A stretch of DNA of 64,000 nucleotides from an uncultured Actinomycetes bacterium (GTDB lineage Bacteria > Actinomycetota > Thermoleophilia > Solirubrobacterales > 70-9). Below, piece by piece: positions 1 to 64,000 of this stretch. Where the stretch lies: the NCBI GenBank assembly GCA_946482365.1, contig CAMLQY010000003.1:62001-126000 (forward strand), written 5' to 3'. A model generated the notes under the pieces. It worked only from the letters and a program-made list of their open reading frames with translations, made no database searches and was not told the origin of the DNA. Numbering within the stretch: the first letter of the stretch is position 1; each line of letters opens with the position of its first letter. The translations under genes and the position numbers were made by a program.

Positions 1-504
1 GGTCGGGTCCGAGCCCCCCTCGCCGAGGCTCTCCCGGGCGATGTATTCCTCAGCGAGCAGCAGGTTGTCCTTCGAGCGCTCCACGACGTTGAGCAGGTCG
101 CCCATCAGGGCTACCTCCTCGACCTGCTCCTTGACGAACCACTGGAGGAACTGCTCGGCGCGGTAGTCCTTGATCTCGCGTGCCAGCTCGAAGAGGGCGA
201 AGATCTCGTCGCTGACCCGCTTCTCCTGCTCGAGCGCCATCCGCACGGGGGCGCTGCCGTCGGCGTAGGTCGTCTCCTGCGACTTGATATCCGGGATGTG
301 GATCCCCTCGCCGACGTCGAGCAGGTACTGGATCATCATCATCGCGTGCTCGCGCTCCTCCATCGCCTGGCGATAGAAGAAGGCGGCCAGCCTGGGCAGG
401 GTCTCGGCGTCGTAGTACACGGCGGCGCCGACGTACTGCTGTGAGGCGGCGAACTCGTTGGCGATCTGCTCGTTGAGGGCGTCGGCAAAGCTCTTCTCGG
501 GCAT
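1..504 (-). CDS. ferritin (non-heme), 3' end beyond window
   Basis: Encodes at least 168 residues of a ferritin-like iron-storage protein, which oxidises Fe(II) and stores it as a mineral core in a 24-subunit cage. The reverse strand reads MPEKSFADALNEQIANEF, then a helix with EEREHAMMM and later EQVEEVALM; these Glu/His positions match the ferroxidase ligands of bacterial ferritins. The ATG at 504-502 is preceded by AAAGGA. The stop lies to the left of the window. It follows the enolase-family gene by 9 nt on the same strand, so the two may be co-transcribed. The family call is firm; the exact ferritin subtype is not. Confidence 0.9.
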   Translation of the reverse strand, partial: MPEKSFADALNEQIANEFAASQQYVGAAVYYDAETLPRLAAFFYRQAMEEREHAMMMIQYLLDVGEGIHIPDIKSQETTYADGSAPVRMALEQEKRVSDEIFALFELAREIKDYRAEQFLQWFVKEQVEEVALMGDLLNVVERSKDNLLLAEEYIARESLGEGGSDPT

Positions 505-513
505 TTGGTCCTT

Positions 514-1575
514 TCAGTCGTCCCAGCGAAATCCGGTGGGAGTCAGCTTAGGCTCCAGCGGACTAGTGGGTAGCCCCGGCGGTGGCTCCGCTTCGTTGTA
601 GCCGCGAGGGGCGGTGTCGTTGGGGGTGTTGGGGTGGAAGAGGGAGGCGAGCACCTGGATCTGGCCGCGGCCGACGCCCAGCTCCCACTGGCCGCCGCCG
701 TAAGCGCCGATGCCGTGCTCCGCGCAGTAGTCGTAGGTCTCGCAGAGCTCGCGCAGGCCGCCGATCCGCGAGGGCTTGACGTTGACCATCTTCGGCGGCC
801 AGGGCAGCGCCTCGATGTCGGCGATCGAGTGGATCGGCGCGTCCCAGGTGATGCGGTCGCGCACCGGCTCGAGGATCGGCCGCGTCTCCTCGGTGACGTC
901 GGGGTCCTCGATCCAGGCGTCGGGGAAGGCTTCGATCAGCTTCGCGTAGAGCACCGGGTCGGTCTCGACGTCGACCACCGTCCCCTTGTAGAAGCCCTTC
1001 AGGTCGAGCGAGTCGACGGCGCCGGTCGCGACCAGCTCGGCGACCAGCTCGTCGGTCCAGTCGTTGACCGGGTCGAGCTTGAAGCGCAGGCTGGGGTAGC
1101 GGTCGAGCTTGGCCCGCAGGGTCTCGATCGCCGACGGCCGCTCCTCGCCGGGCGAGAGACGCATCGAGCAGACGAACTCGACCGGGCGGGGCTCGCGGTC
1201 GACGGCCTCGGCCAGGCCCTTGCCCGCCTGGCGCAGGGCCAGGTCGAGCGCCGCCGACTCGAAGGCCCAGCGCCGGTAGAGGCGGGACACCTCGCGCTGC
1301 GGCTCGGCGGGGAAGGTGTCCAGCTCGCCCATCAGCCCGCAGAACTCGCCCAGGGTCGAAAAGCCGGTGATGTCGAGCGACGGGCCGGCGTCCTGGAAGG
1401 CGATGTGGTCGACCGGGTCGTAGGTGACGTCCTCGCCCAGCCCGTCCTCTCCGCCGCCCCACATGTGGATCACCGTGGAGAGGCGTTCGAAGCTGGGGAG
1501 GTGAAGCTCCAAGGGCTGGAGCTCGTAGCCCTCTATCTCCAGCGGGAGGTCTGCGAGGGCGTCGAAGGTGGGCAT
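514..1575 (-). CDS. enolase-superfamily enzyme (mandelate racemase / OSBS / epimerase type)
   Basis: A 353-residue enolase-superfamily protein. The barrel landmarks appear in order: RFKLDP (general-base Lys strand), SLDLKG, WIEDPD and TWDAPIHS (metal-binding Asp/Glu/Asp positions), VNVKPSRIGGL (second Lys), and a C-terminal GGGQWELGVGRGQIQ segment. This family abstracts a proton alpha to a carboxylate with Mg2+. The substrate cannot be told from motifs; o-succinylbenzoate synthase, amino-acid racemase/epimerase and sugar-acid dehydratase are all possible. The start at 1575 lies only 5 nt from the divergent oxidase start at 1581, leaving no room for promoters between them. Confidence 0.8.
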   Translation of the reverse strand: MPTFDALADLPLEIEGYELQPLELHLPSFERLSTVIHMWGGGEDGLGEDVTYDPVDHIAFQDAGPSLDITGFSTLGEFCGLMGELDTFPAEPQREVSRLYRRWAFESAALDLALRQAGKGLAEAVDREPRPVEFVCSMRLSPGEERPSAIETLRAKLDRYPSLRFKLDPVNDWTDELVAELVATGAVDSLDLKGFYKGTVVDVETDPVLYAKLIEAFPDAWIEDPDVTEETRPILEPVRDRITWDAPIHSIADIEALPWPPKMVNVKPSRIGGLRELCETYDYCAEHGIGAYGGGQWELGVGRGQIQVLASLFHPNTPNDTAPRGYNEAEPPPGLPTSPLEPKLTPTGFRWDD

Positions 1576-1580
1576 CGGTT

Positions 1581-2993
1581 GTGAGTGTATGGGGCGTGAA
1601 GCACGACGCTCATGGGTACTGGCTGGAGGAGGCTCCGGGGGTTGAGCTTGCTCCGGAGCTGGCGGGGGAGCGGAGGGCTGATGTGGTTGTGGTCGGGGGT
1701 GGGTACACGGGGATGTGGGCTGCCTGGCACGTCAAGCAGCTGGAGCCGGAGGCTCGGGTTGTGCTGCTGGAGGCCGGCAGGTGTGGCCATGGGCCTAGTG
1801 GGCGGAACGGGGGGTTCTGCAACGTGATGTGGTTCTCGCTGCCGAACATGCGTGGGCGCTGGGGGGACGCGGGGGCGCTGGCGGTGGCGCGAGCGGCTGA
1901 GGCGGCCGCAAGGGGAATTGGTGACTTCTGCGCCAGTGAGGGCGTCGACGCCTGGTACACGCGCGGCGGGTACCTGCAGGTCTCCACCGCGGAGGCGCAC
2001 GACGGGAAATGGGTGGAGGCGCTGGAGGCCTGCCGCGAGCTGGGGGTGGGGGATGCGGTCCAGCCGCTCTCGCCGGGGCAGGTCGGTGAGCGCTGCGCCT
2101 CGCCTGCCTTCCGCGATGGTGCCTTCTACCCGGATGCGGCGACGGTGCAGCCGGCGCGGCTGGCGCTGGGGCTGCGCGAGCGGTTGCGTGCACACGGCGT
2201 GCAGGTGTGCGAGGGCTCGCCGGTGACCCGGCTGGCCGGCTCGCCGCACGGGGTGGAGGCTCACACGGAGGGCGGCGTCGTCCGGGCGCGATCCGCCGTA
2301 CTTGCCGTCGGCGCGGCGGCGAAGTCGCCGCATGGCCCACTGCGCAACAGCCTCACCGTCGCCTCCTCCCACATCGTCCTCACCGAGCCGGTTCCGGAGC
2401 TGCTCGAGGAGGTCGGCTGGACCGGCGGCGAGTGCATCACCGACAGCCGCGCCCTGATCGACTACTTCCGCACCACCCCCGACGGAAGGGTCCTCTTCGG
2501 CTGGGGCGGCGGCCGGATCGCGATGGGCGCCCGCCTCCGTGGACGCAGCGAGCTGGACTCGGGCGTGATCTCGCAGGCTGCCGAGCACCTATGGGATTAC
2601 TTCCCCGGCCTCAGGGGCCGCGCCCTCACCCACGCCTGGGGCGGCCCGATCGACGCCTCGCCGACCCACCTTCCCCTCGTCCTCCCCCTGCGCGGCGGCC
2701 GCGCCTTCGCCGCCGCCGGCTACACCGGCAACGGCGTCGGCCCCTCCCACATGGTCGGCCGCACCCTCGCCTCGCTCGCTCTCGATCGCCGCGACGAGGA
2801 TTCCCGCCTGGCCTTCGTCGACCCCGCGCCACCCCGCGTTCCACCTGAGCCCTTTCACTGGCTGGGCGGGGAAGCGATCCGCTGGGGCATCTCGCGCAAA
2901 GAGGAGGCGGAGCTGAGAGGCCGTCGCCCCGACCCGATCAGCTCACTGCTCTCCCGGGTCCCAGACCTGATCGGCTTCCACATCGGCCGGTAG
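1581..2993 (+). CDS. FAD-dependent amine/amino-acid oxidase (DAO family)
   Basis: A 470-residue flavoprotein. Residues 34-60 form the Rossmann dinucleotide fold (VVVGGGYTGMWAAWHV, then a Glu in LLEAGRCG), followed by GPSGRNGGFCNVMW, the flavin contact typical of gamma-glutamylputrescine/glycine/sarcosine oxidases. The C-terminal AGYTGNGVGPSHMVGR segment contacts FAD. Members oxidise a secondary or primary amine to imine plus H2O2. A polyamine transporter and aminoaldehyde dehydrogenase lie nearby, so a PuuB-like role in polyamine breakdown is plausible but inferred. The GTG start is close to the divergent gene. A diverged copy of the last 87 codons occurs at 11808-12068. Confidence 0.85.
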   Translation: MSVWGVKHDAHGYWLEEAPGVELAPELAGERRADVVVVGGGYTGMWAAWHVKQLEPEARVVLLEAGRCGHGPSGRNGGFCNVMWFSLPNMRGRWGDAGALAVARAAEAAARGIGDFCASEGVDAWYTRGGYLQVSTAEAHDGKWVEALEACRELGVGDAVQPLSPGQVGERCASPAFRDGAFYPDAATVQPARLALGLRERLRAHGVQVCEGSPVTRLAGSPHGVEAHTEGGVVRARSAVLAVGAAAKSPHGPLRNSLTVASSHIVLTEPVPELLEEVGWTGGECITDSRALIDYFRTTPDGRVLFGWGGGRIAMGARLRGRSELDSGVISQAAEHLWDYFPGLRGRALTHAWGGPIDASPTHLPLVLPLRGGRAFAAAGYTGNGVGPSHMVGRTLASLALDRRDEDSRLAFVDPAPPRVPPEPFHWLGGEAIRWGISRKEEAELRGRRPDPISSLLSRVPDLIGFHIGR

Positions 2994-3308
2994 CCCCCCA
3001 ACAGCTGCAGCGCCGGCGGCAAGGACCGTCCGTCGGGCGGTCGGGGCCATACCCGGGGAAGCCGGATCTCACAGCTCAACCCCCAGCGCGACACATGAAC
3101 GCCCAGCCCCAGAGGTGTCCCTCCCCGATACATGGCAGTCTCCTTCGCTTCAAATTCGGCTCACCACCCTTTACTGAGCATTGCTAAGTGCCACAAGTTT
3201 TAGTTTTCGGTAATGGTAGCAATGGTTTTTCAGTATAAAGTGTTTGTTCAAACATATTTACTCCATTAGGGTATCTAGCCGGAGGCGCACTTAGAGAGAG
3301 GACTCTGG
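2994..3308 (+). promoter_or_regulatory. AT-rich intergenic/promoter region of the RHS gene
   Basis: This 315-bp gap has no convincing gene. The first 130 bp are GC-rich and contain a weak stem (GACCGTCC/GGGCGGTC near 3026) without a T-tract. From about 3150 the sequence becomes strikingly AT-rich relative to the window, as expected for a promoter of foreign DNA. GTTTG/CAAAC arms at 3242-3253 form a short inverted repeat that could be an operator. AGAGAGGA just before the GTG at 3309 is the probable ribosome-binding site. No exact -35/-10 pair is assigned. Confidence 0.45.
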
Positions 3309-6300
3309 GTGCAGTCAACAGGAGTCACTGGATCCGGCGCCAACAGATGGCTAGTCCTGTTCACCCTCCTCTTCTGCGCCGCAACGGCAGTTCCGATCTT
3401 CGTTGTCTCTCCTGCTGAAGGCGCCGAAGACTCACATGCCGGAGAAGCGCCGGCTCCCAGCGCTGCTGAATTTGTAGAGCTCGAAAGCCAGGAACTCGGA
3501 TTCGCCGAATGGCTTTCGAGTCCCGAAGCCGCCAGTCAGCGCGCGGCTTCTCGAAATGCTTACGCCGAGCTCTCGGCCGGCGAAGCCCGGAACCTGATCC
3601 TCGAAGCGTTTCCGGGACAATTTAACGCGCTGAACGCCGACCCCGCCCGAGTCCTCAGCGAGTTCGAGTTTGAGAAGCCGCTCGGAACCTTCGCCGCCTT
3701 GGTCTCCGATCCACAGGGTGAGCGCTTGATCGTCGAGTCCTCCGTCCCGGTCGAGAGCGAGCTCGGCGGCGATGGCAAACAGCCCGTAGACCTCACCTTG
3801 GAACAGTCCGGCGAGGACTTCGTTCCGGCGAATCCATTGGTAGAAGTCGAGCTGCCCGGCTCGGCTGAAGAGCCGGTTCGGCTGGAGAGCGGAATTACGG
3901 TCGAGCTGCCGGGCAGCACCGACCACAGCGCCCAAACCCTGGGAGACAAGAACCTCTTCTACTCGGAAACCGAAACGGCGACCGACACGCTGATCTCGCC
4001 GATATCCGGAGGTGTTGAGGTCTTCGAGCAGCTGCGCTCACCCCAAAGCCCCGAGGAGTTCAGCTTCGCGCTCAACCTGCCCGTGGGAGCGACACTCGTT
4101 GAGAGCGAAGCAGGTGGCGCCAAAGTTCTCTCGGCTTCGGGCGACCTGATCGTAGGGGTGCCCTCCCCGAGCGCCGTCGACGCACAGGGCGCATCGGTGC
4201 CTGTTGGGATGAGCGTTGAAGGCGACTCGCTCCTGCTCGAAGCACCTCATCGCTCTCACGAATTCGCCTACCCGATTCTCGTTGACCCTGAGTTCCTCGA
4301 AGAGGGCTACGTCTCCTTCAATCAATGGAGCCCCGCCTGGAATGACGCCTACATCCTCTCGAACGCCTCCAGCCTCAGCGCTCAAGCCAAAGGCGGCGGC
4401 TACACCTATGGCGCCAACACCTACGGCCATTGGGTCTACACCACCTACGGGCAGACCACCTACATCGCCGCTGCGACCTTCGTCTCAAACACCTTCAACC
4501 TCCCTTCGAACTGCGCCACCGAACAGCCCACCAACCAACCTCACGGCTACGCTGGCCTCTACAACCCTTCCTCCGGAGGCTACGTCGGTCTCGGCAAATG
4601 GTCTGGTGGCAGCAGCTTCAGCCCCGCATACCAGACCGGCTGGGTTGGGGGTCCCGGCGTGCGCCAAGCGGTGGTCGGGATCGGCACCGGCACGAGCTCC
4701 GTCCACCATAAATGCGCGTTTACCTTCTCCGTCGGCGGTGTCACGATCCAGGAGAAGGACCCCGAGGCGCCGACGATCAACTCGGTGAGCGGCACCTCCA
4801 GCAAATGGGTCAAAGACATCACGATCACCGCCAACGCGAGCGATCCAGGGCTGGGCGTCAAGGGGATCACCCTCAGCCCCGGAGGCGCATCGCCGCACAC
4901 CGTCAACATAAATAATTGCTCGGGCATCTACACCAGCCGCTGCCCGGCCAGCGGGCAGACCAGCTTTGGCGTCGGCTACTTCGCCGAAGGCGAACGGAGC
5001 GCAAGCATCTCCGCCTACGACCCGCTGGGCTCCCCTCCCGAATCCGATCCAAATCACGTCTCCTCCAGTTTCACGTTTACGACAAGAATCGACCGCGACA
5101 TACCCGAAGTCGAGCTCGAGGGCCAGCTCGCCGAAGCGATCGAGGAAGCCGAAGGGGAAGGGGAAGTGAGCGAAGAAGAAGTCCCCCAGCTGAGCCTGCC
5201 CGTCTACAACCTGAGGATCGACGCCGAGGACGGCAGCAACGCCGAAGGCAAAACGAAGCGTTCAGGGGTGAAGGACATCGCGGTCTTCGTGGACGGCAAA
5301 GAAGTGGAAGTGCCCTGGGGCCCGCAGGAATGTCCCAACAGCAGCTGTTCGATGACCAAGACCTACCCCGTGCCTCTCAACAACCTCGAAGGCGACCCCG
5401 TCCACAAACTGAAAGTGATCGCCGAAGACCAGCTGGGAAACCAGCGCGAACGCGAAATCGAATTCGAATACGTACCCGCCACCGGGATGAAGGACGAGTA
5501 CGTAATGCAGTACTTCCCGTTGCCCGACGGCTTGGGCAACGAATCAGAAGAAGAGCACCCGAGCCGCCCCGAACTCGCGGTGAACGTGATGAACGGCAAC
5601 CTCGTCTACCGTCAGAAGGACGTTGACGTCGAGGGCCCCGCCGTCGACCTCGAAGTCGAACGCTTCTACAACTCCCAGCTGCCCGAGGAAGACGACACCG
5701 AGTGGGGCGGTGGCTGGACGCTGGCCCAAACCCCCGAGCTGGAACCCGAGGAGACAAAAGAAGAAGCAGCGCCAACAAGGGCCTCGATGGTTCGCACGAG
5801 CGGCATCCTCGAGAGCGCCGTAGCGCTCCCGACCAAAACCGGCGACACGCAATTCGCCAAGGAGCTTCAGGCGGTCGTGACCAAGGAGTCCGGCGGCGGA
5901 TACAAGGTCAAAGACGAAAGCGGGGAAACCGACACCTCACTCGTTTTCGGCGACGCCGGCAAGGTCACAGAACTGCAGACCTCGGGCTACGCCAAGATCG
6001 ACTACAGCTACGAAGGGGGCGACCTCTCCGAAATGGCGGTCGATGACCCCGCGAGCGCCTATCTGACGCCCGAGCAGCTGGAAGAGCTGCGCAATGAACC
6101 CGGCCAGTGGACCACCCAATCCACCCTCAGCCCCGAAGCGCGCACCGAAGTGCAGCTCACCGACGTCTCCTGCGCCTCCTCGACAAGTTGCATGGCCGTC
6201 GGCTATGACCACTACGCCGAAAAGGGCTTCGCCGAGCGCTGGGACGGCTCCGAATGGAAAGCGCCCTGGAGCCTCGGCCCGGGCACCGATCCCGCCCTCT

Positions 6301-9300
6301 CTTGCTGGGCCCCAGACTCGTGCCACATCCTTGCTACCAGTTTCGGCACGCAGGGCACCTGGCTTGTGAAACCATCGTCATCCAGCTTCAGGGCCTTCGC
6401 AGTCCCCGAAGGAGCAACCAGCTGGAAGCTGCGCGACGTCTCCTGCACCTCCGAATCCGCCTGCACCGCGGTCGGCTACTCCCACAACACCACAACCGGC
6501 TACAAGACCCTGGTCGAGCGCTATAACGGGACCTCCTGGTCGATCCATAAAAGCGTGGAGCCGAGCCAGGGCAACGGCTACGAGGCGATGTCGAGCGTCT
6601 CCTGCGCCTCGGCGACCTATTGCATGGCGGTCGGGGAAGCCGCCTACAGTCCCTTCGCGGCGAAGTGGAACGGCACTGAATGGACGCTCGCTCCTATTCC
6701 CGGCTCTCCTGGCGGGGGGCTGGAAGACGTCTCCTGCACCTCTGCGACCTCCTGCATGGCCGTTGGTCATCTCGGCTGGTGGGACTGGATGGGTTCGGGG
6801 ACCGAATCCGACACCCTGGTCGAGTCCTGGAACGGCAGCACCTGGTCTGAAGTCGAAACGCCCGAACCGAGTGAAGAGTTCACAAACGTCGGCGCCAACC
6901 TCTCGGCGGTCTCCTGCCTCTCGGCGAGCTCCTGTGTCGCCGTGGGCAGCTTCTTCACCGAAGAAGGCGAAGAATGGTGGGGAGAAGAAAAGACCATGGC
7001 CGAGGTCTGGAACGGCAGCGAATGGACCGTGCAGTCCTCCGCCAACCCGACCGTCTCCAGCACCCTGGCCGGCGTCTCCTGCGCGGCTGCGAACCAGTGC
7101 ACCGCAGTCGGCAGCGCCAGGTCCGCCTACTACACGATGAACAACATGGTGACGCTGGGGGAGCGCTGGGACGGCGAAGAATGGACCACTCAATCCACCC
7201 TCAGCCCCGAAGCGCGCACCGAAGTGCAGCTCACCGACGTTTCCTGCCCTTCGGCGACCGACTGCATGGCTGTCGGCTATGACCACTACACCGAGGAGGC
7301 CTTCGCCGAGGCCTGGAGCGGCTCCAAATGGAAAGTGTTGGACTGGAGCATCGGTGTCGACGCCGAACCCGCCCTTTCCTGCTTCATCTCGACCTCCTGC
7401 CACATCATCGCCACCAGCGGCGAAACGAAGGGCACCCGGCTTCTGGGGAGAGTCGGTGAAAGCGAATCCTGGTGGTCAAGCTTCAGGGCCTTCGCAGTCC
7501 CCGCGGGCGCAACCGACTGGAAGCTGCGCGACGTCTCCTGCAGCTCGGAATCCGCCTGCACCGCCGTCGGCTACTCCTACAGCAGCGCAACCGGCTACAA
7601 GACCCTGGTCGAGCGCTATAACGGCACCTCCTGGTCGATCCAGAAAAGCGTGGAGCCCAACGAAGGAAACGGCTACGAAGCGATGTCCAGCGTCTCCTGC
7701 GCCTCCGCGACGCATTGCATGGCGGTCGGGGAGGCCGACTCAAAGCCCTTCGCAGCGAAGTGGAACGGCAGCGAATGGTTGCTCGCCCCGGTGCCCGGAT
7801 CCGCGATGGGGCGCCTCGAAGACGTCTCCTGCCCCTCCGCCACCTCCTGCATGGCCGTCGGCAACCTCGGCTGGTGGGCACCGTGGTCTTGGGGATGGGG
7901 GCCTTCGATGATGGAAAGCGAAACCCTGGCGGCATCCTGGAATGGCAGCGCCTGGTCAACGCTCGAAACGCCTGAAGCCAGCGAAGAACCGCCGGCCAGC
8001 GACAGCCACCTCACGGCGGTCTCCTGCCTCTCGGCCAGCTCCTGCGTCGCCGTGGGCAGCTTCCTCACCGAAGAAGGGGAAGAAGGCGAAGAAGAAAAGG
8101 CCCTGGCCGAGGTCTGGGACGGCAGCGAATGGACGGTGCAGCCCTCAACCAGCCCGGCTGTCTTCAGCACCCTCGACAGCGTCTCCTGCACGGCCACGAC
8201 CCAGTGCACGGCAATTGGCAATGCCCGGCCCGAATACGGGGAAACGAACAACATGGTGACCCTGGGGGAGCGGATCAAACTAGTGCTGCCTGTGCCCTCC
8301 ACCGATGACGACCCCAAGGTCGAGGTGGAGACTTCCAGCAGCCTCGTCGACAGCGTGGAAGGCGAGGAGGCGGGCCAGACCACCTACGAGCATGAAGACG
8401 AGCTGCTGACCGCGGTGGATGGGCCCGACGGGGAAACCGAGTACGAGTACGACTCCGAAGAGCGCCTGACGAAAGTGACGCTTCCCAACGGTACTTGGGG
8501 CCAGGTCACATACGACGAAGTCGACGGCCGGGTGAAATCGGTGACTGTTGACCCAGCCGGGGAGGAGCCAGCCAAGACCACGTACTTCGCCTACCAGGAC
8601 TCACCCAGCCGCCGCACGACGGTCAGCCCGGAAGGCGACCCGGCGACGGTATACGACATCGGCCCCGATGGCTCGGTGCTCAAGTGGTGGAACACGCCAA
8701 CTCCGCCCGAAATCGAGATCCTGTCCGGCAGCCTCTATCAAAACAAGGAAACTGCCGAAGCAATAGCACCTGGAGACTATGAGCTCTCTATCAAAGCTCA
8801 CTCTGCGGAAGGCATTGCTTCGATAGAAGTGATCGCCAACGGCTCCACTCTCGTTGACGAAAAGACCTGCGAGCAGGAATGGGAAACACCCGAGCGGGAG
8901 TGTCAGACTCTCGAAAACCCCTGGGTCACCAACACCGGCAACTGGCCACCGGGGATTCTCAACCTCGAAGTGATCGTCACAGACGCAAACGACGACGTGG
9001 AAAGCGTCAAATTCTGGGTCAATATCCCTTATACCCCTCCGCCAGACCCCGAAGCCGACGAACCACCCACATTCGAAGAGGTCCTGCATTTCCGCGAAGA
9101 ATTCGGGCTCGACCTAGACCTCAAAGGTGACGAGCAGGCGATAAACGAACGAATATTTGACCTAATCGGCGCTTGGAACAACCCCAATACACTTGGTGGT
9201 GAAATTGCGCGGGCAACGGCGGAGCGATGGGGAGTGCCATTGCGGACCGTAGACGCGGCTGAGCTTGAGTATCGTGACTACTACATTTCTCATGACACCT

Positions 9301-10520
9301 CAGTAATTGCGAATTGGGGTGCAGGCATCGGTTCTGCCTCCTACGCTGGCAACTACGTCAACCACCGAGCTGGTGGAATCATCTATGTCTCCCTTATTGG
9401 GAGTAAAGGATCCCAAGAAGGTTTGCTTGCGTCGATCAGCGGAGCCTTGAGTGCGCCCTCTCGGGTAAAAGTTGATCCCGGTTCGCCGGTATGGACTGAG
9501 GCTCAACTAGGAGCTACGCGGGCAGCTGCGGTAGATGACGCTGTCAATAATCCATCGCTAGCTGGCAACATTGCGGGCGTCTGGATTGACGTGCCTACCA
9601 ATAAGGTCGTGGTTACTGCGGCAAACTTGGCACAAGCGGAAAATGTCCTTGGTCCTAAATATGGGTCTGCGCTTAAAGTCATCCAAGGAGCAGCGCCTGT
9701 ACCCCAACCGGCGAAATACAGTCGGTACAACTCGGAAGGCCCCGTGCAGGCGGGTGACTATATATCGAGCAGTCAAAATGGCTGTTCGGCTGGCTTCGGA
9801 GCGTGGGACACGGTCGATGGAAAAGTTAAATCAAACGGCCAACCGGTATTTGTCCCGCTTCAGCTCACCGCTGGGCACTGCTTCTCGAAAGGCGTGAAAG
9901 TCAAGCGTGGTTACCCGAAAGAAGCAGAACTCGGAAAAGTCACTCGAAATAACTATGTTGAAAACCCCGCACAGGTGCCGTTGGACGCAGCGACTATCAA
10001 AAGCAGCTGGCCAGACATTGCTCGGTCAATTTTCATTAACAAAACCCAAGAGAAACAAGTTACTGGCTATGAAACGCCTATACTGGGCCAATGGGTATGC
10101 GTATCTGGTGTGACCACGGACAAGCGGGTCTGCGGTCCCGTTCTCGACGAACCCAAGGAAAGCTTCTCCTCTTCACAGAACGGAGTTAGCACCTTGCGCG
10201 CCGTTGAAATTCCGATTGGAGCGAGGGTTAGTCAAGGAGACAGCGGTGGCCCGGCTTGGGTGATGGGAACTGGACAGGCCGCTGGTCTGATAACCGGTGC
10301 AGAGGGAGGCACCTATGGCTATCCAAAATGCACAGACCTTCATGGGGGCCACTACGATTCCGAAATCGACGCGAACTACATCTGCCCTGTGGTTCGAATA
10401 ACGACGGTCCAGCAGATCGTCACCGGTGCTGCAACCCTGTACAATGCGGCGCAACTAGCTAGTGAAGGGGTGCCGCTGGCGGAGCCGCTGTACATCGGTG
10501 GTGTTACGGTTGGTCAGTAG
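3309..10520 (+). CDS. giant secreted RHS-type protein with twin beta-propellers and trypsin-like protease tip
   Basis: 2403 residues, GTG start with AGAGAGGA upstream. Order: hydrophobic signal segment (residues 13-35), a lineage-type N-terminal domain, an Ig-like stretch near 484, an RHS entry segment near 762 (NGNLVYRQKDVD, LEVERFYNSQ), two tandem seven-bladed propellers (about 934-1649), YD/RHS repeats near 1690-1790 (EYEYDSEERLTKVTLPNG), a linker, and a chymotrypsin-fold protease. The triad is visible: TAGHC His2190, LDAATI Asp2226, GDSGGP Ser2312. RHS proteins commonly carry exchangeable C-terminal toxins; here the tip would be a secreted serine protease. Base composition falls after about 9070, covering only the tip, which suggests tip exchange. 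The target is unknown; a surface protease or contact-dependent effector are both possible. Confidence 0.8.
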   Translation: MQSTGVTGSGANRWLVLFTLLFCAATAVPIFVVSPAEGAEDSHAGEAPAPSAAEFVELESQELGFAEWLSSPEAASQRAASRNAYAELSAGEARNLILEAFPGQFNALNADPARVLSEFEFEKPLGTFAALVSDPQGERLIVESSVPVESELGGDGKQPVDLTLEQSGEDFVPANPLVEVELPGSAEEPVRLESGITVELPGSTDHSAQTLGDKNLFYSETETATDTLISPISGGVEVFEQLRSPQSPEEFSFALNLPVGATLVESEAGGAKVLSASGDLIVGVPSPSAVDAQGASVPVGMSVEGDSLLLEAPHRSHEFAYPILVDPEFLEEGYVSFNQWSPAWNDAYILSNASSLSAQAKGGGYTYGANTYGHWVYTTYGQTTYIAAATFVSNTFNLPSNCATEQPTNQPHGYAGLYNPSSGGYVGLGKWSGGSSFSPAYQTGWVGGPGVRQAVVGIGTGTSSVHHKCAFTFSVGGVTIQEKDPEAPTINSVSGTSSKWVKDITITANASDPGLGVKGITLSPGGASPHTVNINNCSGIYTSRCPASGQTSFGVGYFAEGERSASISAYDPLGSPPESDPNHVSSSFTFTTRIDRDIPEVELEGQLAEAIEEAEGEGEVSEEEVPQLSLPVYNLRIDAEDGSNAEGKTKRSGVKDIAVFVDGKEVEVPWGPQECPNSSCSMTKTYPVPLNNLEGDPVHKLKVIAEDQLGNQREREIEFEYVPATGMKDEYVMQYFPLPDGLGNESEEEHPSRPELAVNVMNGNLVYRQKDVDVEGPAVDLEVERFYNSQLPEEDDTEWGGGWTLAQTPELEPEETKEEAAPTRASMVRTSGILESAVALPTKTGDTQFAKELQAVVTKESGGGYKVKDESGETDTSLVFGDAGKVTELQTSGYAKIDYSYEGGDLSEMAVDDPASAYLTPEQLEELRNEPGQWTTQSTLSPEARTEVQLTDVSCASSTSCMAVGYDHYAEKGFAERWDGSEWKAPWSLGPGTDPALSCWAPDSCHILATSFGTQGTWLVKPSSSSFRAFAVPEGATSWKLRDVSCTSESACTAVGYSHNTTTGYKTLVERYNGTSWSIHKSVEPSQGNGYEAMSSVSCASATYCMAVGEAAYSPFAAKWNGTEWTLAPIPGSPGGGLEDVSCTSATSCMAVGHLGWWDWMGSGTESDTLVESWNGSTWSEVETPEPSEEFTNVGANLSAVSCLSASSCVAVGSFFTEEGEEWWGEEKTMAEVWNGSEWTVQSSANPTVSSTLAGVSCAAANQCTAVGSARSAYYTMNNMVTLGERWDGEEWTTQSTLSPEARTEVQLTDVSCPSATDCMAVGYDHYTEEAFAEAWSGSKWKVLDWSIGVDAEPALSCFISTSCHIIATSGETKGTRLLGRVGESESWWSSFRAFAVPAGATDWKLRDVSCSSESACTAVGYSYSSATGYKTLVERYNGTSWSIQKSVEPNEGNGYEAMSSVSCASATHCMAVGEADSKPFAAKWNGSEWLLAPVPGSAMGRLEDVSCPSATSCMAVGNLGWWAPWSWGWGPSMMESETLAASWNGSAWSTLETPEASEEPPASDSHLTAVSCLSASSCVAVGSFLTEEGEEGEEEKALAEVWDGSEWTVQPSTSPAVFSTLDSVSCTATTQCTAIGNARPEYGETNNMVTLGERIKLVLPVPSTDDDPKVEVETSSSLVDSVEGEEAGQTTYEHEDELLTAVDGPDGETEYEYDSEERLTKVTLPNGTWGQVTYDEVDGRVKSVTVDPAGEEPAKTTYFAYQDSPSRRTTVSPEGDPATVYDIGPDGSVLKWWNTPTPPEIEILSGSLYQNKETAEAIAPGDYELSIKAHSAEGIASIEVIANGSTLVDEKTCEQEWETPERECQTLENPWVTNTGNWPPGILNLEVIVTDANDDVESVKFWVNIPYTPPPDPEADEPPTFEEVLHFREEFGLDLDLKGDEQAINERIFDLIGAWNNPNTLGGEIARATAERWGVPLRTVDAAELEYRDYYISHDTSVIANWGAGIGSASYAGNYVNHRAGGIIYVSLIGSKGSQEGLLASISGALSAPSRVKVDPGSPVWTEAQLGATRAAAVDDAVNNPSLAGNIAGVWIDVPTNKVVVTAANLAQAENVLGPKYGSALKVIQGAAPVPQPAKYSRYNSEGPVQAGDYISSSQNGCSAGFGAWDTVDGKVKSNGQPVFVPLQLTAGHCFSKGVKVKRGYPKEAELGKVTRNNYVENPAQVPLDAATIKSSWPDIARSIFINKTQEKQVTGYETPILGQWVCVSGVTTDKRVCGPVLDEPKESFSSSQNGVSTLRAVEIPIGARVSQGDSGGPAWVMGTGQAAGLITGAEGGTYGYPKCTDLHGGHYDSEIDANYICPVVRITTVQQIVTGAATLYNAAQLASEGVPLAEPLYIGGVTVGQ
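6108..8255 (+). repeat. tandem 1074-bp in-gene duplication: two seven-bladed propellers
   Basis: Unit 1 (6108-7181) and unit 2 (7182-8255) are in-frame copies of 358 codons; both begin WTTQSTLSPEARTEVQLTDV and end MVTLGER. Each contains seven blades of about 51 residues of the form W..W..(S/P)...VSCxSxxxCxAVG, so each unit is one full seven-bladed propeller. Almost every blade carries a Cys-x6-Cys pair, suited to disulfides in a secreted protein. The copies are similar but not identical (for example DHYAEKGFAERW against DHYTEEAFAEAW). Confidence 0.85.
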
Positions 10521-10533
10521 CCATGATGATCAG

Positions 10534-11448
10534 ATGATCACTGCGAGGAAGCAGAGAAATCGGAATCGGGTCGGAGTCAAAATACTCGTCGCGATGATTT
10601 TTGGCTTGGGCCTGCTCTTCGCTCCTGTCGTAAGGAGTCAAATACCAACTTCGATATCGGTGCAGGCCCAACGGATCGGCGTTAGCGGTGGTGGGGAAGT
10701 GGTCTACCGCCTTTCCGCAAGTTCCGGGCCGAGCCCTTCTGCGTTTGGATTCGAATATCAGCTACCGTCATGGCCGACCCCGAAACTGGTCCTTGGGTCT
10801 CCCATTGCAATTACCTCAGTCAGCCTGAATAGCCCGGGAAGCATTCGGCCCGCTACCTCCCCCGGCCTACCAAAGCCGCGCCTTGAGCGCGAAGAGGTGT
10901 GCCTAAGAGGGCGACCTTCCTCTTTCGCCACGGCATATTGGATCGAAGTGCCAGCGAACAGCACTGTCCTCATCGAACTAAGGGGAAGACGCTCATATCC
11001 GAGTTGGCCCACAACTCGATATGACCTAAAGTTCTCGACGTTTGAAGTTGACGATCCTACTGCTGTGCGCAGCCCGCTCAGGACGGTTTCTGTCTCACCT
11101 CCAGGAGTCAAGGGAATGCACATTCTAATTCGAGCAGTACAGGCAAAAGGCAGGGGTAATGGCCCTCGCATGACCCCAGAAATTGCTGGAAGGACTGATC
11201 CCGTGTTGAAATTTGCCCGCATTTTGCTTCGGGCGGTGCGTCCATCGTTGTCGGGTAGCGTGAGCTTGAATCAGTGGGCTGGCTCCAGTCCGGAGTCAGT
11301 TGTCCTTGGCAGAGTCCGCACCGACAAGCATGGGCGGTTTCGTCTATTGCCTCAGCGGTTTCCTTTTATGGGTCGGTATGCGGTGCTTGCGCGTTCTGAA
11401 GCCCGACCGGGGCTGGCCGCTGATTGGAACTGCGGTCCCTTCTTCTAG
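10534..11448 (+). CDS. secreted or membrane-anchored protein of unknown function, partner of the RHS gene
   Basis: 304 residues if started at ATG 10534, 13 nt after the RHS stop; an upstream in-frame start at 10462 would overlap the RHS gene. Residues 17-35 (ILVAMIFGLGLLFAPVV) form one hydrophobic segment, so the protein is exported or anchored. I recognise no family. The C-terminal third has a beta-rich carboxypeptidase-regulatory-like flavour (SVVLGRVRTDKHGRFRLLPQRFP). GC is lower than the core genes and similar to the protease tip just upstream, suggesting that tip and companion arrived together. A role as inhibitor/immunity or surface partner of the protease is inference only. Confidence 0.6.
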   Translation: MITARKQRNRNRVGVKILVAMIFGLGLLFAPVVRSQIPTSISVQAQRIGVSGGGEVVYRLSASSGPSPSAFGFEYQLPSWPTPKLVLGSPIAITSVSLNSPGSIRPATSPGLPKPRLEREEVCLRGRPSSFATAYWIEVPANSTVLIELRGRRSYPSWPTTRYDLKFSTFEVDDPTAVRSPLRTVSVSPPGVKGMHILIRAVQAKGRGNGPRMTPEIAGRTDPVLKFARILLRAVRPSLSGSVSLNQWAGSSPESVVLGRVRTDKHGRFRLLPQRFPFMGRYAVLARSEARPGLAADWNCGPFF

Positions 11449-11807
11449 GCAGGGCTAAATACTGGAAGAAGGTTCAGAACAGCTTGAAATCTGTTTCCAG
11501 AAGTACATCTGAGGCGGGGACAGCGAATGCCTTGTGTAGGTCGAAGAAACTGGCGATGCTGTGGGAAATCGCTGTCTCGAGCTATGGGGCCCTGGTGAAC
11601 CTGAGTTGACGCCACATGGACGAGTGAGTCCGCTTTCGCGTTTCTAACGACGAAGACCACGGCCTTACCGGTTCTTGAGGGTGGTTGAACGAAGCTCGGA
11701 GAGGACGAGAATCGCACGTGCAGTTGACAGCTAAGCTTGAAGTCTCAGGTCCGGGCCTGAAGTAGTCGCGCCGAACCCGGCTGTGCAGCTACGAAGTCCA
11801 TGGACCA
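11449..11807. other. intergenic junction without recognisable gene
   Basis: About 360 bp between the companion gene and the oxidase remnant. A 61-codon open frame near 11424-11609 overlaps the upstream gene and looks like no known protein. Composition is intermediate and frames are short. It looks like decayed or junction sequence at the right edge of the inserted block. Confidence 0.5.
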
Positions 11808-12068
11808 GGCGTCGGCCCTTCCCACATGGTCGGCCGCACCCTCGCCTCCCTGGCCCTGGACCGCCGCGACGAGTACTCCAAGCTCGCCTTCGTAGACCCC
11901 AAGCCTCCGCGAGTTCCCCCGGAGCCATTCCACTGGCTTGGCGGCGAAGCAATCCGCTGGGGCATCTCACGCAAGGAGACCGCTGAGCTCGCCAACCAAG
12001 CTCCGGATCCAATCAGCGCCCTGCTCGCCCGTGTCCCGGAGCTGATCGGCTTTCACATCGACCGCTAA
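11808..12068 (+). pseudogene. 3' remnant of a FAD amine oxidase gene
   Basis: This segment encodes GVGPSHMVGRTLASLALDRR and continues to a stop at 12068, matching the last 87 codons of the oxidase at 1581-2993. I count 12 differences in the 80 residues from MVGR to the end, so about 85 percent protein identity. Homology begins abruptly at about 11808; nothing upstream resembles the rest of the oxidase and no RBS precedes the internal ATG. It is therefore a broken paralog or the displaced original 3' end of the intact gene, left when the 3.0-11.8 kb block arrived. Confidence 0.85.
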
Positions 12069-12116
12069 GCCGGTGACTTTGTCATTAGGGGTGCATATAC
12101 ACGGGAAAGGGCGAAG

Positions 12117-13559
12117 TCACCAGCGGGTGGTGATGACCTTCTCGCGCGTGTAGAAGCGGACAGCGTCCGTGCCGTTGGCGTGGAGGTCTCCGTCTATGGA
12201 GTCCTTCCAGCCTGAGAAGGGGAACCAGGCAACGGGCGCGGGGACGCCGACGTTGACGCCGAGCATGCCGGCCTCTGCGCCATAGCGGTACTGGCGTGCC
12301 GCGGCGCCCGAGCGGGTGAAGATCGCGCCGGCGTTGCCGTAGCGGGAGCCGTTGAGGAAGTCGAGGGCGGCGTCGAGATCGTCGACCTCGACCACGGTCA
12401 GCAGCGGGCCGAAGAGCTCGTCCCGGGCCAGCTCGGACTCGGGCTCCGCGACGGCGATGGTCGGGGCGAGCAGGGTCCCCGCCGGGCCGGCGTCGCCGCG
12501 GCCGTCCAGCAGCAGGTCGGAGCCGTTGCCCGCGGCACGGTCGATCGCCTCGGCGACCTTCTCGCGCGCCGCGGCCGAGACCATCGGGCAGACGTCGGTG
12601 GCCGGATCGTCGCCGGGGCCGACGGTCAGCCCCGAAGCCGCCTCGACCAGCGCTTCGCGGACCTCGCCTCGCCGCGCCTCGCCGCCGACGACGACGCAGA
12701 CCGAGCCCGCCAGGCAGCGCTGGCCGGCGGCGCCGAAGGCGGAGCCCATGATCGCCGGCATCGCCTGGCCGAGCTCGGCGTCGGGCATCACCACCAGCGA
12801 GTTCTTCGCTCCTCCGAGGGCCTGGACGCGCTTGCCGGTCCGCACCGCGCCTTCGGCGACGATTCGGGCCGTCTCGGCGCGGCCGACGAAGGAGATCGCG
12901 TCGATGCCCGGGTCCTCGAGGATCGCCGTCACCGCCTCGCGCCCGCCGTGGACGAGGTTGACCACGCCGGGCGGGATCTCCTCGATCGCGTCGACGATCT
13001 CGACGATCAGCTCGGCCGGGCGCGGGTCCTGCTCGGAGGGCTTGAGGATGAACGAGTTGCCGCAGGCGATCGCGTAGGGCAGGAACCAGAGCGGGATCAT
13101 CGCCGGGAAGTTGAAGGGGGTGATCGCGGCGACGACGCCGACCGGCTGGCGCACCAGCGCGACGTCGACTCCCGCGGCGACGCCCTCCAGCACCTCGCCC
13201 TTGAGCAGGTGGGGGATCGCCGCCGCCGACTCGACCGACTCGATCCCGCGGCCGACCTCGCCGTCGGCGTCCTGGAGCGTCTTGCCCATGTCGGCGCTGA
13301 CCAGCGCGACCAGCTCCCGCCGCCGCGCCAGCAGGCCCTCGCGCAGCGCCAGCACCGCCCGCGCCCGGCGCTGCGGCGGCACCTCGCGCCAGCCCGGTTG
13401 CGCCGCGCGGGCCGCCTCGACCGCCGCCCGCACCTCGGCGGCTTCGGAGAGCGGCACCTCGGCGACGGTCGCGCCGCTGACCGGGTCGACGTCGGCGAGC
13501 GTCTCCAGCCCGCCGCGCCGGGCCCACTCGCCGCCGACGTAGTTGCGCAGCAGGCTCAT
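12117..13559 (-). CDS. mmsA: CoA-acylating (methyl)malonate-semialdehyde dehydrogenase
   Basis: 480 residues of the aldehyde dehydrogenase fold. Catalytic Cys282 lies in FGAAGQRCLAGS. The usual ALDH general-base Glu is absent, with LGGAKN in its place, which is the hallmark of the CoA-dependent MMSDH branch; ITPFNFPAMIPLW and LKPSEQDP are also family signatures. It converts malonate or methylmalonate semialdehyde with CoA and NAD+ to acetyl-CoA or propionyl-CoA plus CO2. It overlaps potC by 4 nt (ATGA). With the omega-aminotransferase across the promoter region, it would complete beta-alanine/polyamine breakdown to acetyl-CoA. Confidence 0.9.
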   Translation of the reverse strand: MSLLRNYVGGEWARRGGLETLADVDPVSGATVAEVPLSEAAEVRAAVEAARAAQPGWREVPPQRRARAVLALREGLLARRRELVALVSADMGKTLQDADGEVGRGIESVESAAAIPHLLKGEVLEGVAAGVDVALVRQPVGVVAAITPFNFPAMIPLWFLPYAIACGNSFILKPSEQDPRPAELIVEIVDAIEEIPPGVVNLVHGGREAVTAILEDPGIDAISFVGRAETARIVAEGAVRTGKRVQALGGAKNSLVVMPDAELGQAMPAIMGSAFGAAGQRCLAGSVCVVVGGEARRGEVREALVEAASGLTVGPGDDPATDVCPMVSAAAREKVAEAIDRAAGNGSDLLLDGRGDAGPAGTLLAPTIAVAEPESELARDELFGPLLTVVEVDDLDAALDFLNGSRYGNAGAIFTRSGAAARQYRYGAEAGMLGVNVGVPAPVAWFPFSGWKDSIDGDLHANGTDAVRFYTREKVITTRW

Positions 13560-14419
13560 GTCGCCGCCGTCGCCGGGGGGGCGGGGATCGGCTCGGGCCG
13601 CACCGCAGCCATCCGCTCGGCGTGGCGCTGCTGCCAGAGCACCAGCAAGACGGCGATCGCGATCAGCGCGAAGAGCATCGTCGCCAGCACGTTCACCTGG
13701 ACCGGGACGCCGCGCAGGCTGACTCCGTAGACGTAGAGCGGGAAGGTCACGGTCGTCCCCGCGTTGAAGTTGGAGATCACGAAGTCGTCGATCGAGAGGG
13801 AGAAGGCGAGCAGGGCCGCGGCGAGTACCCCCGGCGCCAGCAGCGGCAGGGTGACGGTGCGGAAGGTGGCGAGCGGCGTTGCGCCGAGGTCGGCGGCCGC
13901 CTCCTCGAGATGGCGGTCGAAGCCGATCAGCCGCGAGCGCACGACAACGACGACGAAGCTGATCGAGAACATCACGTGGGCGAGCAGGAGCGTGTCGAAG
14001 CCCGGGAGGACCGAGTAGTAGACGAACATCGAGAGCAGTGCGGCGCCGATCACAACCTCGGGGGTCGCCATCGGGATCACGATCAACAGGTTCGCCGCCC
14101 GGCGCCCGTGGAACCTATGGCGAACTAGGGCGATCGCCATCAGCGTCCCGATCACGGTCGAGATTGCGGTTGCGAGGGCCGCCAGCTGAAGGCTCGTGAG
14201 GAGCGCTTCGTTGAGCTCGGGCAGCGAGAAGGCGCTGCTCCAGTACTCGGTCGTGAAGCCATGGTCGAGGCCGAAGGTGAGTTTCCCCTTGGGTGTGGCG
14301 CCGAAGGAGAAGACGGCGATGACGACGATCGGGATCAACATGTAGGCGACGGCGAGGCCCGCGTAGATCGGCAGCGCGTTGCGCCGCAGCCAGGCCCAGG
14401 CGCGAGACAGGGAAGCCAT
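13556..14419 (-). CDS. potC: spermidine/putrescine-type ABC transporter permease
   Basis: 287 residues with about six membrane helices. The cytoplasmic EAA loop that docks with the ATPase is visible as EEAAADLGATPLATFRTVTLP, shifted toward the C-terminus as in PotC-type permeases. SLSIDDFVISNF is another PotC-like stretch. It would import polyamines together with the products of the adjacent potB, potD and potA. It starts 1 nt after potB ends and overlaps mmsA by 4 nt, so it is translated from the same mRNA. Confidence 0.9.
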   Translation of the reverse strand: MASLSRAWAWLRRNALPIYAGLAVAYMLIPIVVIAVFSFGATPKGKLTFGLDHGFTTEYWSSAFSLPELNEALLTSLQLAALATAISTVIGTLMAIALVRHRFHGRRAANLLIVIPMATPEVVIGAALLSMFVYYSVLPGFDTLLLAHVMFSISFVVVVVRSRLIGFDRHLEEAAADLGATPLATFRTVTLPLLAPGVLAAALLAFSLSIDDFVISNFNAGTTVTFPLYVYGVSLRGVPVQVNVLATMLFALIAIAVLLVLWQQRHAERMAAVRPEPIPAPPATAAT

Positions 14420-14420
14420 G

Positions 14421-15284
14421 CTAGGCCGTCTCCTCGTCCTCGTCGCCCATGAAGGCGCCGGTGCCGGCGAAGCGGATGTAGACGGTGACGATGGCGAGGA
14501 TCAGTGCCATCATCAGGAAGGAAAGTGCCGCCGCCTCCGGGTAGTTGCGCTGGCTCAGGTAGAGCGACTGGATCACGTTGCCGACCATCGCTTGACCGGT
14601 GCCGCCGAGGATCTGGGCGTTGATGTAGTCCCCGAAGGCGGGGATGAAGGTGAGCAGGACCCCGGCGACGATTCCCGGCATCGTCAGCGGCAGGGTCACC
14701 TTGAGGAAGGCCTGCCGCGAGGAGGAGTAGAGGTCCTTCGCCGCCTCGACTAGGCGCAGGTCGAGGCGCTCCAGGTTGGCGTAGAGCGGCAGGACCATGA
14801 AGGGCAGGAAGTTGTAGGTGAGGCCGGCGACGACCGCCCCCGAGGTGGCGAGCACGCGCCCGTCAGGCGGTATCAAGGCGAGCGTCTGCAGGACGTCGAC
14901 GATCGGGCTGGAGTCGCTGAGGATCGTCTTCCAAGCGATCGTGCGGATCAGGTAGGTGGTGAAGAAGGGCGCGATCACGGCGAAGAGCAGCAGGCTGCGG
15001 TAGCGACCGGCGCGGAAGGCGATCGCGTAGGCGAGCGGGTAGGCGATCAACAGCGCCAGCAGCGTCGCTGTGCCCGCGTAGAAGAAGGAGCGAACGATCT
15101 GCTCGGTGTGGCCGGAGAGCGAGTCGGGGAAGTTCGACCACGCCCAGTCGAAGGTGAAGCCGGTTCCCAGCGAGCCCGAGCGCAGCGCCAGTTCCCCCAT
15201 GAAGTACATCGGCACGACGAAGAAGACGACGAGCCAGACCAGGCCCGGCGCCAGGAGCCAGTAGGGGACCAGGCGCTGCCTCAT
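14421..15284 (-). CDS. potB: spermidine/putrescine-type ABC transporter permease
   Basis: 287 residues with about six membrane helices, starting MRQRLVPYWLLAPGLVWLVV. The EAA loop reads EAAKDLYSSSRQAFLKVTLP. Features such as FFTTYLIRTIAWKTIL and AFGDYINAQILGG match the PotB/HisM-like partner of the polyamine transporters. The start lies 3 nt after the potD stop and the stop 1 nt before potC, so the genes are one operon. The C-terminal GDEDEETA is a short acidic tail. Confidence 0.9.
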   Translation of the reverse strand: MRQRLVPYWLLAPGLVWLVVFFVVPMYFMGELALRSGSLGTGFTFDWAWSNFPDSLSGHTEQIVRSFFYAGTATLLALLIAYPLAYAIAFRAGRYRSLLLFAVIAPFFTTYLIRTIAWKTILSDSSPIVDVLQTLALIPPDGRVLATSGAVVAGLTYNFLPFMVLPLYANLERLDLRLVEAAKDLYSSSRQAFLKVTLPLTMPGIVAGVLLTFIPAFGDYINAQILGGTGQAMVGNVIQSLYLSQRNYPEAAALSFLMMALILAIVTVYIRFAGTGAFMGDEDEETA

Positions 15285-15287
15285 GCC

Positions 15288-16445
15288 CTACCCGGTCAGG
15301 ACTTCCTGCCAGGCCTCGTTGACCCGCTCCAGTTCCGGCGGGGTGATCTGGCCAGTGCAGTTGCGGGTGAACTCTTCGGTCGGGAAGACGATCTCGCTCT
15401 TCGCCAGCTCCGACCCCCGTTTATCGAGAAGCTCCTTCACGCCCTGCACCGGCGAGATGTATTCGACGTATTCGGTGATGTCGACCGCCACGTCGGGCCG
15501 GTAGACGAAGTCCATCCAGGCGAGCGCCGCCGCGGTGTTGGGAGCGCCCACCGGGATCACCATGTTTTCCATCCACTGGGTGCAACCCTCGGTCGGCATT
15601 CTCCATTCCGCGTTCGGGTTTTCGATCAGCGAGGCGTCGCCCGACCAGCCGATCGCGGCGACGATGTTGCCGGCGGTCAGGTCCTCGGTGTACTCGTTGC
15701 CGGTGAAGCGGCGGATCTGCCCGGAGCTGGCGGCGTCGCCCAGCTTTTCGATTGCCTCGATCCACTGGTCGGCGCTCGCCGTGGCCGGGTCGACGCCTTC
15801 GGCGAGCATCACCAGCGCCGGCGTTTCGCGCAGTTCGTCCAGCATCGTCACCTTGCCCTTGTATTTCGGGTCGAAGAGGTCGTTGACCGAGTGGATGTCG
15901 GGAGCCTTGGAGGTGTCGACCCAGATCCCGGTCATCCCCCCCTGCCACGGCACCGAGAACTCGCGCTTCGGGTCGAATCCGGGACTCTCCAGGCTGGGCA
16001 GGATGTTCTCGAAGACCGTCGGCAGGTCGGCATGGTCGATCTCCTGCAGGTAGCCGAGGTCGTACATCTGCTTCGCCATGTAGTCGGCGACCACGAAGAT
16101 GCTGCGACCGCCCGATTCGCCCTGTTCGAGTTGGGGCTGCAGCTTGCCGAAGAAGCCGTCGTTCGAGTTGATGTCCTCGATGTAGTCGACGCTCACGCCG
16201 GTCTCGTCTTCGAACTCGGCGACGGTGCCGTCCCTGCCGGGGTCGATGTAGCCGGGCCAGTTGGAGATCGTCAGCTTGCCTTCCACCGGCCCCGCTTCGG
16301 CGGTCGTCGCCTTCTCGCTGCTGCCGCCGCCGACGGTGTCTCCGCCGCAGGCGGCGAGGCCCAGCGCGGCGACGATCGCCGCCACGACGACGGCGAACGC
16401 GAACACGCCGCCCTTGCTGCTCAGTCGACCTCGCATCTCACTCAC
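15288..16445 (-). CDS. potD: polyamine-binding lipoprotein of the ABC transporter
   Basis: 385 residues. The N-terminal hydrophobic segment ends in a lipobox LAAC with Cys33 as the lipidation site, followed by a Gly/Ser-rich linker, so it is anchored outside the membrane. [13 protein letters not shown] is the typical PotD/PotF first strand, and [15 protein letters not shown] and [10 protein letters not shown] are further family signatures. It captures polyamine or a related cation and delivers it to PotBC. The start overlaps the end of potA by 8 nt. Confidence 0.9.
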
Positions 16446-17637
16446 CCTCCTCGTTGACGGTGGCCTGGGAATCCCGCATGACGTGCATGTGCTCCGGCTC
16501 CCAGGAAAGCTCTACCCGCACGCCGCCGCCGGGAAGCTCACGCCGCTCTGCCTCGCTCGCATTCGGCACGAGCACCGTCATCCGAACGTCCCCCCCGATG
16601 TCGACGACGATCTGCGTCGCCGTGCCGAGATAGACCGAGCTCTCGACGATCCCCTCGACGTGCGGCAGCCCGTTGGCGCTCGAGCCCCCCGCGGCGAGCG
16701 CGTCGATGTGCAGCTTCTCGGGCCGCACGACCGCATGGCAACGCTCGCCGGTCGCCAGCCCGTCGGCGGATATCGGCACCGCCGGCCCGTTCTCCAGCTT
16801 CAGCTCCCCGGGTGCCGTGACCGAGGCCGGCATCAGGTTGGAGACGCCGATGAAGCCGGCGACGAAGGTCGTCGCCGGGCGCTCGTAGACCTCCTCGGGG
16901 TCGCCGACCTGCTCGACTCTGCCGCGGTTCATCACCGCGATCCGGTCGCTCATCGTCAGCGCCTCCTCCTGGTCGTGGGTGACGTAGACGAAGGTGATCC
17001 CGACCTCGCGCTGGATCCGCTTCAGCTCGATCTGCAGACCCTTGCGCAGCTTCAGGTCGAGCGCCCCGAGCGGCTCGTCGAGCAGCAGTACCTTGGGCAG
17101 GTTGACCAGTGCCCGCGCCAGCGCCACCCGCTGCTGCATGCCGCCGGAGAGCTGTGCCGGGCGCCGCCTCGCCTCGCCGCCGAGCCCCACCCGCTCCAGC
17201 TCGGCGGCGACCCGGGGGCCGATCTCCTCCCTGGGCACCCTCTTGCGCTTCAGCCCGAAGGCGACGTTGTCCTCGACGCTGAGATGGGGGAAGAGGGCAT
17301 AGCTCTGGAAGACCGTGTTGGTCGGGCGCTTGTGAGGGGGCAGTCCCGCGACGTCGGTGCCCTCGATCCGGACCTCGCCCTCGCTGGGCTGCTCGAAGCC
17401 GGCGATCATCCGCAGCGTCGTCGTCTTGCCGCAGCCGCTCGGCCCCAGCAGGGTGAAGAACTCCCCCGAGGCGAGGTCGAGGCTGAGGTCGTCTACCGCG
17501 AGGAGGTCGCCGAAGCGCTTGCTCACGCCGACCATCTCGACGCTGGGAACGCCGTTTCCGATCTCGGACTCCGTGATTGCCGTTTGCGCCAAGTTGGCTA
17601 TATCGTAACTCTCGGCACTTGCCCTGGCTCTATACAA
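16438..17637 (-). CDS. potA: polyamine ABC transporter ATPase
   Basis: Up to 399 residues. Walker A GPSGCGKT (65-72), Q-loop region, signature LSGGMQQ (163-169), Walker B KVLLLDEP (182-189) and switch His221 (THDQEEA) are all present, followed by a TOBE-type regulatory domain. It hydrolyses ATP to drive PotBC. The long frame opens with TTG at 17637, inside the palindrome at 17631-17645, which is unlikely to be the true start; TTG near 17592 or ATG at 17538 (MVGVSKRF) are alternatives, the last closest to homolog starts. First gene of potADBC-mmsA. Confidence 0.88.
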
Positions 17638-17645
17638 AATGTATA
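17631..17645. promoter_or_regulatory. candidate operator TATAC-N5-GTATA between divergent operons
   Basis: TATACAAAATGTATA is a perfect 5-bp-armed palindrome, and a further CTTATAC occurs at about 17669-17675. It lies in the divergent promoter region of the pot-mmsA operon and the aminotransferase operon, in locally AT-rich sequence. This is the natural place for a regulator such as the PucR-family protein at 19142 or a TetR protein at 25.4-27.6 kb. Which protein binds is unknown. Confidence 0.5.
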
Positions 17646-17750
17646 AGAGTTAAATGTCACTTATACCCATTGGCAACTTGCGTTTGCTCTATCCTGGGTC
17701 TAGCTTTGTCCATAACGTCGTAGGCGTGCCCAGGTGAGAGGAGCCGATAG

Positions 17751-19133
17751 ATGGCCATAGCGTCGGATCGTCAGGAGGTCGCCACCGGCCTGCAGGAGCT
17801 CGCCCAGCGCCATCTCTGGATGCACTTCTCGCGGATGGGCTCCTACGGGCCCGGCCACGAGATCCCGATCATCACCCGTGGCGAGGGCTGCTACGTCTAC
17901 GACGACCACGGCAACCGCTACCTCGACGGCCTCTCCGGCCTCTTCTGCGTCAATGCCGGCCACGGCCGCACCGAGCTGGGCGAGGCGGCGGCCCGCCAGG
18001 TCGAGGAGCTCGACTTCTACACGCTGTGGAGCTACGCCCACCCCCGCGCGATCGAGCTAGCCGCCCGGCTTGCCTCACTCGCCCCCGGGGACCTCAACCG
18101 CGTCTTCTTCACCTCGGGCGGCTCGGAGTCGGTCGAGTCGGCGCTGAAGCTGGCCCGCAACTATCACCGCGAGCTCGGCAAAGGCCAGAAGCACAAGGTG
18201 ATCGCGCGCGAGATCGCCTACCACGGCACCACGCTCGGCGCACTTTCCGCCACCGGCATCACCGAGCTGCGCTCGCAGTTCGAGCCGCTCGCTCCGGGTG
18301 GCTGCCACGTCCCCAACACCAACGTCTACCGCTGGCCGGAGGACCGCCACCCGCTCTGGGCGGCGACCGCGATCGAGGAGCGGATCCAGTTCGAGGGGCC
18401 GGAGACCGTTGCCGCCGTGATCCTCGAGCCGGTCCAGAACGCCGGCGGCTGCTTCGTCCCTCCCGAGGGCTACTTCGAGCGGGTGCGCGAGATCTGCGAC
18501 CGCTACGACGTGCTGATGATCTCCGACGAGGTGATCTGCGCCTGGGGCCGCCTCGGCCATTACTTCGGCTGCGAGCGCTTCGGCTACGCCCCCGACATCG
18601 TCACCCTCGCCAAGGCCATGACCTCGGCGTACGTCCCGATGGGCGCTGTGATCGCCTCCGACACGGTGGCCGCCCCGTTCATGCAGGGGGACGCCTCCTT
18701 CGCCCACGGCTTCACCTTCGCCGGCCACCCGCTGGCCTCGGCGGTGGCGATGGCCAACCTCGACATCTTCGAGCGCGAGGACCTCTGCGGCCACGTCCTC
18801 GCCAAGGAGGGCGAGCTCCGCCAGGTGCTGGAGACCCTGCACGACCTCCCGATCGTCGGCGACGTGCGCGGCGCCGGCTACTTCCACGCGATCGAGCTGG
18901 TCAAGGACCGCGAGACCAAGGAGGGCTTCAGCGGCGAGGAGTCCGAGGAGCTTCTGCGTGGCTTCCTCTCCGGCGAGCTCTACAAGCGCGGGCTGATCTG
19001 CCGCGCCGACGATCGCGGCGACCCGGTGGTGCAGCTGGCGCCGCCGCTGATCGCCGACAGCGAGCAGTTCGAAGAGATCCACGACGTCTTGCACGCCGTG
19101 CTGGGCGAGGCCTGGAAGAGAGTCCGGCGGTAG
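17751..19133 (+). CDS. class III omega-amino-acid/polyamine aminotransferase
   Basis: 460 residues of fold-type I PLP enzyme. Landmarks: FFTSGGSESVESALK (PLP phosphate site), ISDEV with Asp259, and the Schiff-base Lys288 in TLAKAMTS. The family moves the terminal amino group of beta-alanine, 4-aminobutyrate or putrescine/cadaverine to pyruvate or 2-oxoglutarate. GAGGAG lies before the ATG. It opens the operon aminotransferase - pucR - ald - ALDH, divergent from the polyamine transporter. Alanine formed from pyruvate could be recycled by the Ald enzyme downstream. Exact substrate is not readable. Confidence 0.88.
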   Translation: MAIASDRQEVATGLQELAQRHLWMHFSRMGSYGPGHEIPIITRGEGCYVYDDHGNRYLDGLSGLFCVNAGHGRTELGEAAARQVEELDFYTLWSYAHPRAIELAARLASLAPGDLNRVFFTSGGSESVESALKLARNYHRELGKGQKHKVIAREIAYHGTTLGALSATGITELRSQFEPLAPGGCHVPNTNVYRWPEDRHPLWAATAIEERIQFEGPETVAAVILEPVQNAGGCFVPPEGYFERVREICDRYDVLMISDEVICAWGRLGHYFGCERFGYAPDIVTLAKAMTSAYVPMGAVIASDTVAAPFMQGDASFAHGFTFAGHPLASAVAMANLDIFEREDLCGHVLAKEGELRQVLETLHDLPIVGDVRGAGYFHAIELVKDRETKEGFSGEESEELLRGFLSGELYKRGLICRADDRGDPVVQLAPPLIADSEQFEEIHDVLHAVLGEAWKRVRR

Positions 19134-19141
19134 GCGAACGC

Positions 19142-20698
19142 ATGCTTACCGTCCAGAGCCTCCTCGACGAACTCGACCTCGAGCTCGTGGCCGGCGCGGA
19201 CGCGGCCGAAGCGCCGGTGCGCTGGGTCCACATCTCCGAGCTCGAGGACCCGACGCCGTGGCTCTCCGGCGGCGAGCTGATGCTGACGACGGGGATCCCG
19301 CTCGGCTCCGCGGCCAAGCAGCGCGCCTTCATCCGGTTGCTCGCCGACAGCAACCTGGCCGGGCTCGGCTTCGGCATCGGCTTCAGCCACGACAAGCTGC
19401 CGAAAGCCCTGGTCGAGGAGGCGCGCAAGCGCGAATTCCCGCTCTTCGAGGTTCCCTACTCGGTCCCGTTCATCGCGATCACCGAGAAGGCCTTCGCCCG
19501 TCTCGTCAACGAGCAGTACGAGGTGCTGCAGCGCGGCATCGCGGTGCAGCGGCGGCTCGAGCGGCTGGTCCTGGAAGAGCGCGGGCTGGAGGAGATCGTG
19601 GCGACCATCGCCTCCGCGGTCGGCGGCACCGTGGCGATCCTCGGCGCTCGCGGTGAGCGCCTGGCCGGCCGCGCCTTCCGTCGCCAGCTCTCGGCCGAGA
19701 CCGTGAACGCGATCCGCGAAGAAGCCCTGGCGCACACCGCCGACGGTCATCCCTTCGTTCCCTCTCACCCGGCGGTCGCCGGCCGTGCGCTCGCCCATCC
19801 GGTGATCTCACCCGGTGGCGGCCCCCCGCAGGCCTGGGTGGTGATCGTTCGCGACTCGGGCGGGCTCGGCGATTTCGAGCGGCTGATCCTGCAGCAGGCC
19901 GTGGCCGTCGTGGCGCTGGAGCTGATGCGGCGCCGGGTCGCGCGCGAGACCGAGCGCCGCCTCGCCGGCGACGTCCTCGCCGGAGCGCTGGGCGGCCGCC
20001 TCGACCCGACCGAGCTGCGCCGTCGCCTCGAGCCCTTCGGGATCGGAAACGAAGCCGCGGTCCTGGTCTTCGCCCTCGACGACCCGGCCGGCGCCGAGCC
20101 GGCGCTCGAGCGGGCGCTGGCCGCAGACGCCTGCCCCGCCGTCGTCGCGCCGCACGCCAGCGGTCGCCGCGAGCTGCTCTGCGCGGTCGTCGACGCCGCC
20201 GATCGCGACCCGGTCGACCTCGCCGCCGAGGCCCGCCGCGCCCTGGTCAAGGACCGGGGCGCGGTCCGCGCCGCCGCCAGCCGGCCGGCGCCGCCCGAGA
20301 ACCTGCGGCATTCCTTCCACGAGGCCCGCTGCGCCCTCGAGGCGACCGCGATCGGCAACGGCAGCGGGCCCGAGGTGGCCTCCTGGCGCGATCTCGGCGC
20401 CTTCACCCTGCTGCTCTCGATCCAGGACGACGAGGCGCTGAAGCTCTACTGCGACAGCGTGCTCGGCCCGATCGAGGAGGGCGACGAGGATTACGGCGGC
20501 GAGCTGCTGCGCTCGCTGGAGGCGTTCATCGAGCAGAACGGCCAGTGGGAGAAGGCCGCCCGCGAGGTCTACTGCCACCGCCACACGCTGCGCTACCGGA
20601 TGCGCAAAGTCGAGGAGCTGACGGGCCGCGACCTCTCGCGCGCCCACGACCGGATCGAGTTCTGGCTCGCGCTCCGGGCAAGGGAGCTCGTCTCATGA
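19142..20698 (+). CDS. PucR-family transcriptional regulator
   Basis: 518 residues from ATG 19142, 8 nt after the aminotransferase stop. The N-terminal PucR sensory domain is clear (LTVQSLLDELDLELVAGAD, WVHISELEDPTPWLSGGEL). The C-terminus has the CdaR/PucR helix-turn-helix with REVYCHRHTLRYRMRKVEEL. Such proteins typically activate purine, amino-acid or polyamine catabolic genes in response to a metabolite. Its place inside the catabolic operon argues for local control. The stop overlaps the ald start by 4 nt (ATGA). Confidence 0.88.
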   Translation: MLTVQSLLDELDLELVAGADAAEAPVRWVHISELEDPTPWLSGGELMLTTGIPLGSAAKQRAFIRLLADSNLAGLGFGIGFSHDKLPKALVEEARKREFPLFEVPYSVPFIAITEKAFARLVNEQYEVLQRGIAVQRRLERLVLEERGLEEIVATIASAVGGTVAILGARGERLAGRAFRRQLSAETVNAIREEALAHTADGHPFVPSHPAVAGRALAHPVISPGGGPPQAWVVIVRDSGGLGDFERLILQQAVAVVALELMRRRVARETERRLAGDVLAGALGGRLDPTELRRRLEPFGIGNEAAVLVFALDDPAGAEPALERALAADACPAVVAPHASGRRELLCAVVDAADRDPVDLAAEARRALVKDRGAVRAAASRPAPPENLRHSFHEARCALEATAIGNGSGPEVASWRDLGAFTLLLSIQDDEALKLYCDSVLGPIEEGDEDYGGELLRSLEAFIEQNGQWEKAAREVYCHRHTLRYRMRKVEELTGRDLSRAHDRIEFWLALRARELVS

Positions 20699-21891
20699 GG
20701 GTCGGCGTTCCGCAAGAGACCAAGCCTGACGAGTACCGGGTCGCGATCACGCCGGCCGGGGTGCGGGAGATGACCGAGCACGGCCACGAGGTGCTGGTCG
20801 AGGCAGGCGCCGGGTCCGGCAGCGCGATCTCCGACGCCGAGTACGAAGCCCAGGGCGCCCGCATCGTCCCCGGCGCCGCCTCCGTCTTCTCTGAGGCCGA
20901 GATGGTGATCAAGGTGAAGGAGCCCCAGCCGGCCGAGGTCGAGATGCTGCGCCCCGGCCAGCTCCTCTTCACCTACCTGCACCTCGCCCCCGACCCCGAG
21001 CTGACCCGCGGCCTCTGCGACTCCGGCGCCACCTGCGTCGCCTACGAGACGGTCGAGGACGCGCGCGGGCGCCTGCCGCTGCTGGCGCCGATGAGCGAGA
21101 TCGCCGGCAAGATCGCCGCCCAGGCCGGCGCCTTCATGCTCGAGAAGCCGCTAGGGGGGCGCGGCATCCTGCTCGGTGGCGTCCCCGGCGTCGCCGCCGC
21201 CAACGTGATGGTGATCGGCGGCGGGGTGGTCGGGATGAACGCGGCCTTCATCGCTATCGGGATGGGGGCGGACGTCTTCGTCTTCGACAAGTCGATCGAC
21301 CGGCTGCGCGAGCTGGAGGCCGACTTCGCCGGCAGCTGCTCGACCGTCTACTCGACCACCCTCGCGGTCGAAGAGATGCTGCCTCGCGCCGACCTGGTGA
21401 TCGGCGCGGTCCTCGTCCACGGCGCCCGCGCCCCCTTCGTAGTGCGGCGCGAGCAGCTGGCGCTGATGAAGCCCGGCGCGGTCCTCGTCGACGTCGCCAT
21501 CGACCAGGGCGGCTGCTTCGAGACCTCGCACCCGACCACGCATCGCGATCCGACCTTCGAGGTTGACGGGATCACCCACTACTGCGTCGCCAACATGCCC
21601 GGCGCGGTGCCGATCACCTCGACCCACGCCCTCACCAACGCGACCCTGCCCTACGCGATCGCCCTCGCCGACGAGGGTGTCGCCGGCGCGATTCGGCGCG
21701 ATCCGGGCCTGCGCCCGGGGGTCAACGTCGCCGCCGGGGTCGTCACCCATCCGGCGGTGGCCGAGGGCGTCGGCATGACCTGCGTCCCCGTGGAGGACGC
21801 CCTGAAAACTGCGGCCGACGGGCCGATACGTCAACCAGGCGTTGACGTATCGGCCCGTCGGCCCCCCGAACACGTGGAGGCGAATGAGTGA
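20695..21891 (+). CDS. ald: alanine dehydrogenase with hairpin-encoded C-terminal tail
   Basis: 398 residues. [35 protein letters not shown] and the NAD site [13 protein letters not shown] identify L-alanine dehydrogenase, which oxidatively deaminates alanine to pyruvate, NH4+ and NADH. It would regenerate pyruvate for the upstream aminotransferase. Typical members have about 370 residues; this one continues about 27 residues beyond the usual end near VEDALK. The extra tail is mostly encoded by the 51-bp palindrome at 21813-21863. The stop TGA overlaps the next ATG by 1 nt. Confidence 0.92.
21813..21863. repeat. 51-bp near-perfect palindrome inside the ald reading frame
   Basis: Arms 21813-21835 and 21841-21863 are perfect 23-bp inverted repeats with a 5-nt loop CAGGC. 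The element lies in frame in the last codons of ald and encodes the extended tail. It is followed by C-rich sequence, not a T-tract, and by the next gene after 27 nt, so it is an odd place for a terminator. It could be an inserted palindromic element, an attenuator within the operon, or an RNA processing site. Confidence 0.8.
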
Positions 21892-23333
21892 TGGCTACGG
21901 CGGAGAAGACGAAGCTGCGGAACTTCATCGGGGGGGAGGCGGTCGACCCGGCCGAGGGCGGGATGGAGGACGTGGTCAATCCAGCCACGGGTGACCCGAT
22001 CGCCTCGGCCCCGCTCTCGACCAAGCCCGACGTCGATGCGGCGGTGGCCGCGGCGAAGGCCGCCTTCCCCGGCTGGGCGGCGACGCCCCCGGGAGAACGG
22101 GCGCGGGCGCTGCTGCGGATGGCCGACCTGATCGAGGAGCGGGGCGAGGAGATCGCCGACCTCGAGTCCGCCGACGCGGGCAAGCCGCGCAGCGCCGTGG
22201 TCGAGGACGAAATCACCGTGATGGCCGACCAGTTGCGCTTCTTCGCCGGGGCGGCGCGCACCATGGAGGGCCGCGCCGCCGGCGAGTACATGGAGGCGCG
22301 CACGTCCTTCATCCGCCGTGAGCCGCTCGGCGTGGTCGGTCAGATCACGCCCTGGAACTACCCGCTGATGATGGCGATCTGGAAGATCGGCCCCGCGCTC
22401 GCCACCGGCAACACCGTGGTGCTGAAGCCGGCCGAGACGACTCCGCTGACCACGCTGCTCTTCGCCGAGTGGTGCGGCGAGATCCTGCCGGCAGGCGTCT
22501 TCAACGCGATCGGGGGCCACGGCGAGCCGACCGGGGCGGAGCTGGTCACCCACCCCGACGTGGCGATGGCCTGCCTGACCGGCTCACCCCCCACCGGGAA
22601 GTGGATCGCCAGGGCGGCGGCGGACTCGCTGAAGCGGGTCCACCTCGAGCTCGGCGGCAAGGCACCGGTTGTGATCTTCGACGACGCCGACATGGAGGCG
22701 GCGATGGAGACCATCGCCGGGACCGGCTACTACAACGCTGGCCAGGACTGCACCGCCGCCACCCGAGTTCTCGCCTCGAAGGGCGTTTACGACGACGTCG
22801 TCGGGGGACTCGCCGAGGAAGCCAGGGGCCTGGTGCTGGGCGACACGATGAGCGCCGACACGACGCTGGGCCCGCTCAACTCCTCCCGCCAACGGGAGCG
22901 GGTTGAGGGCTTCCTCGAGCGCAGGCCCGCCAACGCCGAGATCGTCACCGGCGGCTCGCAGCCGGACCTGCCCGGCTTCTTCCTCGAGCCCGCGGTCGTC
23001 GCCGGCCTCGAGCAGGGCGACGAGATGATCCAGGACGAGATCTTCGGCCCGGTGATCACCGTCCAGCCCTTCAGCGACGAGGAGAAGGCGATCGAATGGG
23101 CCAACGGCACCCGCTACGGCCTCGCCTCCTCGGTTTGGACCCGCGACGTGGGCCGCGCGATGCGGGTCGCCAACGCGCTCGAGTTCGGTTGCGTCTGGAT
23201 CAACGACCACATCCCGATCGTCGCCGAGATGCCGCACGGTGGCTTCAAGCAGTCCGGCTACGGCAAGGACCTGTCCGTCTACGCCCTCGAGGACTACACC
23301 GAGATCAAGCACGTCATGGTCAATCTTGAATAG
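21891..23333 (+). CDS. aminobutyraldehyde/betaine-aldehyde-type dehydrogenase
   Basis: 480 residues from ATG 21891 (a GTG one codon earlier is possible). [17 protein letters not shown], general base Glu253 (HLELGGK) and catalytic Cys287 ([13 protein letters not shown]) are all present. The NAGQDCTA box is characteristic of the gamma-aminobutyraldehyde dehydrogenase (PatD) branch, which converts 4-aminobutyraldehyde from putrescine to GABA with NAD+. TGATG coupling to ald and its place in the polyamine cluster support this role. Betaine aldehyde or another aminoaldehyde remains possible. Confidence 0.88.
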
Positions 23334-23369
23334 AGCGCCTTCCGCGGTGGCGACTACCATCGCCGCGCG

Positions 23370-25082
23370 ATGAAGGTTTTCTTCGCCTTCGGGATGGTGC
23401 TCGCGGCGATGGTGCTCATTGCCGCCGCGCCGGCCTGGGAGGAAGAAGACCCGCGCTGCCATGGGCGGCAGGCGGAGATCGTCGGCACCGAGGGGGACGA
23501 CGAGCTGCGCGGCACGCCGGAGCGCGACGTGATCTGGGGCGGCGGCGGCGAGGACTCGATCCACGGCAGCCTCGGCAACGACCTGCTCTGCGGCGGCCCC
23601 GGAGCCGACCTCGTCCACGGCGGCCGCGGCAACGACGAGGTCGACGGCGGCGCCGGAGACGGAGACCGGGCGATCGGCGACCTCGGCGACGACAAGGTGC
23701 TCGGCGGCACCGGCGACTCCGACGAGGCGGCCGGCAGCCTCGGCATCGACACGGTCAGCGGTGGGCCCGGAGACTTCGACTTCGTCCACGGCGACTACGG
23801 CTACGACCGCATGGACGGAGGGCCGGGCAGGGACGACGTCGCCTCGTTCGCCACCGACGTCGGCGCAGGGCGCGACGGCGGTGGCGTTAAGGTCAACCTG
23901 GGCAGGCACAAGGCCCGTGGCGACGGCCACGACCGCCTTTTCCGCTTCGAGGACCTGGAGGGCTCGGCCTTCGACGACGTCCTCGTCGGCAATCGCCGCG
24001 CCAACGTGATCGACGGTGGCGCCGGCGACGACGTCGTCCGCGGCGCCGGCGGCAAGGACGAGCTGATCGGCGGCAATGGGTCGGACCGCTGCAACGGGGC
24101 AAAGGGACGCACCGAGTCCTGCGGCCGCGAAGCGAGGCCGAAAGCCTCCGCCTACGTCGAGCTCGACGCGGTCGCGGGCGGCGGCGGGGGCCTCCAGCTC
24201 GTTGGCGGCACGGGGCGCGACCGCTTCGTCGTCGGCTTCGACGAAGCGAGCGCCAGCTTCGGCGTCACCGCCGCCAAGGGCCTCGCGCTCGGGCCCGGTT
24301 GTGAGCGGGTCAGCACCCTGCAGGCGAGCTGCCAGGTCACCGGGCCGGCGCGGTGGCTGATGGCCGACCTCGGTCCTGGGCGCGACAGCCTGCGGGTCGA
24401 AGGCTCGCTGGCGGGCGCCCAGAACGTCCGCATCGCCGGTGGCCACGGCAACGACACGATCCGCGGTGGCGACGAGGACGACCTGATCGAGGGCGGCTTC
24501 GGCGCCGATCGCCTCTACGGCGGGGCCGGGGCGGACGGCCTGATCGGCAGCAGGCCCGGGCCGACCTTCCTCTACGGAGGCCCCGACGGAGACCTGCTGG
24601 CCGCCGGCGGCGGCTGTGCCGGCGGGGCCCTGGTCGGAGGCCCCGGCCGCGACGACGCCTCCTTCGCCGAGACGCCGTCGCACCCGGGCATCCTCCACGT
24701 CTCGTTTCCCGCCCACGCAGCCTGGATCGACGCGATCCCGGGTTGCGATCGGGTCCACCTCTCGCCTACCAACGAGGACATGGAGGGTTCCTTCGACTGG
24801 GACGTCCTGATCGGCGACGGCCGCGCCAACAACATGCTCGGTCAGCCCGGTGCCGACCGCTTCTTCGGCGGCGGCGGCGACGACGTGATCGACGCCCGCG
24901 ACGGGACGCGGGACTTCTCGATCCAGTGCGGCCGCGGCACGCCCGCCAGGAAGGGAAGGCTGGCTCGCGGCACGTCAACCGGCCGCGCCCTCATCGACTT
25001 CTTCGACCCCGGCACGACCCTCTGCGGCATCACCAAGCACGGCAAGCCGGTCGACGGCCTGGGCGTCGCAGACGAGCCCTGA
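23370..25082 (+). CDS. secreted RTX (calcium-binding nonapeptide repeat) protein
   Basis: 570 residues. A signal peptide (MKVFFAFGMVLAAMVLIAA) is followed by blocks of GGxGxDxhx nonapeptides, for example GGPGADLVHGGRGNDEVDGG (near residue 75), GGAGDDVVRGAGGKDEL and GGHGNDTIRGGDEDDLIEGG. These fold into Ca2+-binding parallel beta-rolls outside the cell. Several Cys pairs (such as CNGAKGRTESCG) suggest disulfides. No enzymatic domain is recognised, so a structural or surface role is likely. It follows the ALDH gene by 36 nt but probably has its own function. Confidence 0.85.
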   Translation: MKVFFAFGMVLAAMVLIAAAPAWEEEDPRCHGRQAEIVGTEGDDELRGTPERDVIWGGGGEDSIHGSLGNDLLCGGPGADLVHGGRGNDEVDGGAGDGDRAIGDLGDDKVLGGTGDSDEAAGSLGIDTVSGGPGDFDFVHGDYGYDRMDGGPGRDDVASFATDVGAGRDGGGVKVNLGRHKARGDGHDRLFRFEDLEGSAFDDVLVGNRRANVIDGGAGDDVVRGAGGKDELIGGNGSDRCNGAKGRTESCGREARPKASAYVELDAVAGGGGGLQLVGGTGRDRFVVGFDEASASFGVTAAKGLALGPGCERVSTLQASCQVTGPARWLMADLGPGRDSLRVEGSLAGAQNVRIAGGHGNDTIRGGDEDDLIEGGFGADRLYGGAGADGLIGSRPGPTFLYGGPDGDLLAAGGGCAGGALVGGPGRDDASFAETPSHPGILHVSFPAHAAWIDAIPGCDRVHLSPTNEDMEGSFDWDVLIGDGRANNMLGQPGADRFFGGGGDDVIDARDGTRDFSIQCGRGTPARKGRLARGTSTGRALIDFFDPGTTLCGITKHGKPVDGLGVADEP

Positions 25083-25100
25083 TTCGGGGTGTGTGGGCGA

Positions 25101-25389
25101 GAGCCTGGTCGCCCTCCATTCGAACCCACACCCCACGCGCTCTGCGCGTGGGGTGAACCTCGTGCGCGGCTGCGCCGCGCCCCAGGACAGATTGCATAGG
25201 CCGCTTCGCGAGGTTCGCCTGGAGGGCGACCAGGCTCCCTCCAACACGTCACCGAGTTACGCCAAGGCTGCGAAGCCAGCGCCAAATCTCCCAAGCTCAA
25301 AAAAAGAGAGCCTTGGGCGGGAGCCCTAGAAGCTCGGTGACGGAAGCTTCCGGGTTGGAGTAGACCGCTCGGAGAGCTTCCGAAAGCTC
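25101..25389. other. highly structured convergent intergenic element
   Basis: The 332-bp gap 25083-25414 between two convergent genes is packed with nested inverted repeats. Structure A: 18-bp perfect arms 25101-25118/25220-25237 enclosing hairpins 25129-25140/25144-25155 (12 bp), 25155-25162/25209-25216 (8 bp) and 25164-25170/25174-25180 (7 bp). Structure B: 25239-25245/25354-25360 and 25247-25256/25333-25342, enclosing 25262-25269/25309-25316. Hairpin C: 25374-25379/25384-25389. A bidirectional terminator is the simplest reading, but two adjacent multibranched folds are far more than one needs. A structured RNA or a palindromic repeat element is possible. Confidence 0.6.
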
Positions 25390-25414
25390 GTGCCCTGTGG
25401 GCATCCCCCAACAA

Positions 25415-26743
25415 TCACCGCTTTTCGCCATTCGCCACCGCGCAAGCTTCCTCTGCCCCCACGAAAGGAGCGAGGGTCACGTAGGTGGCGAGCGGGACAA
25501 TCTCACCCATGGTCTCCGCGCCCGACCGCTTCACCTGGTCGTAGATCATCGAGTAGATCGCTCCTCCGATCGCCTCGGCGGCGATCGGCGTGACGCCGGG
25601 GTTGAGCTGGTAGCCGGGCACGAGCAGGGCCTCCATGCTCTCCATCACCTGGTCGCGTTGTTCCAGCACCCGCCTGCCGGCGGCGTAGACGTCGACCGCG
25701 CCCAGCCTCGTGTACTCGGGCTCGGCCGCGCAGAAGGCGAACATCCCGGCGAAGGCGCCGCGAACCTGCTGAGGCCAGCTCGAGGCACGGCGGAAGGCGG
25801 GCAGGGTCGTCGCCAGCATCTGCGCCGAGCCGCTGTCGACCGCGGCAAGCATCGCCTCCTCCTTGTCGGCGAAGTTGGCGTAGAAGGTCGAGAGGGAGAT
25901 CGAGGCGCGCGCGGCGACGTCGCCGATCGTCGTCGCCGGGTAGCCCTTCTCCGCTACCACGGAGGCGAGCGCGCGCAGGATTCGCTCGACGGGGTCGTAG
26001 CCCTGAATGGGGCCGGCGCTGACCGGCGGTCGGTTGCGGGGGCGTCGCAGCGGCACCGGCGGGGGCCTGTAGGAGACCGCCCACTCCCAGATCTGCGGAG
26101 CGAGGTCGGCGAGCTCGTCCTCTTCGTCTCGGTAGAGGCGGGTGTGGATCACCTTGCGCACGCCGCCGACCACTGCGTGCAGCAGCTCCGGCGGCGTTCC
26201 CTCGCGGCCGGGGGTCCGCTCCAGCCAGAGCGAGACGAAGTCCTGGAAGGCGGCGGTGATGCGCTCTATCTCGTCGACCGCACGGGGACCGGCCGCGTAG
26301 ATCTCGACCAGGCACATCCGAGCCGCGGCCGGCTGCTGGACGATCAGCTGGATGAAGGCCTCGAGTGCCCCTCGGGCCCGCTCTTCGCTTGGGGGGCCGT
26401 CCCCCCTTCCGAAGAGCAGGTCGATCATCGGCTCGAGGAACGCCCCCAGCGCCGCGAGAAGGCACTCTTCCTTGTCCTTGAAATGCTCGTAGAAGGCGCT
26501 GCGCGAGACCCCGGACAGCTCGAGCAGGTCGGCCACGCGCGTCGCCTCGTAGCCTTTCTCGGCGACCACCGCGACCATCGCTGCATAGAGGCGTTCGCGC
26601 TGGTTGCGCGCGACCTCCTCGGCCGGGAGCCGCCGGCCGGGCTGCAGCTTCCGCTCGCGCAGCGTCCCGGCGTTCCCCCACGGAGTCTTCAGCATCGTCG
26701 TGGGCCTACGACCGGCGATATCTGCGTCCTCGGCGGTTCTCAT
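25415..26743 (-). CDS. double TetR-family regulator (two fused TetR units)
   Basis: 442 residues, about twice a normal TetR protein. Unit 1 has its HTH near residues 50-95 (YEATRVADLLELSGVSRSAF, then YEHFKDKEECLLAAL). Unit 2 starts near residue 255 with YPATTIGDVAARASISLSTF and YANFADKEEAMLAAV. Each HTH is followed by a helical ligand domain. A fused dimer could bind one operator as a monomer with two ligand pockets. It is divergent from another TetR gene at 26906, with symmetric half-sites overlapping its own start. Target genes are not shown; the adjacent polyamine and RTX genes are candidates. Confidence 0.88.
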   Translation of the reverse strand: MRTAEDADIAGRRPTTMLKTPWGNAGTLRERKLQPGRRLPAEEVARNQRERLYAAMVAVVAEKGYEATRVADLLELSGVSRSAFYEHFKDKEECLLAALGAFLEPMIDLLFGRGDGPPSEERARGALEAFIQLIVQQPAAARMCLVEIYAAGPRAVDEIERITAAFQDFVSLWLERTPGREGTPPELLHAVVGGVRKVIHTRLYRDEEDELADLAPQIWEWAVSYRPPPVPLRRPRNRPPVSAGPIQGYDPVERILRALASVVAEKGYPATTIGDVAARASISLSTFYANFADKEEAMLAAVDSGSAQMLATTLPAFRRASSWPQQVRGAFAGMFAFCAAEPEYTRLGAVDVYAAGRRVLEQRDQVMESMEALLVPGYQLNPGVTPIAAEAIGGAIYSMIYDQVKRSGAETMGEIVPLATYVTLAPFVGAEEACAVANGEKR

Positions 26744-26773
26744 TGACCTGTGAGAATAGTACGCGTGATTCTC
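26737..26773. promoter_or_regulatory. candidate TetR operator with three TTCTCA-type half-sites
   Basis: TTCTCA (26737-26742), TGAGAA (26751-26756) and ATTCTC (26768-26773) alternate in orientation, giving two overlapping inverted repeats. The first half-site overlaps the ATG of the double TetR gene. Position between divergent TetR genes fits autoregulation. Confidence 0.5.
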
Positions 26774-26905
26774 TGTAAAGACAAGCCAGTCTGGCCCAAA
26801 ATTCCTCTTTCGACAGCCATAATGTCACGAATATCGAGCGTTGACGCTGAAATGCGGGAAAGGAATGTTGACCCGAGCGTAAGAACGTGTTTGTATGTCA
26901 TTCCC

Positions 26906-27631
26906 ATGGAAACCCTGGAAGCGGCAGTTACGCCCGAAGTCCGGCCGCCACCTTCGAACGGTTCCATTCTCCCGGGCGTGAGCACCGTCGGCACGCCTCC
27001 GGCCAGGCGGCATCTCTCGGGCGAGTTCGTGGCTCAGCATCAGCGCGCCCGGATCGTCAATGCGCTGGCCGAGGAGATCGTCGAGCACGGCTACCGGGAC
27101 GTGACCGTGGCCGGCATCGTCAAGCGCGCCGGGGTCGCCAGGAACACCTTCTACGGCAACTTCGCCAACAAGGAGGAGTGCTTCCTCGCCGCCTCCGACC
27201 TGGCCGGCGAGGAAGCGATGAGGCACGTCGCCGACGCCGTCAGGGCCGCCCCGCGCGAGTGGGCCGAGCAGGTTCGCGCCGGGGTCGGCGCCTTCCTCGC
27301 CTACGTGGCGAGCGAGTCGGCGCTCGCCCGCGTCTTCGTGGTCGAATCGCTCGCCGCCGGCCCGGCTGCTGCCCAGCGCTACGAGCGGACGGTGCGCGCG
27401 GTCGCGCCCTTCTTCCGGCTGGGCCGGCGCACCCGGGAGCCGGCCCAGGACCTGCCGCCGACGCTGGAGGAGACGATCGTGGGCGGCATCTTCTGGGTCG
27501 TCTACCAACGCATCGTGATCGGAAGGCCCGAGGAGCTCGAGGGTTTGCTGGGCGAGCTGGTCGAGTTTGCGCTCACGCCCTACCTGGGCGCGGCCGCGGC
27601 CCGGCGAGTGGCCGAGGGGCGCGACAGCTGA
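26906..27631 (+). CDS. TetR-family regulator
   Basis: 241 residues from ATG 26906; the open frame extends upstream to 26750, but that part crosses the operator region and looks non-coding. The HTH reads YRDVTVAGIVKRAGVARNTF followed by YGNFANKEECFLAAS near residues 60-95, and a helical ligand-binding domain follows. It is divergent from the double TetR gene, whose HTHs carry the same F(Y).NF.(D/N)KEE pattern, so the two may be related regulators of one regulon. Confidence 0.85.
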   Translation: METLEAAVTPEVRPPPSNGSILPGVSTVGTPPARRHLSGEFVAQHQRARIVNALAEEIVEHGYRDVTVAGIVKRAGVARNTFYGNFANKEECFLAASDLAGEEAMRHVADAVRAAPREWAEQVRAGVGAFLAYVASESALARVFVVESLAAGPAAAQRYERTVRAVAPFFRLGRRTREPAQDLPPTLEETIVGGIFWVVYQRIVIGRPEELEGLLGELVEFALTPYLGAAAARRVAEGRDS

Positions 27632-27632
27632 G

Positions 27633-28034
27633 CTAGGGGCGGAGTTCGGTGAAGCCGGCGGCCGCGAAGTCCCCGTCGAAGGCGAGCGCCTCCTCTATCC
27701 CCCTGGCCCGCATGTAGGCGAAGCTGGTCGCGTCGACGAAGGAGTACTCGCGCTCGTCATGCTGGCGCAGCCAGGCCAGGGCTTCATCTTCGAGTTGGCT
27801 GGCGATTCGGGCAACCTCGATGTAGCTCTCGCCCTCCCCAATGCTGTCGAGAAATGCCACTGCCTTTCCGTGCCTGGATTTAGTGCGCAACCACGTCCAA
27901 GTCTCGCCGCGAACATGATTGGTCGTCACGATTCGACGATCGGAGACTTGACCGAAGAGCTGCACGGCGGCTTCGTGGTTCCGGTCCCGCTTGATCATGT
28001 ACGCGATGAAGAATGAGGAGTCGGCGAATATCAC
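27633..28034 (-). CDS. vapC: PIN-domain toxin of a VapBC pair
   Basis: 133 residues from GTG 28034, overlapping the antitoxin stop by 4 nt (GTGA). The N-terminal VIFADSSFFIAY gives the first PIN acidic residue, an internal NHVRGETWTWL supplies the Glu, and SFVDATSFAYMRARG and FDGDFAAAGF supply the later acidic residues. PIN toxins are Mg2+-dependent RNases that cut tRNA or rRNA. The stop is only 2 nt from the stop of the convergent TetR gene. Confidence 0.85.
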   Translation of the reverse strand: MIFADSSFFIAYMIKRDRNHEAAVQLFGQVSDRRIVTTNHVRGETWTWLRTKSRHGKAVAFLDSIGEGESYIEVARIASQLEDEALAWLRQHDEREYSFVDATSFAYMRARGIEEALAFDGDFAAAGFTELRP

Positions 28035-28270
28035 GGATAGTCCCGCGACAGCCCGTAGACGACGTCGTCGATCGTCATGCTGCTGTCTGGATCCCCCTCG
28101 ACCGTTCCGCACAGCTTGAAGAACGGGTCCTCCTCGATCGGTGGCAACGGTTTGACTCTCTCCCGCACGCAACGCCTGATCACCTCCGCCTTCGAGAGCC
28201 CTTCTTCTTCGGCGCGTCTTTCCACCGCCGCGTCCAGCTCGGGCTCGATCGATATCTGCAGTCGCTTCAT
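28031..28270 (-). CDS. vapB: ribbon-helix-helix antitoxin of a VapBC pair
   Basis: 79 residues from ATG 28270 (a TTG three codons earlier is in frame). MKRLQISIEPELDAAVERRA followed by LSKAEVIRRCVRE is a ribbon-helix-helix DNA-binding domain. The acidic C-terminus (EEDPFFKL...DPDSSMTIDDVV) probably wraps the toxin. It is the first gene of the pair, with a palindromic operator candidate directly upstream. Confidence 0.8.
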   Translation of the reverse strand: MKRLQISIEPELDAAVERRAEEEGLSKAEVIRRCVRERVKPLPPIEEDPFFKLCGTVEGDPDSSMTIDDVVYGLSRDYP

Positions 28271-28279
28271 GCGGGCCAA

Positions 28280-28309
28280 GTTACATCACTCACCTAAAGG
28301 TAATGTAAC
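28280..28309. promoter_or_regulatory. candidate VapB operator
   Basis: GTTACAT (28280-28286) and ATGTAAC (28303-28309) are perfect arms around an inner ACCT/AGGT pair. The 30-bp palindrome lies 10 nt upstream of the antitoxin ATG, where VapBC complexes normally autoregulate. Confidence 0.6.
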
Positions 28310-28358
28310 AAATCACGCACGGAAGTGTGCCGATTGGGGGGTCGACTAGGCTTCGGGC

Positions 28359-28553
28359 ATGGCCCGGAGCCCGAGTGAGGACGAGGCCGCCGCGATCGCG
28401 GCGGCGGTCGAGCGGTTCGTCGCCGAGACGGCGCCGGCGCCCGCCGGCGAGGAGCCGGCCGTGAGCCCGTGGCAGCGAGCGGCGTTGCTCGAAGGAGTCA
28501 GCGCGAAGGGCACTGTCGAGGATCCAGAAGGAGGAGTGAGATGGCTGTCGTGA
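28359..28553 (+). CDS. small hypothetical protein preceding dodecin
   Basis: 64 residues (ATG 28359). An Ala/Glu-rich helix (EDEAAAIAAAVERFV) is followed by SPWQRAALLEGVS. The layout faintly recalls the short epsilon subunits of actinobacterial acyl-CoA carboxylases, but the similarity is too weak to name it. No clear RBS is visible. It overlaps the start of the dodecin gene by 13 nt and contains its Shine-Dalgarno sequence. It may be a real coupled small gene or a chance frame. Confidence 0.4.
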   Translation: MARSPSEDEAAAIAAAVERFVAETAPAPAGEEPAVSPWQRAALLEGVSAKGTVEDPEGGVRWLS

Positions 28554-28750
28554 AGATCATCGAGCTGGTCGGAAGCTCGAAGACGTCCACCGACGACGCG
28601 GCGAAGCAGGCTCTCGCCCAGGCCCAGGGCACGCTGCGCAACATCCGGGCCGTCGACATCGTTTCCACGGGGATTCGGGGTGAGAACCTCGACGAGTACC
28701 GCGCTCACGTGCGGGTCGCCTTCTTGATCGAGGGGACTGAGATCGACTGA
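28541..28750 (+). CDS. dodecin (flavin-binding protein)
   Basis: 69 residues from ATG 28541 with an excellent AAGGAGGAG upstream. MAVVKIIELVGSSKTSTDDA, the following helix and YRAHVRVAFLIEG match dodecin, a small protein that forms a hollow dodecamer and stores FMN, lumichrome or CoA. Family length is 65-75 residues, so it is complete. Confidence 0.92.
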   Translation: MAVVKIIELVGSSKTSTDDAAKQALAQAQGTLRNIRAVDIVSTGIRGENLDEYRAHVRVAFLIEGTEID

Positions 28751-28807
28751 CTTTGATTTGGGAGGGGCACCCCGCCCTCTCTGCAGCACGTCGTTAGATT
28801 TCGGCTT

Positions 28808-29194
28808 ATGAGCGAAGAAGTGAAAGAGGTTTCGCGCGAAGAGGCGAAAAAGCTTGTTGAGGACGGGGCGCAGCTGGTTGACGTGCGGGCGGAGCATGAG
28901 TGGGATGCGGGGCGGATCGAGGGGGCCTCGCATTTGCCGCTGGCGGAGCTTTCCGAGCGGGTGGGGGAGCTCGACCGGGAGCGGCCGGTCGTTCTCTACT
29001 GCCGGGGAGGCAATCGCTCCACGATGGCTGCCGAGGCGCTCGCTGCCGAGGGGTTCGACGCGGTCAAGCTGAGCGAGGGGATCGTCGGCTGGGCGGAGGC
29101 CGGGTTGCCGCTCGAGCCCGAGGAGGCCCGGGTGGCCGAGTCGGGCGAGGCGGCCGAGATCCTCCACGCCCGCAAGCGCCTTCCCCCGAGCTAG
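28808..29194 (+). CDS. rhodanese-domain sulfurtransferase
   Basis: 128 residues forming a single rhodanese domain. LVDVRAEHEWDAGRIEGASH and the active loop CRGGNRST, with the persulfide-forming Cys near residue 64, are standard. It would carry sulfane sulfur or handle sulfide chemistry. It lies 47 nt upstream of sulfite reductase in the same direction, so a link with sulfur assimilation is likely. It has a short charged C-terminal tail. Confidence 0.88.
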   Translation: MSEEVKEVSREEAKKLVEDGAQLVDVRAEHEWDAGRIEGASHLPLAELSERVGELDRERPVVLYCRGGNRSTMAAEALAAEGFDAVKLSEGIVGWAEAGLPLEPEEARVAESGEAAEILHARKRLPPS

Positions 29195-29241
29195 CCGAGA
29201 AAATACCCTAATCCCTGTCAGGTTTTGCTATTTTCCACAGC

Positions 29242-31086
29242 GTGGAGGTGGCAGTCGACCAGCAGAAGGAGCAGCGGGGCAAGGGCCGCACCGGGACCCT
29301 GGAGAACCCCGAGCGCTACGACAACGTCCCGGGGCACGTCATCCCGATCATCGAGCGCGAGTTCGACGACTTCGACGGCGAAGCCGAGGAGTTCCTCGCC
29401 GGCAAGCTGCCCGAAGACCAGTTCATCGGCTTCCGCCTCAAACAGGGCGTCTACGGCCAGCGCCAGCCCGACGTGCAGATGGTGCGGGTGAAGCTTCCCT
29501 TCGGCGGCGTCACCCCCGAGCAGATGGAGGCCTTCGCCGACGTGGTCGAGAAGTGGGCCCCGCTCGGCAAGGGGCACATCACGACGCGGCAGAACATCCA
29601 GATCCACCACGTCCCCCTGCGCGACATGGAGTCGCTGATCCGCGAGATCTCCGCGGTCGGCCTCTCCTCCCGCGAGGGCTGCGGCAACACGGTGCGCAAC
29701 GTCACCGGCGACCCCTGGGCCGGCGTCGCGCCCGACGAGGTCTTCGACCCGACTCCCTACGCCGGCGCCTACGTCCGCTACTTCGTCCGCCACCCGACGA
29801 CGCAGCTGATGCCGCGCAAGATCAAGACTGCCTTCACCGGCTCCGACGAGGACCGCGCGATCACCGGCATCCACGACGTCGCCTTCCTCAGTCGCGAACG
29901 CGACGGGGTGAAGGGCTTCGAGGTCCGGGTCGGCGGCGGCACCTCGATCATGGCCCGCGTCGCGCCGACGCTCTACGAGTTCGTCGAGGCCGACAACGGC
30001 GACTACCTCAAGGTCTCCGAGGCCGTGCTGCGGATCTTCGACCGCCAGGAGTGGCTGCGCGTCAACCGCGCCCGCGCCCGGATCAAGGTCCTGGTCGACA
30101 AGATCGGCATCGAGGCCTTCCGCGAGCTGGTCGACGAGGAGCTGGAAGGCGAGTGGGTCGCCGAACGGGAATTCGACGCCGACCTGGTCGAGCGGCTGCG
30201 CTTCGACGACGACGAGGGGGCCAACGCTCCCGAGCCGCCGCTCGAGCCCGCCTCGCCCAACGGCGAGCGCTCCGAGTTCGAGCGTTTCTGCGAGTCCAAC
30301 GTCCAGGCGCAGCGCCAGGAGGGCTTCTCCGCCGTCGAGGTGAAGATCACCCGCGGCGACCTGACGCCGGAGCAGTTCCGCGGTCTCGCCGCGATCATGC
30401 GCGAGTTCACCGGCGGCTACGCGCGCAGCACCGTCCAGCAGAACCTGGTCCTGCGCTGGGTCCGCGACGAGGCCCTGTTCGGCGTCTGGCAGTGGCTCGA
30501 GGCGCTCGGCCTCGGCGCTCCCGGCGCTCGCGAGATCACCGACGTGGTCAGCTGCCCCGGCACCGACAGCTGCAAACTCGGCATCACCAGCTCGATGGGG
30601 CTCAACCGCGCGGTCAAGGAGCGGCTCGACGCGATGGACGTCAGCGACGGGTTGACCCGGCAGATCCACGTGAAGATGAGCGGCTGCCCCAACGGCTGCA
30701 GCCAGCACCACATCGCCAACATCGGCTTCTACGGCGCCTCGCTGAAAGTGGGAGGGCGCCAGATGCCCGCCTACATCCCCCACATCGGCGGCAACTACGA
30801 GGGCGGCGAGGTCGTTTTCGGCACGCGGCTCAAATCGCGCCTGCCGGCGAAGCGGGTGCCCGAGGCCGTCGAGCGCTGGGTTCGCCTGTATGAGGCGGAG
30901 CGCTCCGGCGAGGCCGAGGAGTTCAACGCCTTCGCCGAGCGTGCCGGCGCGGCGCGCTTCGAAGAGGAGGTCAAGGACCTGACCCTGCCGGCCGAGTTCA
31001 GCCTCGAGACGATGCAGCAGTTCATCGACTGGAACCGATCGAGTCCCTACAAGGTCGAGAGGGGCGAGGGCGAGTGCGCGATATGA
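29242..31086 (+). CDS. assimilatory sulfite (or nitrite) reductase, siroheme/4Fe-4S
   Basis: 614 residues, GTG start. Two ferredoxin-like/siroheme half-domains are visible; the siroheme-4Fe-4S ligands are Cys438 and Cys444 (CPGTDSC) and Cys482 and Cys486 (SGCPNGCSQH). HITTRQNIQIHHV and GCGNTVRNVTGDPWAGV are substrate- and siroheme-contact segments. It reduces sulfite to sulfide with six electrons, probably from ferredoxin. NirA-type nitrite reductases look alike, but co-location with cysH, sat and cysC favours sulfite. It overlaps cysH by 4 nt (ATGA). Confidence 0.88.
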   Translation: MEVAVDQQKEQRGKGRTGTLENPERYDNVPGHVIPIIEREFDDFDGEAEEFLAGKLPEDQFIGFRLKQGVYGQRQPDVQMVRVKLPFGGVTPEQMEAFADVVEKWAPLGKGHITTRQNIQIHHVPLRDMESLIREISAVGLSSREGCGNTVRNVTGDPWAGVAPDEVFDPTPYAGAYVRYFVRHPTTQLMPRKIKTAFTGSDEDRAITGIHDVAFLSRERDGVKGFEVRVGGGTSIMARVAPTLYEFVEADNGDYLKVSEAVLRIFDRQEWLRVNRARARIKVLVDKIGIEAFRELVDEELEGEWVAEREFDADLVERLRFDDDEGANAPEPPLEPASPNGERSEFERFCESNVQAQRQEGFSAVEVKITRGDLTPEQFRGLAAIMREFTGGYARSTVQQNLVLRWVRDEALFGVWQWLEALGLGAPGAREITDVVSCPGTDSCKLGITSSMGLNRAVKERLDAMDVSDGLTRQIHVKMSGCPNGCSQHHIANIGFYGASLKVGGRQMPAYIPHIGGNYEGGEVVFGTRLKSRLPAKRVPEAVERWVRLYEAERSGEAEEFNAFAERAGAARFEEEVKDLTLPAEFSLETMQQFIDWNRSSPYKVERGEGECAI

Positions 31087-31781
31087 ACCCCGTTGCCGAC
31101 CCGCCGAAGATCTCCGACCCGGAGGTGATCGCCGCCGACCTCGAGAACCGCAGCGCCGAGCAGGCGATCGAGTGGATGTTCGAGACCTTCGGCGAGAGCC
31201 ACTACATAGCCTGCTCGTTTCAGAAAACCAGCTCGGTGACCGCTCACCTGGCGAGCAAGGTCAACCCGCAGGCGCGCTTCTTCTACCTCGACACCGACGT
31301 GCTCTTCCCGGAGACCTACGAGACGCGCGACCGCCTCGCCGCCTCGCTCGGCGTCGAGTTCGACCGCTTTCACAACCTGACGCTGGAGGAGCAGGCCGCC
31401 AAGCACGGCGACGAGCTCTGGAACCGCGACCCCGACGCCTGCTGCGGCTTGCGCAAGGTCGAGCCGATGCGCCGGGCGCTCTCTTCCGTAGACTGCTGGC
31501 TCGCCGGCGTCCGCCGCGAAGACTCCGCCAGCCGCGCCAAGACCCCCAAGTTCGGCTGGGACAAGCGCTTCGAGCTCTGGAAGCTCAACCCGCTTGCGGA
31601 CTGGTCCGAGCGCGACGTCTGGAACTACATCCATGAGCACGACCTCCCGTACAACCCGCTCCACGACCGGGGCTACCCCTCGATCGGCTGCACCCACTGC
31701 ACCAAGCCGGTCGAAGCGGGCGGCTCGCCCCGCGACGGCCGCTGGGCGGGCCTCGAAAAGTCCGAGTGCGGGATCAATTAG
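31083..31781 (+). CDS. cysH: APS/PAPS reductase (probably 4Fe-4S APS reductase)
   Basis: 232 residues from ATG 31083. The adenine-nucleotide loop ACSFQKTSSV, the RYxLDTDVLFPETY-type segment and the terminal SECGIN Cys are present. Two extra Cys pairs, CCGLRKVEPM and CTHC, are the iron-sulfur ligands that separate APS reductases from the cluster-free PAPS enzymes. It makes sulfite from APS using thioredoxin. The C-terminal Cys forms the sulfonated intermediate. Confidence 0.9.
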   Translation: MNPVADPPKISDPEVIAADLENRSAEQAIEWMFETFGESHYIACSFQKTSSVTAHLASKVNPQARFFYLDTDVLFPETYETRDRLAASLGVEFDRFHNLTLEEQAAKHGDELWNRDPDACCGLRKVEPMRRALSSVDCWLAGVRREDSASRAKTPKFGWDKRFELWKLNPLADWSERDVWNYIHEHDLPYNPLHDRGYPSIGCTHCTKPVEAGGSPRDGRWAGLEKSECGIN

Positions 31782-31834
31782 CGCCGCGACGCGGCTTCCA
31801 TAACCCATCACGACCCGATTGGTGAGACTGCTTG

Positions 31835-32911
31835 ATGAGCGAGACGATGACTGAGCTTTCCCTGACACTTTCCGAGCGCCACACGGCCGACTTCGAGATG
31901 ATCGGCAACGGCGGCTTCGCGCCGCTGGCCGGCTTCCAGGGCTCGGCCGACTGGCAGCGCGTCTGCGACGAGATGCGGACCGCCGAGGGCGACTACTGGC
32001 CGATCCCGATCACGCTGGCGACCGACCTGGAGTGCGAGGCCGGCGACGTCGTCTCGCTCTCCAGCGACGAAGGCAAGCCGCTCGGCCGGATCAGGGTCGA
32101 GGAGGTCTTCGAGCGCGACGTTCGCGAGGAGGCCGAGAAGGTCTACGGCACGACCGACGAGGCCCATCCGGGCGTCGCCGCGATCTACGAGGAGGGCAAC
32201 CGCTGCATCGCCGGCCCGATCGAGGTCGACGCCCTGCCGGACCACGAGGACGCCTTCATGCGCCGCTACAAGACGCCGGCCGAGCACAAGGCCGACTTCG
32301 AGGCCCGCGGCTGGAAGAAGATCGTCGCCTTCCAGACCCGCAACCCGATCCACCGCGCCCACGAGTACCTGACCAAGGCGGCCCTGGAGACCTGCGACGG
32401 GCTCTTCATCCACCCGCTGATCGGCAAGACCAAGGCCGGCGACATCCCCGCCGACGTGCGGATGCGCTGCTACGAGGTGCTGATGGAGAAGTACTACCCC
32501 AACGACCGCGTGGTGCTGGGCGTGAAGCCGGCGAAGATGCACTACGCCGGCCCGCGCGAGGCGGTCCTGCACGCGATCGTCCGCCGCAACTACGGCGCCA
32601 CCCACTTCATCGTCGGCCGCGACCACGCCGGTGCCGGCGACTACTACGGCACCTACGACGCGCAGAAGATCTTCGACACGATCGACATCGACGAGCTCGG
32701 CATCGAGCCGCTGATGTTCGAGCACACCTTCTGGTGCAACGAGTGCGAGGGGCTTGCCTCTGGCAAGACCTGCCCGCACGACCAAGAGGCGCACCTCTTC
32801 CTCTCCGGAACCAAGGTCCGCGAGATGCTCGGCAACGGCGAAAGGCCGCCGCACGAGTTCTCCCGTGACGAGGTCGCCGACATCCTGATCGACGCTTACA
32901 AGGAGGACTGA
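31835..32911 (+). CDS. sat: sulfate adenylyltransferase (ATP sulfurylase)
   Basis: 358 residues from ATG 31835. The catalytic QTRNPIHRAHEY motif, GRDHAGAGDYYG and the zinc-type cysteines in CNECEGLASGKTC identify the homo-oligomeric Sat family. It activates sulfate with ATP to APS. It lies 53 nt after cysH and 6 nt before the APS kinase gene, in one operon. Confidence 0.95.
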   Translation: MSETMTELSLTLSERHTADFEMIGNGGFAPLAGFQGSADWQRVCDEMRTAEGDYWPIPITLATDLECEAGDVVSLSSDEGKPLGRIRVEEVFERDVREEAEKVYGTTDEAHPGVAAIYEEGNRCIAGPIEVDALPDHEDAFMRRYKTPAEHKADFEARGWKKIVAFQTRNPIHRAHEYLTKAALETCDGLFIHPLIGKTKAGDIPADVRMRCYEVLMEKYYPNDRVVLGVKPAKMHYAGPREAVLHAIVRRNYGATHFIVGRDHAGAGDYYGTYDAQKIFDTIDIDELGIEPLMFEHTFWCNECEGLASGKTCPHDQEAHLFLSGTKVREMLGNGERPPHEFSRDEVADILIDAYKED

Positions 32912-32917
32912 ACGAGC

Positions 32918-33472
32918 ATGGCTGGCGAGAAGGGCTTCACCCTCTGGTTCACCGGGCTTTCCGGTGCCGGCAAGACGACCATCACCGGGCTGCTGGAGAC
33001 GCAGCTGCGCGAGCGCGGCTCGAAGCTGGAGATCCTCGACGGCGACGTCGTCCGCGAAAACCTCTCCAAGGGCCTCGGCTTCTCCAAGGAGGACCGCGAC
33101 ACCAACATCCGCCGCATCGCCTTCGTCGCCGACCTGCTCAGCCGCAACGGTGTGCCGGTGATCACCGCGGCGATCTCCCCCTACGCCGAGATCCGCGCCG
33201 AGGCGCGCGAGCTGATGGGCGACCGCTTCATCGAGGTCTACGTCAAGGCCTCGGTCGACACCTGCGCCGAGCGCGACGTCAAGGGCCTCTACGCGAAGGC
33301 CTTCGCCGGCGAGATCAAGGAATTCACCGGCGTTTCCGACCCCTACGAGATCCCGGAGAACCCGGACTGGGTCTGCGACACGGAGAACGAGAGCCCCGAG
33401 GAGTCGGCGCAGAAGCTGCTTGAGTACCTCGAGTCGCGGGAGCTGATCCCGGCGGCCGCGGTCACGGCTTAG
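32918..33472 (+). CDS. cysC: adenylylsulfate kinase
   Basis: 184 residues. The P-loop GLSGAGKT (13-20), LDGDVVRENL, the DTNIRRIAFVADLL helix and VKASVDTCAERDVKGLY are all CysC signatures. It phosphorylates APS to PAPS. Since the reductase next door looks APS-specific, PAPS may serve sulfotransferases; a sulfatase gene lies 3 kb away. It is the last gene of the sulfur operon and is followed by strong terminators. Confidence 0.95.
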   Translation: MAGEKGFTLWFTGLSGAGKTTITGLLETQLRERGSKLEILDGDVVRENLSKGLGFSKEDRDTNIRRIAFVADLLSRNGVPVITAAISPYAEIRAEARELMGDRFIEVYVKASVDTCAERDVKGLYAKAFAGEIKEFTGVSDPYEIPENPDWVCDTENESPEESAQKLLEYLESRELIPAAAVTA

Positions 33473-33486
33473 TTACGTAGCGGTAC

Positions 33487-33568
33487 GGGAGGGGCGGAGA
33501 CCCCTCCCAAAACGCGCGGCAGGAGCCGCGCTTGAGTGTTTTGGGAGGGGCCTTCGCCCCTCCCTTTT
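33487..33568 (+). terminator. double rho-independent terminator after the sulfur operon
   Basis: Two G/C-rich hairpins: 33487-33494/33501-33508 (8 bp), and 33543-33550/33557-33564 with a CCTTCG loop followed by TTTT. The second is a textbook intrinsic terminator. The outer arms can also pair across the two, giving alternative folds. Confidence 0.85.
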
Positions 33569-33624
33569 CGTTGCGCCGCGAGTGCCGGGACCGCGGTCGC
33601 CGGTCTGGCGCGTCAGCTTGTCCG

Positions 33625-33671
33625 TTCCGGTGCGCCTTATCCCCGGTATAGGGGGGAAAGGCGCACCGGAA
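33625..33671 (-). terminator. palindromic terminator at the 3' end of the PHP gene
   Basis: Perfect 14-bp arms (33625-33638/33658-33671) with an internal CCCC/GGGG extension, 7 nt downstream of the PHP stop. It lacks a T-tract, but placement between convergent genes suggests transcription stop in at least one direction. Confidence 0.6.
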
Positions 33672-33678
33672 GAGGTTC

Positions 33679-34500
33679 CTACGGCTTTGGTGGGACCTGC
33701 GGCTCGCCGAGCCCGAAGGTCTCGTAGTCGCCGAACTTCGAGAAGGTCTTGTGGGTCGGACCGTGGTAGTCGGAGGAGCCGGTGGGGACGAGGTCCAGCT
33801 CGTCGCAGAGCCGCAGCAGGTGCTCGGTCTGCTCCTTGGAGTGGGTCGGGTAGAAGGCCTCGACGCCGTCCGCCCCGGCGGAACGGACCAGGTCCTCGAC
33901 CTCGTCGGGCTCGGAGATGTCCCAGTAGGGGTGGGCGATGACGGCGACGCCACCTGCTTCGCGGATCAGCTCTATGGCTTGTTCAGCTGTTGGCCAACGA
34001 CGCGCGACGAAGGCCTTGGCGCCGGGCACCAGGTACTCCTCGAAGAAGGGTCCGAGGTCGCCGGTCGCTCCCGCGGCGCGGGCGATGTGGGGGCGGCCGA
34101 TCGAGAGCGCGTCGCCGGCCTCGCGCACGGCGTCCTCGAGGTGCAGGTCGAAGCCCTCCCCGCGCAGCTTCTCGACGATCTCGCCGGCCCGCGTCACCCG
34201 CTCGTGCTGCGCCCGCTCGCAAGCGGGCGCGATCTTCCCCAGGTCGACCCAGTACCCGCAGACGTGCAGGTCTTCCGCGTAGGGGTGCACGCACGACATC
34301 TCGATCGCCGGCACCAGCTCGATCCCCAGCCGCTCCGCCGCCTCCATCGCCTCCGGTACCCCGGCAATGGCGTCATGATCGGTCAACGCCAACGTCTTCA
34401 CACCAGCCTTCGCAGCTTCAGCGACGACGTCGGCGGGCGCCAGCTGCCCGTCCGAAACAGTGGAGTGGCTTTGAAGCTCGATCAGCACAGGGCCGGACAA
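33679..34500 (-). CDS. PHP-domain phosphoesterase (RNase AM / nucleoside 3',5'-bisphosphatase type)
   Basis: 273 residues. ELQSHSTVSDGQLAPADVV, LALTDHDAIAG, LVPAIEMSC, VIAHPYWD and SSDYHG are the metal-binding motifs of the YciV/TrpH branch of PHP hydrolases. These release 3'-phosphate from 3',5'-bisphosphates (including pAp) and trim 5' RNA ends. Lying next to cysC, it could remove pAp formed when PAPS is used, but that link is inferred. Convergent with the sulfur operon. Confidence 0.85.
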   Translation of the reverse strand: MSGPVLIELQSHSTVSDGQLAPADVVAEAAKAGVKTLALTDHDAIAGVPEAMEAAERLGIELVPAIEMSCVHPYAEDLHVCGYWVDLGKIAPACERAQHERVTRAGEIVEKLRGEGFDLHLEDAVREAGDALSIGRPHIARAAGATGDLGPFFEEYLVPGAKAFVARRWPTAEQAIELIREAGGVAVIAHPYWDISEPDEVEDLVRSAGADGVEAFYPTHSKEQTEHLLRLCDELDLVPTGSSDYHGPTHKTFSKFGDYETFGLGEPQVPPKP

Positions 34501-34519
34501 GCTATTGCAATCGGGCGCC

Positions 34520-34557
34520 TGAACGATTGACCCACCTATGGGGTGGTCAATCGTTCA
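34520..34557. promoter_or_regulatory. inverted repeat in a divergent promoter region
   Basis: Perfect 13-bp arms (TGAACGATTGACC at 34520-34532 and its complement at 34545-34557) with a loop that can pair further (CACC/GGGT). It sits between the divergent starts of the PHP gene and the carboxylase gene. It could be an operator, or a hairpin early in either transcript. Confidence 0.45.
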
Positions 34558-34627
34558 ACGACTTGTCGGGGCAGGGGTATCCCGCCACCTCCCCTCCCTC
34601 CTTGCCCATGACTAGACTGCCGCCCCC

Positions 34628-36385
34628 GTGTTCCAGAAAGTCCTCATAGCCAACCGCGGCGAGATCGCGATCCGGGTCGCCCGCACCCTGAAGGAGATGG
34701 GCATCCGCTCTGTTGCCGTCTACTCGGAGATCGACCGCGACGCGCCGCATGTGCGCGAGGCCGACGAGGCCTTCCTGATCGGCCCGGCGGTCCCGGCCGA
34801 GAGCTACCTGAACATCCCCAAGATCATCGACACCGCCAAGGAGGCGGGCGCCGAAGCGATCCATCCCGGCTACGGCTTCCTCGCCGAGAACGCCGACTTT
34901 GCCCGCGCCTGTGCCGAGGCGGGGGTCGTCTTCATCGGCCCGCCGCCGGAGGCGATCGAAGCGATGGGGTCGAAGACCCGGGCGCGCGAGATCATGGCCG
35001 AGGCGGGCGTGCCGATCGTCCCCGGCGCCACCGAGCCGGCACCGGACGTCGAGGCGGCTCGCAAGCAGGCCGGGGAAGCCGGCTACCCGGTCGCCTGCAA
35101 GGCCGCGGGCGGCGGTGGCGGCAAGGGCTTCCGCGTGGCGATGACGCCGGACGACCTGGAGGAGGCCTTCGAGGGCTCGGCCCGCGAAGGCGAGAAGTTC
35201 TTCTCCGACTCGCGCGTCTACGTCGAGCGCTACCTCGAGGACCCGCGTCACGTCGAGGTCCAGGTCCTCGCCGACGGCCACGGCAACGTGATCCACGTCG
35301 GCGAGCGCGACTGCTCGGTCCAGCGCCGCCACCAGAAGGTGATCGAGGAGGCTCCGGGCCCGCACGTCGACGAGGCGATGCGCGAGCGGATCGGCAAGAT
35401 CGCCACCGACGCGGCAGCCGCGGTCGGCTATCGCGGCGCCGGCACGGTCGAGGGGATGCAGGTCGGCGAGGAGTACTTCTTCCTCGAGATGAACACCCGG
35501 GTGCAGGTCGAGCACTGCGTGACCGAGATGGTCAGCGGAGTCGACATCGTCCGCGAGCAGGTCCTCGTCGCCGCCGGCGAGCCGCTCTCGATCGCCCAGG
35601 AGGACGTTGAGCTGCGCGGCTGGGCGATCGAGTGCCGGATCAACGCCGAGGCCGCGCACAAGAAATTCGCCCCCGCACCGGGCGGGATCACCACCTACCG
35701 CGAGCCCGCGGGGCCCGGCGTCCGCGTCGACTCCGGGGTCGAGGCGGGCTCCGAGGTGACGCCGATGTACGACCCGATGGTGGCCAAGCTGATCGTCTGG
35801 GACGTCGACCGCGAGCACGCGACCCGGCGCATGCTGCGGGCGCTGGACGAGTACGAGATCGGCGGCCTGACCACGCTCATCCCCTTCCACAAGGCCCTGC
35901 TCGCCACCGGGCAATGGGCGAAGGGCGAGACCTGCCGCGACCTGATGGAGGACCGCGACTGGCTCAAGTCGACGGCACCGGAGACGGTCGCCGCGCCCGC
36001 CGCGGAGGAGAAGGGCGAGCAGGTCGCCCGCGACTACAAGGTCGAGGTCTCCGGCAAGCTCTTCGACGTGAAGGTGATCGGCGAGGTGATCGCCGGCGGT
36101 GCCGCCCCGGCCGCCGGCGGCAAGCAGCCACCCAAGCGAGAGCGCAAATCGGGCGGCGCGGCGAGCGCCTCCAGCGAGTCGCTGCCCTCCCCGCTGCAGG
36201 GCACGGTGCTGAAGGTCGCCGTGGAGCAGGGCGCCGAGGTCGCCGAGGGCGACCTCGTCTGCGTGATCGAGGCGATGAAGATGGAGAACGAGATAGTCGC
36301 CCACCGCGCCGGCAAGGTCACCACCCTGAACATCACAGAAGGCGCAGCTGTTTCCTCCGGCGACGTCCTAGCCGTCATCGAGTAG
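34628..36385 (+). CDS. acyl-CoA carboxylase alpha subunit (biotin carboxylase + BCCP)
   Basis: 585 residues, GTG start. The biotin carboxylase ATP-grasp domain starts VFQKVLIANRGEIAIRVART and contains GGGGGKGFR and EMNTRVQVEH. The C-terminal biotin carrier domain carries EAMKMEN with the biotinylated Lys551. It carboxylates biotin with bicarbonate and ATP for a partner carboxyltransferase acting on acetyl- or propionyl-CoA. No beta subunit is in the window. A linker with Ala/Pro-rich sequence (near residues 455-535) joins the domains. Confidence 0.93.
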   Translation: MFQKVLIANRGEIAIRVARTLKEMGIRSVAVYSEIDRDAPHVREADEAFLIGPAVPAESYLNIPKIIDTAKEAGAEAIHPGYGFLAENADFARACAEAGVVFIGPPPEAIEAMGSKTRAREIMAEAGVPIVPGATEPAPDVEAARKQAGEAGYPVACKAAGGGGGKGFRVAMTPDDLEEAFEGSAREGEKFFSDSRVYVERYLEDPRHVEVQVLADGHGNVIHVGERDCSVQRRHQKVIEEAPGPHVDEAMRERIGKIATDAAAAVGYRGAGTVEGMQVGEEYFFLEMNTRVQVEHCVTEMVSGVDIVREQVLVAAGEPLSIAQEDVELRGWAIECRINAEAAHKKFAPAPGGITTYREPAGPGVRVDSGVEAGSEVTPMYDPMVAKLIVWDVDREHATRRMLRALDEYEIGGLTTLIPFHKALLATGQWAKGETCRDLMEDRDWLKSTAPETVAAPAAEEKGEQVARDYKVEVSGKLFDVKVIGEVIAGGAAPAAGGKQPPKRERKSGGAASASSESLPSPLQGTVLKVAVEQGAEVAEGDLVCVIEAMKMENEIVAHRAGKVTTLNITEGAAVSSGDVLAVIE

Positions 36386-36444
36386 CAGCTCCTCCTTCTC
36401 AGAAACGCCAGCTGTAGCTGGTAGCCGCCTCTCCGGCGGGTGGC

Positions 36445-36513
36445 GTCGTAGGGGGGACCACCCCCGAGGACGCTTTTAGCGACCGCAGGGGGTGGTGGGT
36501 CCCCTACGGCGAC
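36445..36513. terminator. bidirectional terminator between convergent genes
   Basis: A long imperfect stem pairs 36445-36465 (with GGGGGGACCACCCCC) against 36488-36513 (GGGGGTGGTGGGTCCCC). It lies between the carboxylase (+) and sulfatase (-) stop codons. No clear T-tract. Confidence 0.6.
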
Positions 36514-36547
36514 AGGACCCGCCGGCCAACGCCCCCTAACCAGCCAA

Positions 36548-38329
36548 CTACCGTTTCTGTTCCCTCTGCTCCTTGCGGTTTTCGCGCAGTTCCTGCTTCT
36601 TGCGCCGGATTTCCGCCTGGCGTTCCTTGCGGGTCAGGGGGATTTCGGACGCTTCTTCCTGGCAGCCCCGGCCGACGCAGTCCTCCAGGTCGCGCAGTTC
36701 CCGGTGCAGGTAGTTGCGGATCGGGAAGTAGTTCGGGATGCGGACGATGTTGTTGAGCTCGTACGGGTCCTTTTCGAGGTCGTAGAGCTCCTTCTCCCCG
36801 TTGGGCCAGGCGATGTACTTGTAGGGGCCGAGGCGGATCCCCTCGTAGTCCCTTGGCGGGGCCAGGATCGAGGCCGAGGCCCCGCGACGCGCCCGCGCGC
36901 CCCGGGCGCTGGGACCCCGTTCGGCGATCGCGCCGTTTTCGTTCACGTCGGAGGTCTCGACGAAGGACTCGAAGAGCAGCGGGCGCAGGGTCCGCAGCTC
37001 CGGGTCGCGCAGGAAGGGCACCAGCGAGCGCCCGTCGATGCTCTTGTCGGCTTTCGCGCCGGACAGCTCGAGGATGGTCGGGGCGACGTCGATGTTCTGC
37101 ACCAGCTCGCCGGATTCCGAGCCGGGCCGGATGCGCGGGCCGCGGATCAGGAAGGGCAGGTGGGTGGCCGGCTCATAGGCGAGGAACTTGCCCCCGATCA
37201 GCCGGTGCTCGCCGAAGAAGAAGCCGTTGTCGGAGGTGAAGATGACGTAGGTGTTGCGCAGCCGGTGCTGGCTGCCCAGCGTGTCCATCAGCAGTTTCAC
37301 CCCGTCGTCGATCGCGCGCAGCGCCTCTAGCTGCTTGTTCCAGTAGACGCGGTAGGTGTGGATCTCGCCGAGCGTCACGTATTCGGAGCCGCGGATGAAG
37401 CTCGGCTTGTCGGAGACGTTGCCCTCGGCAAAGCCTTCGGAGCGGTCGTGCGGCATCGGCGCGCCCTTGAACCAGTCGTAGTGGCGGGGCGCCGGCTCCG
37501 GCCCGGCCGGGCGGCGGAAGTCGCCGTGAGGGGCGGTGTAGTCGAGCTGGAGGTAGAAGGGCTGTTCGGGCGACGTTTGCTGCAGCTCCCCGATCGCGTA
37601 GTTGGTCAGCGTGTCGGTCTCGTAGAAGCAGGGCAGGCCGTTCAGCGGGGCGTAGGGGCAGCCGATGTCGTCGCGCACGCCGTATTCGCGCGTCTCCCAG
37701 CTTCCTGAGTCGCCGAAGGGGCCCTCGATCGTGCCGTTGTTGTTCAGCGAGTAGCCGTAGAAGTAGTGGTGGGTGTCGGCTTTCAGGACCGAGTGCCAGG
37801 CGTTCCACCCCGGCGGCACCGAGGCCCCGTTGTCATAGGGCTCGTCGCCATAGCCGTTGAGGGCCTTGCCGACGTGGATCGTGCGGTAGCCGGCCGCCTG
37901 CAGCCAGGTCGCGACGTTGTGGCTCGCCGCCGCGCGGAAGGCGAAGCCCGAGTACCCGCCGTTGGGCTGGACGTTGCCCTTGACGCCGTGGTTGTGCGCG
38001 TAGCGGCCGGTCAGCATGCTGACCCTCGACGGGCAGCAGAGCGGATAGGAGACGTAGTAGCGGTTGAAGGTCATGCCGCGCTTGGCGATCAGGTCGACCG
38101 TGTTCGGCATCGCCCGGATGGCGGGCTGGCGGAAGGTCGCGTAGAGGCTCTCGAGGGTCTGGTCGTCGGTCTGGATCACGACGAAGCTGGGGGGCTGGGG
38201 GGTGGCCGCGGTGGCACCGGTTCGCCCCCAGGCGGCCGCCAGCAGGCAGAGGAGCCCGAGCACGCCTGCGGCGAAGCTCAGGCGCGCCCCGCGGGACGCC
38301 CTGATTTGTGCGAGTCGATACGTGAACAT
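36548..38329 (-). CDS. secreted sulfatase (arylsulfatase family)
   Basis: 593 residues. A signal/anchor helix at about 18-35 (SFAAGVLGLLCLLAAAW) is followed by FVVIQTDDQ, the metal site of the alkaline-phosphatase fold. The maturation motif C-x-P-S-R is CCPSR with Cys98, converted to formylglycine by a separate enzyme, then MLTGRYAHNHGV. VIFTSDNGFFFGEH supplies the later metal ligands. It hydrolyses sulfate esters outside the membrane, fitting sulfur scavenging beside the assimilation operon. The C-terminus is a charged Arg/Lys/Glu-rich coil (NRKEQREQKR). Confidence 0.9.
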   Translation of the reverse strand: MFTYRLAQIRASRGARLSFAAGVLGLLCLLAAAWGRTGATAATPQPPSFVVIQTDDQTLESLYATFRQPAIRAMPNTVDLIAKRGMTFNRYYVSYPLCCPSRVSMLTGRYAHNHGVKGNVQPNGGYSGFAFRAAASHNVATWLQAAGYRTIHVGKALNGYGDEPYDNGASVPPGWNAWHSVLKADTHHYFYGYSLNNNGTIEGPFGDSGSWETREYGVRDDIGCPYAPLNGLPCFYETDTLTNYAIGELQQTSPEQPFYLQLDYTAPHGDFRRPAGPEPAPRHYDWFKGAPMPHDRSEGFAEGNVSDKPSFIRGSEYVTLGEIHTYRVYWNKQLEALRAIDDGVKLLMDTLGSQHRLRNTYVIFTSDNGFFFGEHRLIGGKFLAYEPATHLPFLIRGPRIRPGSESGELVQNIDVAPTILELSGAKADKSIDGRSLVPFLRDPELRTLRPLLFESFVETSDVNENGAIAERGPSARGARARRGASASILAPPRDYEGIRLGPYKYIAWPNGEKELYDLEKDPYELNNIVRIPNYFPIRNYLHRELRDLEDCVGRGCQEEASEIPLTRKERQAEIRRKKQELRENRKEQREQKR

Positions 38330-38396
38330 TGCCGACGGCTGGCCTACCTGGTCGAAACAACGGCGCCCGCCGAAGTTGCGAAACGCTAGAGGTCGC

Positions 38397-39080
38397 TCAG
38401 GACGCGCCGAGCTTCTTGACCGCGTCGCGGAAGGTTTTCACGGTGGCGCTGGGCGCTTTGCGGCCGTCGAGCTTCTCGCCGTGGCGGTTGACCCAGATCA
38501 CCGGCACTTTCATCTTCAGCAGGGGGGCGACGTCGTTGGTGTAGTTGCTGCCGATGTGGACCCAGCCTTTCTTGCCGCCGATCCGTCGCGCCGCCTCTTT
38601 GAAGTGGACCGGATCCGGCTTGTAGCTGCGCACCTGCTGGGCGGTGACGACGAGGTCGAGTTCGGTCCGCAGGTGGCGGCGTGAGATGCCGAGCAGTTTG
38701 TCGTCGATGTTGGAGACGATGCCGATCTCGTAGCGTTTGCCGAGCCGGTCCATCGCCGCGTTGGCCTCGCGGAAGGGAAGCCAGTAGGCGACGCTGTCGG
38801 GGAGGAACTGGGCGCGCGAGGGCTCGACCTCCCAGCCCAGCTCGCCGGCGACCTTGACGATCGCGCGGCGCAGCACCTCGGCGTAGAGCTCGTAGGAGCC
38901 GGCCATGATTTCGGCCTGGACCTCCATGAAGCGGGCCAGGAACGGCTCCTCCTCGAAGCTGAAGCCGTCTTTCTCCGCCTCTTTCCTGCAGGCGTCAATG
39001 ATGCCTTTCTCCCAGTCGATCAAGGTGCCGTAACAGTCGGTGGTCACCCATTTGATGGTTTTGAGAGCTGGAAGCGGCAT
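38397..39080 (-). CDS. HAD-superfamily hydrolase, haloacid-dehalogenase type II-like
   Basis: 227 residues from ATG 39080; the frame is open further upstream but homology starts at MPLPALKTIKWVTTDCYGTL. Motif I Asp15 (TTDCYGTLID), motif II SNIDD, motif III Lys (RSYKPDPVHF) and motif IV GSNYTNDV identify the subfamily. Such enzymes hydrolyse 2-haloacids or small phosphates via an aspartyl intermediate. Here substrate is unknown. The gene is divergent from sucC. Confidence 0.82.
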   Translation of the reverse strand: MPLPALKTIKWVTTDCYGTLIDWEKGIIDACRKEAEKDGFSFEEEPFLARFMEVQAEIMAGSYELYAEVLRRAIVKVAGELGWEVEPSRAQFLPDSVAYWLPFREANAAMDRLGKRYEIGIVSNIDDKLLGISRRHLRTELDLVVTAQQVRSYKPDPVHFKEAARRIGGKKGWVHIGSNYTNDVAPLLKMKVPVIWVNRHGEKLDGRKAPSATVKTFRDAVKKLGAS

Positions 39081-39183
39081 CGGCGGCGGCGCATTATGCC
39101 AATCGCCCCGGGGCCAGGCGGCGCGGCACCCGGGGAGGGAGGTCGGATAGGCTGCCGCCCGCGCCCGAGCGGCGCCGTCACGT

Positions 39184-40344
39184 ATGGACCTCCTCGAGTA
39201 CCAGGGCAAGCAGCTTTTCGCCAAGCACGGCATCGCCGTGCCCAGCGGCGAGGTCGCCTCCACGGTCGAGGACGCGGTCGCCGCCGCGGGACGGATCGGC
39301 TATCCCTGTGCGATCAAGGCGCAGGTGCTGATCGGCGGGCGCGGCAAGGCCGGCGGGATCAAGATCGCCCAGGACGCGGAGGAGGCGCGCGCCCACGCCG
39401 GCGCGATCCTCGGCATGGACATCTTCGGCCCCCGCGGCGAGGGCCCGTTCCGGGTCGAGCAGGTCTGGGTCGAGGGCGGCTCTGACATCGCCGCCGAGTA
39501 CTACGCCTCGGTGATCCTCGACCGAGGTGAGAAGAAGCTGCTGGCGATGGTCTCCGCCAAGGGGGGCATGGACATCGAGGCCGTCGCCGAGGAGGACCCC
39601 GAGGCGCTGGTCAAGCGCCACATCGACCCGACCGCCCCCTTCGACGCCGCCGCGGCGCGGCCGATCGTCGACGCCGCCGGGCTCGACGAGGACGTGCGCG
39701 AGCAGGCCGCCGAGGTGCTGGCGAAGCTGGCCGGGGTGGCGGGCGCCGAGGACGCGAGCCTGATCGAGGTCAACCCGCTGATCGTCACCGGCGACCGCGA
39801 GGTCGTCGCGCTCGACGCCAAGGTGACGATCGACGGCAACGCCCTCTTCCGCCACCAGGACCTGGCCGAGATCGCCGACACCGCCGACGACCCCCAGGAG
39901 GCGATGGCGAAGGAGAAGGGCCTCACCTACGTCAAGCTCGACGGCAACGTCGGCATCCTCGCCAACGGCGCCGGGCTCTGCATGTCGACGCTCGACGTCG
40001 TTGCCCAGGCCGGCGGCAAGCCGGCCAACTTCCTCGACGCCGGCGGGGGGTCCAAGGCTGAGGCGATCGTCGACGCGCTCACCGTGATCACCTCCGACGA
40101 GAAGGTCACCGCGATCCTCTTCAACATCTTCGGCGGCATCACCCGCTGCGACGAGATCGCCAAGGGCATCGTCACCGCTTCGCAGCAGATGGACTTGAAG
40201 CTGCCGCTGGTCGTACGCCTCGACGGCACCAACTCCGAGCAGGGGCTGGAGATCCTCGCCGGCGCCGAGCTTCCCAACCTGCACCAGGAGACGACGATGC
40301 TCGAGGCGGCGCGCCGGGTGGTCGAGCTGGCGGGTGGGTCATGA
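39184..40344 (+). CDS. sucC: succinyl-CoA synthetase beta subunit
   Basis: 386 residues. MDLLEYQGKQLFAKHGI, KAQVLIGGRGKAGGIK (ATP-grasp) and ILFNIFGGITRCDEIAKGI are classic SucC landmarks. With SucD it interconverts succinyl-CoA and succinate with nucleotide phosphorylation in the TCA cycle. It overlaps sucD by 4 nt (ATGA). Confidence 0.96.
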   Translation: MDLLEYQGKQLFAKHGIAVPSGEVASTVEDAVAAAGRIGYPCAIKAQVLIGGRGKAGGIKIAQDAEEARAHAGAILGMDIFGPRGEGPFRVEQVWVEGGSDIAAEYYASVILDRGEKKLLAMVSAKGGMDIEAVAEEDPEALVKRHIDPTAPFDAAAARPIVDAAGLDEDVREQAAEVLAKLAGVAGAEDASLIEVNPLIVTGDREVVALDAKVTIDGNALFRHQDLAEIADTADDPQEAMAKEKGLTYVKLDGNVGILANGAGLCMSTLDVVAQAGGKPANFLDAGGGSKAEAIVDALTVITSDEKVTAILFNIFGGITRCDEIAKGIVTASQQMDLKLPLVVRLDGTNSEQGLEILAGAELPNLHQETTMLEAARRVVELAGGS

Positions 40345-41216
40345 GCATCATCGTCGGCAACGAGACGAAGCTGGTCGTCTCCGGGCTGACCGGTCGCGAG
40401 GGCTCCTTCCACGGGCTCCGCAACCGCGCCTACGGGACCGACCTCGTCGCCGGCGTCACCCCCGGCAAGGGAGGGCAGGACGTGGAGGGGGTGCCGGTCT
40501 TCGACAAGATCGCCGAAGCGGTCTCCGAGGCCGGGGCCAACACCTCGATGATCTTCGTGCCGGCGCGCTTCGCCGCGCCGGCGATCGACGAGGCGATCGA
40601 GTCCGGCGTCGACACGGTGATCGCGATCACCGAGGGGATCCCGGTGCTCGACATGCTGAAGACCTACTGGAAGGCGAAGGAGGCCGGGGTGCGCCTGATC
40701 GGCCCGAACTGCCCCGGCGTGCTCTCGCCGGGCAAGGCCAACGTCGGCATCATCCCGGCCCAGTTCTTCGACCCGGGCAAGATCGGCGTCGTCTCCAAGT
40801 CGGGCACGCTCACCTACCAGATCGGCAACGAGCTGAAGCAGGCGGGCGAGGGCAACTCCTCGATCGTCGGCATCGGCGGCGACCCGATCATCGGCTCCGA
40901 CTTCATCGACGTCCTGAAGCTGTACGAGGCCGACCCCGAGACCGAGCTGATCGTGATGGTCGGCGAGATCGGCGGCGACGCCGAGGAGCGCGCCGCCGAG
41001 TTCATCGCCGCCGAGATCTCCAAGCCCGTGGTCGCCTACATCGCCGGCTTCACCGCGCCTCCCGGCAAGCAGATGGGCCACGCCGGCGCGATCATCTCCG
41101 GCTCCTCCGGCACCGCCCAGGCGAAGAAGGACGCGCTCGAAGCGAAGGGCGTGCGGGTCGGCGAAAGCCCGACCGAGACGGCGAAGATCGCCGTCGAAGT
41201 GCTGCGCGGCAGCTGA
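40341..41216 (+). CDS. sucD: succinyl-CoA synthetase alpha subunit
   Basis: 291 residues. The CoA-binding Rossmann start ([17 protein letters not shown]), [14 protein letters not shown] and the phosphohistidine loop GHAGAIISG are present. It is a full-length partner of SucC. The last 69 bp of coding sequence (41139-41207) recur as a stray copy at 44988-45055, marking an insertion downstream of this gene. Confidence 0.96.
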
Positions 41217-41234
41217 GCGGCTCGTCTTTCGCGG

Positions 41235-42524
41235 GTGCCGTCCGGCGCTTCCATTACCAACTCTCCTGTGGAGCAAGGAGCAGCCGAGCAAGGAGCCGCG
41301 TTCGGTGACGCACGGCCCGTGCGGCTGGTCGTCTCGGACGACCTGGGGCGCAACCGCCTCACCGTCTTCTTCCGGTTGCTGCTCGCGATCCCGCACCTGA
41401 TCTGGCTCACTCTGTGGGGAATCGCCGCCCTGCTGGCGGCGATCGCCAACTGGTTCGCGACGCTTCTTCGGGGGACTTCGCCGCAGGCCCTCCACGGATT
41501 TCTCGCCCGCTTCGTCAGGTACGCGACTCACGTCAACGCCTATCTCTACCTCGGCGCCGGGCCGTTCCCCGGCTTCGACGGCAAGCCCGGCTACCCCATC
41601 GACGTCGAGATAGACCCGCCGGCTCGGCAGAACCGCTGGACCGTCCTCTTCCGGCTGCCGCTCGCAGTGCCCGCTCTGCTCCTGCTGTCCGTTTTCTTCG
41701 GCTTCAGCGGCGGCTCGGAAAGCGAATACGGCAGCGCAGGCCTGCTGTCCGCCGCGGCGTTCCTCGGTTGGTTCTTCGCGCTTGCCCGCGGACGCATGCC
41801 GCGCGGCCTGCGCGACCTGATCGCCTACGGACTGTCCTACGGAGCGCAGGCCGGGGCGTACCTGCTGCTGGCGACCGGCCGCTATCCCTCGAGCGACCCG
41901 CTGACCGCGATCGGCCCGCTTCCGGCTCGCGACGATCCGATCCGCCTGGAGGCTCACGATGACCTGGGCCGCAACCGCCTCACCGTCTTCTTCCGGTTGC
42001 TGCTCGCGATCCCGCACCTGATCTGGCTCACTCTGTGGGGAATCGCCGCCCTGCTGGCAGCGATCGCCAACTGGTTCGCGACGCTGTTCACCGGCACCTC
42101 GCCGCAGGGCCTGCACCGGTTCCTTGCCCGCTTCGTCAGGTACTCGGTTCATGTCTATGCCTACCTCAACCTAATCGGCAACCCATTCCCCGGTTTCGCC
42201 GGCGCCGAGGGGAGCTACCCGATCGAGCTCCGCGTGGCCGAGCCCGCCCGCCAGAACCGCTGGACCGTCGGCTTCCGCCTCGTGCTCGCGCTGCCGGCGC
42301 TGCTGATCGCGAGTCTCTACGGCGCACTCCTCTTCACCGCCGCCTTCCTCGGCTGGTTTGCCTCCCTGTTCACCGGCAGCATGCCGCTCGGCCTGCGCAA
42401 CGCCGGCGCGCTGGCCCTGCGCTACACGGCCCAGACCTACGGCTACCTCTTCCTGGTGAGCGGCAGCTACCCCTACAGCGGTCCCAGCGTCGCGCCCTCG
42501 CCGACGAGCGCTTGGGAAGCCTGA
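41235..42524 (+). CDS. membrane protein with two DUF4389 repeats
   Basis: 429 residues, GTG start 18 nt after sucD. Each half carries DLGRNRLTVFFRLLLAIPHL, a membrane segment (IWLTLWGIAALLAAIANWFATL) and a FLARFVRYxxHVxAYL block, the DUF4389 pattern; related helices follow near residues 150 and 350. The function of this domain is unknown. The two halves share a 125-bp DNA segment that is almost identical. It overlaps the next gene. Confidence 0.82.
   Translation: MPSGASITNSPVEQGAAEQGAAFGDARPVRLVVSDDLGRNRLTVFFRLLLAIPHLIWLTLWGIAALLAAIANWFATLLRGTSPQALHGFLARFVRYATHVNAYLYLGAGPFPGFDGKPGYPIDVEIDPPARQNRWTVLFRLPLAVPALLLLSVFFGFSGGSESEYGSAGLLSAAAFLGWFFALARGRMPRGLRDLIAYGLSYGAQAGAYLLLATGRYPSSDPLTAIGPLPARDDPIRLEAHDDLGRNRLTVFFRLLLAIPHLIWLTLWGIAALLAAIANWFATLFTGTSPQGLHRFLARFVRYSVHVYAYLNLIGNPFPGFAGAEGSYPIELRVAEPARQNRWTVGFRLVLALPALLIASLYGALLFTAAFLGWFASLFTGSMPLGLRNAGALALRYTAQTYGYLFLVSGSYPYSGPSVAPSPTSAWEA
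41340..42085 (+). repeat. 125-bp direct repeat inside the DUF4389 gene
   Basis: 41340-41464 and 41961-42085 (offset 621 bp, 207 codons) differ at only about two positions, while flanking homologous codons are clearly diverged. This points to recent gene conversion or duplication between the two halves. Confidence 0.85.
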
Positions 42525-43735
42525 CCTCCCGCCTCCTCCGCCCGCGCACGCTGGCGTTGCTCGCGGGCGCGGTCCTCTGGCTGTGGGCGGCGCGCGCGCT
42601 TTGGAACGCCACCGCCTCCGTTCCCCAGGGCCCGTCGGGCCTGCCGCCGGAGCGCTTCTTCAGCGACTCGTTCCTCGAGCGCAGCACCACCTACGAGCGC
42701 TTCCTGACGATCGACGGTCTGCTCGCGATCGTGACCCTGCTCGTCGTTCTCGCAATCTACGCGCGGCGCGGGCATCGCCTGATGCGCGAGTCCGCGGCGG
42801 GCCGGGTCGGCACCGGCATGCTGCTGGGAATGCTCGGCTTCGGGGTCGTCTGGCTGGCCGAGATCCCCTTCGGGCTGGCAGCCGTCTGGTGGCAGCGGCG
42901 CTACGGGGTCTCTCACCAGGGCTATCTGGAGTGGGTCGTCGAAAGCTTCCTCGGGCTCGGCGGGACGTTCGTCTTCGTCGCGCTGGCGCTGGCGGTGGCG
43001 ATGGGCCTGGCGGGCCCGCTGCGGCGCTGGTGGTGGGTCGCCGCAGCCCCCGTGTTCGCCGGGCTCGCCCTCCTCGCGGCCTTCGTAAGCCCCTACCTGG
43101 TGCCGAGCACCTCCTCCCTGCACGATCCGCGCCTGCTCGCCGACGCGCGGGCGCTCGAGCGCATCGAGGGGATCGAGGGGACGCGGTTCGTCGTCCAGGA
43201 CGTCGACCGCTTCACGACGGCCCCCAACGCCGAGGCCACGGGCTTCGGGCCGACGCGGACCGTCGTCCTCTGGGACACGCTCCTCGACGACGACTTCAAG
43301 CGCCCCGAGGTCCGCGCCGTCCTCAGCCACGAGGTCGCCCACCTGGCGCACGACGACCCGCTCGAGCTGGTCGGGTGGCTGGCGCTCTTCCTGATCCCCG
43401 CGACGGCGCTGATCGAGCTGCTCACCCGCCGTCGCGGCGGCCTCGTCCGGCCCGAGGCCGTGCCGGTGGCCCTGATCGTCCTGGTCGCGCTGCAGTTGCT
43501 CGCGACCCCCCTGCTCAACGCCGTCTCCCGCCGCGCCGAGGCGTCGGCGGACTGGTCGGCGCTGGAGGCTACGCGCGAACCGGCGGCTGCTCGGGCGATG
43601 CTGCGCCGGCTCAGCACCACCAGCAACCACTCGCCCGACCCTCCCGCGTGGACGTCGGCCCTCTACGGCAGCCACCCGACGATCATGCAGAGGATCGCGA
43701 TGACCTACGCCTGGGAACGGGAGCAGCGGCGCTGA
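42512..43735 (+). CDS. M48-type membrane metalloprotease
   Basis: About 407 residues if started at TTG 42512; the frame is open further upstream inside the previous gene, so the start is uncertain. Several N-terminal membrane helices precede the zinc motif HEVAH (VRAVLSHEVAHLAHDD). Later RRAEASADWSALEAT supplies the third zinc ligand region, and GSHPTIMQRIAM is a typical M48 ending. STE24/HtpX-like enzymes cleave membrane or misfolded proteins. Its 3' end overlaps the convergent secreted-protein gene by 53 bp. Confidence 0.8.
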   Translation: MGSLTSRLLRPRTLALLAGAVLWLWAARALWNATASVPQGPSGLPPERFFSDSFLERSTTYERFLTIDGLLAIVTLLVVLAIYARRGHRLMRESAAGRVGTGMLLGMLGFGVVWLAEIPFGLAAVWWQRRYGVSHQGYLEWVVESFLGLGGTFVFVALALAVAMGLAGPLRRWWWVAAAPVFAGLALLAAFVSPYLVPSTSSLHDPRLLADARALERIEGIEGTRFVVQDVDRFTTAPNAEATGFGPTRTVVLWDTLLDDDFKRPEVRAVLSHEVAHLAHDDPLELVGWLALFLIPATALIELLTRRRGGLVRPEAVPVALIVLVALQLLATPLLNAVSRRAEASADWSALEATREPAAARAMLRRLSTTSNHSPDPPAWTSALYGSHPTIMQRIAMTYAWEREQRR

Positions 43736-44981
43736 CCGCGCCGCCAACCCGCCGCTCGAGGCCGCGGACGATCGCTGCCATCCCCTTGAAGGAGTTGTAA
43801 GGGCCGGTTCCCGCTTCCGCGCAGATCGCACAGATCGTTCCCGTCTTCACTGTCACGATGACGTGCCCGTAGCGGATGCGCAGCGACCAGGCGGGTCGTT
43901 CGTCGCTCGGGCACCTGCCGAGGAACCCTTCGAAACCGTGAAAGGCGACGGCGTGTCCTCGGGGAAGCCTCAGCTCGTGGGAGGTGAACCCACAGCGCAG
44001 GGAGCCCGGCAGGGCATGGCCCCTCTCTCGGAGCTGTCTCCACTGGCGCGGGGAGTAGAGGTTGACGTAGAGGCTTTCGTAACGGCTGCGGAAGGGGTGA
44101 TCTGCGTAGAAGAGGCTCGCGCGGGGAGAAGCGATTGCCCGTCGCGTTGTCGAGTTGGTGTCCATCAGCCGCAAGGGGGGCAAGCCGTGGCCCGGGGAGA
44201 ATTCGCGCTCGAGCCAGTAGACCGGCACTTCCAGCGCAGGGTCTTCCAGGGCGACTTCGCTGTCGTCGTATTCGGCGGGCCTGTAGGGAGTGGGCGCTTC
44301 CACGTGCCGCTGTTGTATTTGGGCGAGCTCGGTGGCGATGCGGTCGCTGGCCGCTGCCTTTTTGCCGGGGACGAAGACCGTGGCGAGTGTCGCCCCCGTG
44401 CGCCAGACGAGGAACGAGCTCGTTTCGTCGTCTTCCCCGAAGAGGCTGTCCTGCCAGTGGAAGAGCCGGGCGGCGTCGCCGACCGTGGCTACCGGCGCGA
44501 CCTCTTCGGGCAGCTCGTCGGAGAGCGCGTGGCTGAGCAGCAGCCGGGCGACCGAGAGCCCCTCCTCCGCTGCTTCGGGGTTTGGCAGGCGCATCGCGCC
44601 GGTTCCAACCACGGGGGGCCGGGGACCGCCTCCCGGCACTCTGAAGAGGCGCGAGTACAGCGCCATGCAGCCAGCTGGCGCGTAGCGGTCGATGAACCTG
44701 GCAAGTTTGGGTTTCGGCTCCGCCGGCTCGATCCGGTCGCATTTGATTCCGCCCACCGGAAACTCAGGCGATCCATCGATCAGCAGATACCCGGGGGCCA
44801 GGTCGTGGAGCCGCAGCAGCAGTTGCAGCGCCGGGGGTTCGGACGGCCGCGCGCCGCTCGCGCTCGGCAGGGTGCTCGCTGCGGCGATCGCCGCGAAGAG
44901 CGAGGCTGCCACCAGAAGTCCGGCCCATCCTCGAACGCCCACTGGAGCCCCCGCCATCGGCGCGAGTATAGGCCCGCCCAA
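43683..44981 (-). CDS. secreted protein of unknown function, paralog A
   Basis: 432 residues with a signal peptide (WAGLLVAASLFAAIAAAS). No known family is recognised. It resembles the protein at 45061-46284: LLLRLHDLAPGY against LLLRLSDLPYGY, DPALEVPVYWLEREFSPG against DPTLKQPVYWLGRGFKPA, RCPSDERP against RCPSEAPT, and GPYNSFKGMAAIV against APYGSFEGMEAVV. Conserved Cys residues and a C-terminal CAICAEAGTG suggest disulfides. The C-terminus (PRRRSSRSSA) is basic and overlaps the M48 gene on the other strand. Confidence 0.7.
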   Translation of the reverse strand: MGGPILAPMAGAPVGVRGWAGLLVAASLFAAIAAASTLPSASGARPSEPPALQLLLRLHDLAPGYLLIDGSPEFPVGGIKCDRIEPAEPKPKLARFIDRYAPAGCMALYSRLFRVPGGGPRPPVVGTGAMRLPNPEAAEEGLSVARLLLSHALSDELPEEVAPVATVGDAARLFHWQDSLFGEDDETSSFLVWRTGATLATVFVPGKKAAASDRIATELAQIQQRHVEAPTPYRPAEYDDSEVALEDPALEVPVYWLEREFSPGHGLPPLRLMDTNSTTRRAIASPRASLFYADHPFRSRYESLYVNLYSPRQWRQLRERGHALPGSLRCGFTSHELRLPRGHAVAFHGFEGFLGRCPSDERPAWSLRIRYGHVIVTVKTGTICAICAEAGTGPYNSFKGMAAIVRGLERRVGGAVSAAAPVPRRRSSRSSA

Positions 44982-44987
44982 CCGGAA

Positions 44988-45055
44988 GAAGCGAAGGGCG
45001 TGCGGGTCGGCGAAAGTCCACCGAGACGGCGAAGATCGCCGTCGAAGTGCTGCGC
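44988..45055 (+). pseudogene. stray copy of the sucD 3' end
   Basis: These 68 bp match 41139-41207 of sucD with one 1-nt gap and one or two substitutions near 45017. The copy ends just before the stop of the paralog B gene and sits between two minus-strand genes, far from any sucD frame. It and the intact sucD end form a direct repeat flanking the 41.2-45.0 kb block. Confidence 0.88.
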
Positions 45056-45060
45056 TCGCG

Positions 45061-46284
45061 CTAGGGCGTCGTTCCGAGAGTCCGCTTCGGCCTCAGCCTC
45101 AGGGCACTGACGACTGCTTCCATTCCCTCGAAGGACCCGTACGGGGCGTTGGGGCTGGCGCAGGGGTGTGCGCAGACGGGTGGTTCGACGGCGACGAAGA
45201 CGCCTGGAAAGGCGACGCGAGCGGTGAAGAGAGTGGGCGCTTCCGATGGGCAGCGAGCGTAGTCGCGCCGGTAGCCGCCGTAGATCGTGGCCGTCCCTTC
45301 CGGCAGCTGGATGGTTCTCGTCTGGGTGCATTTCCAAGAGACGATCACGTGGCCCAGCTCCGAGCGCTGGAAGACCTCCCACTGGTGCGGGTTCCACTCG
45401 TAGAGGTTCGGGCCCACGTAGCGCGGTTCTTCGTACTCGAGCTGGACCGCCTTGCCGGTCTTTTCCCCCCGTCTGGAGATTTCGGTCATTTCCGCCTTTC
45501 TGAGGCGGACGGCGGGAAGGCCGGCGGGCTTGAAGCCTCTGCCCAGCCAGTAGACGGGTTGCTTCAGCGTGGGATCGTCGAGGGGAACTTCTCCGTCGAA
45601 GCGCTCAGCCTCGGTGTAGCGGGTCGGCCGTTCGATGTGAGCCTGCTGCAGCCGGGCGAGTTCCGGTGCCTGGCGGTCGTTCTCATTGAGCTTCGGGCCG
45701 AGCGCTCCGAGCATGGCGAGCGTGTTTCCCGACCGCCAAAGGGCGGCGGAAACGTGACCACTGAGGTGGTGAAAGCGTCGGCTCGTCGCGTGGAAGAGCT
45801 TGCTCGCATCGCCGACTCCGATCCCGCTCTGGAATTCGCGTAGTTGCAGGTCGTTTTCGTACAGGGCCTCGAGCAGTTCCGGCGCCACAGGCCAGGCCGC
45901 GTCGGCGGCCCGGTCGGTGCCGAGTGCCATGGCTGCCGACACCACCGAGGCAGGGCCAGGGGCCGTTCCCGATGGCGTAAACAACCACTCATACCCTGTG
46001 ATGCAGACACGCGGGTGGAAGCGGTGGAGGAACCGCTCCAGCCTGGGCGACGTGTCTTCGAATCCCCGGGGGGTCAACGTCCCGCAAGAGAGGAATTCCT
46101 CCGCACCCTCGTTCCCTTCGGAGACCGTGTAGCCATAGGGCAGGTCGGAGAGGCGCAGGAGCAGCCGGGTCTGGTCGGGCCCCTTTCTTGGAGCTGCATC
46201 GGCTACCGGCGTTAGCGTTGCCAGGGCGGCGATCAGCGCCAGCGCTCCCACTCGCCGATGAAGCCCCCTCAGAGCCCGCGTCAT
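45061..46284 (-). CDS. secreted protein of unknown function, paralog B
   Basis: 407 residues with a signal peptide (VGALALIAALATLTPVADA). It shares order and several blocks with paralog A at 43683-44981, including the C-terminal PYGSFEGMEAVVSALR. Cys pairs (CAHPCAS, CTQT, CITGYEW) suggest an extracellular disulfide-bonded fold. Function is unknown. It may be the original neighbour of sucD, with A arriving later. Confidence 0.7.
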   Translation of the reverse strand: MTRALRGLHRRVGALALIAALATLTPVADAAPRKGPDQTRLLLRLSDLPYGYTVSEGNEGAEEFLSCGTLTPRGFEDTSPRLERFLHRFHPRVCITGYEWLFTPSGTAPGPASVVSAAMALGTDRAADAAWPVAPELLEALYENDLQLREFQSGIGVGDASKLFHATSRRFHHLSGHVSAALWRSGNTLAMLGALGPKLNENDRQAPELARLQQAHIERPTRYTEAERFDGEVPLDDPTLKQPVYWLGRGFKPAGLPAVRLRKAEMTEISRRGEKTGKAVQLEYEEPRYVGPNLYEWNPHQWEVFQRSELGHVIVSWKCTQTRTIQLPEGTATIYGGYRRDYARCPSEAPTLFTARVAFPGVFVAVEPPVCAHPCASPNAPYGSFEGMEAVVSALRLRPKRTLGTTP

Positions 46285-46363
46285 CGGCGCGAGTATAGGT
46301 ACTGCTTGATATCCAAGGCGTACTTGAGATCAGCGGCGTCGAGGCGTTGCTAGGGTCGAGCGT

Positions 46364-47467
46364 ATGGCTTCCGACACGATTTCGTTTGCTCGCGGGGCTC
46401 CGAGCGCCGACATCCTGCCCAGGGACGCCGTGCGGGATGCGGCTGCGGTCGCGCTGGCCGAGGACTGGGAAAAGGCGCTCTCCTACGGGACCGGGATCGG
46501 GCATCCGGGGCTTTGCGAGTGGATCGCGGAGCGGCACGGCGGGCTCGACGCCGGCCAGGTGATGGTCGCCAACGGGTCGCTGGAGGCGGGGTGGATGCTT
46601 TTCGAGCACCTGCTCGAGCCGGGCGACCGGGTCGTGGTCGAGCAGCCGACCTATGACCGCACGCTGCTGATGCTGCAGCGGCTTGGGGTCGAGCTGGTGC
46701 CGGTCGCGCTGGAGGCCGACGGCCTCGAGATGGCGGCGCTCGAAGCCGCGCTCGCCGAGGGCCCGATCAAGCTCGCCCACGTCATCCCCAACTTCCACAA
46801 CCCCGCCGGCTGCACGCTCTCGGCCGCGAAGCGGGTGCGGCTGGTCGAGCTGGCCGTCGAGCACGGCTTCTGGATCTTCGAGGACGACCCCTACCGCGAG
46901 CTGCCCTTCGAGGGCGAGGCGCTGGAGACGATGCTCTCGATCGACAAGGCCGACCGCGTGGTCCACGCCTCCTCCTTCTCGAAGACGGTCAGCCCCGGCG
47001 TGCGGGTCGGCTACCTCGCCGGGCCCGGGGCCGAGATCGCGAAGCTGGCGAAGCGGGCCAACGAGACCTACATCTCGCCCAACATGCTGGCCGAGGCGGT
47101 CGTGCTCGAGCTCTGCCGCTCCGGCGGGCTCGACCGCAACATCGACTTCGTCAAGGGCGCGCTGCGCGCTCGTCGCGACGCTCTCGTCGAGGCGCTGCGC
47201 GAGCAGGTCCCCGAGGCCGAGTTCGTCGTCCCCGGCGGCGGCTACTTCCTCTGGCTCGATCTCGCCGAGGGCACCGACACGACGGCGCTGCTCGCCGAGG
47301 CCAAGAGCGAGGGCGTCGCCTTCGTCGCCGGCCCCGACTTCATGATCGACGGGGGCGCCAGCAGCCTCCGCCTCTCCTTCGCCAGCGTGCCTCCGGAGCG
47401 GATCCCCGAGGGGGTCGCGCGCATCGCCCGCGCGCTGGAGCGGATCCGAGCCGGCTCGCCGGCCTAG
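46364..47467 (+). CDS. PLP-dependent aminotransferase, class I/II (2-aminoadipate/MocR-like)
   Basis: 367 residues without a DNA-binding domain. VIPNFHNPAGCTLS, EDDPYRELPFEG and the Schiff-base Lys in SSFSKTVSPGVRVGY mark the LysN/ARO8-like branch, which transaminates aromatic, branched or 2-aminoadipate substrates. ATG 46364 follows an AT-richer promoter stretch. Its stop overlaps the convergent DtxR gene by 4 nt. Confidence 0.85.
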   Translation: MASDTISFARGAPSADILPRDAVRDAAAVALAEDWEKALSYGTGIGHPGLCEWIAERHGGLDAGQVMVANGSLEAGWMLFEHLLEPGDRVVVEQPTYDRTLLMLQRLGVELVPVALEADGLEMAALEAALAEGPIKLAHVIPNFHNPAGCTLSAAKRVRLVELAVEHGFWIFEDDPYRELPFEGEALETMLSIDKADRVVHASSFSKTVSPGVRVGYLAGPGAEIAKLAKRANETYISPNMLAEAVVLELCRSGGLDRNIDFVKGALRARRDALVEALREQVPEAEFVVPGGGYFLWLDLAEGTDTTALLAEAKSEGVAFVAGPDFMIDGGASSLRLSFASVPPERIPEGVARIARALERIRAGSPA

Positions 47468-48177
47468 CGTCCGTAGCGATCTGAGGAGAGGACGAGCTGC
47501 TCCGGGATCGTCGCCCGCGGCGGCGGCGCCGGGTCGGCGCGGACCGAGACCGTTTCGGCGACGCTGCGGGACACCTGGTGGCGGCCCTCGCCGGAGGCGA
47601 TCGTCACGCCCTCCTCGCCGGAGCTCTCGACCTTCCCCTCCAGCCCCGGGTGAAGGCCGGCGTCCTTGAGGTAGTGGAGCAGCTCCTCAGCCTCGTTCTC
47701 GAAGCGCAGCACGGTCACGACGGCGCCGGGCTCGACGTCGGCGAGCAGCGAGCCGGTCTCACGGGCGCCCTCGACGATCGGGTGCCCGTGGGGGCAGGTG
47801 GTGGCGTCGCCGATCGCCGCGCGCATCCGCTCCTCCAGCACCGGCGACATCGCGTGCTCGATCCGCTCGGCCTCCTCGTGCACCTCGTCCCAGGGGATGC
47901 CGAGCACGTCGGTGAGGAAGCGCTCGATCATGCGGTGCCGGCGGACGATGTGGCTGGCGTGCTCGCGCCCGGACGGCGTGAATTCGAGCGACTTGTCCTG
48001 CTTGCGCTCGACGTACCCGTCATCGGTCAGCCGGCCGATCATCTCGTGCACCGTCGGGGGCGAGAGCTGCATCGCGCGGGCGATGTTTGCGCCGGTCATC
48101 GGCAGCCCGGCCTCCTCCAGCCAGAACATGATCTCCAGGTACTCCTGCTCGGCGACGGTCGCGGTGTCCTGCGACAA
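47464..48177 (-). CDS. DtxR/MntR-family metal-dependent repressor
   Basis: 237 residues. The winged helix (QEYLEIMFWLEEAGLPMTG, then MQLSPPTVHEMIGRLTDDGY) is followed by the metal-binding/dimerisation region (HRMIERFLTDVLGIPWDEVHEEAERIEHAMS given in part, with Cys/His in TTCPHGHPI) and a C-terminal SH3-like FeoA domain. It would sense Fe2+ or Mn2+ and repress uptake genes. Targets are not visible in the window; the ferritin at the left edge is a conceivable one. Confidence 0.9.
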   Translation of the reverse strand: MSQDTATVAEQEYLEIMFWLEEAGLPMTGANIARAMQLSPPTVHEMIGRLTDDGYVERKQDKSLEFTPSGREHASHIVRRHRMIERFLTDVLGIPWDEVHEEAERIEHAMSPVLEERMRAAIGDATTCPHGHPIVEGARETGSLLADVEPGAVVTVLRFENEAEELLHYLKDAGLHPGLEGKVESSGEEGVTIASGEGRHQVSRSVAETVSVRADPAPPPRATIPEQLVLSSDRYGR

Positions 48178-48230
48178 GAGGTGCTCCTTCCGGGTGGTAG
48201 AGGTGGGCCGGGACCGATACTAATGAAGCC

Positions 48231-49046
48231 TCAGCGACCCTCCATCAGCGTCGCCACCACGGCCTCGTAGAAGCCGTCGCCCATCGCGCCTTCGGTGACG
48301 GTGACGTTGTCCCAGGCGGGCATCGCGGCGCGCAGGCCGGGGTCGCGCTCGGGCCCGTTGGCGACGACGAAGAAGCGTCCAACCGCGGCGGCGACCTCGA
48401 GGTCCTCGACCGAGTCGCCGACCCCGATGCACTCGGCCGGGTCATACCCGCGGGCGCGGGCGTGGGCGGCGACGGCGCCGGCCTTGCTGACCAGCTTCGG
48501 GACCAGGTGGTAGGCGTGGGTGGGGCCGTCGACGGCCGGCATCTCGCGACCGATCGCGCCGTTGTCGAGCAGTCGCAGGTCGTCGTGGCCTTCGGCCTCG
48601 AGCACCCGGTTGGCCTCCTCGAGGTCGACCTTGCCGCGGAAGAGGTGGGAGAGGATGCGTCCCGTGTGCCAGGGGGCGTGGTACTCGAGCCGCCCCTCGA
48701 AGCGCTCGAAGAGCATCTTCGGGATGCCGCGCTGCTCGATCTTCTCGTAGACGGTGCCCTCCTCGTCGGGGACGAGGTCGCCCGTCATCAGCGTCGTCTC
48801 GCCGTCGATCGCGAAGGCGCAGCCGGCCTCGTAGATGTAGGAGGTCTGGCCCATCAGCCGGGCGGACTCGTGCACCTGCGGCTCGCGGCGGCCGGACATG
48901 ATCACGACCTCGACCCCGGCCCGGTGGCAGGCCTCCAGGCCACGCGACTGGGCCAGCGAGAAGGCGCCCCCGGCGTCGCGGAAGAGGGAGGAGCCCTTGC
49001 CGAGCAGGGTGCCGTCGAGGTCGGTGTAGACGCAACTCAGGCCCAA
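48231..49046 (-). CDS. HAD-superfamily phosphatase (mannosyl-3-phosphoglycerate phosphatase/Cof-like)
   Basis: About 271 residues from TTG 49046; the frame is open to 49151 but the extra part overlaps the divergent gene. CVYTDLDGTLLG is HAD motif I, VVIMSGRR motif II, a Lys near KLVSKAGAVAAHA motif III, and CIGVGDSVEDLEVAAAVG motif IV. Type IIB capped phosphatases act on sugar phosphates or phosphoglycerates. Substrate unknown. Confidence 0.78.
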   Translation of the reverse strand: MGLSCVYTDLDGTLLGKGSSLFRDAGGAFSLAQSRGLEACHRAGVEVVIMSGRREPQVHESARLMGQTSYIYEAGCAFAIDGETTLMTGDLVPDEEGTVYEKIEQRGIPKMLFERFEGRLEYHAPWHTGRILSHLFRGKVDLEEANRVLEAEGHDDLRLLDNGAIGREMPAVDGPTHAYHLVPKLVSKAGAVAAHARARGYDPAECIGVGDSVEDLEVAAAVGRFFVVANGPERDPGLRAAMPAWDNVTVTEGAMGDGFYEAVVATLMEGR

Positions 49047-49089
49047 GAGGGGGGTTAAGGTAGCCAATTCGAGGGGCGAGAAGACGATC

Positions 49090-50898
49090 GTGAGCAGTGG
49101 AATTGGACGGAGAATCGTTGGCCTGGGGGCGCTTGTGCTGCTGCTGGGCATGCCTGCGACTGCAGCCGCGGATGGCTCGATGGCGATTCAGCCCGACGGC
49201 AAGATCGTGGTGGCCACCGAAGCTTGGCCGGCTTTCGGCTCGCTCGTCCGGCTGAAGCCGAACGGCCGTCGCGACCCGAGCTTCGGCAAGGGGGGCATTG
49301 CGATCGATCGGCGCATGCCGCCGCTGCGAGCGGTGACGGTCCAGCCCGACGGCCGCATTCTGGGCGGGGCGGCACCGGGTTTCCAGCTCAGCCGCTACCT
49401 CCAGGATGGCCTCGTCGACCCCAGCTTCGGGCAGGGCGGCGTTGCCGGCTCATTCGACCCCAACGACAGCCGTTTCGGTGAAGGACCGCAAGCGATCCTC
49501 ACCCAGCCTGACGGAACGATCGTCGTCGGCGGCTCGCGCCGGCTGAGCAAATTCTTCGTATCCCAGGCCATCGTCGAACGCTTCGACCCCAGCGGGAGCT
49601 TCCTGGAGACGGTCGGCCTGGTCTCGCAGACGAGCGCCGAGCCGGTCATCTCGGAATCCTGGCTGCAAGGCCTCGTGCCGGGCGCGAACGGGTCGCTGAT
49701 CATGGCGGGGAGGACATACGGCTCTTCCGGAGGCCGCGCTCTGCTGGCCAGGTTCGTGCCCGGCTCCGGCGCGCCCTACGACGGAACGTTCGGCGGCGGC
49801 GAAGGTCTGGTCCGACCCCCATCTCTCCCGGAGCACGGGGAGGCCAACGCCATCGCGCAGGGCGCAGGCAAGCTGATCGTCGCCGGCACGGCCAACGACA
49901 CTCTCCTGCTTGCCCGGTTCGACCAGGAAGGAAAGCTCGATCCGAGCTTCGGCGGCGGGGGGTTCGTCACTCCCCCGATCGAGGGCACGAGCGGGGGGCC
50001 GGGTAGGAGCGTCGCCAATGCGGTGTCCGTGCAGGAGGACGGGAAGATCGTCGTCGCGGGAATGACGTCGCAGTGGGGCGACTGGGTCCCCAATCCGAAA
50101 GCCGGCAACGGGTACAGCTGCAATGACGTATGCGAGGAGCCGCTGATTGCCCGCTTCACTCCCGACGGCCAGCTGGACACGAGCTTCGGTCGAGAAGGCG
50201 GCGTGATCCGCTTGACCAACCCCCTGACGATGGGAGAGAGGGTGCCGGGTCACGCCGACTCGGTGACCGTGTTGCCGGGAGGCGAGATCCTCGTCAAGGG
50301 CACCATGCGCACCTTGGACTTGGGGGGAATGGAAGTTCCTTTCCTGATGCGCCTCAACGCCGATGGGACGTTCGACCACCGCTTCTCCGGCATGGGCATG
50401 ACGATTCTCCGCCCGGCCTGCACGGGGAAGGACTTGGCGAAGTTGCGCCGTCGGGGTTGCGTCGCCAGCGCCCGAGCTCGGTTCCGGGTCGGCGGTCTCG
50501 CCGGCGGGCGGCCGGCTGTCTCGCTGCGGGTAAAGCCGAGCTTGCCCTGGGCCCGGATCGCCACCGTCCGCCTGCAGCTTCCGCCCACGCTGGAGGCGAC
50601 CCCCGCTCTTGCCGGGAAAACCCGGATCCTCGCCATTGGCGGCAAGCGAGGAAGCGCTTCTCCCGAGGGCGGCCCGAAGCGATACCTAGAAGCCAAGCCG
50701 AAGGAACCGAAGCCTGGCCGGATCGCCTTCAACGATCTCGGCGAACCGCGGGTGCTCGACGTCAGGCTTGGGCCCGGGGCCCTGCGAAGGGTGAGCTCGC
50801 TGCCGTCGGCGAAGCAGGCCTTCCGCGTCACGGTCAGGTTCGTCCACGCGGGATCGCGCGCAGGGCGCCAGACTTTGGTCTTCCGCGCGACTGGGTGA
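49090..50898 (+). CDS. secreted delta-60 repeat protein
   Basis: 602 residues, GTG start, signal segment IVGLGALVLLLGMPATAAA. Repeats of about 55-60 residues of the form QPDGKIVVA...RLKPNGRRDPSFGKGG run to about residue 430, for example LDPSFGGGGFVTPP and LDTSFGREGGVI. These delta-60 repeats probably fold as a beta-propeller. A beta-rich C-terminal domain (LPPTLEATPALAGKTRILAI) follows. Extracellular; function unknown. Confidence 0.8.
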   Translation: MSSGIGRRIVGLGALVLLLGMPATAAADGSMAIQPDGKIVVATEAWPAFGSLVRLKPNGRRDPSFGKGGIAIDRRMPPLRAVTVQPDGRILGGAAPGFQLSRYLQDGLVDPSFGQGGVAGSFDPNDSRFGEGPQAILTQPDGTIVVGGSRRLSKFFVSQAIVERFDPSGSFLETVGLVSQTSAEPVISESWLQGLVPGANGSLIMAGRTYGSSGGRALLARFVPGSGAPYDGTFGGGEGLVRPPSLPEHGEANAIAQGAGKLIVAGTANDTLLLARFDQEGKLDPSFGGGGFVTPPIEGTSGGPGRSVANAVSVQEDGKIVVAGMTSQWGDWVPNPKAGNGYSCNDVCEEPLIARFTPDGQLDTSFGREGGVIRLTNPLTMGERVPGHADSVTVLPGGEILVKGTMRTLDLGGMEVPFLMRLNADGTFDHRFSGMGMTILRPACTGKDLAKLRRRGCVASARARFRVGGLAGGRPAVSLRVKPSLPWARIATVRLQLPPTLEATPALAGKTRILAIGGKRGSASPEGGPKRYLEAKPKEPKPGRIAFNDLGEPRVLDVRLGPGALRRVSSLPSAKQAFRVTVRFVHAGSRAGRQTLVFRATG

Positions 50899-50956
50899 GG
50901 TAGCGACTGGGCGCCTTCTCGAGGAAGACGCTCGCGGGGCCATAAGCTCGTCCTTC

Positions 50957-51802
50957 GTGTGGCGACTCGGCGACAGGACCCTCGACCTGGCCCAGCCGCT
51001 TGCGGCTGGGATCGTCAACGTCACCGCCGACTCGATGTTCGAGGGGGCTCGTAGCGTCACGCCGGAGCAGGCGATCGCCGACGGGCTGGAGCTGGTCGAG
51101 GCCGGGTTCGACATGTTGGACGTGGGGGCGGTGGCGGCGCGGAGCGGGCCGCCGGTGCCGGCGGAGGTCGAGGCGGCGGCGCTGGTGCCGGCGATCGAAG
51201 GGTTGGCGGGAGCGGGGGTGCCGGTGAGCGCCGACACCTTCTCGGTCGATGTGGCGCGGGCGGCGCTGGAGGCGGGGGCGGTCGCCGTCAACGACATCTC
51301 GGGCGGCTCGGAGGAGATGTTCGAGCTGGTTGCGGAGACCGGCTGTGGCTACGTGCTGATGCACATCGAGGGGCCGCCGCGGGTCGACCGCCTGCCGAGG
51401 CGCTACGGCGACGTGGTCGAGCACATGAAGTCCTGGCTGGGGGGGAGAGTCGCGGCTGCCCAGCGGCTTGGGGTGGGAGAGGAGCAGATCGCGATCGACC
51501 CCGGACTCGACTTCGACCTGACGACCTCGCAGAACCTCGAGGTCCTGCGGCGGCTACCCGAGCTGCGCGCGCTGGGGCTGCCCCTCTACGTCTCGCTCTC
51601 GCGCAAGGACTTCCTCGGCGCCGTGCTGGCCGGCTCGTGGGAGGAGCGGCTGCCGGCGGGCGAGCGCGAGTGGGCGACGGTCGCCGCCGTGGCCCTGGCC
51701 GTGCGCGGCGGCGCCGACGTCCTGCGCATCCACGACCGCAGCTCGTTGCAGGCGATGAGGGTCGCGGGCCGGATCGTCGGCGGAGTAGCGCCTGATGGCT
51801 AA
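50957..51802 (+). CDS. folP: dihydropteroate synthase-like protein (diverged)
   Basis: 281 residues with a GTG start. LAAGIVNVTADSMFEG, VSADTFSVDVARAALEAGA, VNDISGG and SRKDFLGAVLAG follow the DHPS barrel, which joins p-aminobenzoate to the pterin pyrophosphate in folate synthesis. Key canonical signatures are altered: LDVGAVAARSGPP replaces the usual D.GGESTRPG, and DPGLDFDLTTSQN replaces DPG.GFGK...N. It may be an FolP2-like paralog with changed function. It overlaps the helicase gene by 8 nt. Confidence 0.7.
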   Translation: MWRLGDRTLDLAQPLAAGIVNVTADSMFEGARSVTPEQAIADGLELVEAGFDMLDVGAVAARSGPPVPAEVEAAALVPAIEGLAGAGVPVSADTFSVDVARAALEAGAVAVNDISGGSEEMFELVAETGCGYVLMHIEGPPRVDRLPRRYGDVVEHMKSWLGGRVAAAQRLGVGEEQIAIDPGLDFDLTTSQNLEVLRRLPELRALGLPLYVSLSRKDFLGAVLAGSWEERLPAGEREWATVAAVALAVRGGADVLRIHDRSSLQAMRVAGRIVGGVAPDG

Positions 51803-54071
51803 GAGCCTGCTTGAGGCACCATGGGCGATCGCGCTCGACCCAGCCCGCCGCGACGGGCGGATCGTCGCCGAGTCGAGCGAGGAGGAGCGCAGGGCGCGAA
51901 CGGTGGCGATGCCGCGCTCGCTCGATACCGGCTTCGTCGAAGCGCTGAAGCGCGCCGGCGTCGAGCGCCTCTACTCCCACCAGCGCCAGGCGCTGGAGGC
52001 CGCCGCCGTCTCCAACCTGGTCATCACCAGTGGCACCGCCTCCGGCAAGAGCCTCGCCTTCAACCTGCCGGTGCTCGACGGCATCGCCGGCGACGCCAAG
52101 CGCCGCGCCCTCTACCTCTATCCGACCAAGGCGCTGGCGCAGGACCAGGCGCGCAAGCTGTCGGCGCTGCGTCCGCCCAACCTGCGCGAGGCGATCTACG
52201 ACGGCGACACGCCGCGTGAGGAGCGGCCGGCGATCCGCCGCCGCAGCAACCTCGTCCTCACCAACCCGGACATGCTGCACGTCGGCATCCTGCCCCACCA
52301 CAAGAGCTGGGGCGACTTCCTCGCCAACCTCGGCTGGGTCGTCGTCGACGAGGCGCACACCTACCGCGGCGTCTTCGGCTCCCACGTCGCCAACGTGCTG
52401 CGGCGGCTGCGGCGGGTGGCCCGCGCCTACGGCGGCGAGCCGCGCTTCCTGCTCGCCTCGGCGACGATCGCCAACCCGGTCGGGCTGGCCGAGGAGCTGG
52501 TCGGGACGCCGTTCGAGCTGATCGACGACGACGGCGCGCCCGGCGCCGGCCGGGAGATAGCGATGTGGAACCCGCCGCTGATCGACAAGGCGACAGGGAC
52601 GCGGCGCTCGGCGCTGGGCGAGGCCGCGGACCTGCTGGCCGAGCTGGTCTCCCACGGCGTGCGGACGATCTGCTTCCTCAAGAGCCGGCGCGGGATCGAG
52701 CTGATCCAGCGCTTCGCCCGTGAAGCGCTGGAGGTGCGCGGCAAGCCGGAGCTGGCGGCGCGGATCGCGCCCTACCGCGGCGGCTACACGCCCCAGCAGC
52801 GGCGAGAGATCGAGGCGCGGCTCTCCGGCGGCGAGCTGCTCGCCGTGGTCGCCACCGACGCGCTCGAGCTGGGCATCGACGTCGGCGAGCTCGACGCGGC
52901 GATCTGCGTCACCTTCCCGGGCACGGTCGCCAGCCTGCGCCAGATGTGGGGACGGGCTGGCCGTCGCCGGCGCGGCCTCGCCGTCTACGTCGCCGGCCAG
53001 GACGCGCTCGACCAGTTCTTCTGCCGCCACCCGGACGAGTTCATCGGGAGGCCGGTCGAGGCGGCGATCCTCGACCACGCCAGCGAGCAGATCGCCTCTC
53101 GGCACATGGTCGCGGCGGCCTATGAGCTGCCGCTGAGCGAGGAGGACGCGGAGGTGCTCGGCGAGGGCTGGCGCGAGCGGGCCGAGCGGCTGGTCTCGGC
53201 CGGCGAGCTGCGCCAGGCCGGCGGGCGCGTGATGCCGCGCAGCAGCGAGTTCGTCGCCTCGAAGATCCCGCTGCGCTCGGCCTCGGCCGACTCGGTTGCG
53301 GTGATCGAGCGGGACTCGGGTGAGATGCTCGGCCTGGTCGAGGCCGAGCGCGCCTTCACCACGATCCACCCCGGCGCGGTCTACCTCCACCTGGGGCGCT
53401 CATACGAGGTCGAGCAGCTCGACGTGCAGGGGCGGCGCGCCGTGGTCTCCCGCTTCGACGGCGACTGGTACACGCGGCCGAAGAAGGAGACCGAGATCTA
53501 CATCGAGCGGGTGCGCGAGCAGCGCTCCACCTCCGGGGTGGAGCTGCACTTCGGCGAGGTCTCGGTGACCGAGCAGGTGATCGCCTACCAGCGGGTCTCG
53601 ATCGCCGACCAGGAGCCCTTCGACATCGTCTCGCTGGAGCTGCCTGAGCAGCACTTCGTCACCCAGGCGCTCTGGTACGTGCTGCCCGAGCAGCTGAGCG
53701 GGGCGCTGGCGCCCGACGTCCTGCTCGGAGCCCTGCACGCGACCGAGCACGGCCAGATCGCGGTGCTGCCGCTGATCGCGATGTGCGACCGCTGGGACAT
53801 CGGCGGGCTCTCGACCAACGTCCACTTCCAGACCGGGCGCTCGACGATCTTCGTCTACGACGGCCATCCCGGCGGGGTGGGGATAACGCTGCGCGGCTAC
53901 GAGCAGTTCGAGCGCCTGCTCGGCGACGCCGAGCGGCTGATCGCCGAGTGCCCCTGCGAATCGGGCTGCCCATCCTGCGTGCAGAGCCCCAAGTGCGGCA
54001 ACCTCAACGAGCCGCTGCACAAGGATGGCGCGCTGGAGTTGATGCGGGCGATGAAAGGCTCCGCCGGATGA
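51795..54071 (+). CDS. superfamily 2 helicase with DUF1998 (MrfA/YprA-like)
   Basis: 758 residues. Walker A TSGTASGKS, DEAH box VVVDEAHTY, ASATIANP (motif III) and the motif VI region MWGRAGRRRRG are present. The C-terminal DUF1998 zinc module reads CPCESGCPSCVQSPKCGN. B. subtilis MrfA is a 3'-5' DNA helicase used in repair of mitomycin-type damage. Here it overlaps the DHPS-like gene at the start and the SLOG gene at the end (ATGA), so all three may be one transcript. Confidence 0.9.
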   Translation: MAKSLLEAPWAIALDPARRDGRIVAESSEEERRARTVAMPRSLDTGFVEALKRAGVERLYSHQRQALEAAAVSNLVITSGTASGKSLAFNLPVLDGIAGDAKRRALYLYPTKALAQDQARKLSALRPPNLREAIYDGDTPREERPAIRRRSNLVLTNPDMLHVGILPHHKSWGDFLANLGWVVVDEAHTYRGVFGSHVANVLRRLRRVARAYGGEPRFLLASATIANPVGLAEELVGTPFELIDDDGAPGAGREIAMWNPPLIDKATGTRRSALGEAADLLAELVSHGVRTICFLKSRRGIELIQRFAREALEVRGKPELAARIAPYRGGYTPQQRREIEARLSGGELLAVVATDALELGIDVGELDAAICVTFPGTVASLRQMWGRAGRRRRGLAVYVAGQDALDQFFCRHPDEFIGRPVEAAILDHASEQIASRHMVAAAYELPLSEEDAEVLGEGWRERAERLVSAGELRQAGGRVMPRSSEFVASKIPLRSASADSVAVIERDSGEMLGLVEAERAFTTIHPGAVYLHLGRSYEVEQLDVQGRRAVVSRFDGDWYTRPKKETEIYIERVREQRSTSGVELHFGEVSVTEQVIAYQRVSIADQEPFDIVSLELPEQHFVTQALWYVLPEQLSGALAPDVLLGALHATEHGQIAVLPLIAMCDRWDIGGLSTNVHFQTGRSTIFVYDGHPGGVGITLRGYEQFERLLGDAERLIAECPCESGCPSCVQSPKCGNLNEPLHKDGALELMRAMKGSAG

Positions 54072-55768
54072 GCGGGCCGGAGCGACCGAGGCAGGTGGCC
54101 GTGATCGGGCCGTCGCGCTGCGAGCCGGGGTCCGAGGCGGCGCAGCTGGCGGAGGAGGTCGGCAGGCTGCTCGCCGAAGCGGGAGCGACGCTCGTCTGCG
54201 GCGGTATGGGCGGGGCGATGGAGGCGGCCTGCCGGGGGGCGAGCGGCGCCGGCGGCGAGACGATCGGGATCGTTCCCGGCCATGACGCCGGCGAAGCGAA
54301 CCCCCACTGCACCCATGTCGTCGCCACCGGCATCGGCCACGCGCGCAACCTCGCGGTCGTCTCCTCCGGTGACGCCGTGATCGCGATCGGCGGCGAGTGG
54401 GGGACGCTCTCGGAGATCGGCTTCGCCCGCGCGATCGGCCGCCCGGTGGTGGCGCTGCAGAGCTGGGTCCTGAGCGGCCGCGAGGCGATGGAGGGCGCCC
54501 CGGGCGTTCTCCCCGCCGAGTCGCCTCGCGAGGCCGTCGACCTGGCCCTCGCCGCCCTCTAATCCCACCCAACTCTCAGGTGCAACGCGTTGTGGGCCTA
54601 TATGGCCCACAACGCGTTGCACCGAGCCTCGAGGCCAGAGCTGGCGGATGGCGAGGATCGCGAAGGCGTGGGACCAGGCGAGCGGGGTGGTCGAGGTGGG
54701 GACGCCGGTGCGGGAATCGACGCGCTCCGGGAGGAGGCCCGAAGGCGTAGCGGCCCGGCGAAGGGCGGCCATCAGGCGCAGGGCGGCGCGGCGCTCGCCC
54801 AGCGCAGCGAGGCCCCAGGCTGTCCATGCCGTCGGTGCAGTCCACGGGTCGACGCCGCCATCCCAGTCCTCGGACGGAACGATCCCGAAGCGCCCGCTCC
54901 CGGCCGCGATCCGCAGCAGCGTTCGTCGTGCTAGCGGATGGAGCGCTGGCTGCGGGAAGGGACGCACGGCCCAGGCGGCGACTGAGTCGAGTCCCGACTC
55001 CGGATCGCCCGCCGCGCGCACCAGCAGGCCGTTCGCACCGAACTCCCTCCGGATCTCCAGTTCCGCCGGACGGCGAACCGAAAGGTCACCCGCCGAAGTG
55101 CCTTTCGGTTCGCCGGCCGTGGCGGCGATCGCATTCCCCAGGAAATCCCCCGCCTCGCCCTCCTGGTAGTCGGCCCGGTCGCGCCAGGGTTGCCGCGGCA
55201 CGTCGGTGCGCAGTCCGGCTGCCTGCGCCGCCGCCGCAACCCACCCCGTCGCGTCCCCCTGCGCCGCCCGCCCCTCGACCGGGGCGCCGTCCAGGTGGAA
55301 GCGCGCCGCCGCCTCGAGGTCGAGGCCGAGCAGGAAGCGGACGACCCGCCGCGCCTCGGCGCGGTAGCCGGCCGAGGCGAGGGCGACGGCCACGGTGCCC
55401 GCGTCGCGCGGCCAGACGTATTCCCAGCCGTCGCGGAAGCCGGCCACAACGGCGCCGCTGCGCCGGTCCGTGACCGCCCGCAGCACCAGCAGCGAGCGCC
55501 GGTACATCCGCCGCGCCCACGGAGGCGCGCCGGGCCCGAGCGGCCGCGCTCGTGCCAGCCAGCCCGGATCGGCCCATATCTCCAGCGGCGTCCCAAGCGA
55601 GCGCACCTCGACGACACGAGCCCGCCCGTACTCGACGACCGTCTCCAGCTCGTTGCTCTCCGGCAGATAGCGCAGCCGCACCGAGTCGTCCCGCGAGCCC
55701 CCCGAGACGAGCGCCGCGCCCAGCACGACCGCCACCGCCAACCCCAGCGCTGCACGACCCCAAGCCAT
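53897..55768 (-). CDS. GH15-like (glucoamylase-fold) secreted protein, frame reads through its own terminator
   Basis: The frame is 623 residues, but recognisable protein ends near residue 390. A signal segment (GRAALGLAVAVVLGAALVSGG) precedes an (alpha/alpha)6-barrel-like region with WEYVWPRDAGTVAVALA, VPSEDWDGGVDPWTAPTAW and TTPLAWSHAFAIL, as in GH15 glucoamylase/trehalase-type proteins. After AIRQLWPRG the frame passes through the 54579-54623 hairpin and continues about 230 codons antisense to the SLOG and helicase genes without a stop; a TGA right after the hairpin is one nucleotide out of frame. The natural stop may have been lost. Confidence 0.65.
   Translation of the reverse strand: MAWGRAALGLAVAVVLGAALVSGGSRDDSVRLRYLPESNELETVVEYGRARVVEVRSLGTPLEIWADPGWLARARPLGPGAPPWARRMYRRSLLVLRAVTDRRSGAVVAGFRDGWEYVWPRDAGTVAVALASAGYRAEARRVVRFLLGLDLEAAARFHLDGAPVEGRAAQGDATGWVAAAAQAAGLRTDVPRQPWRDRADYQEGEAGDFLGNAIAATAGEPKGTSAGDLSVRRPAELEIRREFGANGLLVRAAGDPESGLDSVAAWAVRPFPQPALHPLARRTLLRIAAGSGRFGIVPSEDWDGGVDPWTAPTAWTAWGLAALGERRAALRLMAALRRAATPSGLLPERVDSRTGVPTSTTPLAWSHAFAILAIRQLWPRGSVQRVVGHIGPQRVAPESWVGLEGGEGQVDGLARRLGGENARGALHRLAAAQDPALQRHHRAADRAGEADLRERPPLAADRDHGVTGGDDREVARVADAGGDDMGAVGVRFAGVMAGNDPDRLAAGAARPPAGRLHRPAHTAADERRSRFGEQPADLLRQLRRLGPRLAARRPDHGHLPRSLRPAHPAEPFIARINSSAPSLCSGSLRLPHLGLCTQDGQPDSQGHSAISRSASPSRRSNCS
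54068..54562 (+). CDS. SLOG/LOG-family nucleotide-binding protein (TIGR00725 type)
   Basis: 164 residues from ATG 54068. VAVIGPSRCEPGS, LVCGGMGGAMEAACRGA, GIVPG and IAIGGEWGTLSEI match the TIGR00725 branch of SLOG proteins, a Rossmann-like family related to lysine decarboxylase-like (LOG) nucleotide hydrolases. The exact substrate is unknown. A strong hairpin follows 16 nt after the stop. Confidence 0.82.
   Translation: MSGPERPRQVAVIGPSRCEPGSEAAQLAEEVGRLLAEAGATLVCGGMGGAMEAACRGASGAGGETIGIVPGHDAGEANPHCTHVVATGIGHARNLAVVSSGDAVIAIGGEWGTLSEIGFARAIGRPVVALQSWVLSGREAMEGAPGVLPAESPREAVDLALAAL
54579..54623. terminator. 45-bp perfect hairpin, probable bidirectional terminator
   Basis: Perfect 20-bp arms 54579-54598/54604-54623 around a TATAT loop. 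It lies after the SLOG gene (+) and at the natural end of the GH15-like gene (-). On the minus strand it falls inside an open reading frame. No T-tract follows. Confidence 0.7.
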
Positions 55769-55842
55769 GCCCCAATCGAATCAGCCCCGTCGCCCCCCGG
55801 TCGCTAGCCTTCCCAAGGCGGCCCCGGCCGCACCAGCTACCA

Positions 55843-55915
55843 GGCGAGGTAGCTCAGTTGGTAGAGCACACGACTGAAAATCGTGGTGTCGCCGGTTCGA
55901 TTCCGGCCCTCGCCA
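55843..55915 (+). tRNA. tRNA-Phe (GAA)
   Basis: A complete cloverleaf: acceptor GGCGAGG/CCTCGCC with discriminator A, D arm GCTCAGTTGGTAGAGC, anticodon arm CACGA-CTGAAAA-TCGTG with anticodon GAA, and T arm GCCGG-TTCGATT-CCGGC. CCA is not encoded. Its 3' half is the left attachment repeat of the downstream island. Confidence 0.97.
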
Positions 55916-55918
55916 TTC
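55868..55918 (+). repeat. attL-like direct repeat (tRNA-Phe 3' part)
   Basis: 51 bp from ACACGACTGAAAATCG to CGCCATTC, identical to 60846-60896, offset 4978 bp. It covers the anticodon loop through the 3' end of the tRNA, the usual attachment region for tRNA-targeting integrases. Confidence 0.92.
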
Positions 55919-55966
55919 GCTTTCTCCTGCAAATCGACGGTTTTGAATAGGTCAGCGATCGCGTCG

Positions 55967-56000
55967 TTTGGGCTACCGATAGCCCATTCATAGCCCAATC
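55967..56000. repeat. subterminal palindromic repeat, left end of island
   Basis: Begins TTTGGGCTAC and ends TAGCCCAATC, with GGGCTA/TAGCCC arms. It matches the complement of 60676-60709 at 26 of 34 positions. It may be a recombinase arm site or a repeated regulatory palindrome. Confidence 0.55.
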
Positions 56001-56065
56001 AAGTGGCTCGAGTGGCCTTCGAATGACTTTCGGCTGACGAAGTGAGGAGCCGGGCTGGCATCAAA

Positions 56066-56087
56066 ATTTCGCTCTCTAGAGCGAAAT
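56066..56087. promoter_or_regulatory. palindrome upstream of vapBC
   Basis: ATTTCGCTCT-CT-AGAGCGAAAT, perfect 10-bp arms, 112 bp upstream of the antitoxin start in an otherwise empty, AT-richer stretch (55919-56187). Could be an operator or a small hairpin. Confidence 0.4.
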
Positions 56088-56187
56088 CAGCCGACTCGGA
56101 TCGACGCGGGCCGAGTATCGAATTCAAGGAGATAACGAGGCAGAATCGTGTTCTCTTCAGTTCGATCAAGTGGGACACCACTAGGTG

Positions 56188-56193
56188 TATAAT
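56188..56193 (+). promoter_or_regulatory. -10 box TATAAT giving a leaderless vapB transcript
   Basis: A consensus TATAAT ends 6 nt before the ATG at 56200, so transcription would start at or next to the A of ATG. No ribosome-binding site precedes the ATG. No good -35 is visible. Confidence 0.5.
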
Positions 56194-56199
56194 GATGCT

Positions 56200-56463
56200 A
56201 TGAGTCGAACTCAGATCTACCTTGGCGAAGGCGAGTTGGAGCTGCTCAATCGCGCCTCACAAGAGACTGGGGCGTCACGCTCGGAGCTGATCCGCCGCGC
56301 GGTGCGAGCCACCTTCGGTCGCCAGGGCAAGGACGAGAGGCTCAGTGGGCTTCGCGCCAGCGCCGGCTCGTGGCGGGGGCGCCGGCGCACCGGCGCTGAG
56401 TACGTCGACGCCATGCGCGGTGGCGACCTGAATGAGCGCCTGTCCCGTCTAGGCGTCAAGTGA
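56200..56463 (+). CDS. vapB: ribbon-helix-helix antitoxin (VapB-like)
   Basis: 87 residues from ATG 56200. [20 protein letters not shown] followed by [18 protein letters not shown] is a ribbon-helix-helix DNA-binding domain. The basic, Gly/Arg-rich linker ([20 protein letters not shown]) resembles toxin-contacting tails of this family. First gene of the island after the tRNA. Its stop overlaps the toxin start (GTGA). Confidence 0.82.
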
Positions 56464-56837
56464 AGCTGCTCGACACGAGCGTCGCAATCGACCACCTGCG
56501 CGGTTTGCCGGAGGCGGTCGAGCTCCTGAGCGGCCTGATCGAGGCCGAGGAGCTTCTCTTCGCGAGTGAGGTAGTCCGCTTCGAGCTCCTGGCCGGTGTC
56601 CGCAAAGGCGAGGTCGAAGCGCTCGAGCAGTTCTTCTCTGCCCTCTCTTGGGTGCCCGTCGGCGAGGAGGTGTCCCGAGCCGCCGGCGAGCTTGCCCAGC
56701 GCCACCGCCGCTCCCACAGCGGTATCGATGACGTCGACTACCTGATCGCCGCTACAACGCTGCTGCTCGAGGCCGACCTGCTCACCACGAACGTAAGACA
56801 CTTCCCGATGATTCGGGGGCTCAAGCCGGCCTATTAA
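56460..56837 (+). CDS. vapC: PIN-domain toxin (VapC)
   Basis: 125 residues from GTG 56460. [13 protein letters not shown] gives Asp5, VVRFELLAG gives Glu42, [12 protein letters not shown] gives Asp90/91/93, and [12 protein letters not shown] the final polar position; this is a complete PIN RNase active site. It differs strongly from the VapC at 27633. In an integrase-less island it may act as an addiction module keeping the island in the chromosome. Confidence 0.87.
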
Positions 56838-56866
56838 GGGTCCTTTCGGACAACGACGGAAATGAG

Positions 56867-57268
56867 CTAAGCATCCATCGCCTTGCTGTTGCGAATTGCC
56901 TGATAGATGAATTCCCATCGCTCCTGGGTTTTCGGCGGCTCGCCGCGGAACTGGATACGGGCGAGCATCTCGATGTCGGCCTGGGGAAGCTTTGCCTGTT
57001 TGGCGAACGCGAGTAGAGCAGCGGGTCGCTTCGCGACCGGATCGGTGATGATCGGTCGCCCCATCAGGTCCGACATTGCGACCCCGAGGGCCTTGGCGAT
57101 CGCATAGAGCTTGTCGGCAGAGGGATGCTTGCCGTTATCGCTGTCGTTTTCCAGCTCGGAGATGTAGCTCTTCGAGACGCCGGACTTGGCCGCCAGTTGA
57201 CTGGCTGTCATTCCTCGATCTTCTCGGTACTTCTTGATTCGACTACCGACGCCAGCCTTTCTCGTCAT
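56867..57268 (-). CDS. XRE-family helix-turn-helix regulator
   Basis: 133 residues. RIKKYREDRGMTASQLAAKS, then GVSKSYISELENDSDNGKHP is a Cro/C1-type HTH (residues 10-65). The C-terminal helices (PVAKRPAALLAFAKQAKLPQ) may contact the partner protease. It lies 19 nt downstream of the ImmA/IrrE-like gene on the same strand. In such pairs the protease cleaves the XRE repressor to switch on a mobile element or stress genes. Two near-identical palindromes upstream of the pair are its likely operators. Confidence 0.88.
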   Translation of the reverse strand: MTRKAGVGSRIKKYREDRGMTASQLAAKSGVSKSYISELENDSDNGKHPSADKLYAIAKALGVAMSDLMGRPIITDPVAKRPAALLAFAKQAKLPQADIEMLARIQFRGEPPKTQERWEFIYQAIRNSKAMDA

Positions 57269-57287
57269 TGCAGCCCACCCATATTGT

Positions 57288-58115
57288 TCAATCGGCCCTC
57301 TCTACCAAGGCCAGCACCCGGCCATTGGCTCCGTAGCGCTTAGCGCTGATTCGTACCTCGCCGAGTGGCTCGGCACAAAGCTCGTCGATGTTGGCGACCT
57401 CGTCGATGATCTCGCCCTGCAGGGCCCGCGCTAGCCCATCCTCGTCGGCCGACTTGTGCTGTGGCACAAACGGCCAGTTGCCATTCGCGATCCGATAGTC
57501 AACGCGCAACTTCGCTGGCAGCTCATCCTCGCGGCCCGCCTCAGATGGCTTGTGGCGCTCGCTTAGAACGAGCATCATCGTGGAACCGCGGCTGAGGCTG
57601 ACGGCGCGGCGGGAGGTAGCTTCGACACTGGCCTCGAACGCATCCGCTAGCTTCTCGACCACTTTCAAGTCGAGGCCTTTCTCTGGAAGCAGCGGTCGGA
57701 GGAGATCGCAGGGGAGCAATAGCTCAGCGCCAGCGACGTCGCACATCCGCTCCAGCCAGCTTCGCTCACCATTGCAGCGGAACTGGCGTGCCTGCCGGAA
57801 ACCCGGCAGAAGCGTGTGACCTGCCTCGTGGCAGATCGTGAAGCGTTGGCGTCTTCGTCCATCGCGGCGACGGACTCGCACCTCGAATCCGCTATCTCCC
57901 GGCTGCAGCATCCCCGCGAATGGCTGCTCGACCTCTTCGATCGAGGCGATCCCGCGCAGCGAAGCAAGCATCCTCACGGGAACCGGAGGTTCGGAGACCT
58001 CGGCTTCTTCAAGCATCTCTTGGCAGAGACGGCGCATGACCAGCTCATCGGAGAGTCTCGGTGCCGAATGACGCAGTTGCTCAAAGAGCGAGAGCTGTTC
58101 GGTTTTCGGGATCAC
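57288..58115 (-). CDS. ImmA/IrrE-family metallopeptidase
   Basis: 275 residues. The zinc motif HEAGH (96-100) is in RFTICHEAGHTLLPGF, followed by MCDVAGAELLLPCDLLRPLL, a typical ImmA/IrrE helix. The C-terminal half (about 190-275) is a possible sensor domain with VDYRIANGNWPFVPQH. The GTG start at 58115 lies inside an operator-like palindrome, so repressor binding would also block the start region. Predicted to inactivate the neighbouring XRE repressor upon a signal. Confidence 0.88.
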   Translation of the reverse strand: MIPKTEQLSLFEQLRHSAPRLSDELVMRRLCQEMLEEAEVSEPPVPVRMLASLRGIASIEEVEQPFAGMLQPGDSGFEVRVRRRDGRRRQRFTICHEAGHTLLPGFRQARQFRCNGERSWLERMCDVAGAELLLPCDLLRPLLPEKGLDLKVVEKLADAFEASVEATSRRAVSLSRGSTMMLVLSERHKPSEAGREDELPAKLRVDYRIANGNWPFVPQHKSADEDGLARALQGEIIDEVANIDELCAEPLGEVRISAKRYGANGRVLALVERAD

Positions 58116-58119
58116 GAAC
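58104..58119. promoter_or_regulatory. operator candidate O2, overlapping the protease start
   Basis: TTTCGGGATCACGAAC matches 14 of 16 positions of the perfect palindrome at 58162-58177 and covers the GTG of the ImmA/IrrE gene. The two sites are 58 bp apart, centre to centre. Confidence 0.65.
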
Positions 58120-58161
58120 TCTGGTACGAGATTCTGACACGAGTCGCGGCGATCCGCTAAA

Positions 58162-58177
58162 GTTCGTGATCACGAAC
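58162..58177. promoter_or_regulatory. operator candidate O1 in the divergent promoter
   Basis: GTTCGTGATCACGAAC is a perfect 16-bp palindrome, 65 bp upstream of the Ubl gene and 47 bp upstream of the protease gene. Its size and symmetry suit an XRE dimer. Confidence 0.7.
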
Positions 58178-58241
58178 AGTATTTCGTCAATCCAATACAG
58201 GGCTGGAGGGGCTCCCACCCCCCAGATGAAAGGAGAAGAGA

Positions 58242-58526
58242 ATGAGTGGATCCAGTAGCAGCGAGGTGGCCAAGAAGCCGCCGAAGCCCGAGAAACAGGT
58301 CGTCATCCATATCGACCGCAAACCGTTCAAGGTGAGTGAGGGTGAGATGAGCGGCGCGCAGCTGCGGTCCCTCCCCAACCCCGACATTGGCCCCGAGTTC
58401 GACCTCTGGCTCGAGGTCCCCGGTGGCGAGGACAAGCGCATCGAGAACGAGGAGTCGGTGAAGCTCCGCAACGGGATGCACTTCTTCACCGCGCCCAGCG
58501 TGATCAATCCGGGGCACTCATGCTGA
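58242..58526 (+). CDS. ubiquitin-like protein (Multiubiquitin family, single domain)
   Basis: 94 residues, strong AAAGGAGAAGAG before the ATG. A flexible N-terminus (SGSSSSEVAKKPPKPEK) leads into a beta-grasp domain: VVIHIDRKPFKVSEGEMSGA, LPNPDIGPEFDLWLEVPG and RIENEESVKLRNGMHFFTAP. This is the bacterial Multiubiquitin pattern, usually in several tandem copies; here only one. The end is NPGHSC, so trimming after the Gly by the JAB domain encoded two genes downstream would expose a Gly terminus suitable for E1 activation (inference). First gene of the operon; it overlaps the E2-like gene by 7 nt. Confidence 0.85.
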   Translation: MSGSSSSEVAKKPPKPEKQVVIHIDRKPFKVSEGEMSGAQLRSLPNPDIGPEFDLWLEVPGGEDKRIENEESVKLRNGMHFFTAPSVINPGHSC

Positions 58527-58906
58527 GCGAGGACGACGAGGCGTACCTGAAGGAGCGCCGTTTCGACTACGAGGTGATCTCAGAGGGGCAGATGTTTTCG
58601 CTCATCATCCGCGGTTTTCACCTTCCGTCGGGGTATGTGCCGGCCGTTGCCGACCTGCTTCTGCGGCTGCCCGGCGGGTTCCCCGACGCCGCGCCGGACA
58701 TGTTCTGGACGCATCCGGTCGTCGGCTACGCCGGGGGTGGGGCCCCGCCGGCAACTGAGACCCGGCTCGAATATGAGGGCCGGATTTGGCAGCGCTGGTC
58801 GCGTCATCTTGCGGTCGCTTGGCGCCCCGGAGTCGACAATCTGCGTAGCTATTTGCGCTTGATCCGCACCGACCTCGAAAAGAACGCTCCGGTGCAAGCA
58901 GCGTGA
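58520..58906 (+). CDS. prokaryotic E2-family-E-like protein, no cysteine
   Basis: 128 residues. ISEGQMFSLIIRGFHLPSGY, LLLRLPGGFPDAAPDMFWT and WQRWSRHLAVAWRPGVDNLR fit the prokaryotic E2 family E found in Multiubiquitin operons; PDAAPDMFW resembles the E2 P.YP..PP segment. E2 enzymes normally carry the ubiquitin-like protein on a cysteine, but this protein contains no Cys at all, so it cannot form a thioester. It could be a scaffold, or conjugation may go directly from E1. Overlaps the E1 gene (GTGA). Confidence 0.8.
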   Translation: MLSEDDEAYLKERRFDYEVISEGQMFSLIIRGFHLPSGYVPAVADLLLRLPGGFPDAAPDMFWTHPVVGYAGGGAPPATETRLEYEGRIWQRWSRHLAVAWRPGVDNLRSYLRLIRTDLEKNAPVQAA

Positions 58907-60261
58907 GGGAGGTCGGAATCGCAACGAGCGAGCGTCTCTGGGAGGAGCTCTGCCTAGCTTTGAACGATCGAGAGGAGTCGGCCGCCATTCTCCTCGCTGG
59001 TCATATCGAGGAGGCAGACCGCATCACGTTCTGCCTCAACCGCGCAATTTGGGTGCCTGCGGAAGCATATGAGATGCGTTCCCCCATCGAGATGCGAATT
59101 AGCTCGGAGGGGTGGATGCCAGCCTTGGCCGAGGCCGCCGCAGAAGACTGGCAGCCGATCTTCTTTCACACTCACCCGGCCGGCGGGCCCCTGCCATCAC
59201 GTTATGACGAGGAGGCCGCCCGCAAGCTCGCACCGGTCTTCGAAGCCCGAACCGGCAAGCCTTTCGCCAGCTTGATTCTCGGCGACTCACCGACCTCGCC
59301 TCGCTTCACCGGGACGCTTGGCGAAGACCCAATCGGCCGTCTGCGCGTGGTCGGCGACCGCGTCCGTCTTCTCGATGCCGCCGACCGGTTGCGCAAGTCC
59401 GAGTCCTCGCTTGATTCGTTTGATCGCCAGATAAGGGCATTTGGCAGCGACGGACAGAGGGTTCTTCGACGGCTCCGGGTCGGAGTTGTCGGTGGCGGCG
59501 GAACCGGCTCAGCTGTGTACGAGCAGCTGGTCCGGCTCGGGGTTGGCGAGATCGTCGTGATCGATGACGATGAGGTCAGCGCTACCAACCTCACCCGCAT
59601 CCACGGCTCGACAATGGCCGATGTAGGACAGCCGAAGGTCGAGGTTCTGGCCAACAGCGCCCGCGCGATTGGCTTCGGCACCACAGTTATGGCCCACCGA
59701 GCCAGGATTACCGAGCGAAGCGTGTTCGAAGAGCTGCGCGGATGCGACATCGTCTTCGGTTGCACTGACGACAACGCCGGACGCGCCATTCTCTCTCGCC
59801 TCGCCTACTACTACTGCGTGATGGTGATCGATGTCGGTGTTGTGATCAGCGCTCGCGACGGCGAGGTATCTGGCCTCGATGCGCGCATGAGCGTGATGGC
59901 CCCGGGAACACCATGTCTTTTCTGCCGCGGGCGGATTGACCCCAATCGCTTGCGCGAAGAGCAGCTTCCCGATGCCGAGCGCAAACAACTCGCCGACGAG
60001 GGCTATGCCCAAGGTCTCGCCGATCCCGATCCCGCCGTCCTCACCTATACGACCATGATCGCCAGCTATGCGGTCGACGAGATGTTGCAGCGTCTCTTCG
60101 GTTTTGGCGAAGAGCCCCGCTCTTCCGAGGTTCTCATTCGCCCGTTGCAGCGCGAGGTCAGGCGGTTGAGCGGCGCATCCATCGAGGGTCACTTCTGCGC
60201 TGACCTACGGTTTCTCGGTCGGGCCGATTGCGAGCCGCCGATGGGGATTCCGTGGTCGTGA
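58903..60261 (+). CDS. JAB deubiquitinase-like plus ThiF/E1 fusion
   Basis: 452 residues, GTG start. Residues 1-150 form a JAB/MPN protease: JAMM ligands His89, His91 (FFHTHPAG), Ser99 and Asp102, with an acidic residue near 24-25. Residues 165-452 form a ThiF/MoeB-like E1: adenylate loop GVVGGGGTGSAV (194-205), VVIDDDEVSATNLTRI, GCTDDNAGR and Cys pair CLFC (338, 341) that probably binds zinc with CADLRFLGRADC near the end. One protein would therefore both process and activate the Ubl. Confidence 0.9.
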   Translation: MREVGIATSERLWEELCLALNDREESAAILLAGHIEEADRITFCLNRAIWVPAEAYEMRSPIEMRISSEGWMPALAEAAAEDWQPIFFHTHPAGGPLPSRYDEEAARKLAPVFEARTGKPFASLILGDSPTSPRFTGTLGEDPIGRLRVVGDRVRLLDAADRLRKSESSLDSFDRQIRAFGSDGQRVLRRLRVGVVGGGGTGSAVYEQLVRLGVGEIVVIDDDEVSATNLTRIHGSTMADVGQPKVEVLANSARAIGFGTTVMAHRARITERSVFEELRGCDIVFGCTDDNAGRAILSRLAYYYCVMVIDVGVVISARDGEVSGLDARMSVMAPGTPCLFCRGRIDPNRLREEQLPDAERKQLADEGYAQGLADPDPAVLTYTTMIASYAVDEMLQRLFGFGEEPRSSEVLIRPLQREVRRLSGASIEGHFCADLRFLGRADCEPPMGIPWS

Positions 60262-60599
60262 AAGCCCGTCTAATCGACTGGTGGCGTCGCCGTCGCATCA
60301 CTTCCCCTCGGCTGGACCGGGTTGAGCGTTACGCGTCGCAGGCTGAACTGCCCGAGAGCCTTCCGCGCCATCAACTCGCAATCGTCGGAGCGCCGAGGAA
60401 GCCCAAGTGGCTGGTGTTCGAATGCCCCTGCGGGGAGGGGCACCGACTCCAAGTGAACCTCTCGGTGGGGAGGTATCCGAACTGGCGTCTAGTCGACGCT
60501 GAGACCGGTCCGAGCGTATTTCCCTCGGTCGATTTTGATGCTTCTGAGCGGCATTGCCATTTCTGGATCCGCGATGGCCGCGTTCGCTGGTCGAGGTAA
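60258..60599 (+). CDS. DUF6527-type protein of the ubiquitin-like operon
   Basis: 113 residues from GTG 60258, overlapping the E1 stop (GTGA); the frame is open to 60228 but that part duplicates E1 coding. KWLVFECPCGEGHRLQVNLS followed by PNWRLVD, PSVDF and HCHFWIRDGRVRW is the DUF6527 pattern, likely a small zinc-binding domain (CPCG plus HCHFW). The family is found with bacterial Multiubiquitin/E1/E2 operons. Its biochemical role is unknown to me; a ligase-like or target-recognition role is possible. Confidence 0.78.
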   Translation: MKARLIDWWRRRRITSPRLDRVERYASQAELPESLPRHQLAIVGAPRKPKWLVFECPCGEGHRLQVNLSVGRYPNWRLVDAETGPSVFPSVDFDASERHCHFWIRDGRVRWSR

Positions 60600-60845
60600 T
60601 CGGGTGCAGCCTGCGCGGATCGCTGCGCTCGATTTCGGCTGTAGTCGGCCGGGACAGGAAAAGATCGATCCCGTTGAGTGGGCTACGAGATGGCTCTTCG
60701 TAGCCCAAACCCACCGGAGTCGGCCCGGAACCAAGGGTATCCAGGCTCCCCAGACCGGCTACAATGCGCCCTGAGGTAGCCCCGAATTTCCGCATGGTGA
60801 TGCGGTTTCAGCGACATATCCGGGCTGGCTTTTGCCGGCCCGGAT
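60600..60845. other. non-coding right end of the island, with palindrome and hairpin
   Basis: No gene is supported. 60676-60709 (GGGCTAC...GTAGCCC) is the counterpart of the left-end palindrome at 55967-56000. 60818-60829/60834-60845 is a 12-bp hairpin with TTTT loop (one G-T pair) that abuts the right 51-bp repeat exactly. Both may be recombination sites; the hairpin could instead end the Ubl transcript. Confidence 0.55.
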
Positions 60846-60896
60846 ACACGACTGAAAATCGTGGTGTCGCCGGTTCGATTCCGGCCCTCGCCATTC
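60846..60896 (+). repeat. attR-like direct repeat (tRNA-Phe fragment)
   Basis: Perfect copy of 55868-55918. It lacks the acceptor 5' strand and D arm, so it is not a functional tRNA. It marks the right end of a 4978-bp island. Confidence 0.92.
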
Positions 60897-60932
60897 CGAT
60901 GGCCTTGCGGAGCTTTGTCTGCGTCCGTCGGC

Positions 60933-62765
60933 TCAGAGAGCTGAGTCTGGCGGGGGACCCGGCCAGGTTGCCAGGATGTGTCTCGCGAGTTGGGTGCCTC
61001 TATCGGCAATGGACTCCTCGGTGAAGCTGTCGGGATAGTCCTCGACCAGTTGCTGGTTCATCGCCAAGAGGCTGTTTTGCGCCAGGGCTGGCCGCTTCAC
61101 GTCCCATGCTGCATTCGACATTGAAGGGTTCAGCCTGTCGGTGACAAGAGTGAGGTTCCCGAGCAGGTTGATTGCCGCTTCGCGCTGCTCGGCGGAGCAT
61201 CGTCGTCCGACGGGAGCGGCCAGTGCGCCATCCATTTTCGAGGCATGATGTGCTCTATCTGGAGTTTCGATGGCCTCTGGAGTTTCTCGTGCTTGGCAGT
61301 TCTCATTCGGCTGCGCTCGACCTCCCAGAGGATGTCGAGTAGCCGTTCCCGGGCGATTGCTCCCGTTCCGTATGCGCGATTCTGAGTAAGTATCGGCATG
61401 AGATCGGAATCCCGAGGCCAAGACCGGGAACTTCCCTCCATTTTGGCTAGCTGACGCTCGATGATCTCCGATGCGTCGCCGGGTTCTGCCTTGACCTCTT
61501 TGACCAGTTCCGTAAAGAGGCGGTTATAGCCCTGGGCAGATCCCCGCATGAGCATTCGCCTGACCAGATAGTCCTCAATGAGGAAAAGGCTGCGATCAAC
61601 GGTCTCCGCGCGGAGACCGGCTGCCTCTTGCTTAAAGAGATAGAGCACCAGGGGAAAAGGGGTCGTCGTGTTCAGCGTTTCCAGACGCTCGAAGAATGCA
61701 CGCCTGGAAGAGCCCTCTGGTTGGGAGGAGAACGAGCGATACAAACGCGCGTCCTCCGCGAATTCAGGAATGAGGGACTTTACATCGGGGGAGTCTGTCT
61801 CGAACATCTTTGTGAAGGATTTGAAGAGATAGTCCGAGTTGACCTCCGTACCTAGTCGCATCTGCAGCCAGTGTTGGAGAAAGACATCAGCCCGAACGCG
61901 GTCGAGGCGACCGAGTCTGATCTTCTTCTGCCACCAGTCGTCCTCGATCCAGACCCAGTACTGCTCGTAAAGCTCTTCGGCGTCGTCGCCTCCCTTTTCG
62001 TGTTGGAAGACGAAGTTCTTGACAAGGTCAATCGCATTCAGGGGAGAGCCCCGGTCGTTGAGCGTCTCGAAGATGACTTGTGCGTTGTCACGAGAGTCAA
62101 GGTCGATCCAAACGATCTTGAGCTGCGAGCGAACCACTGCCTCGAGCGCCTGAAACCGAATCTTGCGCTCGGGCTCCGGGACGGTGGAGGCCCAATCGGT
62201 GACGGCGCTCTCGAAGTAGTCGAAGCACTGGACGATCCGGTGGCTCCTGAGTGTGGGGTCGACCTCGTTACCGCTCATTACTGCGCGAAAGGCAGCGCGA
62301 TCATGCTTTGTCGGCCAGACCTTGAACACCGCATCTGGTTGCCCCTTCGATAGGTAGGGGCGGTTCTCCAAAAGGTCCCGAAGGACATCGGCTTGTTCTG
62401 AAGCCCCCGCCTGTGCGAGGGCGCGGGCAGCGGCGCCCACCAGAAGCTGAATCGTCGTCAGCCTCTGCTGGCCGTCAATGATCTCCCTGAGCTCGAGCTG
62501 GCCTGCGCCAAAGGGCATGAGCTTGACGACGATTGCTCCCAGAAAGTGCACGGGCAGCTTCTCGCTGGGGGGCGCGACCTCGTCAGGGCCGGCCGCCTCG
62601 ACGTAGGCATTGACGACCTCGAGAACATCGGCCCAGAACGGGGCCCACTGGCGCTCGCGTTCCCACGCATAGCGCCGCTGGAAGACGGGCACTATGTACC
62701 GAACATCCCGCCTGAAGATCGCATCGAATGACTGGGCCTGAGCGTCGATCGCACTATCAAATCAT
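60933..62765 (-). pseudogene. frameshifted GmrSD-type restriction gene (DUF262 + DUF1524)
   Basis: Reading from the right: an ATG at 62765 directly follows the upstream stop (TAGATG), but the frame breaks within 3 codons; the conserved N-terminus SFDAIFRRDVRYIVPVFQRR is in the next frame and lacks its own start. DUF262 follows with the nucleotide-binding DGQQRLTT motif and IFETLNDRGSPLNAIDLVK. The DUF1524 HNH core QIEHIMPRKWMAHWPLP is interrupted near 61195-61200; the rest (AEQREAAINLLGNLTLVTDR) continues in another frame to 60933. Either decay or two assembly errors. Intact homologs cut modified (glucosylated) DNA. Confidence 0.82.
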
Positions 62766-62945
62766 CTACCGGTCGTACGCGACCGTCAGCATGTAAGGAG
62801 CCGCGTTTCCGTCCGAGCTGTCCACGGTGTGACCATCCACTAGAACGTCGGAGTACACGTCGAGACGGTGGATGGGAGGGAGAGATTGAATCTCAGCCGG
62901 TCCAGGATGTGTGAGGTGTGACGTCCATCGCGAGCAGGACGGCAC
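62766..62945 (-). CDS. possible small protein or gene remnant upstream of the GmrSD gene
   Basis: 59 residues from GTG 62945. The C-terminal half (LDVYSDVLVDGHTVDSSDGN, then PYMLTVAYDR) looks like genuine protein and its stop touches the ATG of the GmrSD-like gene, suggesting translational coupling. No family recognised and no RBS visible. May be the tail of a truncated gene. Confidence 0.35.
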   Translation of the reverse strand: MPSCSRWTSHLTHPGPAEIQSLPPIHRLDVYSDVLVDGHTVDSSDGNAAPYMLTVAYDR

Positions 62946-63043
62946 TCGATCTCTCCGCGATCAAGGAGGCGAGCCACCCGGAGGGTGACGTCGGTCCCGC
63001 CGAGCGGGTTGAACGGGCCGGCCAGCCGCTAGGGTCGGCGGCG

Positions 63044-63763
63044 ATGCGAACCGCAGTGATCACAGGAGCCTCCAGCGGCATCGGCGCCGCCACGGCGCGG
63101 GCGCTGGCGGGCTACCGGATTGTTCTCGGTGCCCGGCGGCTCGACCGGCTCGAGGCGCTGGCTGCGGAGATCGGCGGCGAGGCGATCGGGCTCGACGTCG
63201 CCGACCCCGACTCGGTGACCGCGTTCGCGGAGCGGATCGATGCTTGCGACGTGTTGGTCAACAATGCGGGCGGCGCGCTTGGGCTCGATTCGGTCTCCGA
63301 GGCCGACGAAGAGAAGTGGCGCCAGATGTACGAGGCGAACGTGCTGGGGACGATGCGGATGACGCGGGCGCTGCTGCCGCAGCTGGTGGCCTCCGGAGAC
63401 GGGCACGTGGTCGGCGTCACCAGCATCGCCGCCTTCGAGACCTACCGCGGCGGCGCCGGCTACACCGCCGCCAAGCACGCGCAGCGGGCGATGATGCGGA
63501 CCCTGCGGCTCGAGCTGCTGGGCGAGCCGGTCCGTTTCACCGAGGTCGCCCCCGGCATGGTCGAGACCGAGTTCTCGCTGGTCCGCTTCGGCGGCGACGA
63601 GGAGAAGGCGGCGCGGGTCTACGAGGGCATGCAGCCGCTCAGCGCCGCCGACGTCGCCGAGTGCATCCGCTGGGCCCTCGCTCAGCCGCCGCACGTCAAC
63701 GTCGACGAGATCGTCGTCCGGCCGCGAGACCAGGCGACCGCGACAGACGTGCACCGCGGCTAG
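63044..63763 (+). CDS. short-chain dehydrogenase/reductase
   Basis: 239 residues from ATG 63044; the longer frame from 62918 has no homology. TGASSGIGAATARAL (cofactor), LVNNAGGALG, the catalytic Ser in GVTSIAAFE and YTAAKHA (Tyr and Lys) are standard, and APGMVETEF follows. It resembles the YdfG branch (serine/3-hydroxy acid dehydrogenases, NADP-type), since an ARR follows the first strand pair. Substrate unresolved. Confidence 0.9.
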   Translation: MRTAVITGASSGIGAATARALAGYRIVLGARRLDRLEALAAEIGGEAIGLDVADPDSVTAFAERIDACDVLVNNAGGALGLDSVSEADEEKWRQMYEANVLGTMRMTRALLPQLVASGDGHVVGVTSIAAFETYRGGAGYTAAKHAQRAMMRTLRLELLGEPVRFTEVAPGMVETEFSLVRFGGDEEKAARVYEGMQPLSAADVAECIRWALAQPPHVNVDEIVVRPRDQATATDVHRG

Positions 63764-63772
63764 CGGGGCCGC

Positions 63773-64000
63773 TCAGCCCGCGGCGGGAGGATCGGCGAGG
63801 TAGCCCTCCGGCTCCTCGACCACGGTGTTGACGAGATCGCCGATCCGCTCGATCTCGACCCGGACCGTCTGGCCGACGTGGAGCACGTTCTCGCGGATCG
63901 GCTTGCGCCCGAGGCCGACGCCGGCCGGCGTGCCGGTGGCGATCACGTCGCCGGGCTCGAGCGTGAAGGCTTCGGAGAGGTGGGAGACCTGCTGGAAGCA
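63773..64000 (-). CDS. fumarylacetoacetate hydrolase-family protein, 5' end beyond window
   Basis: Only the last 75 residues are seen: LSEAFTLEPGDVIATGTPAG, VGLGRKPI, then LHVGQTVRVEIERIGDLVNTV to a stop at 63773. GDVIATGTPAGVG is the hallmark of the FAH/2-keto-4-pentenoate hydratase family, which cleaves or hydrates C-C bonds of keto-diacids in aromatic breakdown. It is convergent with the SDR gene, whose stop lies 9 nt away. Confidence 0.9.
   Translation of the reverse strand, partial: CFQQVSHLSEAFTLEPGDVIATGTPAGVGLGRKPIRENVLHVGQTVRVEIERIGDLVNTVVEEPEGYLADPPAAG

Follow-up and report, generated by a model that had tools for sequence, protein, structure and literature searches.

A DUF6527-bearing Bub operon with a cysteine-free E2 on a small tRNA-Phe insertion

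How can a bacterial ubiquitin-like conjugation operon work when its E2 contains no cysteine, and what does the DUF6527 protein encoded beside that E2 contribute? Both questions are raised by four overlapping genes in the window, the 64-kb stretch of DNA analyzed here (Table 1). The original prediction read these genes as a ubiquitin-like protein (Ubl), an E2, a JAB-E1 fusion and a DUF6527 protein that form a complete operon on a small island, and the open reading frames and sequence bear this out. The profile comparison, fixed beforehand as the one that could overturn the identification, places every protein above its curated Pfam cut-off: Multi_ubiq at 41.3 against 24.5 for the Ubl, Prok-E2_E at 125.4 against 25 for the E2, ThiF at 138.5 against 28.1 and Prok-JAB at 29.2 against 25 for the JAB-E1 fusion, and DUF6527 at 69 against 23.6 for the last gene. 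Neighboring genes overlap by 7 nt (ATGCTGA, Ubl/E2), 4 nt (E2/JAB-E1) and 4 nt (JAB-E1/DUF6527), the last value assuming the GTG at 60258; the longest DUF6527 ORF would begin with the TTG at 60228.

Table 1. Features of the operon, its control region and the surrounding island, in window coordinates
Feature	Position	Strand	Evidence
tRNA-Phe (GAA), intact, left island end	55843..55915	+	ARAGORN; Rfam RF00005 75.9 bits
Left copy of perfect 51-nt direct repeat (attL-like, tRNA 3' end)	55868..55918	+	repeat search
VapB-like RHH antitoxin	56185..56463	+	Pfam RHH_1 33.3 bits
VapC-like PIN toxin, overlaps VapB by 4 nt	56460..56837	+	Pfam PIN 51.3 bits
CapH-like XRE repressor	56867..57268	-	PADLOC capH 60.6 bits; HTH_3 60.5 bits
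CapP-like M78 (ImmA/IrrE) peptidase, HEAGH zinc motif	57288..58115	-	PADLOC capP 86.2 bits; Peptidase_M78 36.3 bits
Candidate CapH operator TTCGGGATCACGAA, overlaps capP start	58105..58118	.	pattern scan
Candidate CapH operator, perfectly palindromic TTCGTGATCACGAA, in the gap from capP to the Ubl gene	58163..58176	.	pattern scan
Ubl (BubA-like), 94 aa, probable precursor	58242..58526	+	Pfam Multi_ubiq 41.3 bits
Three-residue tail HSC after Gly91 of Ubl	58515..58523	+	G91 97% conserved; 3-residue tail in 50/64 homologs
E2 (BubB-like), no cysteine, WQRWSRH with Ser94 and His96	58520..58906	+	Prok-E2_E 125.4 bits
JAB-E1 fusion (BubCD-like), GTG start; JAMM H89, H91, S99, D102	58903..60261	+	Pfam; Citrobacter BubCD E 9.9e-30
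DUF6527 protein, GTG start; Cys56, Ser90, His101 invariant in aligned sets	60258..60599	+	Pfam; alignments of 35 sequences and 19 rows
Candidate terminator, stem-loop 3' of operon, GGGCTACGA / TCGTAGCCC	60680..60706	+	read from sequence
Right copy of perfect 51-nt direct repeat (attR-like)	60846..60896	+	repeat search

The best solved-structure matches of the E2 and the JAB-E1 protein are BubB and BubCD of the Citrobacter Bub system (PDB 9ea4, 9ea5, 9ea8, 9eae, 9eav, 9d59). The gene set, in which a Multi_ubiq Ubl stands first and is followed by these BubB and BubCD homologs, is therefore a Bub (bacterial ubiquitination-like) operon, intact-looking and of an already known kind. The phmmer match to Citrobacter BubCD covers residues 21–406 of the fusion protein, and each of its four JAMM residues is present in 22 of 23 aligned rows. 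The E1 half also matches ThiF/MoeB models, as would suit a sulphur-carrier (ThiS/MoaD-type) biosynthetic set in place of a conjugation system. This already disfavoured reading is highly improbable given the presence of an E2 and a JAB domain, both matching Bub proteins, and given that the best 25 of the 38 NCBIfam matches of the E1 all fall far below their cut-offs.

The gene-order check also went in favor of the prediction. In 18 fetched loci with the same kind of E2 (L001, L004–L007, L013–L025), the parts keep their order, except that a single gene encodes Ubl and E2 in L015, L017, L018, L021 and L022, no Ubl was detected in L023, and the E1 of L006 is split between frames. The Ubl, E2, JAB-E1, DUF6527 order is conserved across several phyla, occurring in Alpha- and Gammaproteobacteria, Cyanobacteria, Planctomycetota, Abditibacteriota and Actinomycetota (Microbacterium); because the loci were found through their similarity to the window, they document the breadth of this arrangement and not its frequency. 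At E 0.001, the E2 family PF14462 was detected in 3 of the 396 Actinomycetota genomes sampled and in 14 of the 343 from Planctomycetota, two of the 14 lying below the cut-off. The few named homologs of the E2, Ubl and DUF6527 proteins are labelled Solirubrobacterales, an order to which the host may belong. The single Ubl domain, earlier singled out as unusual, is not so, with single-Ubl genes also found in L001, L004, L005, L013, L014 and L016.

The predicted island proves to have exact ends. Its two borders are marked by a perfect 51-nt repeat that spans the tRNA-Phe from the anticodon loop to the 3' end and no further, and the tRNA is intact on one side, the arrangement that defines a site-specific tRNA insertion. 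Only these two copies of the repeat occur in the window (up to 3 mismatches over 28 nt), and their start-to-start distance gives an insertion size of 4,978 bp. The G+C content is 71.0% left of the island, 62.1% inside it, 59.6% in a GmrSD stretch just beyond and 71.6% thereafter. Eight genes are assigned within the island, encoding VapB, VapC, CapH, CapP and the four Bub proteins. Pfam detects no integrase family in these eight genes or in 10 other island ORFs of 89–233 aa, and the latter match no Pfam family; the ORFs scanned thus lack the integrase between att-like repeats that would mark an autonomous integrative element. The most fitting reading of the island is a non-autonomous insertion, presumably moved in trans, that lies between the tRNA and an older segment of low G+C content. 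With a regulator, a toxin–antitoxin pair and a conjugation operon in 5 kb, it illustrates how compact mobile units of this sort can be.

An XRE repressor and an M78 peptidase, divergent from the operon and adjoining it, make up a regulatory pair of the kind that accompanies immune-type operons. They score as CapH and CapP, and the earlier view of this ImmA/XRE pair as unusual has to be given up: such regulators are reported beside Bub operons, 219 of 544 of which were described with CapW or CapH plus CapP (PMC13373217). Of 17 plasmid loci, 7 (L006, L007, L015, L016, L017, L019 and L020) also have ImmA or ImmA-XRE type genes in the neighborhood of the operon, as called by annotation or, for L006, by a weak sequence match. 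Two 14-nt palindromes in the control region are proposed as CapH operators. The pattern TTCGNGATCACGAA, which was written after the inverted repeat had been seen, has exact matches within the 64 kb only at these two sites; when up to two mismatches are allowed, it gives 7 strand matches at 4 places where 1.57 are expected.

This mode of control bears on the purpose of the operon, which could be to serve as a general stress module for DNA damage and not as a defence against phage. Control of the CapH/CapP type has been described as driven by DNA damage. One study states that phage protection by Bub operons has yet to be demonstrated, and leaves a stress-module role open for them (PMC13373217). 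A passage in a review places Bub among systems whose main action appears to be against phages (PMC12687455). The location of the window operon argues against a stress module, since the island is apparently mobile, carries VapBC and has a GmrSD-type gene just beyond it. The occurrence of plasmid-borne relatives in several phyla argues the same way. We regard a general stress function as possible but on the doubtful side, and infer that the operon may act in defence.

The Ubl looks like a precursor with a tail after Gly91. This residue, the glycine of the INPG sequence, is 97% conserved among the window Ubl and 64 close homologs of 54–118 aa (proteins of 0.55–1.75 times the query length were searched, a range in which longer multi-Ubl proteins could not appear). 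Three residues follow [IV][NT]PG in 50 of the 64 homologs, two in 4, four in 1, five in 2, six in 2 and none in 2, and the motif was not located in 3. Cysteine is the last residue in 40 of the 64 because the ATGCTGA overlap reads Cys-stop in the Ubl frame and Met-Leu in the E2 frame; the 98% conservation of Leu2 in the E2 fits this overlap. Other clades end differently. The Ubls of L007, L016 and L020 have a native TTEG C-terminus, and in L015, L017 and L018 the TTEG runs directly into the E2 within one gene. Numbered on L021, a homologous fusion of Ubl and E2 from Citrobacter, the BubA chains in the PDB stop at Gly229 and one BubB chain begins at residue 230. Together, these chain ends and the TTEG and INPG clades suggest that cleavage after the Ubl glycine is likely a shared requirement, in which case the window Ubl would lose its tail.

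Canonical E2s carry a catalytic cysteine shortly before a W-x-P sequence. The window E2 has none in its 128 residues, as predicted, but this is not the oddity it was taken for: 82 of 119 close relatives are also free of cysteine, and a WQRWSRH stretch is conserved instead. Across the window E2 and 119 aligned homologs, taken out of 419 found, the positions with 100% conservation include W90, Q91, R92, S94, R95, H96, W101, R102 and D106, and W93 reaches 99%. The sole column of this alignment with frequent cysteine is position 27, distant from WQRWSRH. The E2s of more distant loci with a WSRH motif contain 0–3 cysteines. The S-x-H element is present in all 22 of the more diverse E2 rows and in 32 of 34 loci, including loci without DUF6527 (FSWH, VSYH); the two that lack it, L055 and L057, have E2s that carry a cysteine nearby. 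In the window E2, WQRWSRH precedes W101-R102-P103 as the canonical cysteine precedes W-x-P, which makes Ser94 the obvious candidate for the nucleophile.

The same residues could have a less direct function. If the E2 were a UEV-like scaffold without covalent chemistry, the part of Ser94 and His96 would be limited to shaping the fold or the contact with the E1, which itself would hand the Ubl from the adenylate straight to targets. The stretch resembles an active site, with six of its seven positions at 100% and the seventh at 99% in the 120 aligned sequences, an argument weakened by the other E2 positions that reach 100% in the same set. We consider a purely scaffolding E2 rather unlikely, and favor an E2 in which Ser94 may participate in the transfer.

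The DUF6527 protein tracks the WSRH-type E2. After removal of duplicates (L008–L011) and one short locus (L012), 34 loci were compared, of which 25 are of the WSRH type and 24 of these are distinct, L051 having the same sequence as L024. DUF6527 lies beside the E2/E1 genes in all 24 and in none of the 9 loci with another E2, which have FSWH, VSYH, VSWH or none of these and include two (L053, L057) near contig ends. The motif of L047 was taken from a reading of the locus, the automated script having printed another stretch. Among 739 genomes sampled by phylum, DUF6527 occurs in 7 of 7 with a WSRH E2 (G001, G095, G422, G493, G501, G553, G566), or 6 of 6 without G001, the centre, which was found by similarity. 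None of the 10 genomes whose E2_E matches are of another type has it (G045, G292, G488, G521, G525, G576, G589, G640, G655, G722; G488 is counted with its motif unread). The one-sided p-value is 5e-5, or 1.2e-4 without G001, both assuming independence and both optimistic because the genomes share ancestry; the search scored no more than 15–17 candidates in each genome and could have overlooked a weak DUF6527. The domain therefore appears closely bound up with a single type of E2, an association that supplies a concrete hypothesis for its role.

One such role would be that of a Ubl-directed hydrolase. Cys56, Pro57, Trp76, Pro89, Ser90, His101, Gly107 and Trp111 are invariant in 35 aligned DUF6527 sequences (the window, 16 of 19 homologs and the 18 loci, with P0192, P0202 and P0203 excluded). 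The predicted model is of middling quality (pLDDT 71), and a hydrolase activity can thus only be guessed at from the conserved residues; Ser90 with His101 is not the sole reading of these, since Cys56 is equally invariant. DUF6527 could also be a zinc-binding or E1-binding accessory protein. The clade to which the window's DUF6527 protein belongs shows a CPCG..H...CH pattern, and the gene adjoins that of the E1 in every operon of this kind found, including those with another E1 class. Over 19 diverse rows, however, Cys58, His62 and Cys100 vary, whereas Cys56, Ser90 and His101 are constant. We hold an accessory role to be quite possible, if short of an even chance, and lean toward the hydrolase. 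Its function would have to extend beyond trimming: L007, L016 and L020, with native TTEG ends, have DUF6527 and L052, a Ubl-E2 fusion, does not, which trimming alone fails to explain.

DUF6527 also occurs apart from this E2. Seven further sampled genomes, and the control Caulobacter vibrioides, contain it without PF14462. In four of the seven (L045, L046, L071, L072), three genes stand in a row, a short one upstream, then those for a ThiF protein and for DUF6527; Pfam identifies Multi_ubiq and DUF6791+ThiF in L045, L046 and L071 and no JAB domain in these operons, and Prok-JAB matches are found on other contigs of all four genomes. The Ubls of the DUF6791-ThiF operons show no C-terminal glycine, yet the operons keep DUF6527. 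The computed associations would thus pair DUF6527 with a cysteine-free E2 and also with a second Ubl pathway, one that has no JAB domain. L073–L075 carry a different, orphan type, and the two that were run match phrog_3362, a phage family without an assigned function that the window DUF6527 matches weakly (E 2.1e-5). The sole phage record matching DUF6527, and that weakly (E 0.08), lies in a gene run after the terminase, a position that points to a phage role of its own rather than to counter-defence. An improbable extension is that DUF6527 founds a new class of Ubl hydrolases (Ser90/His101, perhaps Cys56), obligatory with the WSRH serine-type E2 and used without JAB in the Ubl/DUF6791-ThiF operons, and that phages carry orphan copies as counter-defence that strips or aborts conjugation. 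The domain is named in no paper of the open literature searched, a body of work that excludes subscription papers, two on Bub among them.

It is probable, in our judgement, that the locus is a complete DUF6527-bearing Bub operon, controlled by a CapH/CapP switch on a non-autonomous tRNA-Phe insertion, and that it works in six steps. CapH would repress the operon at the two palindromes until CapP cleaves CapH after DNA damage. The Ubl precursor would then be trimmed after Gly91, and the ThiF half of the JAB-E1 protein would adenylate this glycine. Because the E2 lacks cysteine, we propose that its WSRH segment either carries the Ubl during transfer, as an oxyester on Ser94, or serves to position it. 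The JAB half would take the Ubl off again. DUF6527, as the putative Ubl-directed hydrolase of the serine-E2 branch, may trim the precursor, hydrolyze oxyester intermediates or do both, using Ser90 and His101. Since each of the four components is a small protein encoded on its own, the cysteine-free transfer step is directly testable.

Among known systems, CBASS with a Cap2 E1-E2 fusion was considered and rejected, as the E1 and E2 are separate genes here and a Pfam scan of the 8 island proteins and of 10 other ORFs within the island turned up no CD-NTase. Bil (BilABCD) encodes a Ubl, E1, E2 and JAB in one operon, as does the window. It differs in that the window E2 is free of cysteine, the JAB is fused to the E1 and the E2 and E1 matches go to Bub; the Ubl finds only marginal matches to Methylobacterium BilA (E 0.74). 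The Synechocystis sp. PCC 6803 plasmid pSYSX (SGL_RS01630 to SGL_RS01610, SGL_RS20235) has the same order of Ubl, E2, ThiF and DUF6527 with divergent XRE/ImmA genes by annotation, proteins that phmmer with the window's pair did not find (E 0.01); its Ubl differs in having two domains and a native TTEG end. In the Citrobacter Bub loci (L021, L022), the Ubl part is fused to the E2, whereas the window has one free Ubl. The upstream pair there looks, from annotation, like capK/capS in place of CapH/CapP, and BubCD lacks the CxxC present in the window E1. To these relatives the window operon adds a compact Bub system with a single Ubl and separate parts.

The arms of an imperfect inverted repeat lie just inboard of both att-like repeats that bound the island, and may represent chance complementarity or unrelated hairpins. 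The right att-like repeat is adjoined by a GmrSD-type restriction gene, which looks broken or mis-sequenced because its C-terminal part apparently carries on in a different frame (ORF 60933-61421 in the ORF listing).

Features at the island ends in the window
Feature	Position	Strand	Evidence
46-nt inverted repeat, 76% complementary	55966-56011 and 60665-60710		
GmrSD-type restriction gene	60933-62692	-	GmrSD_N, 101 bits

The distant Prok-E2_E proteins of loci L055 and L057 contain a cysteine in the segment corresponding to SRH of the window's E2 (WSWWC and WKWYC), and could reveal how the Cys and Ser types diverged. In P0115, a 217-residue protein from the homolog search with the window's E2, Prok-E2_E and Multi_ubiq are joined on a single chain.

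Loci L045, L046, L071 and L072 contain compact operons that encode DUF6527 together with a small Ubl and a ThiF protein, the latter being DUF6791+ThiF by Pfam in all three scored (L045, L046 and L071). The JAB domain and Prok-E2_E are absent from these operons. Their Ubls have no terminal glycine. Immediately upstream is an M78 peptidase gene in L046 and a DUF2188 gene in L071. The DUF6527 genes of L073, L074 and L075 are orphans of a different type that retain PS and CH; both of those scored (L073 and L075) match the phage family phrog_3362.

In the alphaproteobacterial relatives L004, L005, L013 and L014, a gene of unknown kind follows DUF6527. The upstream place held in the window by the CapH/CapP pair is instead taken by a Fic gene, accompanied in L004, L005 and L013 by a CopG/DUF6290-type gene.
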